The notes under the pieces are model-generated. The model did not search any database and was not told where the DNA came from. It was given only the letters and a program-made list of their open reading frames with translations. The position numbers were made by a program, and so were the translations under genes. Shown here in pieces: positions 1 to 36,964 of a stretch of 36,964 nt of DNA. Positions within the stretch are counted from its first letter, which is position 1; each line of letters begins with the position of its first letter. This stretch comes from a virus: positions 1 through 36,964 of the IMG/VR virus record IMGVR_UViG_3300042371_000288, one strand, 5' to 3'.

Positions 1-266
1 CCGCCAAAGTTGAAAAGTCTCAGGATGAAATGGGGCGCATGCTTTACGCTCCGTCTATGCCAGGCCAGAAGTTGGGACAACAACTGCCCTATTTCTTTGA
101 CGAAGTGCTGGCACTGCGTGTCGAGCGCGACGCTGACGGAAACACTCAGCGGGCATTCATGTGCGACAGTGACGGCATGTGGACGGCTAAGGATAGATCG
201 GGCCGTCTCGAAGCTTGGGAAGCGCCGAACCTCAATGAAATAATAACCAAGATAGGTGGGAAATGA
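1..266 (+). CDS. Sak4-like phage recombinase ATPase, C-terminal fragment (5' end outside window)
   Basis: The reading frame is open from base 3 with no start, so this is the tail of a gene that begins outside the window. The visible 87 residues carry the hallmark end of the phage AAA_24/Sak4 RecA-like single-strand annealing ATPases: an LPYFFDEVLALR stretch, then a beta-strand with CDSDGMWTAKDRSG and a short tail. The Walker A and B motifs must lie upstream. Such ATPases work with a phage ssDNA-binding protein in recombination, and a DUF669-type SSB lies two genes downstream, which supports the call. The stop overlaps the next start by 4 bases (ATGA), so the genes are probably translationally coupled. 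The family call rests on C-terminal similarity only. Confidence 0.75.
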   Translation, partial: AKVEKSQDEMGRMLYAPSMPGQKLGQQLPYFFDEVLALRVERDADGNTQRAFMCDSDGMWTAKDRSGRLEAWEAPNLNEIITKIGGK

Positions 267-646
267 GCATTGAAAAACTAAGCCAAGAATGGCTCATCGC
301 TAAGGCCAGCGAAAAGGCCGCCACACAAAAACGCCGCGCAATAGAAGATGATTTGGCGAAAGCCATGCGGATTCAAGAGGACGAAGAAGGAACCGTTACG
401 CACAAAGAAGGAATCATTGTCATTAAGGCGGTTTGCAGGATGAACCGCAAAATAGATGACGAGCGCCTTCTTGAGATTGCCGCCGAACATGGCTTGGCGG
501 ATCATCTTGCCACACTGTTCAGGTGGAAGCCTGAACTCTCAATGTCAGCATGGAAAGCTGCTGACCACACTATAACCGATCCCCTTTTGGATGCCATTAC
601 AACCACGCCAGGGCGTCCCAGTTTCACTATTACTATAAAGGAGTAA
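263..646 (+). CDS. Conserved phage protein of unknown function in recombination operon (127 aa)
   Basis: The ATG overlaps the upstream Sak4-like stop by 4 bases. The first half (about residues 1-40) is a charged, probably helical stretch, followed by an alpha/beta region with a TVTHKEGIIVIKA strand pair and an LFRWKPELSMSAWK segment. Proteins of this layout are common between Sak4-like ATPases and DUF669 SSBs in phages. No catalytic motif is visible. Position suggests an accessory role in recombination or ssDNA handling, but that is inference from context only. Confidence 0.7.
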   Translation: MSIEKLSQEWLIAKASEKAATQKRRAIEDDLAKAMRIQEDEEGTVTHKEGIIVIKAVCRMNRKIDDERLLEIAAEHGLADHLATLFRWKPELSMSAWKAADHTITDPLLDAITTTPGRPSFTITIKE

Positions 647-651
647 ACATC

Positions 652-1131
652 ATGCTATTAGATGAATCATTTGACCTTGACAGTTTACCAGTCAGCCAAC
701 CATCATTTGAGCCGCTTCCGGCTGGATGGTACATGGCGTCTATAAACAGCGCAGAAATAAGGCCGACTAAAAGCGGCGGCAAGATGATTGCGATCAAGTA
801 CGAAGTGCTTGGGCCGACACACGCTGGCCGTTTCGTGTTCGGCAACATAAACATACGTAACGCCAATCCGAAGGCCGAGGAAATCGGCCGCCAGCAACTT
901 GGTGACATTATGAGAGCCATCGGCCTGTCACGCTTGAGAGACACTGATGACTTCATCGGCGGTAAACTGAGCATAAAGGTTCAGGTTACGCAATCTGAAC
1001 AATACGGGCCAGGGAACGACATTCGAGCATGGAAAGCAATAGAGGGAAGTGCAATACCGCGTCCTACGATGCCAAGCAGTGCGCCAGCGCAAGCAACCAG
1101 CGCATCATCACCGCCTTGGGCAAAGAAATAA
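652..1131 (+). CDS. DUF669-type single-stranded DNA-binding protein
   Basis: 159 aa. The sequence matches the DUF669 pattern: an acidic start, a PAGWYMASINSAEIRPTKSG strand-turn, a KYEVLGPTHAGRFVFGNINI core and a GKLSIKVQV strand, then a low-complexity Pro/Ser/Ala tail ending in SSPPWAKK. DUF669 proteins are OB-fold-like phage SSBs that partner Sak4-type annealing ATPases. A disordered tail after a beta core is typical of SSBs, although the usual acidic tip is absent here. A GGAG ribosome-binding site lies about 10 bases before the ATG, and the gene sits 5 bases after its neighbour. Confidence 0.8.
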   Translation: MLLDESFDLDSLPVSQPSFEPLPAGWYMASINSAEIRPTKSGGKMIAIKYEVLGPTHAGRFVFGNINIRNANPKAEEIGRQQLGDIMRAIGLSRLRDTDDFIGGKLSIKVQVTQSEQYGPGNDIRAWKAIEGSAIPRPTMPSSAPAQATSASSPPWAKK

Positions 1132-1143
1132 CATAATCAACAT

Positions 1144-1162
1144 AGCCAAGGATGGCTTTATA
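1144..1162 (+). promoter_or_regulatory. Small hairpin and AT-rich tract before the helicase-methyltransferase gene
   Basis: AGCC-AAGGAT-GGCT (1144-1157) can form a 4-bp hairpin followed by TTTATATAG. It could be a weak attenuator, or the AT tract a -10 element. The same AAGGAY loop on a GCC/GGC stem recurs at 7251-7266. Support is weak. Confidence 0.25.
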
Positions 1163-1174
1163 TAGGGTGCGAAC

Positions 1175-3460
1175 ATGCAATACGATAATTTTATACAACA
1201 AAAAAGACAACATGAAATCACAATTGGCCATGCGCCAATTGCGTTAAACAACAACTTGTTTGATTTTCAAAAATATATTACCGAGTGGGCCGTCAAAAAG
1301 GGCCGCGCTGCTATTTTTGCCGATACCGGTTTAGGCAAAACAATCATGCAAACGTCATGGGCCGATGAGGTTGTGAGGCATACAGGGCAACGCGTGTTAA
1401 TTGTTGCGCCATTGTGCATATCGTTACAAACAGTCAATGAAGCCAATAAATTCGGGATTGACATTCAATACTGTCGAAACCAACAACAAATACAAAAAAA
1501 CATCATCATCACTAACTATGAAATGCTTGATAATTTTGACATTTCAACTTTTGGCGGAATAGTGCTTGATGAATCCAGTATTTTGAAAAGTTACATGGGG
1601 AAAACCAAGCGGGCATTGATTGAGTTGTGTCAGCCGGTGCCGTACCGATTAGCTTGCACTGCTACACCATCGCCTAACGATTATTTAGAACTTGGCAATC
1701 ATGCGGAATTTTTGGGGATCATGCCAAGCAATGAAATGATTATGCGGTTTTTTCAAAACGACACGATGGAAGCCGGAGCATATGTGTTGAAGCCACACGC
1801 GGCTACTAAGTTTTGGGAATGGCTGGCGTCATGGGCCATGTGCATTAGCAATCCGGCTGATTTAGGCTATGACGGAAGCGCCTACAATTTGCCGCCATTG
1901 AATCAGGAATTTATCAGAATTAACACGGATGACTTGCCGCCAGCCGACGGGGAATTGTTCAGGAACGTAACGATCAACGCGACGAGCGTACACAAAGAAG
2001 GACGTTTAACGGTTGATAAACGCGCCGTTAAGGTGGCTGAATTGGTCAACAATTCAGATGAGTCATGGATAGTGTGGTGCAATACAAATTATGAAGCCGA
2101 TGCGTTGAAGGGTTTGATTCCTGATGCCGTTGACGTGCGCGGATCGGATACGGTTGACAAAAAAGAACAATCATTGCAGTCATTTATTGACGGAAAAACA
2201 AGAGTATTGATTACTAAACCGTCAATCGCTGGCATGGGATTAAATTTCCAGCATTGCAGAAATATGGCTTTTGTTGGTTTATCGTATTCTTACGAAAACT
2301 ATTACCAAGCAATTCGTAGATGTTACAGATTTGGTCAAACTAAAGAAGTTCACAGCTACGTCATGGCCGCTGACTCTGAAAGTTCAATTCTTGCAATTAT
2401 CAAAGCAAAAGAACAAAAGCATAACGAAATGAAAGAAGCCATGGTTGAGGCCATTGCAAACTATCACAAGAGAGAAACTCAAATGAACGACGTTGCATAC
2501 TTTGAAACTGTTCAATCAGACAATTGGACTTTGCACCATGGCGATTGCGTTCATGTTGCTAAGATGATTGACAGCAATTCTATTGGGTTTAGCGTGTATT
2601 CGCCGCCGTTTTCTAATCTGTATATCTATTCAGATTCAGAATACGACATGGGAAACAGTACCGATGACGGTCAATTTATGGAGCATTACAGCTACCTTGC
2701 CGAAGAATTGCACAGAATAACAAAGCCAGGACGATTGACCGCTATACATTGCAAAGACTTGCCGATGTACAAGGGCCGCGATGGTGCCGCCGGTTTGCGC
2801 GACTTTCCTGGTGAAATTATAAAAATGTATGAATCAAAAGGTTGGCAATATCATAGCCGCGTGACCATTTGGAAAGATCCTGTTATAGAAATGCAACGCA
2901 CTAAAAACCACGGACTTTTGTACAAACAGTTGTGCAAAGATTCTAGCGCATCGCGGCAGGGCATGGCTGATTACATAATTGTGATGAGGAAATGGGCAGA
3001 CGAGGAAGATTGGGAAGCCGTTACTCGAGGCAAAGAACGGTTTTTTGATTACATTGGATCAAGTTATAACGCTCCACAAACAAAAGATTGGGGACGCGCT
3101 AGAAGTGAAACCGAAAAACAAAGATTGTATTCGATTGCTGTGTGGCAGCGTTACGCTTCGCCGGTGTGGTTTGACATAGATCAAACCAATGTGCTGAATT
3201 ACAAATTAGCAAAAGAAAAAAACGAAGAACGCCATATATGCCCATTGCAGTTGGACGTGATTGAGCGGTGTGTTGAGTTGTGGTCTAATCCTGGCGATTT
3301 AGTATTCTCGCCTTTCACCGGAATTGGTAGCGAGGGTTATGTTGCATTGAACATGGGACGTCAGTTTGTTGGCGCTGAATTGAAGAAATCCTATTTTGAC
3401 ATAGCGTGCAAAAATCTTGATTCAGTGAAGTTAAAAGAAAAACAAAAGGATTTATTCTAA
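1175..3460 (+). CDS. SF2 helicase fused to beta-class DNA methyltransferase
   Basis: 761 aa in two modules. Residues 1-430 are a Snf2/DEAD-like SF2 helicase: Walker A ADTGLGKT (49-56), motif II DESS (132-135), motif III TATP (162-165) and motif VI AIRRCYRFGQ (379-388). Residues 440-755 are a methyltransferase with SPPF catalytic motif IV (476-479) ahead of SAM-binding motif I FSPFTGIGSEG (711-721). This permuted order, with the recognition region between, is that of beta-class N4-cytosine or N6-adenine enzymes. Helicase-methyltransferase fusions are known in phages and are thought to modify phage DNA during replication, but the target base and site are unknown. DESS replaces the usual DEAH/DEAD. 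The gene looks AT-richer than its neighbours. The stop overlaps the next ATG by one base. Confidence 0.85.
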   Translation: MQYDNFIQQKRQHEITIGHAPIALNNNLFDFQKYITEWAVKKGRAAIFADTGLGKTIMQTSWADEVVRHTGQRVLIVAPLCISLQTVNEANKFGIDIQYCRNQQQIQKNIIITNYEMLDNFDISTFGGIVLDESSILKSYMGKTKRALIELCQPVPYRLACTATPSPNDYLELGNHAEFLGIMPSNEMIMRFFQNDTMEAGAYVLKPHAATKFWEWLASWAMCISNPADLGYDGSAYNLPPLNQEFIRINTDDLPPADGELFRNVTINATSVHKEGRLTVDKRAVKVAELVNNSDESWIVWCNTNYEADALKGLIPDAVDVRGSDTVDKKEQSLQSFIDGKTRVLITKPSIAGMGLNFQHCRNMAFVGLSYSYENYYQAIRRCYRFGQTKEVHSYVMAADSESSILAIIKAKEQKHNEMKEAMVEAIANYHKRETQMNDVAYFETVQSDNWTLHHGDCVHVAKMIDSNSIGFSVYSPPFSNLYIYSDSEYDMGNSTDDGQFMEHYSYLAEELHRITKPGRLTAIHCKDLPMYKGRDGAAGLRDFPGEIIKMYESKGWQYHSRVTIWKDPVIEMQRTKNHGLLYKQLCKDSSASRQGMADYIIVMRKWADEEDWEAVTRGKERFFDYIGSSYNAPQTKDWGRARSETEKQRLYSIAVWQRYASPVWFDIDQTNVLNYKLAKEKNEERHICPLQLDVIERCVELWSNPGDLVFSPFTGIGSEGYVALNMGRQFVGAELKKSYFDIACKNLDSVKLKEKQKDLF

Positions 3461-4476
3461 TGCAAATACCTGAACCAGAAATCACGCTGGCCGGTTTGAT
3501 TGACCATCATCATGCCGATACGCAAGAGCCGCCGCGCCCGCACATGGGTTGTTCAATCTTGGGCCATCCTTGCGACCGCTATTTGTGGCTCTCATTCAGG
3601 TGGGCCGTGATTGAAAAATTCGACGGACGCATATTGAGGCTGTTTCGCAGAGGCCAGCTAGAGGAATCAACCATTTTGCAAGACTTGCGTGCCGTTGGCG
3701 TCAAAGTTAGCGACCGCCAATCATCGGTTGACTTTGGCTGGCACATATCAGGAAGCGTGGACGGTGTTATCACCGCCGGCGTACCGGAAGCGCCGCTAAA
3801 ATATCACGTGCTAGAGTGCAAGACGCACAGCAAAAAGTCATTTGATGACTTGCAAAAGAATGGCGTAGAAAAATCTAAGCCGCAACATTACATACAAATG
3901 CAACTGTATATGCTCGGTTTAAAGATTGACCGAGCGTTGTATTATGCGATATGTAAAGATAATGACGAAATCTATACAGAAAGAGTGCGACTTAATAAGG
4001 AAATAGCACAAAGGTATATAGATCGCGGTAAACGCTTGGTGCAATCTGACCGTATGCCGGAACCAATGAGCGTTGATCCTAGTTGGTATATTTGCAAAAT
4101 GTGCGCGGCTTATGACTTTTGCCACAAGAGTCACACAACAAAAGAAGTTAATTGCAGGACGTGTTGCCATTCAACTGCGACAGACAAAAGCACCTGGACG
4201 TGTGCCAAGCATGATAATTCTGAGATTCCTGTTGAGTTTCAACGCACAGGTTGCGAGTCTCATTTATTGCATCCTGATTTGGTGCAATGGAAAATGATAG
4301 ATCACAGCGAGCATGAATTGACGTTTGAAATCGACGGAAAACCAGTGCGTAACGGTGAGCCTGATGCGTTTGTTTTTTCTAGCCGTGAAATACTTGCAAA
4401 TCCTGGCGCGTGCGCTAATCCTGACACTACTAGCGAGTCAATCCGTGACGTGTTGAATGGGAGGGTAATTGGATGA
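3460..4476 (+). CDS. Cas4/RecB-like PD-(D/E)XK exonuclease with probable Fe-S cluster
   Basis: 338 aa. The nuclease core shows D101 (GSVDG), then E119-C-K121 as the ExK, followed by a YIQMQLY helix holding the conserved Gln. An N-terminal cysteine pair (C31/C38, CSILGHPCDRYLW) plus C212-x2-C215-x5-C221 reproduces the split four-cysteine Fe-S layout of Cas4 and AddB. A second Cys-rich segment follows (C232, C235, C236, C248 and about C264), possibly a zinc site. Phage Cas4-like nucleases resect DNA ends for recombination. Placement after a Sak4/SSB module and beside helicases fits that. It starts in TAATG with the upstream gene and overlaps the next gene by 4 bases. No Cas1/Cas2 or array is near, so a CRISPR role is unlikely. 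Confidence 0.85.
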   Translation: MQIPEPEITLAGLIDHHHADTQEPPRPHMGCSILGHPCDRYLWLSFRWAVIEKFDGRILRLFRRGQLEESTILQDLRAVGVKVSDRQSSVDFGWHISGSVDGVITAGVPEAPLKYHVLECKTHSKKSFDDLQKNGVEKSKPQHYIQMQLYMLGLKIDRALYYAICKDNDEIYTERVRLNKEIAQRYIDRGKRLVQSDRMPEPMSVDPSWYICKMCAAYDFCHKSHTTKEVNCRTCCHSTATDKSTWTCAKHDNSEIPVEFQRTGCESHLLHPDLVQWKMIDHSEHELTFEIDGKPVRNGEPDAFVFSSREILANPGACANPDTTSESIRDVLNGRVIG

Positions 4477-5066
4477 AGGTGTTAGTCGGCTGTGAGTCTT
4501 CAGGCAAAGTAAGGCAAGCGTTCAGGGATATTGGACACGACGCTTGGTCGTGTGACTTGTTGACGCCAGATGATGGTTCTGATTATCACATTCAGGGTGA
4601 TGTTATGACACTTCTTAATGATGGGTGGGATTTGGCTGTATTCCATCCGCCTTGTACGTATTTATCTGTGTCCGGCATGCACTGGACTACGCGAGGATTG
4701 CGCGACCCGCAGCTAACAGAAGATGCACTGATTTTTGTGCAAACCTTGTTAAATGCACCTATACCTAAGATTGCTTTAGAAAATCCTGTTTCTGTTATAT
4801 CAAGCCGTATTCGCAAACCTGATCAAATAATTCAGCCTTGGTGGTTTGGGGATGACGCAAGCAAAAAAACATGTTTATGGTTGAAAAATCTTCCACCGTT
4901 ACGGCCAACTAACATGCTGCATGGTGACAACAAAACACGGCGAGGTAATCAAACAGCCAGCGGGCAAAACAAATTAGCGCCGTCAAAAGATAGATGGAAA
5001 AAGCGTAGTGAAACGTATCAAGGCATAGCAAATGCAATGGCTGAACAATGGGGTGGCTTATGTTAA
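4473..5066 (+). CDS. C5-cytosine methyltransferase-like phage protein
   Basis: 197 aa. It opens with MKVLVGCESSGKVRQAF, which resembles the SAM-binding motif I region of C5 methyltransferases (ESSG in place of FxGxG). HPPC (58-61) is the motif IV Pro-Cys nucleophile and ENP (103-105) sits at the motif VI ENV position. At under 200 aa it lacks an obvious target-recognition domain, as is usual for this phage family commonly annotated as DNA cytosine methyltransferase. Activity is plausible because PPC is intact, but the altered motif I and short length make it uncertain. It overlaps the nuclease gene by 4 bases and the next helicase by 7, so it belongs to the same translational chain. Confidence 0.7.
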   Translation: MKVLVGCESSGKVRQAFRDIGHDAWSCDLLTPDDGSDYHIQGDVMTLLNDGWDLAVFHPPCTYLSVSGMHWTTRGLRDPQLTEDALIFVQTLLNAPIPKIALENPVSVISSRIRKPDQIIQPWWFGDDASKKTCLWLKNLPPLRPTNMLHGDNKTRRGNQTASGQNKLAPSKDRWKKRSETYQGIANAMAEQWGGLC

Positions 5067-6736
5067 GGGATTACCAACAACGATCCATAAACCAGCTTTA
5101 TGACTGGTTAAGCCGCAATTCAGGTAATCCCTGTCTTGTCTTACCGACAGGCGCGGGTAAGAGTCACGTTATAGCCGCTTTATGTAAAGATGCGTTGCAA
5201 TCGTGGCCTGAGACTAGAATTTTGATGCTGACGCACGTTAAGGAATTGATAGAACAGAACGCGCAAAAGATGCGTCAGCATTGGCCTAATGCGCCTATGG
5301 GAATATATTCCGCAGGCATGGGCCAGAAAATACTCGGAGAACCCATTACGTTTGCAGGGATTCAGTCAATCAGGAAACACGCGGATCAAGTCGGGCATGT
5401 CGATTTAGTGATTATAGATGAATGTCATCTTGTAAATCATAACGATGAGGGCGGCTATCGGACGTTGCTTGCCGCATTGTCGGCTATCAATCCCGCGTTG
5501 CGTGTGATCGGGTTGACTGCTACGCCGTTCAGATTGGGACACGGTTTGATAACGGACAAGCCTGCAATCTTTGATGACTTAATTGAACCGGTGACTATTG
5601 AGGAATTGATAACCAAGGGTCACTTGATGCCGTTGCGGTCAAAAGTGACTCAAACACAGTTAGACACGACAGGCGTGCATAAGCGCGGCGGTGAGTACAT
5701 AGAGCGCGAGTTACAAAAAGCCGTTGACGTTGACGTCATTAACCAGCGCGTAGTGAATGAAATCAAAGCATTAGCAGGTGATCGCAAAGCATGGCTTTTG
5801 TTTTGCGCCGGAGTGCAACACGCTGAACACATTGCCAGCGAACTCAAGGCGCAAGGCATAACCGCCGAGTGCGTCACAGGAGCCACTCCAAAAGCCGAGC
5901 GCGATCGGATCTTGTCAGAATTCAAGGCTGGCAAGATTCAAGCATTGACTAACGCGAATGTTCTGACTACTGGGTTTGATTATCCCGACATTGACCTGAT
6001 AGCGATGCTGCGTCCCACTATGTCGCCAGGGCTATATGTGCAAATGGCAGGCCGTGGTTTGCGTCCGAAGTCACACACGGATCACTGTTTAGTGCTGGAT
6101 TTTGCCGGTGTGGTTGAACAACATGGGCCTATAACCGCCGTAGAGCCGCCGAATAAATCAAAGCAGGGCGACGGGCAAGCGCCAACTAAAACGTGCGAGG
6201 AATGTAATGAGATTGTCGCCATCTCAACAAGTACATGCCCGTCATGCGACGCGGTTTTTCCCGTTAAAAAAAAGAAAGAACTTAGGTTAAGTGATGCCGA
6301 CATTATGGGGCTGGAAGCCACTGAGATGACTGTCATTGATTGGCATTGGCAGAAGTACATTAGTAAAGCCAGCGGTAAGCACATGCTCTCAGTGCGTTAC
6401 TACAGTGACCGGATGGACGTTCAACCAATAACCGAATTTTTCCCCGTGCTTCATGATGGCTATGCTGGCCATAAGTCACGCTTAGAAATAGTCACGATTG
6501 CACAACAGGCTGACGCGAGTTTAGATGATGACCTGATTCGCCAGGCTGGCAACTTGAACAAAGGCATTCCGCCCACAACGATCAAATACAAGCGTGACGG
6601 AAAATATAACAAGGTGGTGAATCGCTCATGGACTCAAAACAATGCACCAAGTGCAGGACAGTTAAGCCGGTTACAGACTTTTATACACAAAAACAGGGAA
6701 GATATTTACAGTCCTGGTGCAAACAATGCAAGTTGA
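5060..6736 (+). CDS. SF2 DNA helicase (type III restriction/SSL2-like) with C-terminal zinc ribbon
   Basis: 558 aa. Q-like RDYQQ at the start, Walker A LPTGAGKS (28-35), DECH motif II (120-123), TATP motif III (153-156) and QMAGRGLRP motif VI (328-336) give a complete SF2 helicase. CxxC pairs at 379/382 and 393/396 form a zinc ribbon; the rest resembles the usual tail of phage UvsW/SSL2-like helicases. A start at 5060 is preferred over 5048, because GGGTGG lies just upstream and homologues begin ML-R-x-YQ. Likely roles are branch migration or replication/recombination remodelling. The last 109 bases also encode the start of the next gene. Confidence 0.85.
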   Translation: MLRDYQQRSINQLYDWLSRNSGNPCLVLPTGAGKSHVIAALCKDALQSWPETRILMLTHVKELIEQNAQKMRQHWPNAPMGIYSAGMGQKILGEPITFAGIQSIRKHADQVGHVDLVIIDECHLVNHNDEGGYRTLLAALSAINPALRVIGLTATPFRLGHGLITDKPAIFDDLIEPVTIEELITKGHLMPLRSKVTQTQLDTTGVHKRGGEYIERELQKAVDVDVINQRVVNEIKALAGDRKAWLLFCAGVQHAEHIASELKAQGITAECVTGATPKAERDRILSEFKAGKIQALTNANVLTTGFDYPDIDLIAMLRPTMSPGLYVQMAGRGLRPKSHTDHCLVLDFAGVVEQHGPITAVEPPNKSKQGDGQAPTKTCEECNEIVAISTSTCPSCDAVFPVKKKKELRLSDADIMGLEATEMTVIDWHWQKYISKASGKHMLSVRYYSDRMDVQPITEFFPVLHDGYAGHKSRLEIVTIAQQADASLDDDLIRQAGNLNKGIPPTTIKYKRDGKYNKVVNRSWTQNNAPSAGQLSRLQTFIHKNREDIYSPGANNAS

Positions 6737-6969
6737 TCCAGGTACGTCAAATCAAAGCGCAACGCCAATTACCGTTTGAGCGTGAACAACGGTTGATGCC
6801 GACATACGGCGAAACTCATCACCACGCCAAGCTAACCGCGCATGACGTGGCGCTCATTCGCGGTCTGTTAGATGACGGCATAAGCTGCGCGGAAGTAGGG
6901 CGCAAGTTTGAGGTTTCGCGCACAACCATTAGCGCAATAAAAAACTTTCGTTCCTGGTGGCGAAATTAG
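6628..6969 (+). CDS. Cys4 zinc-finger / helix-turn-helix DNA-binding protein overlapping the helicase gene
   Basis: 113 aa. The first 40 residues hold CTKC and CKQC (KQCTKCRTVKPVTDFYTQK...), the four-cysteine ribbon often seen ahead of HNH nucleases. The end (about 67-113) is a clear HTH: AKLTAHDVALIRGLL, then GISCAEVGRKFEVSRTTIS, closing with WW. No HNH catalytic residues are present, so it is probably a DNA-binding regulator or the remains of a mobile-type protein. A strong AAGGTGGTG site about 8 bases before the ATG decides the start, although this lies inside the helicase gene. Both frames look genuine in the overlap: the Cys4 motif is well formed here, while the helicase frame simply runs on without a stop. 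Confidence 0.75.
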   Translation: MDSKQCTKCRTVKPVTDFYTQKQGRYLQSWCKQCKLIQVRQIKAQRQLPFEREQRLMPTYGETHHHAKLTAHDVALIRGLLDDGISCAEVGRKFEVSRTTISAIKNFRSWWRN

Positions 6970-6980
6970 CAAAAAAGTTG

Positions 6981-7009
6981 TTGACGACACTTTGGTGTAG
7001 TTGTATTGT
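6981..7009 (+). promoter_or_regulatory. Candidate sigma70 promoter with dyad in the spacer
   Basis: TTGACG (6981-6986) and TATTGT (7004-7009) are separated by exactly 17 bases. The spacer contains the inverted repeat ACAC-tttg-GTGT (6987-6998), a possible operator. It lies in the first real gap after the replication operon and about 50 bases before the next gene, so it probably drives the small accessory genes. Confidence 0.55.
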
Positions 7010-7059
7010 ACTCACCAAGCCGAAGCAATACCGCTGAAGCAAATATAAGGAGACTCCAG

Positions 7060-7236
7060 ATGGTTAACAGATACAGCGTAGTTTATTCCCCACTCCATTG
7101 GAGTGGAGCTGAAGTCGGCAAATCTGCCCTAAAAGGCAGATTCAAAACGCACGCCGAAGCGCGTGCTTCCATACGGTACCAAGGCGGTATCGTATGCAAA
7201 AAATACAAAAACGGCTGGCGCATGCTGGCACATTAA
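7060..7236 (+). CDS. Small protein of unknown function (58 aa)
   Basis: The start is set by AAGGAG at 7047-7052, eight bases before the ATG. A longer TTG-initiated frame from 7006 is possible but would begin inside the candidate promoter. The protein (MVNRYSVVYSPLHW..., ending GGIVCKKYKNGWRMLAH) looks like a short basic beta-rich fold with no motif I recognise. It is the first gene behind the candidate promoter at 6981, so it is probably expressed early or independently of the replication operon. Confidence 0.6.
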   Translation: MVNRYSVVYSPLHWSGAEVGKSALKGRFKTHAEARASIRYQGGIVCKKYKNGWRMLAH

Positions 7237-7250
7237 GCATTTATCATCAC

Positions 7251-7266
7251 GCGCCAAGGACGGCGC
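7251..7266 (+). promoter_or_regulatory. Leader hairpin before the 99-aa gene
   Basis: GCGCC-AAGGAC-GGCGC forms a 5-bp GC-only stem with a six-base purine-rich loop, a few bases ahead of the GGAG ribosome-binding site of the next gene. There is no U-tract, so a translational element is likelier than a terminator. It resembles the hairpin at 1144-1157. Confidence 0.3.
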
Positions 7267-7284
7267 ATTAACCGGAGATACACA

Positions 7285-7584
7285 ATGAGATTCGCATTTA
7301 TTAGCCAACATACCCTCACCGACGGCCAGACCCAACTGGCCTCTGACAAGGGCATTACTTTAGTACCGATAGGCGACCGCGACGCATTCAGCGTCAACGT
7401 CACCGACATCATGGGCCATGAAAACGGCCCATTCGATGGAGTCGTTGTCGTTCATCCAGCCGCTGCTATGCGGCTGTGCGGTAGTTTTCTCATTGGCGTA
7501 TTTGAAAACGCCAATCGCGCTCCCGAAGGCGAAAAGCCTTCCTTCAAGGCCGTAGATTTTTATATCTACGACAACAGGGATTAA
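7285..7584 (+). CDS. Conserved hypothetical protein, alpha/beta (99 aa)
   Basis: A CCGGAG site precedes the ATG. Visible features are an opening beta-strand (MRFAFISQH), a GITLVPIGDRDAFSV segment, a strong VVVVHPAAAMRL strand-helix, and a GVFENANRAPEGEKPSF stretch that looks conserved. The pattern suggests a small Rossmann-like or flavodoxin-like fold that could bind a small ligand. I recognise the type from phage and plasmid accessory regions but know of no assigned function. Nothing catalytic is evident. Confidence 0.65.
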   Translation: MRFAFISQHTLTDGQTQLASDKGITLVPIGDRDAFSVNVTDIMGHENGPFDGVVVVHPAAAMRLCGSFLIGVFENANRAPEGEKPSFKAVDFYIYDNRD

Positions 7585-7585
7585 G

Positions 7586-7738
7586 ATGATTATATTTATT
7601 TTAGTCTCAACATTGGCGGCTTCAATCGCCGCAGGTACGTTCGGATACACCATGGCGGGTTATGTCATGGTTGGCAGAATCACAAACATTGACCGGATCC
7701 ATCGCGATTTGGCAATAACTAAAACTTTGAGGGGTTGA
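7586..7738 (+). CDS. Small membrane protein (50 aa)
   Basis: The ATG follows the upstream stop by one base. The first 30 residues (MIIFILVSTLAASIAAGTFG...) form one hydrophobic helix, followed by a short charged tail (RITNIDRIHRDLAITKTLRG). It is the first of two consecutive tiny membrane proteins. The role is unknown; small inner-membrane proteins in phage early regions often alter host or superinfection behaviour, but nothing here proves that. Confidence 0.6.
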   Translation: MIIFILVSTLAASIAAGTFGYTMAGYVMVGRITNIDRIHRDLAITKTLRG

Positions 7739-7739
7739 G

Positions 7740-7826
7740 ATGAAAGATATACTCTTGACCGTTGCCGTTCATCTTGTGGTGGGCGGATCATTCGGGATCA
7801 TTCTGGTTTTGTGGGCGACACAATGA
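7740..7826 (+). CDS. Very small membrane protein (28 aa)
   Basis: MKDILLTVAVHLVVGGSFG... is almost entirely one transmembrane helix. AGGGGTTG just before the ATG is a good ribosome-binding site. The stop overlaps the next ATG as ATGA. Its small size makes it easy to miss in automatic annotation; the tight junctions on both sides support it as real. Confidence 0.5.
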   Translation: MKDILLTVAVHLVVGGSFGIILVLWATQ

Positions 7827-8002
7827 GTCGTTTACCCATGAAGGGGGATGTTTTAGACACTTACGGCCTAATGATACCCAAGGCCGTTAAACCGGCGCCA
7901 ATCTTACGCGCTATCCGCCGCCGCATTTTGTGGTGGCAGATTGAGCGCACCATTAGCCGGTTAGATCACTTATTACAAAAGTCTCGGCATATGGAGCCTT
8001 GA
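7823..8002 (+). CDS. Small basic protein of unknown function (59 aa)
   Basis: It starts with a 4-base ATGA overlap with the tiny membrane protein, which favours 7823 over the longer GTG start at 7811. It is Arg-rich in the middle (ILRAIRRRILWWQIERTISRLDHLL), a likely amphipathic helix. No family recognised. Confidence 0.5.
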   Translation: MSRLPMKGDVLDTYGLMIPKAVKPAPILRAIRRRILWWQIERTISRLDHLLQKSRHMEP

Positions 8003-8129
8003 CTGTATCTCTGATGCAAGGACAAAACCAGCCGGTGGAGTTTGCACCATCGCCGGAGCCAGTCGAGTGCGCTGCGTGAGTCGCAGAATGTGAGGGGTTG
8101 GCAATTTAACAAACACAATGGGAATACTG
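8003..8129 (+). other. Non-coding gap with small hairpins
   Basis: Between two genes there is a bulged hairpin from CCGG-TGG (8032-8038) with CCA...CCGG (8047-8056), and a perfect CTGCG-tgagt-CGCAG hairpin (8072-8086). Neither has a U-tract. A 21-codon frame (8014-8079) exists but has no ribosome-binding site, so I do not call it a gene. The segment is probably an untranslated leader. Confidence 0.35.
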
Positions 8130-8492
8130 ATGGCTCAATCAACAATATATGATTTGTTGGAAACAACATTAAAAAACATGCCGCGACCGGCAACTACGCA
8201 TGAAGTGTATTTGGAGTTGGTAAAAAACGGCGCTTACAAACACATGGATTCAAAAAAAGCGCGAAAAATTATTAGCGCCAAGTTGTGTTACATGAGGGAT
8301 AAAGGTGTGCTTGTCTGCGGCGTGAGTGCCGACGGCAAAACCGCATGGAATTTTACAATAACAAACAGACCTGAATGGAAACCTGATATTTTTGAACAAC
8401 AACCAGCCGACAACACACAAGTATTACATAATCTTTTCTTAGATATATCAGCCGCTTTTGCGAAAGCCGCTAACGGACTTCGTCATGAGTAA
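8130..8492 (+). CDS. Winged-helix-like protein of unknown function (120 aa)
   Basis: GGGA six bases upstream favours the ATG at 8130 over the one at 8118. Residues 3-75 (STIYDLLETTLKNMPRPATTHEVYLELV, then ARKIISAKLCYMRDKGVLVC) resemble a winged-helix/HARE-HTH-type DNA-binding fold: two helices, a recognition helix and a beta hairpin. The C-terminal half is hydrophilic. It may be a small transcription regulator; this is inferred from fold pattern only. The gene overlaps the next by 8 bases. Confidence 0.6.
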   Translation: MAQSTIYDLLETTLKNMPRPATTHEVYLELVKNGAYKHMDSKKARKIISAKLCYMRDKGVLVCGVSADGKTAWNFTITNRPEWKPDIFEQQPADNTQVLHNLFLDISAAFAKAANGLRHE

Positions 8493-8760
8493 CGGAAAAA
8501 CCAATCAAGCCACGCAACGTGTATTAGCCGCAATCAATCAACTACCTGGCGTTGAAGTGTCAATTCGCAAAGGATTGATTTGTATATCTAAGGATGACTT
8601 TTATGTCAGGTGCGTAGTGCCGAGTGGCACCATCAAATACCCTTCTTACCGTCGACTGTGGGAAGAAAAGCAATGTTCTGTACCGACCAAAGCGTGGCAC
8701 TTTAATCTGCGCTATGCGGTTTCACAGGCGCTTACGGAGGCTGATAACAATGCGCGTTGA
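8485..8760 (+). CDS. Hypothetical protein (91 aa)
   Basis: The ATG at 8485 gives a protein beginning MSNGKTNQATQRVLAAINQL and containing a strand-rich ISKDDFYVRCVVPSGT segment. No family recognised. It overlaps the upstream gene by 8 bases and thyX by 11, and GGAGG near its end serves thyX. Coupling suggests co-expression with thyX, not a shared function. Confidence 0.55.
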   Translation: MSNGKTNQATQRVLAAINQLPGVEVSIRKGLICISKDDFYVRCVVPSGTIKYPSYRRLWEEKQCSVPTKAWHFNLRYAVSQALTEADNNAR

Positions 8761-9397
8761 ATTACTTGACCACATGGGAGACGATAGGAGTGTAGTTAAT
8801 GCGGCGCGAGTTTCTTTTGACAAAGAATCTGAATTGGAATTTGACTGGAACTGGGCGCCTATTTTGTCAGAAAAAGACGAGAAGCTTATCCACTACTTAG
8901 CAAAACATAAACATTGGACGCCGTTCGCACATACCGCAATCAAGTTCAGGGTGACAATGCCTATTTATGTAGCCCGTCAGTTGGCTAAACATCAGATTGG
9001 AGGTGTGGTAAACGAAGTTAGTAGGCGGTATGTGTCAACCGCACCCGTATTAGATGTGCCTACCAAATGGCGCAGAGCCGCAGAGAATGTGAAGCAAGGC
9101 TCAAGCGATGAGTTTGTAGAAATAGATCAGGAATACATGAATAAATTGATGGAAGTTTGTTTAGCCACATACGAACGTTTAATTGAACATGATGTATGCC
9201 CTGAGCAAGCGCGGGCGGTGCTGCCTTTATGTTGTGAAACCACGTGGATATGGACAGGCTCGTTGGTTTTCTTCGCTCGGGTGTGCAAGCTAAGACTAGA
9301 CCCACACGCACAGAAGGAAACGCGAGACGTGGCGCAAGAAATCAGCGCGTTAATAGAGCCATTATTCCCTATCAGTTGGGCCGCTTTAATGGCCTAA
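8750..9397 (+). CDS. thyX: Flavin-dependent thymidylate synthase ThyX
   Basis: 215 aa. It makes dTMP from dUMP using FAD and methylene-tetrahydrofolate, which boosts the thymidine supply for phage DNA. HWTPFAH (55-61), RQLAKHQ (76-82) and NEVSRRY (88-94) form the ThyX signature region. The canonical RHR-x7-S is changed to KHQ-x8-S; this variant, ending NEVSRRYV, occurs in many phage ThyX proteins. A GGAGG site nine bases before ATG 8750 sets the start (a longer frame from 8624 would overlap the previous gene throughout). MazG-like and DUF3310 proteins on the other strand extend the nucleotide-metabolism theme. Confidence 0.93.
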   Translation: MRVELLDHMGDDRSVVNAARVSFDKESELEFDWNWAPILSEKDEKLIHYLAKHKHWTPFAHTAIKFRVTMPIYVARQLAKHQIGGVVNEVSRRYVSTAPVLDVPTKWRRAAENVKQGSSDEFVEIDQEYMNKLMEVCLATYERLIEHDVCPEQARAVLPLCCETTWIWTGSLVFFARVCKLRLDPHAQKETRDVAQEISALIEPLFPISWAALMA

Positions 9398-9403
9398 GTT
9401 TAA

Positions 9404-9459
9404 TGCCGCCCTTACCTATTTTTAATGGGAGTATTGGAACTACTGGGGCGGCACCCATT
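9404..9459 (+). ncRNA. Candidate pseudoknotted RNA after thyX
   Basis: TGCCGCCC (9404-9411) pairs perfectly with GGGCGGCA (9446-9453). Inside the loop, AATGGG (9424-9429) pairs perfectly with CCCATT (9454-9459), directly after the stem, so both helices could stack. A second hairpin follows at 9465. It lies in the thyX 3' / next-gene 5' untranslated stretch. The class is unknown; it could be a cis-regulator, a ribozyme or an RNA-stability element. Confidence 0.4.
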
Positions 9460-9464
9460 CGCTC

Positions 9465-9493
9465 GCCAGCCGCGTTAGTGCTGGCACTTTAAT
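9465..9493 (+). repeat. 29-bp hairpin repeat, copy 1
   Basis: GCCAGC (9465-9470) and GCTGGC (9480-9485) form a 6-bp stem with loop CGCGTTAGT, followed by ACTTTAAT. An almost identical copy (one difference, A to G) is at 10074-10102. Both sit in front of a gene start, which suggests a shared 5'-leader control element or a past duplication. Confidence 0.7.
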
Positions 9494-9510
9494 ACTAAAT
9501 GGAGACAAGT

Positions 9511-9810
9511 GTGGAAAATGTAACTATAAACGGTGTGGAGTATGCACCAGTAATCCGAAGCACTGGGAACAGGGCTGTGGTAGTCGTCGATAGAGGCTGG
9601 ATATTCGCGGGCGATGTTGAACGCAGGGATGGGCGCATATACCTGACAAATGCAGTGTGGTTGTTACGGTGGCAATCGATTGGGTTTGATGGTGTTATCG
9701 AAAACCCTAAGTCAGATAAGGTGACCATCAAGCCAATGCCGACAGGTGTAGATATTCCAGAAGGTTCAGAAATCTTTTCTGTTTCAGTCGAAGCTGGTTG
9801 GGGATTGTGA
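9511..9810 (+). CDS. Conserved phage protein of unknown function paired with a Gly-repeat protein (99 aa)
   Basis: GGAG at 9501-9504 lies six bases before GTG 9511, so this start (MENVTINGVEYAPV...) is preferred to ATG 9499. The protein is beta-rich with a striking RAVVVVDRGWIFAGDVERRDGR core and a SEIFSVSVEAGWGL end. I recognise the type from phage accessory regions, where it can be followed by a Gly/Ser/Tyr repeat protein as here. The function is unknown. Its stop shares a base with the next ATG (TGATG), so the two are probably made together. Confidence 0.65.
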   Translation: MENVTINGVEYAPVIRSTGNRAVVVVDRGWIFAGDVERRDGRIYLTNAVWLLRWQSIGFDGVIENPKSDKVTIKPMPTGVDIPEGSEIFSVSVEAGWGL

Positions 9811-10064
9811 TGTTTATGCCAATCGGTTCCGGTTACGGTTCCGGCGACGGCTACAGTTCCGGCTCCAGCTCCGGCTCCGGCTCCGTCTACTGTTTAAGCG
9901 ACGGCTACGGCTCCGGCTACGGCTACGGTTACGGCTCTGGTTACCGCTTCGGCGACGGCTCCGGTTCCGGCTACAACTACGGCTCCGGCTACTGTTACGG
10001 GTCCGGCGACGGCGACGGCTTCGGCTACAACACTCCGCATCTGAATATCAAACGGCGAAGGTAA
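9810..10064 (+). CDS. Gly-Ser/Tyr/Asp dipeptide-repeat protein (84 aa)
   Basis: After MFMPI the protein is an unbroken alternation of Gly with Ser, Tyr or Asp (GSGYGSGDGYSSG..., GYGYGYGSGY), interrupted only by CLS, RF and N, and ends in a basic tail (NIKRRR). DNA of the repeat is built from GGC-TCC and GGC-TAC units. There is no signal peptide or other domain. Such sequences are intrinsically disordered or may form beta/amyloid-like or condensate-like assemblies; the basic end could contact nucleic acid. It is translationally coupled to the upstream conserved gene. Function unknown. Confidence 0.6.
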   Translation: MFMPIGSGYGSGDGYSSGSSSGSGSVYCLSDGYGSGYGYGYGSGYRFGDGSGSGYNYGSGYCYGSGDGDGFGYNTPHLNIKRRR

Positions 10065-10073
10065 AATCGCATA

Positions 10074-10102
10074 GCCAGCCGCGTTAGTGCTGGCGCTTTA
10101 AT
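10074..10102 (+). repeat. 29-bp hairpin repeat, copy 2
   Basis: GCCAGC (10074-10079) / GCTGGC (10089-10094) with the same nine-base loop and trailing GCTTTAAT. It matches copy 1 at 9465-9493 in 28 of 29 positions and lies right before the next gene's ribosome-binding site. Confidence 0.7.
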
Positions 10103-10115
10103 GAGGTATGTAGAA

Positions 10116-10430
10116 ATGAACGACAGAGAACTATTAGAACTGGCGGCGAAAGCTGCGGAAATAAGTGCGGATTATTGGACGGTTGACGGTTGGAACCCCC
10201 TATATGACGATGGTGACGCTTTTCGCCTTGCGGTGAAGCTTTGGATAGACGTTTCTTTTCCACCCTACATGATGAAGCATGACCGCCCAGTTGTTCATGC
10301 CGGTAAGTATTGGGACAACAGCGATGATTGCTGGTATCCATTTGAAGAATTGCGAGACATAAACCCCTACGCCGCAACTCGTAGAGCTATAGTCAGAGCC
10401 GCTGCCGAAATTGGGAGGGGGATGAAATGA
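10116..10430 (+). CDS. Conserved phage protein, NinX-like region type (104 aa)
   Basis: GAGGT at 10103 is well spaced for ATG 10116 (MNDRELLELAAKAAEI...), preferred over ATG 10101, which overlaps the hairpin repeat. The layout (an ELLELAAKAA helix, WNPLYDDGDAFRLAVKL, and an end of YAATRRAIVRAAAEIGR) is common to a family of proteobacterial phage accessory proteins of unknown function. No catalytic site is visible. Confidence 0.65.
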   Translation: MNDRELLELAAKAAEISADYWTVDGWNPLYDDGDAFRLAVKLWIDVSFPPYMMKHDRPVVHAGKYWDNSDDCWYPFEELRDINPYAATRRAIVRAAAEIGRGMK

Positions 10431-10540
10431 ACGATACTATTACGTCTTTATTAGGAGCTGTATTCCTTGGTGCGTTAACTGGCGCTTTTGCAGGAGCCGT
10501 GTACGTAGTCGTTAAATTTTTCGTATGGTTGATTTCATGA
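10427..10540 (+). CDS. Small membrane protein (37 aa)
   Basis: MNDTITSLLGAVFLGALTGA... is one long Gly/Ala-rich transmembrane helix. GGGAGGGG upstream is a strong ribosome-binding site. Both ends overlap the neighbours by 4 bases (ATGA), strong support for a real coupled gene. Role unknown. Confidence 0.55.
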   Translation: MNDTITSLLGAVFLGALTGAFAGAVYVVVKFFVWLIS

Positions 10541-10758
10541 ACAAAGCACCGAAGAAGATTTGGTATGATTTTAACTTTCAGTATTTAGCCACTAGTGGCG
10601 AACATGGTGATGTAACTCAATATATCCGCGCAGACTTAGTAAACGGATTGGTCGAGGCGTTGGGAGACCTTGTTAAAGGCGGTGAAAGCATGGGATGGGA
10701 ATCCGTCATTAAAGTCATAACCGCGCTGAAAGCGATGGAGGAAGAAAATGGGAACTAA
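10537..10758 (+). CDS. Hypothetical phage protein (73 aa)
   Basis: It begins at ATG 10537, overlapping the membrane protein by 4 bases. PKKIWYDFNFQYL...DVTQYIRADLV resembles the N-terminal segment of many small phage accessory proteins that carry an IW...YIRAD pattern. The remainder is helical. Function unknown. Confidence 0.6.
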   Translation: MNKAPKKIWYDFNFQYLATSGEHGDVTQYIRADLVNGLVEALGDLVKGGESMGWESVIKVITALKAMEEENGN

Positions 10759-11044
10759 GCACAAACAATATGATTATATCGTTGCGTGGGCGGCGGGTGA
10801 AGAAATTGAATATCTGGAAGAAGGCGGCTGGTATCCTTTGCCACCGCTTGTACCCCCGTATTATGAAGATTGTCAATATCGCATCAAACCCAAGATTGTA
10901 AAAAGGGAGGGGTGGGTGAATGTTTACTACAGTAGCAAAACTGAACACAAAGCTTACATTCACGCCACTAAAGAAATAGCGGATGAAAAAGCAACTTCAT
11001 ATAGAAAAGCCTGTGTCCACGTTAAATGGGAGGAAGAAGAATGA
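10748..11044 (+). CDS. Hypothetical phage protein (98 aa)
   Basis: It overlaps the previous gene by 11 bases, with GGAGGAAG as the ribosome-binding site. YDYIVAWAAGEEIEYLEEGGWYPLPP...EDCQYRIKPK is a pattern found in small phage proteins that describe no known enzyme. The second half is another short beta/alpha unit ending in a Glu run. Function unknown. Confidence 0.6.
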   Translation: MGTKHKQYDYIVAWAAGEEIEYLEEGGWYPLPPLVPPYYEDCQYRIKPKIVKREGWVNVYYSSKTEHKAYIHATKEIADEKATSYRKACVHVKWEEEE

Positions 11045-11139
11045 TGATTTTAGAAAAACTTTTTGGTGTTTCTATAGCGTTGCTTGTCCTAATTTTAGGT
11101 TTAGTGATAATTAAGTGGGTTAGAGAGGTTAATAAATGA
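11041..11139 (+). CDS. Very small membrane protein (32 aa)
   Basis: MMILEKLFGVSIALLVLILG... is a single transmembrane helix with a short cytoplasmic-type tail (KWVREVNK). It overlaps the genes on both sides by 4 bases and has a GGAGGAAGA ribosome-binding site. Function unknown. Confidence 0.5.
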   Translation: MMILEKLFGVSIALLVLILGLVIIKWVREVNK

Positions 11140-11513
11140 GTAACGCAACCGAACTGCTAAAGGAGATTTACGCAGACCTTGAATACGATTCAAAACTGCC
11201 GTTGTGGTTGAGGGATAAAGTTTGCGCTTTCCTCGCCACCGAGCTTGTTGAATTTAATATTACTCCGCCTGGAAAAGAATTGTTGCGCTATCACCACGAT
11301 GAGGATTGTATTGAAATTAAGTTTGATTTGCCCTTGCATTTGGCTGGCACGAAATTTTATCCTTTACAAACAACGCAATTAACGGATGAACAACTTCGCA
11401 ACGAAGTAAAAAGAGTTGTTGAAGCTTACGTGGATGAAATAGATGAAAGATGTGAAAACAATATCAACATAACTTTTTCAGACTTATTGCGCCGGAAAAT
11501 AGAAAATGAGTAA
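11136..11513 (+). CDS. Hypothetical protein, first of two with matching N-termini (125 aa)
   Basis: It starts MSNATELLKEIYAD; the next gene starts MSNATKLLKRVVEEW with nearly the same DNA (both ATGAGTAACGCAACC). After this shared start the two proteins differ. The rest is mixed alpha/beta with an acidic centre and a helical C-terminus. There is no recognised domain. It overlaps the neighbouring genes by 4 and 8 bases. Confidence 0.6.
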   Translation: MSNATELLKEIYADLEYDSKLPLWLRDKVCAFLATELVEFNITPPGKELLRYHHDEDCIEIKFDLPLHLAGTKFYPLQTTQLTDEQLRNEVKRVVEAYVDEIDERCENNINITFSDLLRRKIENE

Positions 11514-11877
11514 CGCAACCAAACTATTGAAACGCGTTGTTGAAGAGTGGGACAAGCATGGCTTTGTTTTTGGTAAAACCATTAAAGAAATCATCTCTTA
11601 CCTCGACGCCGAGCCAGAAGCGGAACCTGTGGGTTTAATTCATTCCGATGGCACTTTTGAACTGCTGGATGACGAGGGAATTAATTTCAGCGAGCCAGTC
11701 CTTCTCTACCTCAGACCAGAGCCGAAAAGAAAGCCGTTGACGGATGATGATGCGTGGAAGGCTTACATAAAAGCAATAGAGGACGATCACCGCATCAGCG
11801 GATGCTGGCTTTTTATTCTTGGCGTCCGTTTTGCTGAGAAACATCACAGCATTAGTCCACGCTGTGAGAACTCTTAA
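11506..11877 (+). CDS. Hypothetical phage protein, second of the pair (123 aa)
   Basis: After the shared MSNAT start come an EPVGLIHSDGTFELL...VLLYLRPEPKRKPLTDDDAWK segment and a FILGVRFAEKHHSI end, a pattern seen in enterobacterial and related phage accessory proteins of unknown function. It is the last plus-strand gene. Its final 26 bases overlap the 3' end of the converging minus-strand gene, so the two transcription units collide here. Confidence 0.6.
   Translation: MSNATKLLKRVVEEWDKHGFVFGKTIKEIISYLDAEPEAEPVGLIHSDGTFELLDDEGINFSEPVLLYLRPEPKRKPLTDDDAWKAYIKAIEDDHRISGCWLFILGVRFAEKHHSISPRCENS
11792..11814 (+). terminator. Possible weak terminator within the last plus-strand gene
   Basis: GCATC-agcg-GATGC is followed after four bases by TTTTT and ATT. 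Placement inside a gene and the gap before the T-run make it weak. Confidence 0.25.
11845..11866. terminator. Hairpin at the convergent gene ends
   Basis: CACAGC (11845-11850) and GCTGTG (11861-11866) form a 6-bp stem exactly where the two convergent genes overlap. There is no U-tract on either strand, so it is a possible transcript-end stabiliser, not a clear intrinsic terminator. Confidence 0.35.
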
Positions 11878-12043
11878 ACCATTCAAACAACTTATCAAAA
11901 CCCACAAACACAACGATTGCAAACACTAAACTCATAAACACTCTGGCGGATTTTGACAATGCCGCCAGCTTCTTAAGTTCTTGCAATTCCTCTTTGGTCA
12001 GTGATTCGCTAGTGTCTATAATCTTAAGGTTTTCATCGGACAC
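11852..12043 (-). CDS. Small membrane protein of the lysis region (63 aa)
   Basis: It has an acidic/charged N-terminal helix (residues 1-32, SLTKEELQELKKL), then one transmembrane helix (VFMSLVFAIVVFVGF, about 35-52) and a short tail. It lies three bases after the lysozyme stop. Size and position would suit a second holin, an antiholin or an accessory lysis protein. It has no lipobox and no periplasmic coiled coil, so it does not look like a spanin. Confidence 0.6.
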   Translation of the reverse strand: MSDENLKIIDTSESLTKEELQELKKLAALSKSARVFMSLVFAIVVFVGFDKLFEWFKSSHSVD

Positions 12044-12046
12044 TAG

Positions 12047-12478
12047 CTAATCCTCCAAATATAACGCACGTTCGGCTTGTCGCCGTTTGATTAAGCCATT
12101 CAACACTTTGCCGCCAGCCTTGTTCCAAAGCAAAAACGCATCAGCGGCCTTTTGATAATCACCGGCTTTGTGGTGACGCAACATAGATGATTTTACAAAG
12201 TTTCCCGCGCCGATGTTGTAACAAATGCTTACAAATGCTGAAAACTGATTGCTGGTAGTTGAATGTGCGCCAATAGCTGATTGCACCGCGTTCTCGTATT
12301 GATTTAATCCTTTTACCAGCATCTCCTCGGCCTGGGCCTGCGTCCATTGATCGGTGGGTTTAACGCCATGCGTCCAGCCGTAGCCAATAGTCCACACGCC
12401 AGCCGGACATTTGTACGCTTTTAACCGACAACCTTCAAACTGACGGATTAACGCCAATCCTGCCTCATTGGTTTTCAT
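12047..12478 (-). CDS. Endolysin: T4/P22-type lysozyme (GH24)
   Basis: 143 aa, normal for the family. It cleaves the glycan strands of peptidoglycan at the end of infection. E15 (FEG), C24 in the usual Asp position (AYKCPAGVW) and T30 (VWTIGYG) form the P22-like E-C-T variant of the T4 lysozyme site, and the end has GLIKRRQAERALY. ATG 12478 is preferred to TTG 12490 because GGAAGGA lies directly upstream. There is no signal or SAR sequence, so it needs the holin for export. It overlaps the holin gene by 4 bases. Confidence 0.93.
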   Translation of the reverse strand: MKTNEAGLALIRQFEGCRLKAYKCPAGVWTIGYGWTHGVKPTDQWTQAQAEEMLVKGLNQYENAVQSAIGAHSTTSNQFSAFVSICYNIGAGNFVKSSMLRHHKAGDYQKAADAFLLWNKAGGKVLNGLIKRRQAERALYLED

Positions 12479-12639
12479 TTGTCCTTCCAAAAGACTGAAA
12501 TTAGGCCAGCAATCCCAGCGCCTGCAATCTCAATGGCGTGTGATTGTTCTTCGTCTAACGCCACGCCTGCGGCGGTTAAAATCCACACGATGCCGCGCCA
12601 GGTGGACGGTTCAGAAAACGCAACGCCAAACCTAGACAC
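12475..12639 (-). CDS. Probable holin (54 aa)
   Basis: SEPSTWRGIVWILTAAGVAL and AIEIAGAGIAGLISVFWKDK give two short transmembrane helices and a charged tail ending in KDK. The STWRG...GLI.VF.KDK pattern is that of a widespread small phage holin family. It lies right before the lysozyme with a 4-base overlap. The GTG at 12639 gives the most natural N-terminus; a TTG at 12669 would add ten residues. Neither has a good ribosome-binding site, so the start is uncertain, and translation may depend on coupling with the upstream gene. Confidence 0.75.
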   Translation of the reverse strand: MSRFGVAFSEPSTWRGIVWILTAAGVALDEEQSHAIEIAGAGIAGLISVFWKDK

Positions 12640-13096
12640 TGGGCCACACCAGAACAGGTAGATCCGCAATCAGTTCTGCATCAGTCCACACGGGCGCACC
12701 AGAGGCGACAGTCTGCACGTAAATTAGATAATGTTCCCAGCACGCATCGCGCCAAGGAATACACGCATCCGCATCAGCCTTGAACACTGAATTAGTGCTA
12801 GTTGAATAGCTGCACACTGTTGTAATGCTGTCATAGTGCCGTTGAGCCGCGCCGGCGTTAAGATAAGCGCGTACAACAGATTCCTGAGCCGTTACAATCT
12901 CACTTGGTGTTGGTGCGGGTGGATCAATCAATTCAGGTACGCCATCAACAATAAAGATTTCCTTGCCAGCGGCCAAACCTGATACTAAATCCATCCATTT
13001 TTGTTCGGTAATAATGATTGCATCGTCTGGGATGTGTTGATTCAAACCATCAAGATAAAAGCCTTGAGTTGACGGTGCATAGTAATATGTAGACAT
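12632..13096 (-). CDS. Tail fiber assembly / chaperone-like protein (154 aa)
   Basis: It follows the tail fiber gene with a 3-base overlap, the usual place for a fiber chaperone. The N-terminal part (YYYAPSTQGFYLDGLNQHIPDDAIIITEQKW) matches the start of tail-fiber-assembly proteins, with a Pro-rich PPAPTPSE linker at mid-length. The C-terminal half is helical with WRDACWEHYL. It probably assists folding or trimerisation of the fiber tip. ATG 13096 is chosen over a TTG at 13114. Confidence 0.75.
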   Translation of the reverse strand: MSTYYYAPSTQGFYLDGLNQHIPDDAIIITEQKWMDLVSGLAAGKEIFIVDGVPELIDPPAPTPSEIVTAQESVVRAYLNAGAAQRHYDSITTVCSYSTSTNSVFKADADACIPWRDACWEHYLIYVQTVASGAPVWTDAELIADLPVLVWPSV

Positions 13097-13097
13097 T

Positions 13098-14171
13098 TTA
13101 ATACCCAATAGCAATATAGAAACCGGTTTGCGTGCCAGCGCCGCCGGCTGTAACGCGAGTTAAACCAGCATCAAAACTAGACGCTGTAACGTTATTACCG
13201 CTAACAACTTTTGCATCCGTTGGTGTGCCTGATGATTGAGTTGAAACCGTGACCGATTGACAAGCATTAGAAAACGCTAAAGCAAATGATGTGGTTGCAG
13301 GAGTGGTATTGAATGTTGCGCTGCCCCATCGAATTTGCAAACCATTGGCTAGATTGGCATAACCTGGCGCACCTAACGAAGCTGGGTTATTGCTATTTGC
13401 CCACACCTGACTGCCCGCAAGTGTCAATGTTGCAAAGTTAGTTTGACTGGTTGCTGACGCTGTGCCGGTAAGGTTGCCAGTAATGCCGCTAGGAGCCGAT
13501 ACAGCGCCCAACAATGTTGGGATGGTGGCGCTGGCAAAGGTAGGCGAACTTGTCGTAAATAGCCGCTGATTTAGCGGAATACTTGGGGTACTGCCAACTT
13601 CAATCAAGCCATAGTCAACACTATTGAGGCCAACATCTAGCACGCCAGAATCGTTAGCGACTGTGACAGTTGTTAATGTAGTATAAACTGACGCCGTGAT
13701 TGTGCTGTAACGTACGCCGCCGCTGTTCTGTGTGCGGATTCTGCGATTGACTTGAAACGTGCTGGTTTGATCGCCGGTTAACGTGAATTGAGTTCCAGAC
13801 ACAAAAACCGGAGAGCCTGCAAAGGTATACCAGTTCTGAGCCGTTCCGCCGGTAGGTGAGGCCGGATCGTTGACGCCCTGCACATTATCAAAAGTGCTAA
13901 TCACAACGCCGTGAGTGTCACCGTATTCCGGTGGGCTTTCCAACACTATTTTGTAAGCCTGACCAGCCGCTAACCATATTGTGCCGCCAGTTTCACCGCG
14001 TGCGTTTAGCACTATTGGATTAGACCAAGTTGATACACCTGATTGCGTTGTGTAAGCCGCTAGTGGTGTAGTTGAACCGGCTTCATAAAACCAGACTAAA
14101 CCAGACGCAAGGAAGTTACCGTTATCGGTAAACTGGGAATCTTGGAGTATTGGGCAAAGGTAGGTTGTCAT
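13098..14171 (-). CDS. Tail fiber / receptor-binding protein
   Basis: 357 aa. The N-terminal 100 residues (YLCPILQDSQFTDNGNFLASGLVWFYEAGSTT) form a virion-attachment-type module found on several phage fibers. The middle is Thr/Ser/Ala-rich beta repeats. The end has LQIRWGSATFNTTPATTSFALAF and closes with GFYIAIGY, the tip domain of many fibers. It probably binds the host surface. It is the last virion gene before the lysis cassette and is followed by its likely chaperone. A separate tailspike lies far upstream, so the virion may carry two kinds of adhesin. Confidence 0.8.
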   Translation of the reverse strand: MTTYLCPILQDSQFTDNGNFLASGLVWFYEAGSTTPLAAYTTQSGVSTWSNPIVLNARGETGGTIWLAAGQAYKIVLESPPEYGDTHGVVISTFDNVQGVNDPASPTGGTAQNWYTFAGSPVFVSGTQFTLTGDQTSTFQVNRRIRTQNSGGVRYSTITASVYTTLTTVTVANDSGVLDVGLNSVDYGLIEVGSTPSIPLNQRLFTTSSPTFASATIPTLLGAVSAPSGITGNLTGTASATSQTNFATLTLAGSQVWANSNNPASLGAPGYANLANGLQIRWGSATFNTTPATTSFALAFSNACQSVTVSTQSSGTPTDAKVVSGNNVTASSFDAGLTRVTAGGAGTQTGFYIAIGY

Positions 14172-14175
14172 TGGT

Positions 14176-15846
14176 TTACCTATTAGTTGAATAAGCTGCG
14201 CCGATAGTAGATGCTGGACGTGCCATGCCGGCCAGTCCCATAGCCGCTTTAGCGCGTGTTGGGCCTGGTTGCCTCATGGCTTGCTCAACTAGAAAATCTT
14301 GCACTGCTGGCGACCAGATTCCCTTTGATACAGCATAAGTTGCTAACGCTTCAGGCAACACGCCCAACTGATGCCCTACGCCAGCCGCAAACAAATCAGC
14401 AATAGAAGATCGAGCAGCGGTTCCTGACTCTGGAAACTTATTCCCCATCAACTCAAGATTCTGACGCGCCCAATCCGTCCACGGCGCTTTGTTCATTGCA
14501 AACCCGCCTTTCCAGGATGAAGTGTCTTCAGCGCGTAATTGCTGCAAAAGATTAGCTGGAGTGGCTAATTCACTGCCGACTGAACTGGTTGACGCTTTGC
14601 CGAGCAAAGCCAATTTGCGATAAGCCGCATCCGCATTGCGCAAAATATCGGCATAACCTGGGTTTTGTTGTTCCATCATGCCAATCATTTCAGCCTTGAC
14701 TTGCTCAAAAGCCTTGCCAAGCAAATTATCGGTTGAGCCTTTATTTGGATTCTCTAGACTCGCAATCAGCTTATCCAGATCGCGGTCAATCAATTTTAAG
14801 GTTTCGCCAGGTATGCGTTGACCATCTTTGATTTTACTTAAAACAGTATCTTTCAACAACGCATCAAACTTTGATTGCGCTTTTGGCTCAATCTGTCCCG
14901 CCATATCACGCAATTGCAAAAAAGAATTTTGCAATTCTGGCGTCAATTCGCCGGATGAGTTTTTAGCAAGATCATTGTAAACATCGCCAACGGCTTTATA
15001 GACTTTCTCAAAACCTTTAGAACCTGGCTCAATGTCGCCAATGTTAGTAAACTTTTGCGTCAATCCTTGCAACTGTGGAGACATGACAGCGGTTGAGGAT
15101 GATGTTGCTTGCAGTCCCGTATTCAATTCATCAATAACGCCTTGCAATGATGCCGTGTTAAACGATTCAAGTGAACGTCTTTGCGCCTTTTCAATTGCTG
15201 AACCAACCAACGGAACTGATGTTAACTTTTCCTCTGCTGTTTTCCATCCGCTGCCTAACGCTTGCGCTAAGGTGGGTTTAACGCCCTTTTCCCAGAGCGG
15301 TTTGACATATTCTTGAGCGACTGGGCCGCGCATTGCTTTTGCTGCCAGGCCGGTTAAACCTTCGCCAATCATAGATCCACCAGCAACTAATCCTGCCTCT
15401 GTCATTCTGTTTTCAGGCGCTAACAATCCGCCGACAAGGCCAGAACTGACCGCACGCCCAATCATTGAAGCGGGGCCAAGACTGGTTGCTGCTGCGTATT
15501 GCGGTATTTGCTCAAGCGTTTGACCGAGGACGGCTGGCCATCCGGCTTCTGCTGTATAAGCCTTCATCCGGTCAAGTTCAGCAATATCAGACGGCGTTAA
15601 TTCAGCGCCAGGAATAAAACCTGCCATCAAGCCTTTCAAGCCTTTACCGCCGGTGCGTAAGCCAATCAAAGCGCCTTTGCCTATCCGCTCCATTGTGGTA
15701 TCACTGCGCGGGGACGATATATCAACCTGAAACTCATATTTACTGGGCTGATATTCTGGTTTTGGCAATGACTCAACGGACGGTTGTTGATATTGCGTCC
15801 AAGGGCCGCTTGGTTGAGTGCTATATTGTTCCCACGGTTTAGCCAT
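14176..15846 (-). CDS. Internal virion / DNA ejection protein (556 aa)
   Basis: GGAGAAGG sets ATG 15846, which shares one base with the previous stop (TAATG). The N-terminal 50 residues are Pro/Gln/Tyr-rich (PWEQYSTQPSGPWTQYQQP). The region of about 65-175 is Gly/Ala-rich and hydrophobic (GALIGLRTGGKGLKGLMAG, SSGLVGGLLAP), and the rest is mainly helical. Length, composition and place after two other internal proteins fit a P22 gp16/gp20-type ejection protein that enters the cell envelope ahead of DNA. Exact equivalence is inference. Confidence 0.7.
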   Translation of the reverse strand: MAKPWEQYSTQPSGPWTQYQQPSVESLPKPEYQPSKYEFQVDISSPRSDTTMERIGKGALIGLRTGGKGLKGLMAGFIPGAELTPSDIAELDRMKAYTAEAGWPAVLGQTLEQIPQYAAATSLGPASMIGRAVSSGLVGGLLAPENRMTEAGLVAGGSMIGEGLTGLAAKAMRGPVAQEYVKPLWEKGVKPTLAQALGSGWKTAEEKLTSVPLVGSAIEKAQRRSLESFNTASLQGVIDELNTGLQATSSSTAVMSPQLQGLTQKFTNIGDIEPGSKGFEKVYKAVGDVYNDLAKNSSGELTPELQNSFLQLRDMAGQIEPKAQSKFDALLKDTVLSKIKDGQRIPGETLKLIDRDLDKLIASLENPNKGSTDNLLGKAFEQVKAEMIGMMEQQNPGYADILRNADAAYRKLALLGKASTSSVGSELATPANLLQQLRAEDTSSWKGGFAMNKAPWTDWARQNLELMGNKFPESGTAARSSIADLFAAGVGHQLGVLPEALATYAVSKGIWSPAVQDFLVEQAMRQPGPTRAKAAMGLAGMARPASTIGAAYSTNR

Positions 15847-17291
15847 TACTGTACCTTCTCCCAATTGTTAGCTTGCGCCGGATCACCGCCTTTGAATTTA
15901 TAACCATCTTGAACAGTGCCAATTGTTGGGCCGGATGCTGTTTTTGATCGTTCTAATCTTTGTAAAAGATCCGGATATTTTGCTATGGCTTTTTGATTGA
16001 TGTCATAAACCACACGCAACGCCGCCTTGCGTGCTTCCGTTGGTGTGCGAGGATCAGCAATTGCACCAGCTGCGCCTTCCATCATTTTTTGTTCGTAATC
16101 TGAAATAGCGCCAGCGCCAACTAATGACTTGGCTAATCCTTTGATTTGCGCCTGAATGGGTTGCAGTTCAGCCGTAGCCGTAAAAGATTCATCCTGCCTA
16201 CCAAATTCACCCGATGTAATGCCTTTCACTCTAGCTTCTAAACCGCTAGACATGGATTTATCAATCAAATCGTTAATTGATTCAATCGGCGGCAATGTCT
16301 CTAGCGTTGAAACTTTGGTTTCTGCTGTTTCCTTTTTGCCTGCTGCGCTTTTAGCTTCTTCAATTGCTGTGGTTTCTTCAACCTTAGCCTTGCGCTCCCT
16401 TTGTTGACGCTGTTCTGGCGTTATAAACTGGCCGGAGGGTAGCCTTTGTTTAACCGCATCGGCCAACATAGCGCCGATCCTGACTTTTTCAGGGCTGCCA
16501 TTTGGCAATGCTTGAAACTGTTGTTGCATCATCTGAATATCTGCATCCGTAAGCGCCTCAGAGCGTGCGCCTTGCGGGATTTCAGCGGGTTGCATCATTG
16601 GAACGGGTGGCTTATACATTGCACCTTGTGGTGTCATTTCAACGCCGCCATAACGCTGTTCGTATGATGGCATTGGCCCCATGCGTCGTTCAGCGCCGCC
16701 ACGCGCGTAGGTTTGCGCTTCTGCTGATCTGCCTTCTAATTCAGCCTTGGTGCGGTTTGTCATGATGCCAAATTGCTGAGCCGCCCTATGGCCTGCGTCT
16801 GGCGTAATAGACTCAGGATCATAGCTGCCTGGTGGAATCGGTAAACCGGATTCTTGCAGTTGACGAATGGCGCTACCGTTGGCGGTGTGAAACTTGTTGA
16901 GCGCCATGGCAGGAGGCATGCCCGATGCAATATCCGCGTCATACTGATCGGCATTAGCGCCTAATGCGCCTGCTGCCATTTTGTTGACGCGCTCACTAAT
17001 CTGAGATTGCATATTTTGCATTTCAGATTGCTGCTTCATCATATCAAATTGGTTTCTGCCATATTGCTGCATGAATGACGGGCTGATCGCGCCAAGTTCA
17101 GCCGCAGTTGGCGCTTGATTGCGCTGAAACAATTCACGCAAACGTTGCTCCTCTGCAATCTGACGTTGTTTTTCTTGCAGGTTTAACTGTTCATTTTGCA
17201 ATATATAATTGCCAACCAATCCTTTTTGCCACGCTAATGGATCTGGCGCTGATGCTGCAATGGTTTTGTAAAGTTCGGTTAAATCAGCCAT
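15846..17291 (-). CDS. Internal virion / DNA ejection protein, coiled coil (481 aa)
   Basis: ATG 17291 has GGAG nine bases upstream and starts just after the previous stop. It opens MADLTELYKTIAASAPDPLAWQKG. Long Gln/Glu-rich helices (LQEKQRQIAEEQRLRELF and FQRNQ) predict coiled coil, followed by a Met/Pro/Gln-rich middle and a helical C-terminus with AGAISDYEQKMMEGA, a segment common in phage injection proteins. It probably packs inside the capsid with its neighbours and is ejected with the DNA. Confidence 0.7.
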   Translation of the reverse strand: MADLTELYKTIAASAPDPLAWQKGLVGNYILQNEQLNLQEKQRQIAEEQRLRELFQRNQAPTAAELGAISPSFMQQYGRNQFDMMKQQSEMQNMQSQISERVNKMAAGALGANADQYDADIASGMPPAMALNKFHTANGSAIRQLQESGLPIPPGSYDPESITPDAGHRAAQQFGIMTNRTKAELEGRSAEAQTYARGGAERRMGPMPSYEQRYGGVEMTPQGAMYKPPVPMMQPAEIPQGARSEALTDADIQMMQQQFQALPNGSPEKVRIGAMLADAVKQRLPSGQFITPEQRQQRERKAKVEETTAIEEAKSAAGKKETAETKVSTLETLPPIESINDLIDKSMSSGLEARVKGITSGEFGRQDESFTATAELQPIQAQIKGLAKSLVGAGAISDYEQKMMEGAAGAIADPRTPTEARKAALRVVYDINQKAIAKYPDLLQRLERSKTASGPTIGTVQDGYKFKGGDPAQANNWEKVQ

Positions 17292-17292
17292 G

Positions 17293-18153
17293 TTATTTAC
17301 TCCACCATCCTGCATCTTTGCCTGCGTTATAAATAGAACCAGCGTTACTACTGATCGCGTTCAGCATACCGCCAGCGCCAATATAGGGAGCCGCTGCTTG
17401 AGTTGCTGCTGCTTGCTGCATGGCACTGTAAGCCGGCGCTGATGCTTGCATGGTGCTAGTACCGATATTGCCAAGATTAGCCGCTGATTGAGCGCCAAGA
17501 TTAGCCGCGCCGCCGTAAATATCAGCCGCTTGAGCGCGTGATCCTAGCCGTTGCGCGTAATTCTGTTGGTTTTGTTGAAGTTGTGACGTGCCATACTGCT
17601 GCTGTTGGCTAAGATTTTGCTCAAATGCTCTGCCGTAAGCTTGTTGCGCTCTTTGCCACGCATTCTGAAAACCAGTAGAAGCAACGCCTTGTCCGTATTT
17701 CATAGCGGCTTTTTGTTGAGCGCCTGAAAGCAATCCACCGCGTGCTGCTGCACCTTGTCCCAGTGCTTGCAAGCCTTGCTCAAGTTCAAATTGATAACCA
17801 GGAGTTGCTTGCAGTTCCGCGAGATTGCGCACCATTGGCGTATACAGCGGAGACTGCTGATACTGCTCCATGGTGTACGGCGTGCGGTACTGGCTCAGAT
17901 CAGTCTGATACTGCGCGTATTGCTCAGGATCGGCTAATCCTCGCATCTGTTCGCGGTATGCTTTGGTGGCTTGCTGTCCTGTTTTCAGATACGGTGCAAA
18001 CCTTCCTGCGCTTTCACCATATAATTGCTTGATAAATGCCAGTTGCTGTTTAGCTAATTTGTTTTGCTGACCAGCCGCCGCACCTTGACCAGCCGCGCTA
18101 ACGCCAGCGCCTATAGCGCCAACCGCCGTACCTGCTACCGCTGCAAATGTCAT
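17293..18153 (-). CDS. DNA transfer / ejection-type protein (286 aa)
   Basis: The start is Gly/Ala-rich and hydrophobic (AAVAGTAVGAIGAGVSAAGQGAAAG), like the P22 gp7-type ejection proteins. The middle has TPGYQFELEQGLQALGQG and AARGGLLSG, a signature of phage DNA-transfer proteins, followed by Gln-rich helices. The end is Ala-rich. It forms a set of three with the next two genes and overlaps the upstream cupin gene by 4 bases. Confidence 0.75.
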   Translation of the reverse strand: MTFAAVAGTAVGAIGAGVSAAGQGAAAGQQNKLAKQQLAFIKQLYGESAGRFAPYLKTGQQATKAYREQMRGLADPEQYAQYQTDLSQYRTPYTMEQYQQSPLYTPMVRNLAELQATPGYQFELEQGLQALGQGAAARGGLLSGAQQKAAMKYGQGVASTGFQNAWQRAQQAYGRAFEQNLSQQQQYGTSQLQQNQQNYAQRLGSRAQAADIYGGAANLGAQSAANLGNIGTSTMQASAPAYSAMQQAAATQAAAPYIGAGGMLNAISSNAGSIYNAGKDAGWWSK

Positions 18154-18581
18154 GATATATTCTCCAAAAACTTCATATCAAATTCGCTGTATGTTTCGAC
18201 AACATAATCCTTTTCAATGTCTGCAATATCACGGTCAGCTTCGCCTCTTAACTTATGGATTGTCGTCCATATTGTATCTTCGTGGATATACAATGCGCGC
18301 TTTGTGCCTGGTGGAGTGATAAACGTGTCTGGGCCTTTAATCTCTTTGCGCCCTTCTTCTGTGTAGCACGTTATCTTACCCATCGACACGATGTTGACGT
18401 GTTCATGCAGATGGATTCTGCCTGTGATAAATGTACCTGCTGGCATAAAGATTTGCCGAACGTAAACTCCATCAGCAAAGTAATGCTTTAACGGACATTC
18501 AACGCTAGGAAGTTTTGCAATCTCATTTTCGAGCGCAAGGATTTTGGTTCTAGCAGTTGAATGTTCGGTAATCTGACTCAT
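18150..18581 (-). CDS. Cupin-fold phage protein (143 aa)
   Basis: Residues about 45-120 form a small beta-barrel: AGTFITGRIHLHEHVNIVSMG followed by GPDTFITPPGTKRALYIHEDT. Histidines in HLHEH and the later YIHED can make a metal site, as in cupins. Proteins like this are found among phage virion genes, with unknown function. An N-terminal helix (residues 10-25) precedes the barrel. Start and stop overlap both neighbours by 4 bases. It could be a small-molecule or metal-binding accessory protein of the virion. Confidence 0.7.
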   Translation of the reverse strand: MSQITEHSTARTKILALENEIAKLPSVECPLKHYFADGVYVRQIFMPAGTFITGRIHLHEHVNIVSMGKITCYTEEGRKEIKGPDTFITPPGTKRALYIHEDTIWTTIHKLRGEADRDIADIEKDYVVETYSEFDMKFLENIS

Positions 18582-18715
18582 TTCTTCTTGCTAGGCTTAG
18601 ACTTACCCGCCATGCTGTAAGCAATCGCAGCGGCCTGCTTAACCGGTTTTTTCGCATTTACCTCAGTCTTGATATTCTTGGCTATGGTTTCCTTGCTGCA
18701 TCCTTTTTTCAACAT
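18578..18715 (-). CDS. Small basic protein (45 aa)
   Basis: MLKKGCSKETIAKNIKTEV... with KQAAAIAYSMAGKS and a Lys-rich end. The pattern (K-G-S-x-E-x-I-x-x-N-I ... QA-A-IA) is common to many tiny phage proteins. It overlaps the cupin gene by 4 bases, and AGG is close upstream of its ATG. Likely a DNA- or protein-binding accessory; function unknown. Confidence 0.6.
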   Translation of the reverse strand: MLKKGCSKETIAKNIKTEVNAKKPVKQAAAIAYSMAGKSKPSKKK

Positions 18716-18723
18716 GTCTGACC

Positions 18724-19437
18724 TCAGATTTGAATCGCTGTAAATATAACGCTGGGTGTCACCGGTGTTGTTGGTGTTGTGCTTGCCGGTAAAGTTTGAA
18801 TTGAGATGTTAGTGTTTTCAGTTTGCCAGATCAATTCAATATAATCGCCAGCATTGACCGCTTGAATAAAGTTTAACGCTGCAATCAGTTTACCGTCATG
18901 ACTTCCGTGTTTATTCGGGATTGTGTACTGGCTATTGCTTTCAATAATATCAACGCCGTTAAGTCTAAACCAAATGTTAACTTCTGACGGTTGATTTGCA
19001 TTGTTTTCAGTGCTAACAAATTGAATACTAAACTGGCAATTATACACACCTGCAACGTCAAATGTTACGCGGGTTAGCGCCACAACAGTGACATTATAAT
19101 GCCCGTCAATCGTATCTAGTTCGACAGGATAAGCCGTTGTAGTGTTAGCTGCGTATTGGTCAGAGTTATCATAGAACTGTCCGTATGCCTTTTGTGCGGC
19201 TGGGCCTGACCATGTAACCCACGTCGTACCATTCCAAAATACAGGTTGACCAAGATCGGTATCAAAGTACGGCTGACCAATGAAAGCGTACTTAGTTGGA
19301 CGGTCAGTTGTTGCGCCGTTACCTATGACAGCCGATAGAATCGTTTGCACACGGTCAAACCATTGCTTCCACACCGGGCGCATGATACCGTTTGCGTCAG
19401 TGGCAACAGATTGAAATGGTGGTTGAGGGAATGTCAT
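18724..19437 (-). CDS. Virion-associated beta-sandwich protein (237 aa)
   Basis: It begins MTFPQPPFQSVATDANGIMRPVWKQWFDRVQTIL, a start common to phage tail or neck proteins that also contains a QPYFDTDLGQPVFWNGTTWV clip. Residues about 95-237 are a long beta-sandwich-like domain (AGVYNCQFSIQFVSTE, NIWFRLNGVDI, NAGDYIELIWQTE), resembling C1q/TNF-like jelly rolls used as trimeric knobs on phage appendages. That fold call is inference from strand pattern. The ATG overlaps the previous stop by 4 bases. Confidence 0.65.
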   Translation of the reverse strand: MTFPQPPFQSVATDANGIMRPVWKQWFDRVQTILSAVIGNGATTDRPTKYAFIGQPYFDTDLGQPVFWNGTTWVTWSGPAAQKAYGQFYDNSDQYAANTTTAYPVELDTIDGHYNVTVVALTRVTFDVAGVYNCQFSIQFVSTENNANQPSEVNIWFRLNGVDIIESNSQYTIPNKHGSHDGKLIAALNFIQAVNAGDYIELIWQTENTNISIQTLPASTTPTTPVTPSVIFTAIQI

Positions 19438-20336
19438 TTGAACATATCCATGATAGAGCGTTTTGTTTTTTTCCAATCCGTTTTGGACGCTAAATCAGCC
19501 AACTGTGCTGCTGTTAAAACATCGCCATAACCAGGCAAAGCGCCTACAGCGGTTGATGCAACATCACCATAACTCATGGGGCTTTCCATGCCATACTTAG
19601 CATATTGGTTAGTGGGATCATACGGTTCATTCAGCGCACTACGCGCCATACCAGCCAAACCGCCAGCGGCCATTAAGGTTGCTGCTGGGTGACTACGTAA
19701 AATGTTGGATGTTTTTGGGTTGAATTCCCCTGTATTGTCTGTAGCTGATTTGATTGCGTAAGGGTCTACAATAAGTTTGGAGTTTCCTGCATATTCATCA
19801 TACATATCTGCCGCAGAAAATCCAAGACGTTTTGCAATTGATCCTCTTAACTTTTGCATTAAAGCAAAATCATCACCTTCATAATAATTAGCAATATTTT
19901 GTATATTTTCCAGCAATCCTTCTTGGGTGACTGAATCTGCTAAATCTTTTATATTATCTTCGTTTATTACTTTTTTTCCAATAACATTATTTAAAAAATT
20001 AAATTCTTTTTTTTCGTTTTTTCTTCCGTATCTGACATCGCGAAAATAATCATCTATGTCATTAGATGTGGCTGAATTGCCTTTTAAGTACAAATAATTT
20101 GCTAATTGATTATTATTATTATTATGAAATTCAGCATCTAATTCTGCTGGCAAAACAAAAATTCCACCAAACTTTCCTTTGCTTGTATCAAGCCTATTAA
20201 ATGGTAATCCGTAATTTCTAAAAATTAAAGGGTTTTTATTTTCGTCAATGTGTTCACTATTTCCAAGCCAATTTTTTAAATTGTTTTTTGATGTTTTGGT
20301 ATTATAATTTTTGAACAATTCCGCTAATGATGCCAT
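19434..20336 (-). CDS. ADP-ribosyltransferase-like domain protein within the virion gene cluster (300 aa)
   Basis: Residues 20-213 follow the layout of the ART-like domain found in phage polyvalent/MuF-type effectors: NWLGNSEHIDENKNPLIF (22-39), then LDTSKGKFGGIFV (49-61), and the closing DPYAIKSATDNTGEF (191-205). The usual YHGT catalytic start is FRNYG (39-43), so the expected His is missing. Residues 214-300 are a hydrophobic Gly/Ala-rich tail (AATLMAAGGLAGMA) with a basic end. The gene is AT-rich with poly-Asn (72-76), unlike its neighbours, suggesting acquisition. It lies between gp10-like and ejection genes, so it may be packaged and injected. It could also be an inactive relic or a structural protein. 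Confidence 0.55.
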   Translation of the reverse strand: MASLAELFKNYNTKTSKNNLKNWLGNSEHIDENKNPLIFRNYGLPFNRLDTSKGKFGGIFVLPAELDAEFHNNNNNQLANYLYLKGNSATSNDIDDYFRDVRYGRKNEKKEFNFLNNVIGKKVINEDNIKDLADSVTQEGLLENIQNIANYYEGDDFALMQKLRGSIAKRLGFSAADMYDEYAGNSKLIVDPYAIKSATDNTGEFNPKTSNILRSHPAATLMAAGGLAGMARSALNEPYDPTNQYAKYGMESPMSYGDVASTAVGALPGYGDVLTAAQLADLASKTDWKKTKRSIMDMFK

Positions 20337-20337
20337 G

Positions 20338-21981
20338 TTATTTATCCGCCTGAGTTGCCATTGCCGCCGCCGCAATGAAGATTACTTTTACAGGGTCAGT
20401 GATTCTAAACTTGAACACGAAGTTACGCGATACGCCAAGCCTACGCCATTCAGCACGCTTGTTATATTCACCCATGCGCCCGAATGAAGTCCACATCTCA
20501 TTTCCGTAAGCAAAGCCACCATCACGACTGACCTGCAACATTATTTGAGGATTTGAGCCTTGACCAGTCACTAGGCCGGTGCCTTGCTCCATATCTAACC
20601 GTAGCCGATAGATGTGCAATTTGTTGAATGAGTCAGCCGCAAAAAAGTGAGGTGTTATCAATTCCCGCGCTATTTCCTCGCCGTTGTCGGTAAAATGCTC
20701 AGGGTCAAGATAATACAATTTGCCGGTGCGATAATCGGCGGTTATTGCTTGATTGATAAATTGAGTGCCGCGATTCCCATAATGCCGCGTGTCATGGCCT
20801 GATTGCAGTTTCGACCATACTTCCGTGGTGTCGTCATAAAGCCACGTTACGCCTTCTTGCTGGAATGAAATCTGATAAAACTCATGTCCATTCTGGCGAT
20901 AGCTGAACGCGATAGCATCACCTGGGTTGCTGTATTGGCTAAACAAGTAGTCCAAGTCCGTCGTGGAAACAACAACAGGCTGGTAGTTTTGAATTTTAAC
21001 GACCGACAATCCACCGCGCCGCGTGCGTCCCAAATAGAATAGCTGACCGCCGCATCGAGCCATTGACCAGCGAGCCGCGATACCAATGTCAGTTGGTGAA
21101 CCTGCTATACGTGACAACGGGAACGGAAAGCCGCCATCGTTTTGCCAGTATTCTTGCGATATAGCGCCAAGCAAAACCAGGTTTCCGTTGTCCACCGTTA
21201 CGGCTTGCAGATCATCCGTGTACGCTTCTTTGCTGGCGTATTGCAGCGGGTCCCAGTAGAGTCCATCGTACTGCCCTGACAGCCAAAATTGCTTGGTACC
21301 AGGATTGTTGATTATGAAATACGAATCAAGAAAAACGACCGTGTTAGCGCCAGGAAAATCAACGCCAGTGCTGGCGGATGTTATTTCTCTAAAGTTGTTG
21401 ACAACCTTAATAGTGCCGGACGCGCTACCGCTGGCGACGGTGTTAAACGTCCACTCGTTGCCGCCCGTAACGGTTATGGTGTAGTTTCCGCCGAGAAGGT
21501 TAGCGTCGCCATCAATCGTTACAACATCGCCTGTCACGCGGTTTGTGAGCGGTTCTGTAACCGTGACCAGAGTAAGCGTGCGACTGTACGCCAATGAAGC
21601 AGTTTGTGGTTGAAATATGTAACCGTTTTCGCCGTCAACAATGATGAGTTGTTGACCATTATCGGACATGGACACGGTGCCAGATCCGGTAGCCAGCGCA
21701 CCGCGCCTTATGCTTACGCCATCACCACGAACCTCAAAAAGTTCGTTATTGACTACAACGTATAACAGGTTTAACGCTTGAAACCACCACATACCGCGTG
21801 CTGGATTACCGCCGAAGTCAGTAAATAGCCTTAAGCCTGGCGTGCCATAAGCCACTAATGCGCTTTTATCCTGTTCCTTTTTGACTTCTAGGAATATGTT
21901 CTGGCGAACCTGAGCAGTGATAGCGCGAGAGCGTCCATCAACGCCTGGGCCGAGTATTGGCAGTTTGATTGTGCTAGGCAT
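20338..21981 (-). CDS. P22 gp10-like packaged-DNA stabilisation protein (tail hub)
   Basis: 547 aa, close to gp10 family size. It begins MPSTIKLPILGPGVDGRSRAI and contains AYGTPGLRLFTDFG, RGMWWF and later FSYRQNGHEFYQISF, all typical of the gp10 beta-rich hub. An inserted Ig-like segment (about 135-190, TEPLTNRVTGDVVTIDGD) is also seen. The protein closes the head and forms the central hub of the short tail, below gp4. It overlaps the gp4-like gene by one base, the same order as in P22. Confidence 0.85.
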   Translation of the reverse strand: MPSTIKLPILGPGVDGRSRAITAQVRQNIFLEVKKEQDKSALVAYGTPGLRLFTDFGGNPARGMWWFQALNLLYVVVNNELFEVRGDGVSIRRGALATGSGTVSMSDNGQQLIIVDGENGYIFQPQTASLAYSRTLTLVTVTEPLTNRVTGDVVTIDGDANLLGGNYTITVTGGNEWTFNTVASGSASGTIKVVNNFREITSASTGVDFPGANTVVFLDSYFIINNPGTKQFWLSGQYDGLYWDPLQYASKEAYTDDLQAVTVDNGNLVLLGAISQEYWQNDGGFPFPLSRIAGSPTDIGIAARWSMARCGGQLFYLGRTRRGGLSVVKIQNYQPVVVSTTDLDYLFSQYSNPGDAIAFSYRQNGHEFYQISFQQEGVTWLYDDTTEVWSKLQSGHDTRHYGNRGTQFINQAITADYRTGKLYYLDPEHFTDNGEEIARELITPHFFAADSFNKLHIYRLRLDMEQGTGLVTGQGSNPQIMLQVSRDGGFAYGNEMWTSFGRMGEYNKRAEWRRLGVSRNFVFKFRITDPVKVIFIAAAAMATQADK

Positions 21982-23084
21982 TAGCGCCCGTACCCGTCTG
22001 CGTAGATGTTGTAACGCAACTGACTAGTATTCATCAGCGCAACGTCAGTTTGCAGCGTCAGAGTGCGCTGATTCAATCGTTTAATCTTTTTCAACGCTGA
22101 TTCGGCTAATGCAACAGTCGTTGGCCGTATATTAAACTGGTATTCTTCAGCAATACGAATAGCTAAATTGAATACCAAAGCTTCCCAGTAACCAGGCGGT
22201 AGGCTAACGGTTGCGGTGGGATCAGCAATCATTGCAAGCGGCTTCCAACTGGTCAATGTTATGCTTTCATTGTTAACCGCGCAAACCGGATAAACGTACA
22301 AATTTCCTAAAGGAAACGCCGGTTCATAATAACAATAACTGGGAAAGTTGGTTTGCAGCGTTTTCAGACGAATGTCATTGTAATCATCATAACCAATAAC
22401 CTGCATTGGGTAATCAACAGGAATGGCACCAGTGCTAATTGTCAGATACGCGCCGACTATTTTAGTAGGCCGCACAGTGTCAAAATCGCCACCTATTCCT
22501 ACGCTATAGGACAGTTGACTAGCCGCGAGTGGGAAAGTCTCCCGCGTAACCTGATACAGCATGAGTTCTTCTAACGCCCACGCGTCTATCATGCGGTTTA
22601 GTGATTCTAAACCATCGCGCAATTCTGATGCCGTCAGATCAGTATCAACCGCTGATACCTGTATCAGCCTCATAGCGGCACGAATCAAATCGTTGCCGGT
22701 ATACATTTGACCGACGTTTTGAACTGTCTTAACGGCGATTGTATACGGACTCACCCACGCCCAAACGTGCGGTTCGGATGCCCACAGCGTTGACAGTTCA
22801 ACCCAAACGGGGCCAGGTAATGACCAGATATTTGGAATCGTTACCGGACGCGTAACATTGCCGCCATAAACCAACAAATCATACTCAATCGTTCCGTCTG
22901 CAACGTAAAACGATATGTTATAGCCGTCTACAGTAACAGGATTGTTAATCTGTGTGGTACACGCTAAGTCAGAGAATAACGTGACTGGCGTTATTGTGCC
23001 GTGATAATAAACCGTAGCATAAACTGGCGCACCTAATTGGCCGCCGGATTGTGGAACCAGATCAAGGGTGAAGTATTTAGCCAT
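21981..23084 (-). CDS. P22 gp4-like head-completion protein with N-terminal extension
   Basis: 367 aa. The region from about residue 128 (NDLIRAAMRLIQVSAVDTDLTASELRDGLESLNRMIDAW) to about 300 is the gp4/tail-accessory-factor domain that binds under the portal. In front of it sit about 120 extra residues of beta-rich sequence (TLDLVPQSGGQLGAPVYATVYYHGT...) that P22 gp4 (about 166 aa) does not have; these resemble the small carbohydrate/collar modules seen at the start of phage fiber proteins. The last 60 residues are helical. It probably seals the portal and offers an extra exposed domain. Confidence 0.8.
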   Translation of the reverse strand: MAKYFTLDLVPQSGGQLGAPVYATVYYHGTITPVTLFSDLACTTQINNPVTVDGYNISFYVADGTIEYDLLVYGGNVTRPVTIPNIWSLPGPVWVELSTLWASEPHVWAWVSPYTIAVKTVQNVGQMYTGNDLIRAAMRLIQVSAVDTDLTASELRDGLESLNRMIDAWALEELMLYQVTRETFPLAASQLSYSVGIGGDFDTVRPTKIVGAYLTISTGAIPVDYPMQVIGYDDYNDIRLKTLQTNFPSYCYYEPAFPLGNLYVYPVCAVNNESITLTSWKPLAMIADPTATVSLPPGYWEALVFNLAIRIAEEYQFNIRPTTVALAESALKKIKRLNQRTLTLQTDVALMNTSQLRYNIYADGYGR

Positions 23085-23086
23085 GT

Positions 23087-24928
23087 TTACAGCGCCGCTA
23101 TTATGAACGCAAACAATTCATCATATCTTACACCAAGCCGAGTATGCTCAATTCCTTCATTGTCTATCCATGTGTCAGAACAAAAAACGCCATATTCTTC
23201 TGCATTTAATCCTTCATTCTCAAATACTTGTTTTACATCTTGAGCAATAACGCCAACATGAATACGTGCTTCACTTCCTTTTAACGCTACAGCATCTTTA
23301 AATTTAAACCGTTTAATCATTCCTTTTAATGCTTTAGCTACGCGCATTTCAGCATCATTCAAATCATCAATATCTTGTTTTGCGTTAGCGTCGGAGGTAT
23401 TGATTGTGCCAGTTGTTGCGTAAACAACAGTCCATCTAAAAGATGAATTACCTAAGCTGCGCGTGTTGTCAGTTGCGGGAGCGATTGCGCTGTTAATTGT
23501 AAAGCTATTGGCTTGTATTTGAACAGTGCCAGAATAGAACGCTAATACGCCATTACCAACTGAACCAGTGCCGGCAGATGCAATAATTCTTGAATCATAA
23601 TCTATGGCATTGCCAGACGTGTTGAAGTCAATATATGACGAACCAGATGCAGTTGTAGAACCAAGATCAATGTGACTATTAGCTGCTGCAATCGCAAAAG
23701 AATCATTTGTGAGTGTAACAGCGCCAGATTCTAAAACATTGCCGGTGCATTGAGGAATTGAAAAACCTCTATCTACTGTGCTGGCCGCTTGCGCCACTAA
23801 AACAGTGCTATCAGTTCCAATGGCGTGACCGCCATTTGTTGCTGCAATCCGAATTGCATTGCGCCATGTTACCGTTGCTGACGGCAAATTAGACAGAACA
23901 ATGCCCGCGTCGGTTTGCGTGCCTCTGACATTACCGCCACCCACTACCTGTATGCCTGACCTGTAATAGGTAGATGATCCAGTTGCACAAGATGAGTTAA
24001 ATTCAGCGGCGGTAACGTTAGTTGTATTTAACGCTCCGGCATATATTCGACCGTAGAAGTTACCTCCAAAATATCCGCCTTTTGCTAATGCCGGATTCGA
24101 GGAACTAGTACCACCGTCGCCAGTTGCGCTCTGTGATACGCCCACAACGCCAACATAGTTACGATCAGGATTTGCGCTTTCAGTTATAGCATCTTGAATC
24201 AAAACGGCTTCTATTGCGTGCCTACCGCCTTGCGTACCAGTGCCGCCAAAAGAATGTTCAACAAGTAATCCGTCTACTTTTGTGCCGTTTGCATCAGGCG
24301 ATGCGTCTAACTGATCGGATGCAATTTTGATTCTGTTATATTGAAGCGTAGAGGAGGACGCTGTGCCAGTGTTACCACCAAGCAATTCAATACCGAAACC
24401 TTTGGTTTCTTGGTTATCCAGTCCTTCGCCAGTGCCGCCAGCAAATAAATAAAAGTTTCTTCCAGAATTAGAAACGGTTCCTCCATTTGCGTAAATTCTT
24501 GCGCCAGCTTCATACGAAAATCTGGCAGTGCTTGGAATCGTAAGCGTGCCAGAAGTGATAGCATAATCACCACCAGCCAAATCCACGGGAACATAGATCG
24601 TTTTTCCGTTCGCAGACGCAATGCAATTTGTTAATGCTGTGAGATTATTGGTTGTTCCATCGCCTACAGCGCCAAAATCTTTTACAGAAACGCAATCGCC
24701 AAAACCATCAGAAATAAGCCTTGGCGTTGCGTTTGCGAACTGCGTTCCATCACTGGATACAGCAAAAGTGCTAGAAGTCGTTACACTTGCACCGCTGCTA
24801 CTCAGTTGCAAACCGGTAGGGTTGCCGTTTCCATCTTGAACGGTTTTCAAGGTAGACGTAATTCCACCAGGGACTTGCAATAACCCGTCAAAGGTTTGAT
24901 TTATCTGCTGATTAGATAGATTGGACAT
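23087..24928 (-). CDS. Tailspike with pectate-lyase-like repeats and S74 self-cleaving chaperone
   Basis: 613 aa. Residues 1-70 are an attachment module (LSNQQINQTFDGLLQVPGGIT). DGFGDCVSVKDFGAVGDG (74-91) marks the start of a right-handed beta-helix as in polysaccharide-binding or depolymerase spikes. The central part is Gly/Ser/Thr-rich strand repeats. From about 508 comes a peptidase S74 chaperone: S512 and K517 (TSDANAKQDI) are the usual Ser-Lys pair for self-cleavage before S512, followed by IAQDVKQVF and a C-terminal coil. It is unusual in sitting between fiber-like 24956 and gp4. Confidence 0.85.
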   Translation of the reverse strand: MSNLSNQQINQTFDGLLQVPGGITSTLKTVQDGNGNPTGLQLSSSGASVTTSSTFAVSSDGTQFANATPRLISDGFGDCVSVKDFGAVGDGTTNNLTALTNCIASANGKTIYVPVDLAGGDYAITSGTLTIPSTARFSYEAGARIYANGGTVSNSGRNFYLFAGGTGEGLDNQETKGFGIELLGGNTGTASSSTLQYNRIKIASDQLDASPDANGTKVDGLLVEHSFGGTGTQGGRHAIEAVLIQDAITESANPDRNYVGVVGVSQSATGDGGTSSSNPALAKGGYFGGNFYGRIYAGALNTTNVTAAEFNSSCATGSSTYYRSGIQVVGGGNVRGTQTDAGIVLSNLPSATVTWRNAIRIAATNGGHAIGTDSTVLVAQAASTVDRGFSIPQCTGNVLESGAVTLTNDSFAIAAANSHIDLGSTTASGSSYIDFNTSGNAIDYDSRIIASAGTGSVGNGVLAFYSGTVQIQANSFTINSAIAPATDNTRSLGNSSFRWTVVYATTGTINTSDANAKQDIDDLNDAEMRVAKALKGMIKRFKFKDAVALKGSEARIHVGVIAQDVKQVFENEGLNAEEYGVFCSDTWIDNEGIEHTRLGVRYDELFAFIIAAL

Positions 24929-24955
24929 GCTTTAATCCGATGGTGCTTTTACAAA

Positions 24956-25591
24956 TTAAGCGAGCAGTATTTTTTTCCAAGCGCCGTTGTAGATGTAAAA
25001 GTTGTTGTTAGTGGTGTCGTAATACATCGGAACGCGGCCCGCTACGGCGGTTGGTACGCCAGAGGGTGCGCCACCAGCGGCTGGAATGTAGAAGAAGCCA
25101 CTCGTCATGCCTGTGTTGCCGGACGTGCCGTAGATATTTCCGACGTTATCAATCCGCATCCTTTCATTAGGCGTACCTGCATTGGAATTACCAAAAGAAA
25201 GATACGTGTTGCCGCCGCCGCCTGACTGAATATAAGCGTATCTATTATCTGAAAAATCAAAAGTGCTGGTTATAAAGGTTAGTTCTGACAATGGCGTGCC
25301 TGAACCATTCCTATTTTGAATAATGGTTCTAGTGGTGCCGTCTTGATCCTGTCGAATATGCAGTTTTGAAGCCGGAGAAAGCTGCCCAATGCCGACGTTA
25401 CCTGTAGAATTGATAACAAAAGCAGTGTTGTCAGGGTTAGTATCATCTTCAACCAACAGCGCATTACCTGAACCAGTTTGCGTAATTCTTAATGCGTTGG
25501 TTGACGTGTTGACTGCTATAACTTGACTGTTAGTAACAGTTAAATCAGCAACCGTTGCGGAAACTCCCCACGAACCAATCCAACCACTCAT
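24956..25591 (-). CDS. Fiber-like virion protein (211 aa)
   Basis: It contains GNVGIGQLSPASKLHI (about 64-79), a widespread phage/adhesin fiber repeat, followed by ERMRIDNVGNIYG and a C-terminal domain with PTAVAGRVPMYYDTTNNNFYIYNGAWKKI, like a fiber tip. There is no enzyme domain. It overlaps the previous gene by 4 bases and precedes the tailspike, so it may be an adaptor, head fiber or second adhesin. Confidence 0.7.
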   Translation of the reverse strand: MSGWIGSWGVSATVADLTVTNSQVIAVNTSTNALRITQTGSGNALLVEDDTNPDNTAFVINSTGNVGIGQLSPASKLHIRQDQDGTTRTIIQNRNGSGTPLSELTFITSTFDFSDNRYAYIQSGGGGNTYLSFGNSNAGTPNERMRIDNVGNIYGTSGNTGMTSGFFYIPAAGGAPSGVPTAVAGRVPMYYDTTNNNFYIYNGAWKKILLA

Positions 25592-25941
25592 GCTGTCACC
25601 TCGTAAATCACAGCGCCGGAACCGGAAGCCCGACTAATACGCAATGCCATCAAACGGCCATTAAAAACGTCTGTCACAGCCGTTGAAGCCGCTACTGTAC
25701 CACTCGGCCAGAACTGCCAGTTTGCGGTTCCTGCGTTCGCGTATGCGTTCGGAGTGGTAGAGAATTCCAGCGTTCCGGTGGTTGCAGACGGACACTTAAT
25801 CGTAACGGTCAGCGGGTAAGCCATTTCAGACGTGTCTAAAACCACCGCCGTTGCACTGCTAACGGTGCCGGACAGCGATGCAGCGACGTTATTAGAATCA
25901 ATCGCTGGAATTTGAACGGGTACAGTATATTGCTCAGGCAT
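25588..25941 (-). CDS. Small virion-type beta protein (117 aa)
   Basis: VPVQIPAIDSNNVAASLSGTVSSATAVVLDTSEM and a set of later strands (LTVTIKCPSATTGTLEFS) suggest a small beta-sandwich. Place near the capsid genes suggests a decoration or fiber base protein. No family recognised with certainty. Confidence 0.55.
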   Translation of the reverse strand: MPEQYTVPVQIPAIDSNNVAASLSGTVSSATAVVLDTSEMAYPLTVTIKCPSATTGTLEFSTTPNAYANAGTANWQFWPSGTVAASTAVTDVFNGRLMALRISRASGSGAVIYEVTA

Positions 25942-25963
25942 GGTTTATCTCAGGATAGAAATT

Positions 25964-26095
25964 TCAGTTTGTACAGCGCCGTTTGATAGGTTGCAACGGC
26001 TTCATCAATATGTGAGCGGCAAATGATCGCGTTTTAAGATGCTCTCTGTGAGCAATTTCACGCGCTAGAAATAGTAGAGCGATTAACTCCTTCAT
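25964..26095 (-). CDS. Small helical protein, probably frameshifted (43 aa as read)
   Basis: MKELIALLFLAREIAHREHLKTRSFAAH is a typical start of a small phage protein. The frame then turns into atypical residues (ILMKPLQPIKRRCTN) and stops at 25964. In another frame the same DNA gives IDEAVATYQTALYKLKFLS and stops at 25950, eight bases before the next start, the more natural ending. The ATG overlaps the upstream stop by 4 bases, so the start is sound. Either a frameshift mutation, a sequencing error or programmed slippage near CACATATT (26011-26018) is possible. Confidence 0.5.
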   Translation of the reverse strand: MKELIALLFLAREIAHREHLKTRSFAAHILMKPLQPIKRRCTN

Positions 26096-26301
26096 TCGTC
26101 ATCCGTTTTGCGCGGTCTGCCACGCTTTTTTACTTCCTCTTTAACTTCTTCAACAATATCGGCTGACTCTTTAACGCCAGAGTGCCAATCAGTGTTAGAA
26201 ATCCATCCGATTGCAGCTAGTCGTGAGTATTCTGCAATATCTTCAATTACAACTGACCAGTCATAACGGTGTGGATGGTGCATTACAGTCGGAAAGTCCA
26301 T
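26092..26301 (-). CDS. Small protein with AT-hook-like end (69 aa)
   Basis: It has a GAGG ribosome-binding site and is the first gene after the terminator at 26313-26344. The first 45 residues are alpha/beta (MDFPTVMHHPHRYDWSV) and the end is VKKRGRPRKTDDE, where RGRP in a basic context matches an AT-hook core. That could bind AT-rich DNA or simply be a basic tail. Proteins of this type are common next to phage coat genes, with unknown function. Confidence 0.6.
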   Translation of the reverse strand: MDFPTVMHHPHRYDWSVVIEDIAEYSRLAAIGWISNTDWHSGVKESADIVEEVKEEVKKRGRPRKTDDE

Positions 26302-26312
26302 GATTACCTCAG

Positions 26313-26344
26313 TAATTAAAGAAAAGGGGGAGCGAACTCCCCCC
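26313..26344 (-). terminator. Strong intrinsic terminator after the coat/decoration genes
   Basis: On the minus strand a 7-bp stem GGGGGAG / CTCCCCC closes a TTCG tetraloop and is followed by TTTTCTTT. The tetraloop, GC stem and U-rich tail make a textbook terminator. It lies right after the 124-aa gene. Confidence 0.9.
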
Positions 26345-26356
26345 GTTCAATCCCTG

Positions 26357-26731
26357 TTATGCGCTCAGGGGTATAGCGCCAGAGTTAGCCGGTGAGTTCA
26401 CGAGGAAGTCAACGGTGCTGGATGGCAGCGGGTATGCGCGAACAACGAGTAGCGTATAACCCGTATTGCCTGGCGTAAGAGCGCCAGCGGTGGGATTCAG
26501 CACTCGCACTTTCAGCGTGTTAGCCGCTGAAACATAAGCGCCAAGCATGATGGTTGCGTTACCCGTTGAACCTTCCGCAAACACAAAGTCATTTACATCA
26601 AGTCCATTGATGGTGACGGTGTACTCTGCGGAAAGGTTTGCACTAATGCTAGTGCCGGTAATACTAAAACCAACAACTGACTGAGCGCGTATGCCGGATT
26701 CGGCTACGATATTTGGGCCTGGATTTGCCAT
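26357..26731 (-). CDS. Putative capsid decoration / head protein (124 aa)
   Basis: AGGAG lies nine bases before the ATG. The protein is short-strand, Ser/Thr/Ala/Val-rich, with a symmetrical beta pattern (QSVVGFSITGTSISANLSAEYTV..., LKVRVLNPTAGALTPGNTGYTLLVVRAYP). It is made right after the coat gene from the same terminator-flanked unit, so it is likely made in large amounts. A head decoration or stabilising role is inferred from place and size. Confidence 0.6.
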   Translation of the reverse strand: MANPGPNIVAESGIRAQSVVGFSITGTSISANLSAEYTVTINGLDVNDFVFAEGSTGNATIMLGAYVSAANTLKVRVLNPTAGALTPGNTGYTLLVVRAYPLPSSTVDFLVNSPANSGAIPLSA

Positions 26732-26746
26732 TTCAGATACTCCTAA

Positions 26747-27988
26747 TTAACCAGTGACGCGGGTAGCAAGTTCAGGATAGATCGTTGACCAGCCGTAAAG
26801 CACGTCAAGACGTGTCGGCAACTGGTCAGAATTGATGTCGTACTGACGTACCAGACGAATAGACAGGCCATCGGCGGAAGCCCTACCAGCCATGTCAACG
26901 CCCTGCGGAAGCAGAAGATCAGCGGTGCCGAGAGCAAAAGCATCCTTGTGGAACGCCAATGCGTTAGGAACCGATACAGCCGCGCCGGTAGATCCTGACA
27001 GGATGGTTGCAGTGCCAGAACCGATAGTGCCGGTGCTGGAAGTGACGTTCTGGAACTGGCCACTGAACACTGGAACAGGGAAGATGCTCAGTGAAGTGCT
27101 AGAGCCAGGTGCGTCAGCGGTAACAACGAAGTTACGCAATGCGCCGGTAGATTGGCGGTTCTGCGGGTTGACAGCGTAAACGCCAGGAATCGTGAATACG
27201 GTTCCTTTGGTCAGGGTGCCAGATGTAGAGGAAACCGCCAGCGTGAACGTTGACTGCGCGTTGTTCTGTACGCTTCCGCCAGCCTGCGCGGATACGGTGA
27301 ACGCGGTGGCAGTACCAGAAGTGAAGTTGCCGACGTTTTGATCCATTGCGAAGTTGAAACCTAGCGTAGAATCGCCCAACGCGCCCTTGTTGAAAATGCG
27401 CGAAATGGTGCCAGCCGGATTAAACAGGTTAGTCAAGCCGCTGACGATACCAACTTCGATAGTCGGATCAACGATGAAGCTACGATCCTCGTCAACCGGA
27501 GCGGCTTCCTGATTTAGTCTAGCGCGTGCGTCAAGAATGGCCTTAGTCGCCTGAGCCAACGTCGGGGTGCCGGTAAGCTGGCCGACAGTTCCGGTCAGAT
27601 TGTAAACGTTCTTGAACTGCTGCAAACCATCGTAGTCTATTTTGTTTGCAATAGCTGCAACGGCTGGCTTGATGAACCGGTCAGAAAAGTCTGAGATATT
27701 CAGAGACAAATCTTGAGTGGTGAAAGCCATATCCACACCGAACTGGGTATCCAGCGTCAGCGGAACATAGGTTTCAACTGCGGATTCAATCTGAAGCGCG
27801 GGGCCGGAGCGACCGACATAACGCGGTGGCTTCCTACAGTTTATAGTAGTGCCGATTTTCGCGCCTTCAATAGCGAATTTATTATCGTATTGGCGGTTGA
27901 CGGCTTTGGTGAAAACCAACTGGTTGGTGAGAACTCGCAGGGCCTCATTAGTAATCATGCTGATAGTCAGCAGATTGTTACTCGCCAT
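26747..27988 (-). CDS. P22-type major coat protein
   Basis: 413 aa, near P22 gp5 (430). It matches the family from the start (TISMITNEALRVLTNQLVFTKAVNRQYDN..GAKIGTTINCRKPPRY) and through DTQFGVDMAFTTQDL and FIVDPTIEVG. Residues about 235-345 form a Ser/Thr/Gly-rich insertion that corresponds to the I-domain position of P22 coat. The HK97-like core assembles the capsid. AGGAG lies eight bases upstream. The gene stands behind a terminator and a candidate promoter of its own. Confidence 0.92.
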   Translation of the reverse strand: MASNNLLTISMITNEALRVLTNQLVFTKAVNRQYDNKFAIEGAKIGTTINCRKPPRYVGRSGPALQIESAVETYVPLTLDTQFGVDMAFTTQDLSLNISDFSDRFIKPAVAAIANKIDYDGLQQFKNVYNLTGTVGQLTGTPTLAQATKAILDARARLNQEAAPVDEDRSFIVDPTIEVGIVSGLTNLFNPAGTISRIFNKGALGDSTLGFNFAMDQNVGNFTSGTATAFTVSAQAGGSVQNNAQSTFTLAVSSTSGTLTKGTVFTIPGVYAVNPQNRQSTGALRNFVVTADAPGSSTSLSIFPVPVFSGQFQNVTSSTGTIGSGTATILSGSTGAAVSVPNALAFHKDAFALGTADLLLPQGVDMAGRASADGLSIRLVRQYDINSDQLPTRLDVLYGWSTIYPELATRVTG

Positions 27989-28092
27989 GGTGTGACTCCT
28001 GTAATAGCGAAAAAAGATAAAGTGATTAGCCTTATGTTTTTTCCCGCCGGTAGGAGCCTATCCTTCGAATGACCAGGGTACTGCCTGACAAT

Positions 28093-28112
28093 CTATCTCG
28101 GCAAAAAGATAG
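28093..28112 (-). promoter_or_regulatory. Hairpin in the coat gene leader
   Basis: CTATCT / AGATAG forms a 6-bp stem with an eight-base loop in the untranslated leader between the candidate promoter and the coat start. It may protect the message or affect translation. Confidence 0.3.
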
Positions 28113-28126
28113 AAAGACGTGCCGTT

Positions 28127-28135
28127 TTTATATCA
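28127..28135 (-). promoter_or_regulatory. Candidate extended -10 promoter for the coat gene
   Basis: Minus strand TGA-TATAAA matches an extended -10 (TG-n-TATAAT, five of six). No good -35 is present because the upstream sequence is the terminator's U-tract. Transcription would start near 28120 and give a leader of about 130 bases. Confidence 0.4.
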
Positions 28136-28139
28136 CAAA

Positions 28140-28175
28140 ATCAAAATAAAAAAAAGCCCATCATTGCGACGGGCT
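28140..28175 (-). terminator. Strong intrinsic terminator after the scaffold gene
   Basis: AGCCCGTC-gcaat-GATGGGCT is an 8-bp stem (one G-U) with a five-base loop, followed by a run of eight T on the minus strand. It separates terminase/portal/scaffold from coat. Confidence 0.9.
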
Positions 28176-28198
28176 AAGAGGGGTGGGAACGTAAACTT

Positions 28199-29074
28199 TT
28201 AACGTTTCATCATCGCCTGGCGACGTGCTAAATCTTCAGCATTACGCGCTGCAATATATTCCTCGGTACTCATTTCAGAATAGGATTTCTCGTTACGCGG
28301 TGGTTTACCTGTTGCACTAATCGGGCGTATGGGTTGCGGCGCTCTGCTAGCTTGTTTTGCCGGTGTGCCGATAATCTCGGCTAACTTCATGCCAGCTTGA
28401 ATGGGATTCATGCTTGCAATTTGGTAAGCAACATCCAAATTGCGCCCCAGTGTGTAAGCAATCTCAGGGCCGTTATCCAGACCCAACAATGCTTGGCGAA
28501 TCGTTGGGTTATTGGCTAGTCTAGGATCAGATGTAATTTGCTCAATCACCGCGTCATAATCCGCGTGTTTTGCTCTTGTGGCGGCTTCCGCTTCAACCAA
28601 TCGAGCCTGAGCCTGTGCCGCTGCTTGCGCCTGTTCGCGTTGCTGATATTCCGCCGCAACTGCCTGTCTTGCTTCCTGAATCGCTGACTCGCGTGTGTAC
28701 TGCATCATTGCGTCAATATAACGCGGATCGTACTGGCCGCCAGCAAATTGCGACGGGTCAGGCGGCATAATGCCTTGAGGCTCTGGAGCCGTCTGCGGCA
28801 TATACTGACGCATCATGGATTCTTGCTGTTCCAGTATCTTTTCAAGTCGTTCAGCCTGTCGTCTGGCCTCGTGCTTGTCTCGGGTCAGTTCATCAATGCG
28901 CCGCTTGTACCACGGATCCTTTTTTGAATCGTCAGCGTCTGCTAATTCCTCGTTAGCCTGATCCTGCTCAAGTGATTCCGATTCAATCTCGGACGGATCA
29001 CTGGCTGCATCTTCTACGGTTTCTGTAGTCAGATTATCGTCTACTGTCTCAAAGACTGCATTTTCCTCTGTCAT
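28199..29074 (-). CDS. Scaffolding protein
   Basis: 291 aa, between portal and coat as in P22. The first 55 residues are very acidic, then a long Gln/Glu/Arg/Ala-rich region (about 55-170: RRQAERLEKILEQQESM, AAEYQQREQAQAAAQAQARLVEAEAATR) predicts coiled coil, and the C-terminus is basic (RRQAMMKR). This charge layout is usual for scaffolds that bind coat protein by their C-terminal helix. It would guide capsid assembly and then leave. Confidence 0.82.
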   Translation of the reverse strand: MTEENAVFETVDDNLTTETVEDAASDPSEIESESLEQDQANEELADADDSKKDPWYKRRIDELTRDKHEARRQAERLEKILEQQESMMRQYMPQTAPEPQGIMPPDPSQFAGGQYDPRYIDAMMQYTRESAIQEARQAVAAEYQQREQAQAAAQAQARLVEAEAATRAKHADYDAVIEQITSDPRLANNPTIRQALLGLDNGPEIAYTLGRNLDVAYQIASMNPIQAGMKLAEIIGTPAKQASRAPQPIRPISATGKPPRNEKSYSEMSTEEYIAARNAEDLARRQAMMKR

Positions 29075-29098
29075 AACGTTATCCCCTGTTGTGTTGAA

Positions 29099-31264
29099 TT
29101 ATTCAGACTCGCCAGGCTTTGCTTCGCCGGTAAGTGCTTCTGTATCTGCTTCGCGTGTCATGCTGCCAGCGCCTCTAGCAGGTGACGGTGCGCCGCCTTG
29201 TGGTTGTGGCTTTTGTACGGGTTGCTCTAGTTGCGCTTCCAGCCGCTCAAATTCAGGTTGTTGCTCAAGTGATTGTTGAGTGCCGATACCCATCATAAGC
29301 ATGATGTTGTCCCTTACAGCCGCTTGTAACTGGCTGTCCGTCATCATGATCTTGCCTTCAACTTCCATTCGTTTTGTTTCAGAGTCAAACCACTCGCGTT
29401 CCTTTTCTTGAAGCAAGATTGCACGCTGATCGCGTAGCTGTTGCATCTCTGCGCTCATTTGCTCCATCTGATCGGCCATCTGTTCGATCATCTGTTGAGC
29501 CTGCATAACTTGCGGATCTACCTTGTCACCGCCAGCTATTTGCTGGAGTTGTGGAGGCAATAGCATCTGAAGCCTTTTGCTAATTTCCTCTGCACCAGGC
29601 CAATCCATGTTTTTCATCATCAAATCGCCAATAGACTGGAACAACGCGGGATTGGCTTGGGTTAACGCCAGCATCATATTTGCTGCTTCATCGCGTTTAG
29701 TGGCATAGCTTGGGCCTGAATCGCACACCACGTCATATTGACCAATAGTTGGGTTATAGATTGAATCAATCGCTGGGTTATCAGTACCAACAGAAGCTTG
29801 CGGTAGATTAGGATCAAGGTTAACAGTGCGCGGTGTACCATCTTCGCCAAGTATGCGAGCAACGCGAGGCCGATCGTATACTTTTGGGATCATGTCAACG
29901 ATGATGCGCCCACAATGCCGGATTGAACGGTTAAGATTATCCTGATAGTGGAAGTTACCTGTTTCGGATTGCTTTTGTCTAAGCAGTAATGCACGTCCTG
30001 AGGTCTCATTCGATTGAGCGCCAAGTGACGGCTGATAGATACCCATGCTTTGCATAATGTCATTTTCAGCCAATCGGATTGCATCCATAATTGCGCTGCT
30101 TGCTTGCGGCGGCATGGCGCGTTGAGGTGCGCCGACGGGAGTTCCTGCGATGCTGACCGGATCATATTCTAAATATGCAACCGACTCTTTGTTTGCTCGG
30201 CCCCAATTCGGGTCAGTCTCAAACTGACCAGCAACGCCGATAAACGGTGCTTTAGGTGCGAGTGCTACGTTTTCCGCGTTGGCGCTCAAGTAATAGTTGT
30301 ACAGGCGCTGTGCGTCCTTGGCGTTTCTAATCAAACCGGATAAATAGCGTTTACCCTGAACCCATATCTCGTGACCAATAACGGGAATTACAGGAATGTA
30401 TTTAGTCGGTAGTTCGGTACGCTCAAGCACTTTGTCGCCAGTAACTTTGCACCACATGCAACGCTTAGGCTGTATCGTGCGAGAGCGCCCTGTTTCTTCG
30501 TCATAAATTTCCTGAGTCTCGTCGTACTCAAGATAATAATACTCTGCAATGCGTACAGAATCCTTGGTATACCAACCTTGCATGTCCCCATTTCCAGCGG
30601 CCTCAAATGAGGTTTCATCAACATCGGGATACATGCGCATGAATTCATCCTTGCTGATTTCCTCGGCTATGATGCACCATTCAGCATCTGAGCCGTCAGG
30701 CTGTTTGCTGTGTGGGTCAAAGTAAACCTTCATCGGGTCAGGGATGCGGTCTATAAATATATCCTGATCGAATGAAGTATCGTCCACATAATCATTCCGC
30801 ACTCTGAAATAACCTAAACCAGCGTCAACCTGCCACTCGACGGCGGTGTCGTACGCAATACTGGCATTAGAATTGTCTTGTATATGGTGAACCAGTCCCA
30901 TCAAAACCTCGGCGGTTTCTTGGTCTGCACCATCGTTGACCGGCCTGATTCTAATGCTTGGCGTGTTTTGCCGGATTTCGTTGACAACTCTATCCCTAAA
31001 CTGCAATAGCCGATTGACGACCAGCATGGGGCGCTCTTTTCCAGGGCGGTTCCTGTCGTACTTGGCCGCTTCGCTCCACTGATCGCCCAACCTTGCGAAG
31101 CGGATATCGTCAAGCATTTCCTGTCTGACCGTCGCGCTGAATTCAACCGCGTCGCTAAACCGCTGGCGTATTTCCCTGAGAGTTTCTTGGTCAGTGTCGT
31201 CCACGTCGGTATCAGCGCCGAGTCCGAGTGAGTTGTAAATGCTATCGGTATCTAAGTTTGCCAT
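29099..31264 (-). CDS. P22-type portal protein
   Basis: 721 aa, matching P22 gp1 size (725). The core shows FARLGDQWSEAAKYDR, RPMLVVNRLLQFRDRVVNEIRQN, later PFIGVAGQF and SNETSGRALLLRQKQSETGNF, all portal-family marks. The C-terminal 150 residues are helical and Gln/Glu-rich (QMIEQMADQMEQMSAEMQQLRDQ), the counterpart of the long P22 barrel, with a Pro/Gly-rich end. It forms the ring at the packaging vertex and binds gp4. It begins 14 bases after TerL. Confidence 0.93.
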   Translation of the reverse strand: MANLDTDSIYNSLGLGADTDVDDTDQETLREIRQRFSDAVEFSATVRQEMLDDIRFARLGDQWSEAAKYDRNRPGKERPMLVVNRLLQFRDRVVNEIRQNTPSIRIRPVNDGADQETAEVLMGLVHHIQDNSNASIAYDTAVEWQVDAGLGYFRVRNDYVDDTSFDQDIFIDRIPDPMKVYFDPHSKQPDGSDAEWCIIAEEISKDEFMRMYPDVDETSFEAAGNGDMQGWYTKDSVRIAEYYYLEYDETQEIYDEETGRSRTIQPKRCMWCKVTGDKVLERTELPTKYIPVIPVIGHEIWVQGKRYLSGLIRNAKDAQRLYNYYLSANAENVALAPKAPFIGVAGQFETDPNWGRANKESVAYLEYDPVSIAGTPVGAPQRAMPPQASSAIMDAIRLAENDIMQSMGIYQPSLGAQSNETSGRALLLRQKQSETGNFHYQDNLNRSIRHCGRIIVDMIPKVYDRPRVARILGEDGTPRTVNLDPNLPQASVGTDNPAIDSIYNPTIGQYDVVCDSGPSYATKRDEAANMMLALTQANPALFQSIGDLMMKNMDWPGAEEISKRLQMLLPPQLQQIAGGDKVDPQVMQAQQMIEQMADQMEQMSAEMQQLRDQRAILLQEKEREWFDSETKRMEVEGKIMMTDSQLQAAVRDNIMLMMGIGTQQSLEQQPEFERLEAQLEQPVQKPQPQGGAPSPARGAGSMTREADTEALTGEAKPGESE

Positions 31265-31277
31265 TGGGATTCCTGTG

Positions 31278-32543
31278 TTAACTCATCCAGTCGCCGGTTC
31301 TATAATCGTCAGCGCGTCGTCTTTTGACTATATTATCATTCTTTAACATATCCACACACGTCGCAAGGTATCTAAACGCATCAGCGCCGTGTGAATACTC
31401 ATCATGCAAGGGGCCGGTGGGCTGGCCTGTCGTTGAATTGATTGCTCGCCTATAACGTTTTAAGCACTCTTGTAGAAGTGTGGTTTTTTCTTTGTCCATC
31501 CAAAGCCTGGGAAACAACATACGCGCCAGCCGTATGCCGTGTTCGACTTCGCCAATGGGGATAATCTCGCAGTTCCAGCCAAGCGCCGTCATTATGTCTA
31601 GTGCGCTTTTGCCTGTTTTGTAGTCTTTAGTTACGCCGTCATGAGGAAGCCAGATTTTGCCCCAGTTGTACGGGCGTTTTTTGAGTTCGTTTGAGTACCA
31701 ATCCAGCGTGTGGAATGACTCTTGAATGTAATCAATAATGCGAATTTCTGAGCCTGCGCGTTGCGCCACGATGATAGTCATCGCGTCGTTCCAGCCCAAA
31801 TCGAAGATACAATGCGCCTTAAGCATTGGATCATGAGTCACCAGGTTGATGCGATGTTGGTCAACCATTTCTTGGAATTCGTCAGCGTAAATTGCGCCTT
31901 CAGCCACTATCAGCGGCTTGCCTTCCCATATGTTTTCATATTCTTTCGGTCTGTATTTCTTGCAGTGTAGCCTTTCTTTTTCTAAGACTTCTGGAAACCA
32001 TTTGTTATCGTCATAATTCACTTGCACCACAACGCAATCATCCGGCGGCTGCACAACAAAACGTTGATACACCTCATCCGTTTCAAGGTTTGGATTTAAT
32101 GAAAGCCATATTTCTGATCCTGGTTTCCTGATAGTTGGAATTAAAATATCAAGTGATTTTTTGCTGATATTTTGTGATTCCTCTAACCATACACGATCAA
32201 CGCCTTCGTAACTTTTGACGCTTTCTACCGTGTGAGTCGCTAAACCAGAAAAATAAAATTCCGATCCGTTTTTGCCGCGGATTGCTATGTCTGTAACGTC
32301 AAACAAATAACCAAAACCCAACTCTTGTATTTGGTCTACCAAAAGTTGATGAACTGATTGTTTAATAGATTTTTGTACTTCTCTACAGCAAAGAATTCTA
32401 AGTTTTTTTTCTACTGATTGAATCAACAGGGCGCGAGCAAAAGCCCAGGATTTCCCTGAGCCTCTGCCGCCATGAAAGACTTTGTAGCGATGCGGCTCAA
32501 ACAATGGCCGCATCTTCGGTGGAAAGTGTGCGATTGTTTCCAT
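31278..32543 (-). CDS. terL: Terminase large subunit
   Basis: 421 aa. Walker A GGRGSGKS (25-32) and VWLEES (118-123) form the packaging ATPase. The C-terminal nuclease shows FDLGWNDA (D248), LPHDG (300-304) and, near the end, HDEYSHGADAFRY. It is of the PBSX/Terminase_3 kind. It cuts and drives DNA into the capsid through the portal. The ATG shares one base with the HNH stop (TGATG), and there is no good ribosome-binding site of its own, so translation may be coupled to the endonuclease gene. Confidence 0.93.
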   Translation of the reverse strand: METIAHFPPKMRPLFEPHRYKVFHGGRGSGKSWAFARALLIQSVEKKLRILCCREVQKSIKQSVHQLLVDQIQELGFGYLFDVTDIAIRGKNGSEFYFSGLATHTVESVKSYEGVDRVWLEESQNISKKSLDILIPTIRKPGSEIWLSLNPNLETDEVYQRFVVQPPDDCVVVQVNYDDNKWFPEVLEKERLHCKKYRPKEYENIWEGKPLIVAEGAIYADEFQEMVDQHRINLVTHDPMLKAHCIFDLGWNDAMTIIVAQRAGSEIRIIDYIQESFHTLDWYSNELKKRPYNWGKIWLPHDGVTKDYKTGKSALDIMTALGWNCEIIPIGEVEHGIRLARMLFPRLWMDKEKTTLLQECLKRYRRAINSTTGQPTGPLHDEYSHGADAFRYLATCVDMLKNDNIVKRRRADDYRTGDWMS

Positions 32544-33022
32544 CAGGCTATTGTTTGGAATGGATGAAGTTCTTTCTTTTTTGCCAAATATACTTCATGC
32601 GCCTGCTCTGGCGTTGCATACGATCCTAAACCAATTCGTTTTCCATCAATTACGATTTGCGCCCTCCATCTTGTGCCATGCAATGAAACGCCCAACAGGC
32701 CACATTTATTTGTGCGTCTTGCGCGTTTTTCGTTTTGCATGTTTTGCGCACGAGTCGCTTCTCGAAGATTTTCAAAACGATTATCTGATCGTACCCCATT
32801 GATATGGTCAATGTCGCCATTAGGATGTAAGCCAGTGAAATAGAGCCAAATGAGGCGATGAGTAGCGTACTCAGTGCCATCAACAAACGTGCCGCTATAG
32901 CCGTTAGTTCGCGTTCTTTGGCTAATTCTGCCGACAGGTGATGTAGAGCATCGAGACACCTTGTTGATTAAAAATCCATTCTTATAATCAAACAGCTCTT
33001 TCAGTCGTTCTTGCGTAATCAT
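32543..33022 (-). CDS. HNH homing endonuclease with AP2-like DNA-binding domain
   Basis: 159 aa from ATG 33022, which follows a good AGAGG site; the longer frame lacks one. HRLIW (55-59), then DHINGVRSDNRFENLR (72-87) give the HNH_3 motif, and GVSLHGTRWRAQI with GSYATPEQAHEVY (111-145) forms an AP2-like recognition part. Such free-standing enzymes spread by cutting allelic sites lacking them. It lies between terS and terL, where nothing is required, and a branched RNA structure precedes it, as expected for an inserted mobile gene. It is intact and could be active. Confidence 0.9.
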   Translation of the reverse strand: MITQERLKELFDYKNGFLINKVSRCSTSPVGRISQRTRTNGYSGTFVDGTEYATHRLIWLYFTGLHPNGDIDHINGVRSDNRFENLREATRAQNMQNEKRARRTNKCGLLGVSLHGTRWRAQIVIDGKRIGLGSYATPEQAHEVYLAKKKELHPFQTIA

Positions 33023-33045
33023 TGAATTCCTCTCGCTAAGGTTCG

Positions 33046-33103
33046 CAAATAAAAACGCGGCTGTCAGTTGCGAAAATCTGACGGGATGCCTCCCTGCCGC
33101 GTT
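33046..33103 (-). promoter_or_regulatory. Branched RNA structure / complex terminator between terS and the HNH gene
   Basis: Outer stem AACGCGGC (minus strand) / GCCGCGTT, 8 bp (33096-33103 with 33054-33061). Within it sit two side-by-side hairpins, GGGA-ggca-TCCC (33083-33094) and GTCAG / CTGAC (33063-33082). The outer stem ends in TTTTTATTT. It could be a terminator or attenuator for terS, or a switch that hides or exposes HNH translation. Confidence 0.55.
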
Positions 33104-33118
33104 GCAAAACATTAGACT

Positions 33119-33403
33119 TTATTCATCAAATTTTATCTGAACCGAATGCTCAACCGGCCCACCATCCGCGCCTGTCAGAGTCTGTTCGGTTCGCGCCAGC
33201 TTTGGTACGTGGTACTCAACGACAGACTGAAATAGCTGAAAAGCCTTTTCAGGATTATCTTGCGCCACTTGATCGAGCCATCCTTCTAAGCGGTGCGCGT
33301 TGTTATCCACAAACATCGCTATTGCTTCGCGCGCCGCTGAAGTTGCTTTATTGGGCTTTCCAGCCCGTGAAACAGGATTTGGGTTGCCTTTTCCTTTTTT
33401 CAT
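33119..33403 (-). CDS. terS: Putative small terminase subunit
   Basis: 94 aa. The basic Gly/Asn/Pro start (MKKGKGNPNPVSRAGKPNKAT) and helical AREAIAMFVDNNAHRLEGWLDQVAQDNPEKAFQLFQ with the VEYHVPKLARTEQTLTG end match a family of short TerS-like proteins. It would bind the packaging start site and load TerL. Position just before TerL (apart from the inserted HNH gene) is the main support. It is short for TerS and lacks a clear HTH. Confidence 0.72.
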   Translation of the reverse strand: MKKGKGNPNPVSRAGKPNKATSAAREAIAMFVDNNAHRLEGWLDQVAQDNPEKAFQLFQSVVEYHVPKLARTEQTLTGADGGPVEHSVQIKFDE

Positions 33404-33579
33404 AATTTTTCACTCTGAACATTCTGAATTGTGAGCCACCGATCACAAGAGTCCGTTGGCTCAACTATTGACTCTTCAACTGAACCAGGATTAAGAGTGC
33501 AAATGCAGCTAAAAGTATCAAATCTATAGTAACCATAAAACTCACATGTTGCGCATATTTGTTCGACACCTTTAACCAT
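33400..33579 (-). CDS. Small Cys-rich (zinc-binding?) protein (59 aa)
   Basis: ATG 33579 (MVKGVEQICATCEFYGYY) overlaps the upstream stop by 8 bases and is preferred over 33600. Cysteines in CATC, CIC and DSCDRW suggest a metal site. Such small proteins of unknown function are widespread in phages. It overlaps terS by 4 bases. Confidence 0.6.
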   Translation of the reverse strand: MVKGVEQICATCEFYGYYRFDTFSCICTLNPGSVEESIVEPTDSCDRWLTIQNVQSEKL

Positions 33580-33808
33580 GACCAGATTCCATGACCTCAA
33601 TCAGCTTATCAAGATAGTGTTGCGCCTTTTTTATATCTTCCAGCGCGTCGCCTTTTTTGCCAGCGCGGGCCAGGTACTTGATCGCATTGCCGCGCAGAAA
33701 GCCAGCGAACTGCTCGGGCGTAAACCATGACTCCATCGCCGTCCACGGCTGGATTTCCATTCTGTTGTAATGCAATCCGCCAACCTGGTTTGCATCCGCT
33801 TTCATCAT
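33572..33808 (-). CDS. DUF3310 protein (T7 gp1.7-like)
   Basis: 78 aa. GGLHYNRMEIQPWTAMESW followed by GNAIKYLARAGKKGDALEDIKKAQHYLDKLIE is the DUF3310 signature. In T7 the larger gp1.7 acts as a nucleotide kinase, but this minimal version is only the helical DUF3310 part. It is next to the MazG-like gene, suggesting nucleotide-pool handling. GAGG lies upstream. Confidence 0.82.
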   Translation of the reverse strand: MMKADANQVGGLHYNRMEIQPWTAMESWFTPEQFAGFLRGNAIKYLARAGKKGDALEDIKKAQHYLDKLIEVMESGHG

Positions 33809-34134
33809 TTATCTAACCTCGCATGCGCGTTAAAGTCGCTGTAAGCGTCAGGGTAGCGTTTTTTCAGCTTTTCGATGTTATCCCTAGCGATAATTTCAAG
33901 CGGTTCACCTAAAACCTCACACGCATAAGCAACATACCACAAAATATCCCCAAGTTCTTCAATCATGTGTTGGCGGTTCGGAGCGCCCTCATAAACCGCC
34001 ACGCGCTTTACAGCGTCAGCGAACTCGCCGGCCTCACCTGTTAAGCCAAGCGCGGCATGGATCAAGCCGTCTCTGAATCCAAGATTCTTAGCCGTCCTAG
34101 TAGCCATGAATTGATAATCGCGCAATTCAGTCAT
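33805..34134 (-). CDS. MazG-like nucleotide pyrophosphohydrolase
   Basis: 109 aa. GLTGEAGEFADAVKR (30-44) and EELGDILWYVAYACEVLG (60-77) give the ExxE...ExxD metal-binding layout of MazG/all-alpha NTP pyrophosphatases. It would hydrolyse NTPs or (p)ppGpp-like signals and so keep the host in a growth state or clean the nucleotide pool. It overlaps the DUF3310 gene by 4 bases. Confidence 0.88.
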   Translation of the reverse strand: MTELRDYQFMATRTAKNLGFRDGLIHAALGLTGEAGEFADAVKRVAVYEGAPNRQHMIEELGDILWYVAYACEVLGEPLEIIARDNIEKLKKRYPDAYSDFNAHARLDK

Positions 34135-34136
34135 AT

Positions 34137-34370
34137 TTATTCCCCTCGTTTATTTTGCCAGTATTGCTTCATAAATTTACTACACTTGACCTTCTGCTGA
34201 CAGCCGCATGAGGTTGAGCGGCCTGACGTCAAGTTGTGCAAGTACGATGTTCGGATCGTGCCGCAAGCACACTGAGCCGACACGCATCGAGTGTTGTGTT
34301 TCGATTCAACGTCATGAAGTATTCGCCAGCTACCGAATACTTTCCCTGTTACTTCGCGCCTAATACCCAT
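34137..34370 (-). CDS. Small zinc-finger-like phage protein (77 aa)
   Basis: ATG 34370 (MGIRREVTGKVFGSW), directly behind the previous stop and with GGGG nearby, is preferred over 34388. Cysteines in RCVSAQCACG and TSCGCQ and the phrase LTSGRSTSCGC are typical of a small family of phage/HNH-linked zinc-binding proteins. No nuclease residues visible. Confidence 0.65.
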   Translation of the reverse strand: MGIRREVTGKVFGSWRILHDVESKHNTRCVSAQCACGTIRTSYLHNLTSGRSTSCGCQQKVKCSKFMKQYWQNKRGE

Positions 34371-34371
34371 C

Positions 34372-34569
34372 TCACCCCACCATGTCATGCTTGTCGTCGC
34401 CGCTCAATTTAGGTAAACCACACCAATGAGTAAAACCGCCTTCTTCATAATACTGGCCTATAACTGCGGTTCCGTATTTCATTCTTAATAATATCTTGGT
34501 TCCTGTTGGTGGCGGTGTTTTTGAAATCAGTTTCCACGTCGGTTGATATTCTGACTTATACCTTTGCAT
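34372..34569 (-). CDS. DUF551-like small protein (65 aa)
   Basis: WKLISKTPPPTGTKILLRM, then VIGQYYEEGGFTHWCGLPKL match the short beta-rich DUF551 pattern (W-x-x-x-x-x-x-P-P ... G-x-Y ... W-x-x-LP). Function is unknown; common in phage early regions. It overlaps RusA by 14 bases. Confidence 0.65.
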   Translation of the reverse strand: MQRYKSEYQPTWKLISKTPPPTGTKILLRMKYGTAVIGQYYEEGGFTHWCGLPKLSGDDKHDMVG

Positions 34570-34936
34570 CTTTAATCCTTGTTACTTCAACTATCAATCC
34601 GCCGTTCTGTGTTGGTGCGCCATAACTAGCGTGTATTTCCTTAACCTGATTATCGTTTTCGATAATCACACCTTGAAGCGCATCTAATGCCACTTTAAGG
34701 CAATTATCAAGATCAAGGATTATTTTGCTGGCGTCGCCTTTAACCGTGAGTTTCGGAAGTAGTTTTATATTGACACAAATAGAATCCTTGTGCAATACAA
34801 GCCCGTCTGTGTGAGCCACGGTCTTGACGTGCTTCTTGTACGCTGTCGCCGTTGCACTAGGCACCATACGATTGCGAAAACAACGCCAATAGCGGTTCGC
34901 GGATGGTGGATAGTCTAGTCTCAGTGTGATGCTCAT
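34556..34936 (-). CDS. rusA: RusA-like Holliday junction resolvase
   Basis: 126 aa. PPSANRYWR near the start and DLDNCLKVALDAL (75-87), then NDNQV (94-98) give the aspartates and Lys (D75, D77, K81, D95) that line the RusA active site. It cuts four-way junctions before packaging and fits the recombination genes on the other strand. It has a weak ribosome-binding site and follows the repeat-rich region at 34986-35098. Confidence 0.92.
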   Translation of the reverse strand: MSITLRLDYPPSANRYWRCFRNRMVPSATATAYKKHVKTVAHTDGLVLHKDSICVNIKLLPKLTVKGDASKIILDLDNCLKVALDALQGVIIENDNQVKEIHASYGAPTQNGGLIVEVTRIKDAKV

Positions 34937-34959
34937 TTTTTGCTCAATTTTCGTACTCT

Positions 34960-35098
34960 CAACACGCCGATCACCGACAGGTGACCCAGTACCCTACCCC
35001 TAAAGGGGGGTAGGGGTACTTTGGGTACCTCGTAAGTCGTTGATTTGATCCTTTTTGGTACCCAGGTACCCAGGGTACCTAAAGGGTACTTTGGGTAC
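34960..35098. repeat. GGTACC-type repeat region with large inverted repeats
   Basis: This non-coding stretch holds eight GGGTAC/GTACCC copies (34990, 35014, 35023, 35057, 35065, 35074, 35084, 35093), four of them full GGTACC palindromes. The last five are spaced 8-10 bases. CCCTACCCC (34992-35000) / GGGGTAGGG (35007-35015) forms a 9-bp hairpin, and GATCACC / GGTGACC a 7-bp one at 34969-34986. It may be an operator array, a replication origin or a protein-binding iteron site. Confidence 0.65.
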
Positions 35099-35103
35099 TT
35101 GTA

Positions 35104-36964
35104 TCAGACTGCCAAGAGCCACGCTGATGCCTCAATTTCATCTGTCACGATGAACCCATTTTCGTATGCTTCAATAACGCCATCCGCCAGCATTGAGGCT
35201 ATCATTTTGCCCTCGTTATTCGCGTTCATGGCGTTTTTAATAGTCTGTTCTGCCTTGCCATCCTGGCGCATTAGATCGCGCAAAGCCGAGCGCGTGACGT
35301 AAGGTAAATCCATTCTTATTTCCGTCCCACTGGCCCACCATGCGCGTTCCATTACTTTCAGGTTTTTAGTATGTTTTGCGCTTTTCTTGGTGCTGTTTAC
35401 CGGCGCATCATCCTCAACCATGACCACGCTAGTTACCGGTTCATTATCCTCGTCAAACCATCCGTTAATAATCACCTTTTCAAGTCGCATGTGCTTGTCG
35501 GGTGCAAGTTCTGAGTCCTTGGCTTTACGCTGTATAATCTGTATTGGTGTTGACTCTGTAGCCGGTACAACGCTTATAGCTATTTCCAAAGCACCGCGAT
35601 AAGCCGATGAACCGCGACCATCCTTTTGTGAATTTTCATCTTTTCCGGTATGGTGTACTAATAATACTGATGTATTAAATTCACGCATCAACAAACCACA
35701 CGCATCAATCATGGTTTTAGCGATTTCCGACGAATTTTCGTCGCCTTTCAGGAACCTGTGTAAGGTATCAATTACTATTAAACGTGGAGTTTCAGGTAGT
35801 TTTCTAACAGACTCTAATACCTTGTGATACCCTTCCGCTGTATTTAAATCGCACCCATGCCGACTAACGTACATATTCATCTGACTGACTTGGTTATATT
35901 GTTTCCATGCGGCGATACGGCTACGCAAGCCATGATGACCTTCACCCGCTAAGTAAACAACTGTCCCTGGTGTGACTTTGTGGCCTTTCCATTCACCCAA
36001 ACCAGACGCAATGGTGTTGGCTATATCCATCACAAAAAACGTCTTACCGCCGCCGCTAGGGCCGTGAACCATTATGAAAGCCTGATCCTGAACCCAGTCC
36101 TTAACCAACCATTTGATAGGGGCGGGTTGACTGCTAAATTCATCAGCGTGAATGAGCCACTCATCATCATCGGATGGTGGATTCAGTAAACCAGCCAAAT
36201 CATGACCAGCTTGCGCGTAATCGTTTGCATCACCGATTATTGATGGGATCACTAACCGCGCACCTATTTCTGTAGCGGCCTGCTCTGCGTATTTCTGGCC
36301 TGTTCCTGATTCATCGTTGTCGCCGACAATCACAATGTTCTGCGCTATGCCGTACCGTTCGCGCATGAATCGAGCGACGTGAATAACATTGGATGCGCTG
36401 TAAGCGATTGCACACGCTTGACCTGTACACTCGTAGATCGTCGCCGCCGTAGCGTAACCCTCAGCTATATATAAAGAATGACCAATTTCACCGATGATCC
36501 AGAACTTACCGCCTGTTGCTCCACCGGTGTGAAATAACTTGCGCCCAGTGTCGTTGATGTACTGCAGCGAAGATAACGATCCGTCATCGCTGTACAGCGG
36601 TGTCATCAACCTCCCTGCGCTGTCTACTCTTGCGCCGTGTGGCTGAATTCCCTTGGTTTGAAGGTAGGGATGATCGGGTGACGCACCAAGGCCGTTTGAC
36701 CAGATAGTCTCGACAGTTTCCGCCACTGTTTCCTGTTGCTTCTTGCGTTCCTCGTCCCTTATTCGCTTGGCTTCTGCCATGCGTCTGGTTTGCGCCATTT
36801 GTTCAGCAACGGTGAGTTGTCTGCCGACATTGGCTACCCAAGATTGCTCATGCCCTGCACGCCAGCAACCAAACCGGCCTGCCGGTACACCATCATGAAA
36901 AGCTATGTACCAACCTGATTTATCGCCCTGTCCTGGCGTTCCTTTTGTGCCGCTCTTGAACCGA
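35104..36964 (-). CDS. Toprim primase / RecA-like (AAA_25) helicase fusion, N-terminus outside window
   Basis: The minus-strand frame is open to the window end, so the start is missing; the ATG at 36798 is internal, since the upstream residues (GWYIAFHDGVPAGRFG) continue the phage primase pattern. A toprim domain follows (YIAEGYATAATIY, then IVIVGDNDESG), then a hexameric RepA/DnaB-like ATPase with Walker A GPSGGGKT, IDTLHRFL as Walker B and LVHHTGKDENSQKDGRG. The last 90 residues are a winged-helix-like end. It would prime and unwind DNA for phage replication. It stops just before the GGTACC repeats. Confidence 0.88.
   Translation of the reverse strand, partial: RFKSGTKGTPGQGDKSGWYIAFHDGVPAGRFGCWRAGHEQSWVANVGRQLTVAEQMAQTRRMAEAKRIRDEERKKQQETVAETVETIWSNGLGASPDHPYLQTKGIQPHGARVDSAGRLMTPLYSDDGSLSSLQYINDTGRKLFHTGGATGGKFWIIGEIGHSLYIAEGYATAATIYECTGQACAIAYSASNVIHVARFMRERYGIAQNIVIVGDNDESGTGQKYAEQAATEIGARLVIPSIIGDANDYAQAGHDLAGLLNPPSDDDEWLIHADEFSSQPAPIKWLVKDWVQDQAFIMVHGPSGGGKTFFVMDIANTIASGLGEWKGHKVTPGTVVYLAGEGHHGLRSRIAAWKQYNQVSQMNMYVSRHGCDLNTAEGYHKVLESVRKLPETPRLIVIDTLHRFLKGDENSSEIAKTMIDACGLLMREFNTSVLLVHHTGKDENSQKDGRGSSAYRGALEIAISVVPATESTPIQIIQRKAKDSELAPDKHMRLEKVIINGWFDEDNEPVTSVVMVEDDAPVNSTKKSAKHTKNLKVMERAWWASGTEIRMDLPYVTRSALRDLMRQDGKAEQTIKNAMNANNEGKMIASMLADGVIEAYENGFIVTDEIEASAWLLAV

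What the first reader, a model, noticed from the sequence alone, without database searches (positions are those of the whole stretch)
19434..20336. ADP-ribosyltransferase-like protein inside the ejection/tail gene cluster
The sequence shows the frame of the phage ART-like effectors (NWLGNSEHID..., SKGKFGGIF, DPYAIKSATDNTGEF), a lost YHGT motif (FRNYG), an AT-rich poly-Asn body and a hydrophobic tail, between gp10 and the ejection proteins. Known ART effectors of phages modify host RNA polymerase or translation proteins, some as packaged virion proteins. Here a separate, unfused copy could be an injected effector with changed chemistry, or a decaying one.
Basis: partly seen in the sequence, partly recalled or inferred. 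Interest (0 to 1): 0.75.

Follow-up and report, generated by a model that had tools for sequence, protein, structure and literature searches.

The report
Exchangeable ADP-ribosyltransferase in phage tail operon
A phage carries, among the genes for its tail and DNA-ejection proteins, a gene related to a known anti-CRISPR enzyme that tags proteins with ADP-ribose; sister phages have a different enzyme of the same general type, or nothing, at the same spot, so it looks like a swappable weapon that may be delivered with the phage DNA.

Summary
The ORF is real (300 codons, minus strand, 19434-20336) and its body is ART-like, but its nearest solved relatives are AcrIF11 anti-CRISPR ADP-ribosyltransferases: NCBIfam AcrIF11 E=1.4e-5 (26.1 bits; curated cut-off 50); an HMM of relatives built without it gives 6e-16; the predicted fold ranks 6KYF (AcrIF11) first and 8DWQ (AcrIF11Pae2) second. 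The Asp-Glu pair, Gln-x-x-Arg-Gly and a second-motif His are kept; the strand-1 His is not (FRN). It has the leader and trailer of ART domains of polyvalent phage proteins, but stands alone. Of 63 loci sharing the upstream gp10-like gene, 48 have nothing in this slot, 14 an ART of one of three kinds, one an HNH gene. N-terminus and C-terminal tail are shared with a sister whose body is a different ART, so bodies are swapped inside a fixed frame. Its first residues resemble the start of the phage's own ejection protein, hinting at a delivery tag. Best reading: an exchangeable ART effector of the virion module, probably injected; target and activity unknown. Decay is not supported. New variant of a known kind.

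The parts
19434..20336 (-). ART-like effector gene, 300 aa
20310..20336 (-). first 9 codons (MASLAELFK), homologous to the start of the slot gene of a sister phage with another body; resembles the start of the phage's own second ejection protein (MADLTELYK)
20229..20285 (-). leader NNLKNWLGNSEHIDENKNP, the counterpart of NFWRWFGDSxxxDxxGxP before polyvalent ART domains
20214..20222 (-). strand-1 motif F39-R40-N41 where relatives have YH or FH
   Evidence: AcrIF11 key residues from PMC12421852
20157..20168 (-). GGIF (G58, F60 invariant in 23 sequences)
20124..20126 (-). H71, His in 23 of 23 rows of A6 (not in the MW202426 relative, which is outside A6)
19842..19856 (-). Q161-K-L-R164-G165; Q, R, G invariant in 23 sequences
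19794..19799 (-). D180-E181, counterpart of AcrIF11 D115/E116 (Pae1) and D146/E147 (Pae2)
19716..19754 (-). trailer IKSATDNTGEFNP, seen at the end of polyvalent ART domains
19437..19694 (-). C-terminal tail module, 97% identical to that of a sister gene with a different ART body; 43% identical to the linker between two ARTs in L164
20338..21981 (-). gp10-like head-closure (Hc3) gene, upstream neighbour and anchor of the slot survey
18724..19437 (-). next tail/virion gene, ATGA overlap with the effector gene
17293..18153 (-). DNA ejection protein (phrog_598, 3.6e-8)
15846..17291 (-). second ejection protein (MADLTELYK start), assigned by gene order
   Evidence: no significant family hit

Best explanation
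The gene is an accessory effector cassette fixed between gp10 and the tail/ejection genes of a group of P22-type podoviruses. Its body is an ADP-ribosyltransferase-fold domain of the clade that contains AcrIF11, framed by the leader and trailer of polyvalent-protein ARTs, by a short N-terminus shared with other slot ARTs and resembling an ejection-protein start, and by a shared C-terminal tail. Shown: ORF, homology, slot, swap of the body inside a fixed frame. Inferred: it is made late with the virion proteins, travels with the ejection proteins and acts in the new host on a host protein, possibly an immunity protein. Catalysis is likely but open, because the strand-1 His is replaced.
For: Sequence: phrog_11282 2.7e-6, whose Moraxella and Erwinia phage members score 112.6 and 134.6 bits for AcrIF11; the window itself 1.4e-5 for AcrIF11; HMM of 22 relatives without the window, 6.1e-16 among 2505 ORFs; tblastn to a polyvalent protein of MW202426, 5e-15. 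Fold: 6KYF first (Foldseek probability 1.00, next row 0.11; Z 8.2), 8DWQ second (Z 5.4). Positions kept. Slot: 14 of 63 loci hold an ART of one of three kinds, 48 go straight to the tail gene, 1 has an HNH gene; body swap against L108 with homology ending at 20310 and resuming at 19692. A kind C slot protein has an ART fold, best match a virion pre-ejectosome protein. N-terminus closest to its own ejection protein among 95 other starts in the window.
Against: No Pfam ART hit for the window protein, and the AcrIF11 score is below the curated cut-off. The model is only moderately confident (mean pLDDT 64; first 70 modelled residues near 50), its alignment is made of AcrIF11-like rows, and Foldseek E is 0.017. 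Strand-1 His absent. No virion proteomics, no activity, no target. The tag motif was written after seeing the sequences; in 3 of the 8 loci with both genes (L163, L165, L176) the ejection protein is not the best match, and MW202573, whose ART lies on the other side of gp10, shows no such resemblance.
Confidence: 0.6

Rival explanations
1. A catalytically dead ART-derived protein kept for binding only, for example as a virion accessory part or as a binder that blocks a host target without chemistry.
For: No His at residues 39-41. The H20A/Y46A double mutant of AcrIF11Pae2 is inactive (PMC12421852 section 7); that H20 is the strand-1 His is my inference. Two relatives read Ser or Ala in the aligned column (L106, L096).
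Against: D180-E181, H71, Q161 and R164-G165 are kept, as in 23 of 23 aligned sequences; 48 of 63 loci lack the gene, so it is not an essential structural part.
Confidence: 0.2
2. An active ART made late that works in the producing cell (host take-over, exclusion of rivals) and is not packaged.
For: No packaging has been shown; T4 ModA and ModB are ARTs that, unlike Alt, are not injected (PMC5512222 section 9).
Against: Position inside the tail/ejection cluster with overlapping stop and start, N-terminal resemblance to the ejection protein, an ART-like segment in a solved virion pre-ejectosome.
Confidence: 0.15
3. An ordinary structural tail protein unrelated to ARTs, or a decaying ORF.
For: No Pfam hit above cut-off; very low GC and Asn-rich.
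Against: ART homology; intact, coding-biased, identical in two samples; precise empty slots in sisters.
Confidence: 0.03

Closest known systems
AcrIF11 anti-CRISPR ADP-ribosyltransferases (NF052490; PDB 6KYF, 8DWQ)
   Same: First and second in the fold comparison; D-E pair, His of the second motif, Q-x-x-R-G
   Different: Below the curated score, no strand-1 His, extra leader, trailer, N-terminal tag and C-terminal tail, located in the virion gene cluster
ART-PolyVal domains of large polyvalent proteins (PF18760; PMC5512222)
   Same: Leader WFGDS..D..P and trailer IKSA..N.G.F; Asp of the last motif; AcrIF11-type domains also occur inside LPD-bearing polyvalent proteins
   Different: Stands alone as a 300-aa gene; not detected by the Pfam model
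Phage T4 Alt and other head-packaged ARTs (PMC5512222 section 9, PMC9503650 passages)
   Same: ART encoded among virion genes
   Different: Alt is of the R-S-E type in a contractile-tailed phage; packaging is known there and untested here
Cyanophage A4 pre-ejectosome protein (PDB 9K3A chain B)
   Same: Residues 1423-1604 are the best structural match of the kind C slot ART (Z 8.7, rmsd 6.4, 151 aligned), and the chain is third for the window model (Z 4.1)
   Different: There the segment is part of a long chain; a sequence profile of kind C does not match it; its paper is not held, so whether its authors call it an ART is unknown to me

Membership tests
AcrIF11 family (NF052490) | NCBI curated score cut-off (50 bits) | tested here: not met
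   26.1 bits, E 1.4e-5, residues 111-182
AcrIF11 family (NF052490) | Fold of 6KYF/8DWQ | tested here: met
   Z 8.2 and 5.4, first and second of 231 chains; 6KYF Foldseek rank 1, but E 0.017, and the alignment rows are AcrIF11-like
AcrIF11 family (NF052490) | Asp-Glu pair (D115/E116, D146/E147) | tested here: met
   D180-E181; DE in 23 of 23 rows
AcrIF11 family (NF052490) | Strand-1 His | tested here: not met
   F39-R40-N41; the column could be any of the three depending on the alignment, and none is His; 19 of 23 rows have His in the A6 column, the window, L073, L106 and L096 do not
AcrIF11 family (NF052490) | Second-motif His (or Tyr) | tested here: met
   H71, His in 23 of 23 rows; that this is the second His of H-F-H-D is inferred from the SHG alignment
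AcrIF11 family (NF052490) | ADP-ribosylates Csy1/Cas8f and blocks type I-F CRISPR | not testable with these tools
   -
ART-PolyVal (PF18760) | Pfam gathering score 31.2 | tested here: not met
   no ART-PolyVal hit at E<=1; its relative in MW202426 20.9 bits
ART-PolyVal (PF18760) | His strand 1, Tyr strand 2, Asp strand 5 | tested here: not met
   Asp kept; strand-1 His absent; His71 where Tyr is expected (feature from PMC5512222 section 9)
ART-PolyVal (PF18760) | Leader and trailer seen around polyvalent ARTs | tested here: met
Virion-injected effectors | Present in the virion | not testable with these tools
Virion-injected effectors | Gene within the virion morphogenesis cluster | tested here: met
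Virion-injected effectors | N-terminal packaging tag shared with an ejected protein | tested here: inconclusive
   best match in 5 of 8 loci with both genes, not in 3; post hoc motif

The most novel reading that the evidence does not exclude
P22-type phages load an exchangeable ART, here an AcrIF11 relative, into the particle through a short N-terminal tag shared with an ejection protein, so that an anti-immunity enzyme (perhaps anti-CRISPR) reaches the host together with the DNA, before any phage gene is expressed; ART bodies, and even a variable segment inside them, are swapped behind a constant tag, as in polymorphic toxins.
Probability: 0.2. Interest if true: 0.85.

Novelty: new variant of a known kind. 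Interest (0 to 1): 0.6.

Why it matters
It ties two literatures that my search did not find joined: AcrIF11 anti-CRISPR enzymes and ART domains of virion-type polyvalent proteins. It shows a single genomic slot in which three ART kinds, a double-ART fusion and empty alleles alternate between relatives, which makes target switching in the phage-host arms race testable. If the tag hypothesis holds, it gives a podovirus counterpart of a capsid-targeting signal and a way in which an enzymatic anti-CRISPR could be pre-deployed.

Tried and rejected
T4 Alt-like ART: not seen among the matches, which are on the AcrIF11/polyvalent side; this is absence from the lists, not a test. Pfam's best match was a restriction-enzyme model (0.03), below cut-off and unsupported. 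phmmer of the window protein alone against PDB sequences put lysosomal protective protein first (0.045) and AcrF11 sixth (0.34), neither significant. The A3 profile hit on 6KYF (3e-15) is partly circular, because A3 contains two proteins that score as AcrIF11. For the kind C model, Foldseek's 50 shown rows hold 9K3A first (probability 0.94) and otherwise unrelated proteins with probability 0.09 or less; the toxin and PARP matches come only from the VIA second look. Profile A8 has no sequence match to 9K3A. Membrane-spanning tail: rejected. The first alignment A5 misplaced the N-terminus; I realigned from residue 12 (A6) and used that. The tail module was found only in slot genes and in no named phage. 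Host: the single hit in the genome collection is a Polaromonas contig whose slot looks empty by eye; host and its CRISPR type remain unknown. Promoter-like and terminator-like sites were near the shuffled numbers (6 against 7.2, 6 against 4.0). Seven of the 72 anchor loci (L170-L175, L177) were left out of the slot survey because the match does not reach the end of gp10; two more (L114, L158) had no downstream gene in the contig. 'Empty' was scored by the N-terminal pattern of the tail gene.

Full report
Observation. The window is a 36,964-base virus record. The reported ORF lies on the minus strand, 20336 to 19434, with an ATG one base after the stop of a gp10-like head-closure gene and a stop that overlaps the ATG of the next tail gene. 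The body (residues 34-190) has 28.5% GC against 46.9% for the window, yet none of 20000 base shuffles of it was free of stops, and GC falls from 0.414 to 0.166 from the first to the third codon position. Another contig, L002, has the same ORF letter for letter. So this is a maintained, probably recently acquired gene, not a relic.

What the body is. Pfam does not recognise it as an ART. PHROG 11282 (2.7e-6, residues 122-190) and the NCBIfam AcrIF11 model (1.4e-5, 26.1 bits against a cut-off of 50, residues 111-182) match its second half; an HMM of 22 relatives built without the window matches residues 52-209 (6.1e-16 among 2505 ORFs). The best relative in named phages is a segment of a 3145-aa protein of MW202426 (29.7% identity over residues 11-215, 5e-15), aligned without gaps from W23 to G43, with YHHYG where the window has FRNYG. 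That segment leads to 58 loci; of 65 segments printed, which include the window, L002 and MW202426, 40 also show the trailer pattern. Most sit in large ORFs and share the leader NFWRWFGDS..D..G.PLVVYHGT and the trailer IKSATGN.G.FDP; the window's LKNWLGNSEHIDENKNPLIFRNYG and IKSATDNTGEFNP are the same frame. AlphaFold2 of residues 12-300 gave a confident helical core, a weak first 70 residues and a weak tail (mean pLDDT 64). Foldseek ranked AcrIF11 (6KYF) first with probability 1.00, the next row 0.11 (E 0.017); VIA-align gave 6KYF Z 8.2, 8DWQ (AcrIF11Pae2) Z 5.4, a cyanophage A4 pre-ejectosome chain Z 4.1, and the rest 2.3 or less. The alignment rows were AcrIF11-like and a best Z near 8 is not rare for chance, but the two solved AcrIF11 structures coming first and second is hard to explain otherwise.

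Active site. Chen et al. (PMC12421852, passages and sections 5 and 7) name H-F-H-D as key residues of AcrIF11Pae1, D115/E116 and D146/E147 as the acidic pair, and show that D115A of Pae1 and D146A/E147A and H20A/Y46A of Pae2 are inactive. In the window D180-E181, H71, F60, Q161 and R164-G165 are kept, as in 23 of 23 aligned sequences; which of these corresponds to the F and the second H is my inference. The MW202426 relative, not among the 23, has Gly-Tyr-Gly near H71. The strand-1 His is missing: the stretch reads F39-R40-N41. Alignment A6 puts F39 in the His column, the Y/F-H pair suggests R40, and the distance from the leader proline suggests N41; I cannot decide. In A6, 19 of 23 rows have His there; the window, L073, L106 and L096 do not, although L073, L106 and L096 pass the AcrIF11 cut-off (54.7, 73.6 and 66.9 bits). 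So the change is not unique to the window and leaves activity open.

The slot. I took the C-terminal 199 residues of the gp10-like protein as an anchor: 72 IMG/VR loci. I examined 65 of them; 63 had a gene downstream. In 48 the next tail gene follows directly; one has an HNH/AP2 gene (L157); 14 loci (9 distinct proteins, one of them the window's own in L002) have an ART. There are three kinds: A, the window type; B, with VYHG (L108; L164, L166, L168; ART-PolyVal 33.5 bits, above the gathering score of 31.2, in L164; 20.3 bits, below it, in L108's protein); C, with SHGSPH...GTGEGAQAYGHG (L110, L111, L141, L154, L162, L163, L165, L169, L176). Six kind C proteins had no significant Pfam ART hit (best 0.041), so I predicted the fold of one: pLDDT 87.6. 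The best VIA match is the cyanophage A4 pre-ejectosome chain, residues 1423-1604 (Z 8.7, rmsd 6.4), followed by diphtheria-toxin, tankyrase, PARP, cholix, AcrIF11 and toxin-antitoxin ART-type structures (Z 6.8 to 4.6), then two unrelated rows at 2.2 and 2.1. Foldseek itself lists 9K3A first (probability 0.94, E 0.01) and otherwise only unrelated proteins at 0.09 or less among the 50 rows shown. HMMs of the three kinds hit, among the ORFs of L107-L182 and the window, only these slot genes and a 679-aa protein just upstream of gp10 in MW202573 (ART-PolyVal 65.5 bits). In four other named phages whose gp10 neighbourhood I opened no ART is annotated and the HMMs found none; their hypothetical genes beside gp10 were not studied further. 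In the Polaromonas contig the slot looks empty by eye.

Modularity. Against L108, the window is homologous up to position 20310 (codon 9) and again from 19692 (residue 215) on; the body between is a different ART. Against L110 and L111 homology ends at 20314 and 20317 and resumes at 19440, so only the first codons and the very end are shared; against L112, L113 and L115 the slot is missing precisely (20335-20338 and 19438-19439). L164, L166 and L168 carry a 611-aa fusion of kind B, a relative of the tail, and kind C. Inside kind C, L111 and L165, whose gp10 proteins are 98% and 57% identical to the window's, share the segment after the second motif (46 of 65 positions), while L165 and L162, otherwise close (40 of 41 and 62 of 64 in two other segments), do not (10 of 42). 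Chen et al. hypothesise that the helical region sets the target in AcrIF11. This looks like target switching.

Delivery. The first residues MASLAELFK are closest, among 95 other possible starts in the window, to MADLTELYK, the start of the second ejection protein; the same holds in L108, L111, L166 and L168, and not in L163, L165 and L176, whose kind C genes start with MGLQ but end with SLADLLRK. In L163 and L165 the ejection protein itself starts MASLAEFL. Against the idea: in L142 and L159, whose slots are empty, and in the named relatives, the proteins at this place start differently, and so does the pair in MW202573; but L112, L113 and L115, also empty, have the DLTELY start. A motif scan found 27 matches in 419 ORFs: 18 at protein ends, 3 more at ejection-protein starts read from an earlier Met, 6 elsewhere; the motif was written after seeing the sequences, so this is a lead. 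L135 and L137 have, just upstream of gp10, genes that share the N-terminal module of the L141 ART but have other bodies, one metallopeptidase-like by its HELQH motif (Pfam only 0.021). T4 internal proteins use a short N-terminal capsid-targeting sequence (recalled, no call), which is the model I have in mind. Iyer et al. predict that polyvalent ARTs are packaged and modify host proteins (PMC5512222 section 9), and the 2022 survey puts about 44% of the phage ARTs it found in contexts that suggest packaging (PMC9503650, passages).

Verdict. I do not file the protein as AcrIF11 (score and strand-1 His fail) nor as ART-PolyVal in Pfam's sense. It is an ART-fold relative of both, in an exchangeable effector slot. 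What is new is the link between AcrIF11-type domains and virion-type polyvalent ARTs (four relatives, L013, L073, L106 and L096, pass the AcrIF11 cut-off, and two of them, L013 and L106, lie in LPD-bearing proteins), and the slot with its swaps. In the held library no paper holds both 'AcrIF11' and 'polyvalent', nor 'anti-CRISPR', 'ejection proteins' and 'packaged'. A broader search found 29 papers, of which 12 were listed; none of those titles or abstract starts reports a packaged anti-CRISPR, and I looked for passages in two.

Noticed in passing
L164 5702-7537 (also L166, L168): 611-aa fusion of two different ART kinds joined by a relative of the tail module that ends the window protein.
   Followed up: yes
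L135 1377-2933; L137 3024-3815: Genes upstream of gp10 that share the N-terminal module of the L141 slot ART but carry other bodies, one with a metallopeptidase-like HELQH motif (Pfam 0.021), one unknown.
   Followed up: partly
L013 3992-4705; L106 4725-5423: AcrIF11-type domains above NCBI's curated cut-off inside large proteins with LPD domains.
   Followed up: partly
L111 1321-2238 against L165 5888-6679: A variable segment of kind C ARTs is shared between distant phages and differs between close ones, as if swapped.
   Followed up: partly
L157 5773-6285; L003 3116-3655 (minus): An HNH/AP2-type endonuclease gene in the slot (L157) and, by eye, a homing-endonuclease-like gene just upstream of gp10 (L003).
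   Followed up: no
L116 8811-9853: A weakly sulfotransferase-like gene (0.026) and an Asp/Asn beta-hydroxylase-like gene (7.5e-6) between the tail gene and the ejection genes.
   Followed up: no
L178 2081-4120 (MW202573.1): 679-aa protein just upstream of gp10, annotated 'DNA repair protein', with two ART-PolyVal stretches and a ParB-type PHROG match.
   Followed up: partly
window 23087-24928: Tail spike with a Peptidase_S74 chaperone end and a weak pectate-lyase-like part.
   Followed up: no

Follow-up and report, generated by a model that had tools for sequence, protein, structure and literature searches.

In RSF1010, the iteron binder RepC, the helicase, and the primase are three separate proteins, and the iterons are about 20 bp long. 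In the systems of P4 alpha, pRN1 ORF904, and phage BIP-1, the repeats or stem-loops bound by the initiator lie at its own gene or close to it (PMC4234260), and the ori of the PICI pri-rep systems is located directly 3' of the gene (PMC6092414). The locus that we compared with these systems is found in a viral DNA of 36,964 nt (IMG/VR record IMGVR_UViG_3300042371_000288, positions 1 to 36,964; this whole stretch is referred to as the window), and it comprises the following features:

34556 to 34936, minus strand: rusA, which codes for a Holliday junction resolvase and lies downstream of the array (Pfam RusA, 1.5e-13)
34980 to 35098, minus strand: the whole iteron/hairpin array, a putative replication origin, with eight GGGTAC/GTACCC and four GGTACC copies, present in relatives; the sense strand is that of the primase
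34980 to 35029, minus strand: hairpin 2 (H2), from inverted repeats, with an apical stem that is compensated in L012 and L016
35030 to 35057, minus strand: the inter-hairpin spacer, with a conserved GGGGCAAA box at the same place in many relatives
35058 to 35098, minus strand: hairpin 1 (H1), from the sequence and inverted repeats, with the same plan in L007, L012, and L016
35104 to 36798, minus strand: the primase-helicase gene (putative initiator), with a Toprim_3 primase, an RSF1010-RepA-like AAA_25 helicase, and a C-terminal winged helix
35107 to 35379, minus strand: the C-terminal winged-helix domain (residues 474-564), the inferred reader of the array, from an AlphaFold2 model and covariation with the repeated word
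35206 to 35250, minus strand: the recognition helix and the following loop (residues 517-531; specificity residues 522, 528, and 529), from the separation of word classes and the L171/L163 switch

With P4 alpha and its ori, the locus shares the combination of a Toprim (EGYATA-type) primase, a helicase, and a C-terminal winged helix, which is a predicted fold here, in one polypeptide, as well as short iterons at the origin, which is putative here. However, the helicase belongs to SF3 in P4 but is of the RSF1010-RepA-like AAA_25 type here, the iterons of 5-7 nt are built into tandem bulged hairpins, a single array is present in the window instead of the separate ori and crr clusters of P4, and the repeated word diverges rapidly. 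The pRN1 (ORF904) and BIP-1 systems are similar in that the origin lies 3' of the gene of an initiator with a C-terminal winged helix, and in that the structure, but not the sequence, of a large stem-loop is conserved (PMC4234260). The pRN1 origin works after being moved (PMC4234260), and displaced arrays exist here too. In contrast, these initiators combine an archaeo-eukaryotic primase with an SF3 helicase instead of Toprim_3 with AAA_25, and an iteron structure was not recognized in their stem-loop (PMC4234260). The PICI/SaPI pri-rep-ori systems likewise have an iteron origin directly 3' of the primase-initiator gene and occur as allelic variants, but their iteron sets flank an AT-rich region and do not form tandem hairpins (PMC6092414). 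The likeness to the oriV of RSF1010 (RepA, RepC, RepB', ssiA/ssiB) consists in the RepA-family helicase and in the presence of iterons and hairpins in one origin, whereas here a single polypeptide is combined with words of 5-7 nt inside hairpins; long iterons with a separate RepC were not met, and the covariation points to the C-terminus of the primase itself. The best reading of these analogies is that the array system would work like P4 alpha/ori, with a different combination of domains and with an origin activity that is inferred.

The primase-helicase and its C-terminal domain

Pfam identified a Toprim_3 domain (3e-09), with an EGYATA motif in the alignment, and an AAA_25 domain (4.8e-36) in the primase-helicase, and the helicase domain, residues 219-404, matches RSF1010 RepA (1g8y, E = 1e-6). 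For the C-terminus, no named family was found in sequence searches of Pfam, NCBIfam, and the PDB with the domain or the protein. The AlphaFold2 model of this winged-helix domain has a mean pLDDT of 83, rising to about 95 where the chain is folded, and places residue 522 within the recognition helix and residues 528 and 529 just after it. Structure searches with the domain retrieved nothing more specific than generic winged helices, with 6.9 as the best Z. The winged-helix domain of P4 was not among the structural matches listed, which excludes nothing. Elsewhere in the window, positions 1175-3460 encode a protein of 761 aa that matches DNA helicase (phrog_16) and, from residue 414, DNA methyltransferase (phrog_67), possibly a helicase-methyltransferase fusion, and a second phrog_16 helicase is encoded at 5048-6736.

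Architecture of the array

The gap that bears the array extends from 34937 to 35103, between the primase stop and the ATG of rusA. The initial annotation had claimed eight GGGTAC/GTACCC copies and four GGTACC palindromes between the primase-helicase gene and rusA, together with large hairpins. Listing of the positions confirmed the copies, with the eight starting at 34989, 35014, 35023, 35058, 35066, 35073, 35084, and 35093 (110 bp) and the four palindromes at 35024, 35057, 35065, and 35074 (56 bp), and inverted-repeat analysis bore out the hairpins. The spacing of the last five copies had been called helical-turn-like, a poor description because the measured distances are 8, 7, 11, and 9 bp; in many relatives, tandem iteron copies have a period of 5 nt. 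Eight copies fall within 115 bp, whereas 2,000 mononucleotide shuffles of the surrounding 3 kb never gave more than three. GGGTAC/GTACCC is the most densely clustering 6-mer of the window, equaled by no other, and a second GGGTAC cluster was not found anywhere in the window record, that is, the array is present at one place only. The second densest 6-mer cluster, at 9868-10030, consists of ACGGCT, CGGAGC, and CGGCTC repeats with as many as 7 copies per 115 bp.

The most plausible reading of the copies in the two orientations is that they make up the arms of two bulged hairpins, rather than a linear array. In H1, the outer helix is formed by 35093-35098 paired with 35058-35063, followed by a 3-nt 5' bulge (AAA) and an inner helix of 35084-35089 paired with 35066-35071, with a further GGTACCC in the loop; on the primase strand, the order is GTACCC-AAA-GTACCC, loop, GGGTACCTGGGTAC. 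H2 consists of GGTACCC, a 3-nt bulge, GTACCC, the apical stem, the loop, and the inverted iterons, again with a bulge, and reads GGTACCC-AAA-GTACCC-CTACCCC, loop CCTTTA, GGGGTAG-GGTAC-T-GGGTCACC on the primase strand. Its apical stem is a perfect 9-bp helix (35007-35015 with 34992-35000) closed by the loop 35001-35006. The stem is replaced in a compensated manner in close relatives, from CTACCCC/GGGGTAG in the window to CTAGCCTCT/AGAGGCTAG in L012 and CTGCCTA/TAGGCAG in L016. A perfect apical stem of at least 8 bp is present in 38 of 69 representatives, compared with 1.7% of shuffles, and TTTA and TATA loops recur on such stems; 43 distinct apical stems of at least 7 bp were counted among the representatives. 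Between the hairpins, GGGCAAA is present in 35 of the 69 representatives, versus 1.3 in shuffles.

Turnover of the repeated word and its match with the recognition helix

Scans of IMG/VR with a primase profile retrieved at least 529-595 confirmed relatives per scan, and 129 distinct primase-plus-downstream pairs among the matches listed were used as the set of relatives. The word class of each was set by whichever hexamer of a candidate list occurred most often in it, and the classes of L105, L172, and L331 were corrected manually. A dense, inverted, two-hairpin array is present 3' of the primase gene in nearly all 129 relatives, mostly with 5-18 copies of a lineage-specific word (GTACCC, GGAAC, GTAAC, GGACCG, GTACCG, TGACCC, GCCCCC, and others). 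The close IMG/VR relatives, with 91-100% primase identity, have kept both hairpins; in one of them, L016, the word has changed to AACCCC/GGGGTT in both hairpins, and GTACCC and AACCCC are mixed. At 52-54% identity, the same layout was found in the Alteromonas phages XX1924 and PB15 with the word GGTTCA, in the Idiomarinaceae phage 1N2-2 with GGTACA, and in the Salicola phage CGphi29 with GGGACA. In L228, L234, and L185, the array is displaced by 0.3-1.7 kb downstream with its architecture kept, and the fetched DNA of L107, L181, and L202 yielded no array. At least 38 changes of the word are required on a tree built from primase residues 1-465, which was obtained by a quick search. Thus, the search for the array in relatives, which had been proposed as a check, revealed that its position and architecture beside the primase gene are conserved, though the motif turns over. 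A lack of conservation in relatives had been named as a refutation, and it is ruled out by the kept place and two-hairpin plan; decayed coding sequence from the primase end, the other refutation named, was excluded as well.

Two close relatives, L012 and L016, stem from the same IMG/VR sample (3300035190) and differ in their words (GTACCC and AACCCC, respectively), as would be the case if several origin specificities were present side by side in one metagenome. The window encodes P22-like portal and coat proteins and a Terminase_3 large subunit at 26747-32543, whereas 1N2-2 has a tape-measure/tail-tube set; therefore, the replication module is common to phages with different virions. By pattern alone, inverted GGGTAC arrays were also found at L102:3107-3311, L038:1409-1619, L030:9237-9349, and L089:5583-5800. 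These lie inside the 3' coding ends of unrelated primases (Toprim_2/3, DUF7146-Toprim_3, Prim-Pol), in L089 with an adjoining VapE-like helicase gene, and may be origins embedded in the initiator genes of other phages.

The word class is matched by a few residues of the C-terminal domain. Columns 522 and 529 separate the 24 GGAAC phages from the 15 GTAAC phages without exception, with V, T, or K at residue 522 in the former versus Q in the latter, whereas the best column of the core reaches a balanced accuracy of 0.846 and the last 25 residues, which are encoded nearest to the array, reach at most 0.73. All seven phylogenetically independent pairs on well-supported branches agree (p = 0.016). 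Similarly, columns 528 and 529 perfectly separate GGACCG (5) from GTACCG (6) phages, with Y versus S at residue 528, and Q522 is again paired with GTAC words outside those classes, in L172, L189, L312, and L323. Between L171 and L163, the C-terminus differs only at residues 522, 528, and 529, and the word changes from GGAAC to GTAAC. L173 and L227 have cores that are 99.4% identical and flanking genes that are mostly 97-99.6% identical, and both the C-terminal domain and the array differ. Since the word shifts with few C-terminal residues of the primase, we infer, without binding data, that the C-terminal domain is the reader of the array.

The C-terminus and the array are usually adjacent, so that co-transfer by recombination contributes to the association. 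However, co-transfer does not explain why it is the recognition helix, rather than the part encoded closest to the array, that bears the perfect columns. In addition, the displaced arrays of L228 and L234 have the word GTAAC, as predicted from their Q522, and hence physical linkage alone does not explain the match of word and helix. The code of residues 522, 528, and 529 is clear for two word pairs and does not account for the TGACCC, GCCCCC, and AACCCC classes. The distant relatives L199, L197, L196, L287, and L300, with the words TAACCC, GATGCA, CGAACA, TACCAA, and GTACCA, do not fit this simple code either.

A small ORF just upstream of the primase gene, annotated as a transcriptional regulator in named relatives, was considered as a reader and rejected: the second base of the repeats changes from G in L260 (GGACC) to T in L269 (GTACC), and the 59-aa ORF is 100% identical in the two.

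Proposed origin function and its alternatives

The location and the architecture of the array, its conservation in relatives, and the matching of its word to the recognition helix are results of the computational analysis. We conclude that the array is very probably the replication origin of the phage, bound by the C-terminal winged helix of the adjoining primase-helicase, with both the physical binding and the origin activity inferred in the absence of binding or replication data. The initial annotation had offered an iteron origin, a regulator-binding array, and a protein-loading site as possible roles; the first is strongly favored because the array is kept beside the primase-helicase gene, its word covaries with the C-terminal domain, and DnaA boxes are present in many relatives. 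With the pattern TTAT[CA]CACA, these boxes have a density of 2.78/kb beside arrays versus 0.086/kb elsewhere (32-fold), and 53 of 129 regions have them within 350 nt of the primase stop; near the array, they are absent in the window's own clade. An inspection of the GC skew, suggested earlier as a check, did place a minimum near the array, but this is confounded with gene strand.

In the mechanism that we propose, the winged-helix domain would bind the short iterons (GGTACCC/GGGTAC in the window) in the two tandem bulged hairpins, and several bound copies would nucleate the RepA-like hexameric helicase. The inverted repeats may then melt or extrude, whereby the Toprim primase would be placed on the exposed strand and the primer template presented near the conserved flanking boxes; a role of the hairpins in loading and priming is likewise only inferred. 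Host DnaA, whose boxes flank the array in many relatives, probably assists in some hosts.

The covariation demonstrates a matched pair, not its purpose, and the array is part of the early operon, where it separates primase from rusA. It could hence be an operator with which the C-terminal domain of the primase autoregulates the replication operon, or mark a loading site, with replication starting elsewhere. We consider this unlikely, given that the array is located 3' of the primase gene and not at its promoter, that DnaA boxes are enriched beside it in relatives, that displaced copies lie 0.3-1.7 kb downstream, and that P4 and pRN1 have helicase-primase fusions with a C-terminal winged helix as their initiators (PMC4234260). 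Both strands fold equally strongly, with a mean z of −4.59 for sense and −4.66 for antisense and the sense strand ahead in 32 of 69, and this suits a DNA element better than a structured RNA in the transcript of primase and rusA, be it an attenuator, a terminator, or a riboregulator. The strong compensated hairpins with their GC-rich stems and conserved TTTA/TATA loops would suit such an RNA, and the G.T versus A.C mismatches (17 vs. 8) lean to it mildly. Nevertheless, a terminator scan was negative, Rfam gave no match, and an RNA hairpin would require neither that both hairpins use the same word nor that this word covary with a DNA-binding helix of the primase, making this explanation highly improbable. 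That the array is a selfish palindromic element (REP/MITE-like), or a product of chance or decayed coding repeats, is scarcely credible: it occurs at one place in the window record, accompanies a single gene family in phages that differ greatly, covaries in its word with the primase gene, and has a density far above that of shuffles, although short inverted repeats in an intergenic gap and the GGGTAC arrays in unrelated contigs would be compatible with this view. TIGR arrays, considered since a TIGR paper names CGphi29, have 8-12-nt repeats, 9-nt spacers, and Nop proteins, unlike the array described here, and were rejected.

If the array is the origin, the results mark the likely replication origin of a large, mostly uncultured phage family and provide a simple finder for it, namely, a primase-RepA fusion with a downstream hairpin array. 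The at least 38 changes on the tree, the natural three-residue switches, and the swaps of whole cassettes of C-terminus plus array led us to consider diversifying selection on origin specificity, under which the recognition helix and the word would switch together repeatedly and bar co-infecting relatives or satellites from each other's initiator. This is a serious possibility, although we would not quite call it probable; if it is true, the family would yield a readable residue-to-base code for origin recognition. The natural series of matched initiator-origin pairs, some of which are distinguished by three residues and by a single base in each repeat, makes both the protein-DNA recognition code and the cause of the rapid turnover of the origin directly testable.
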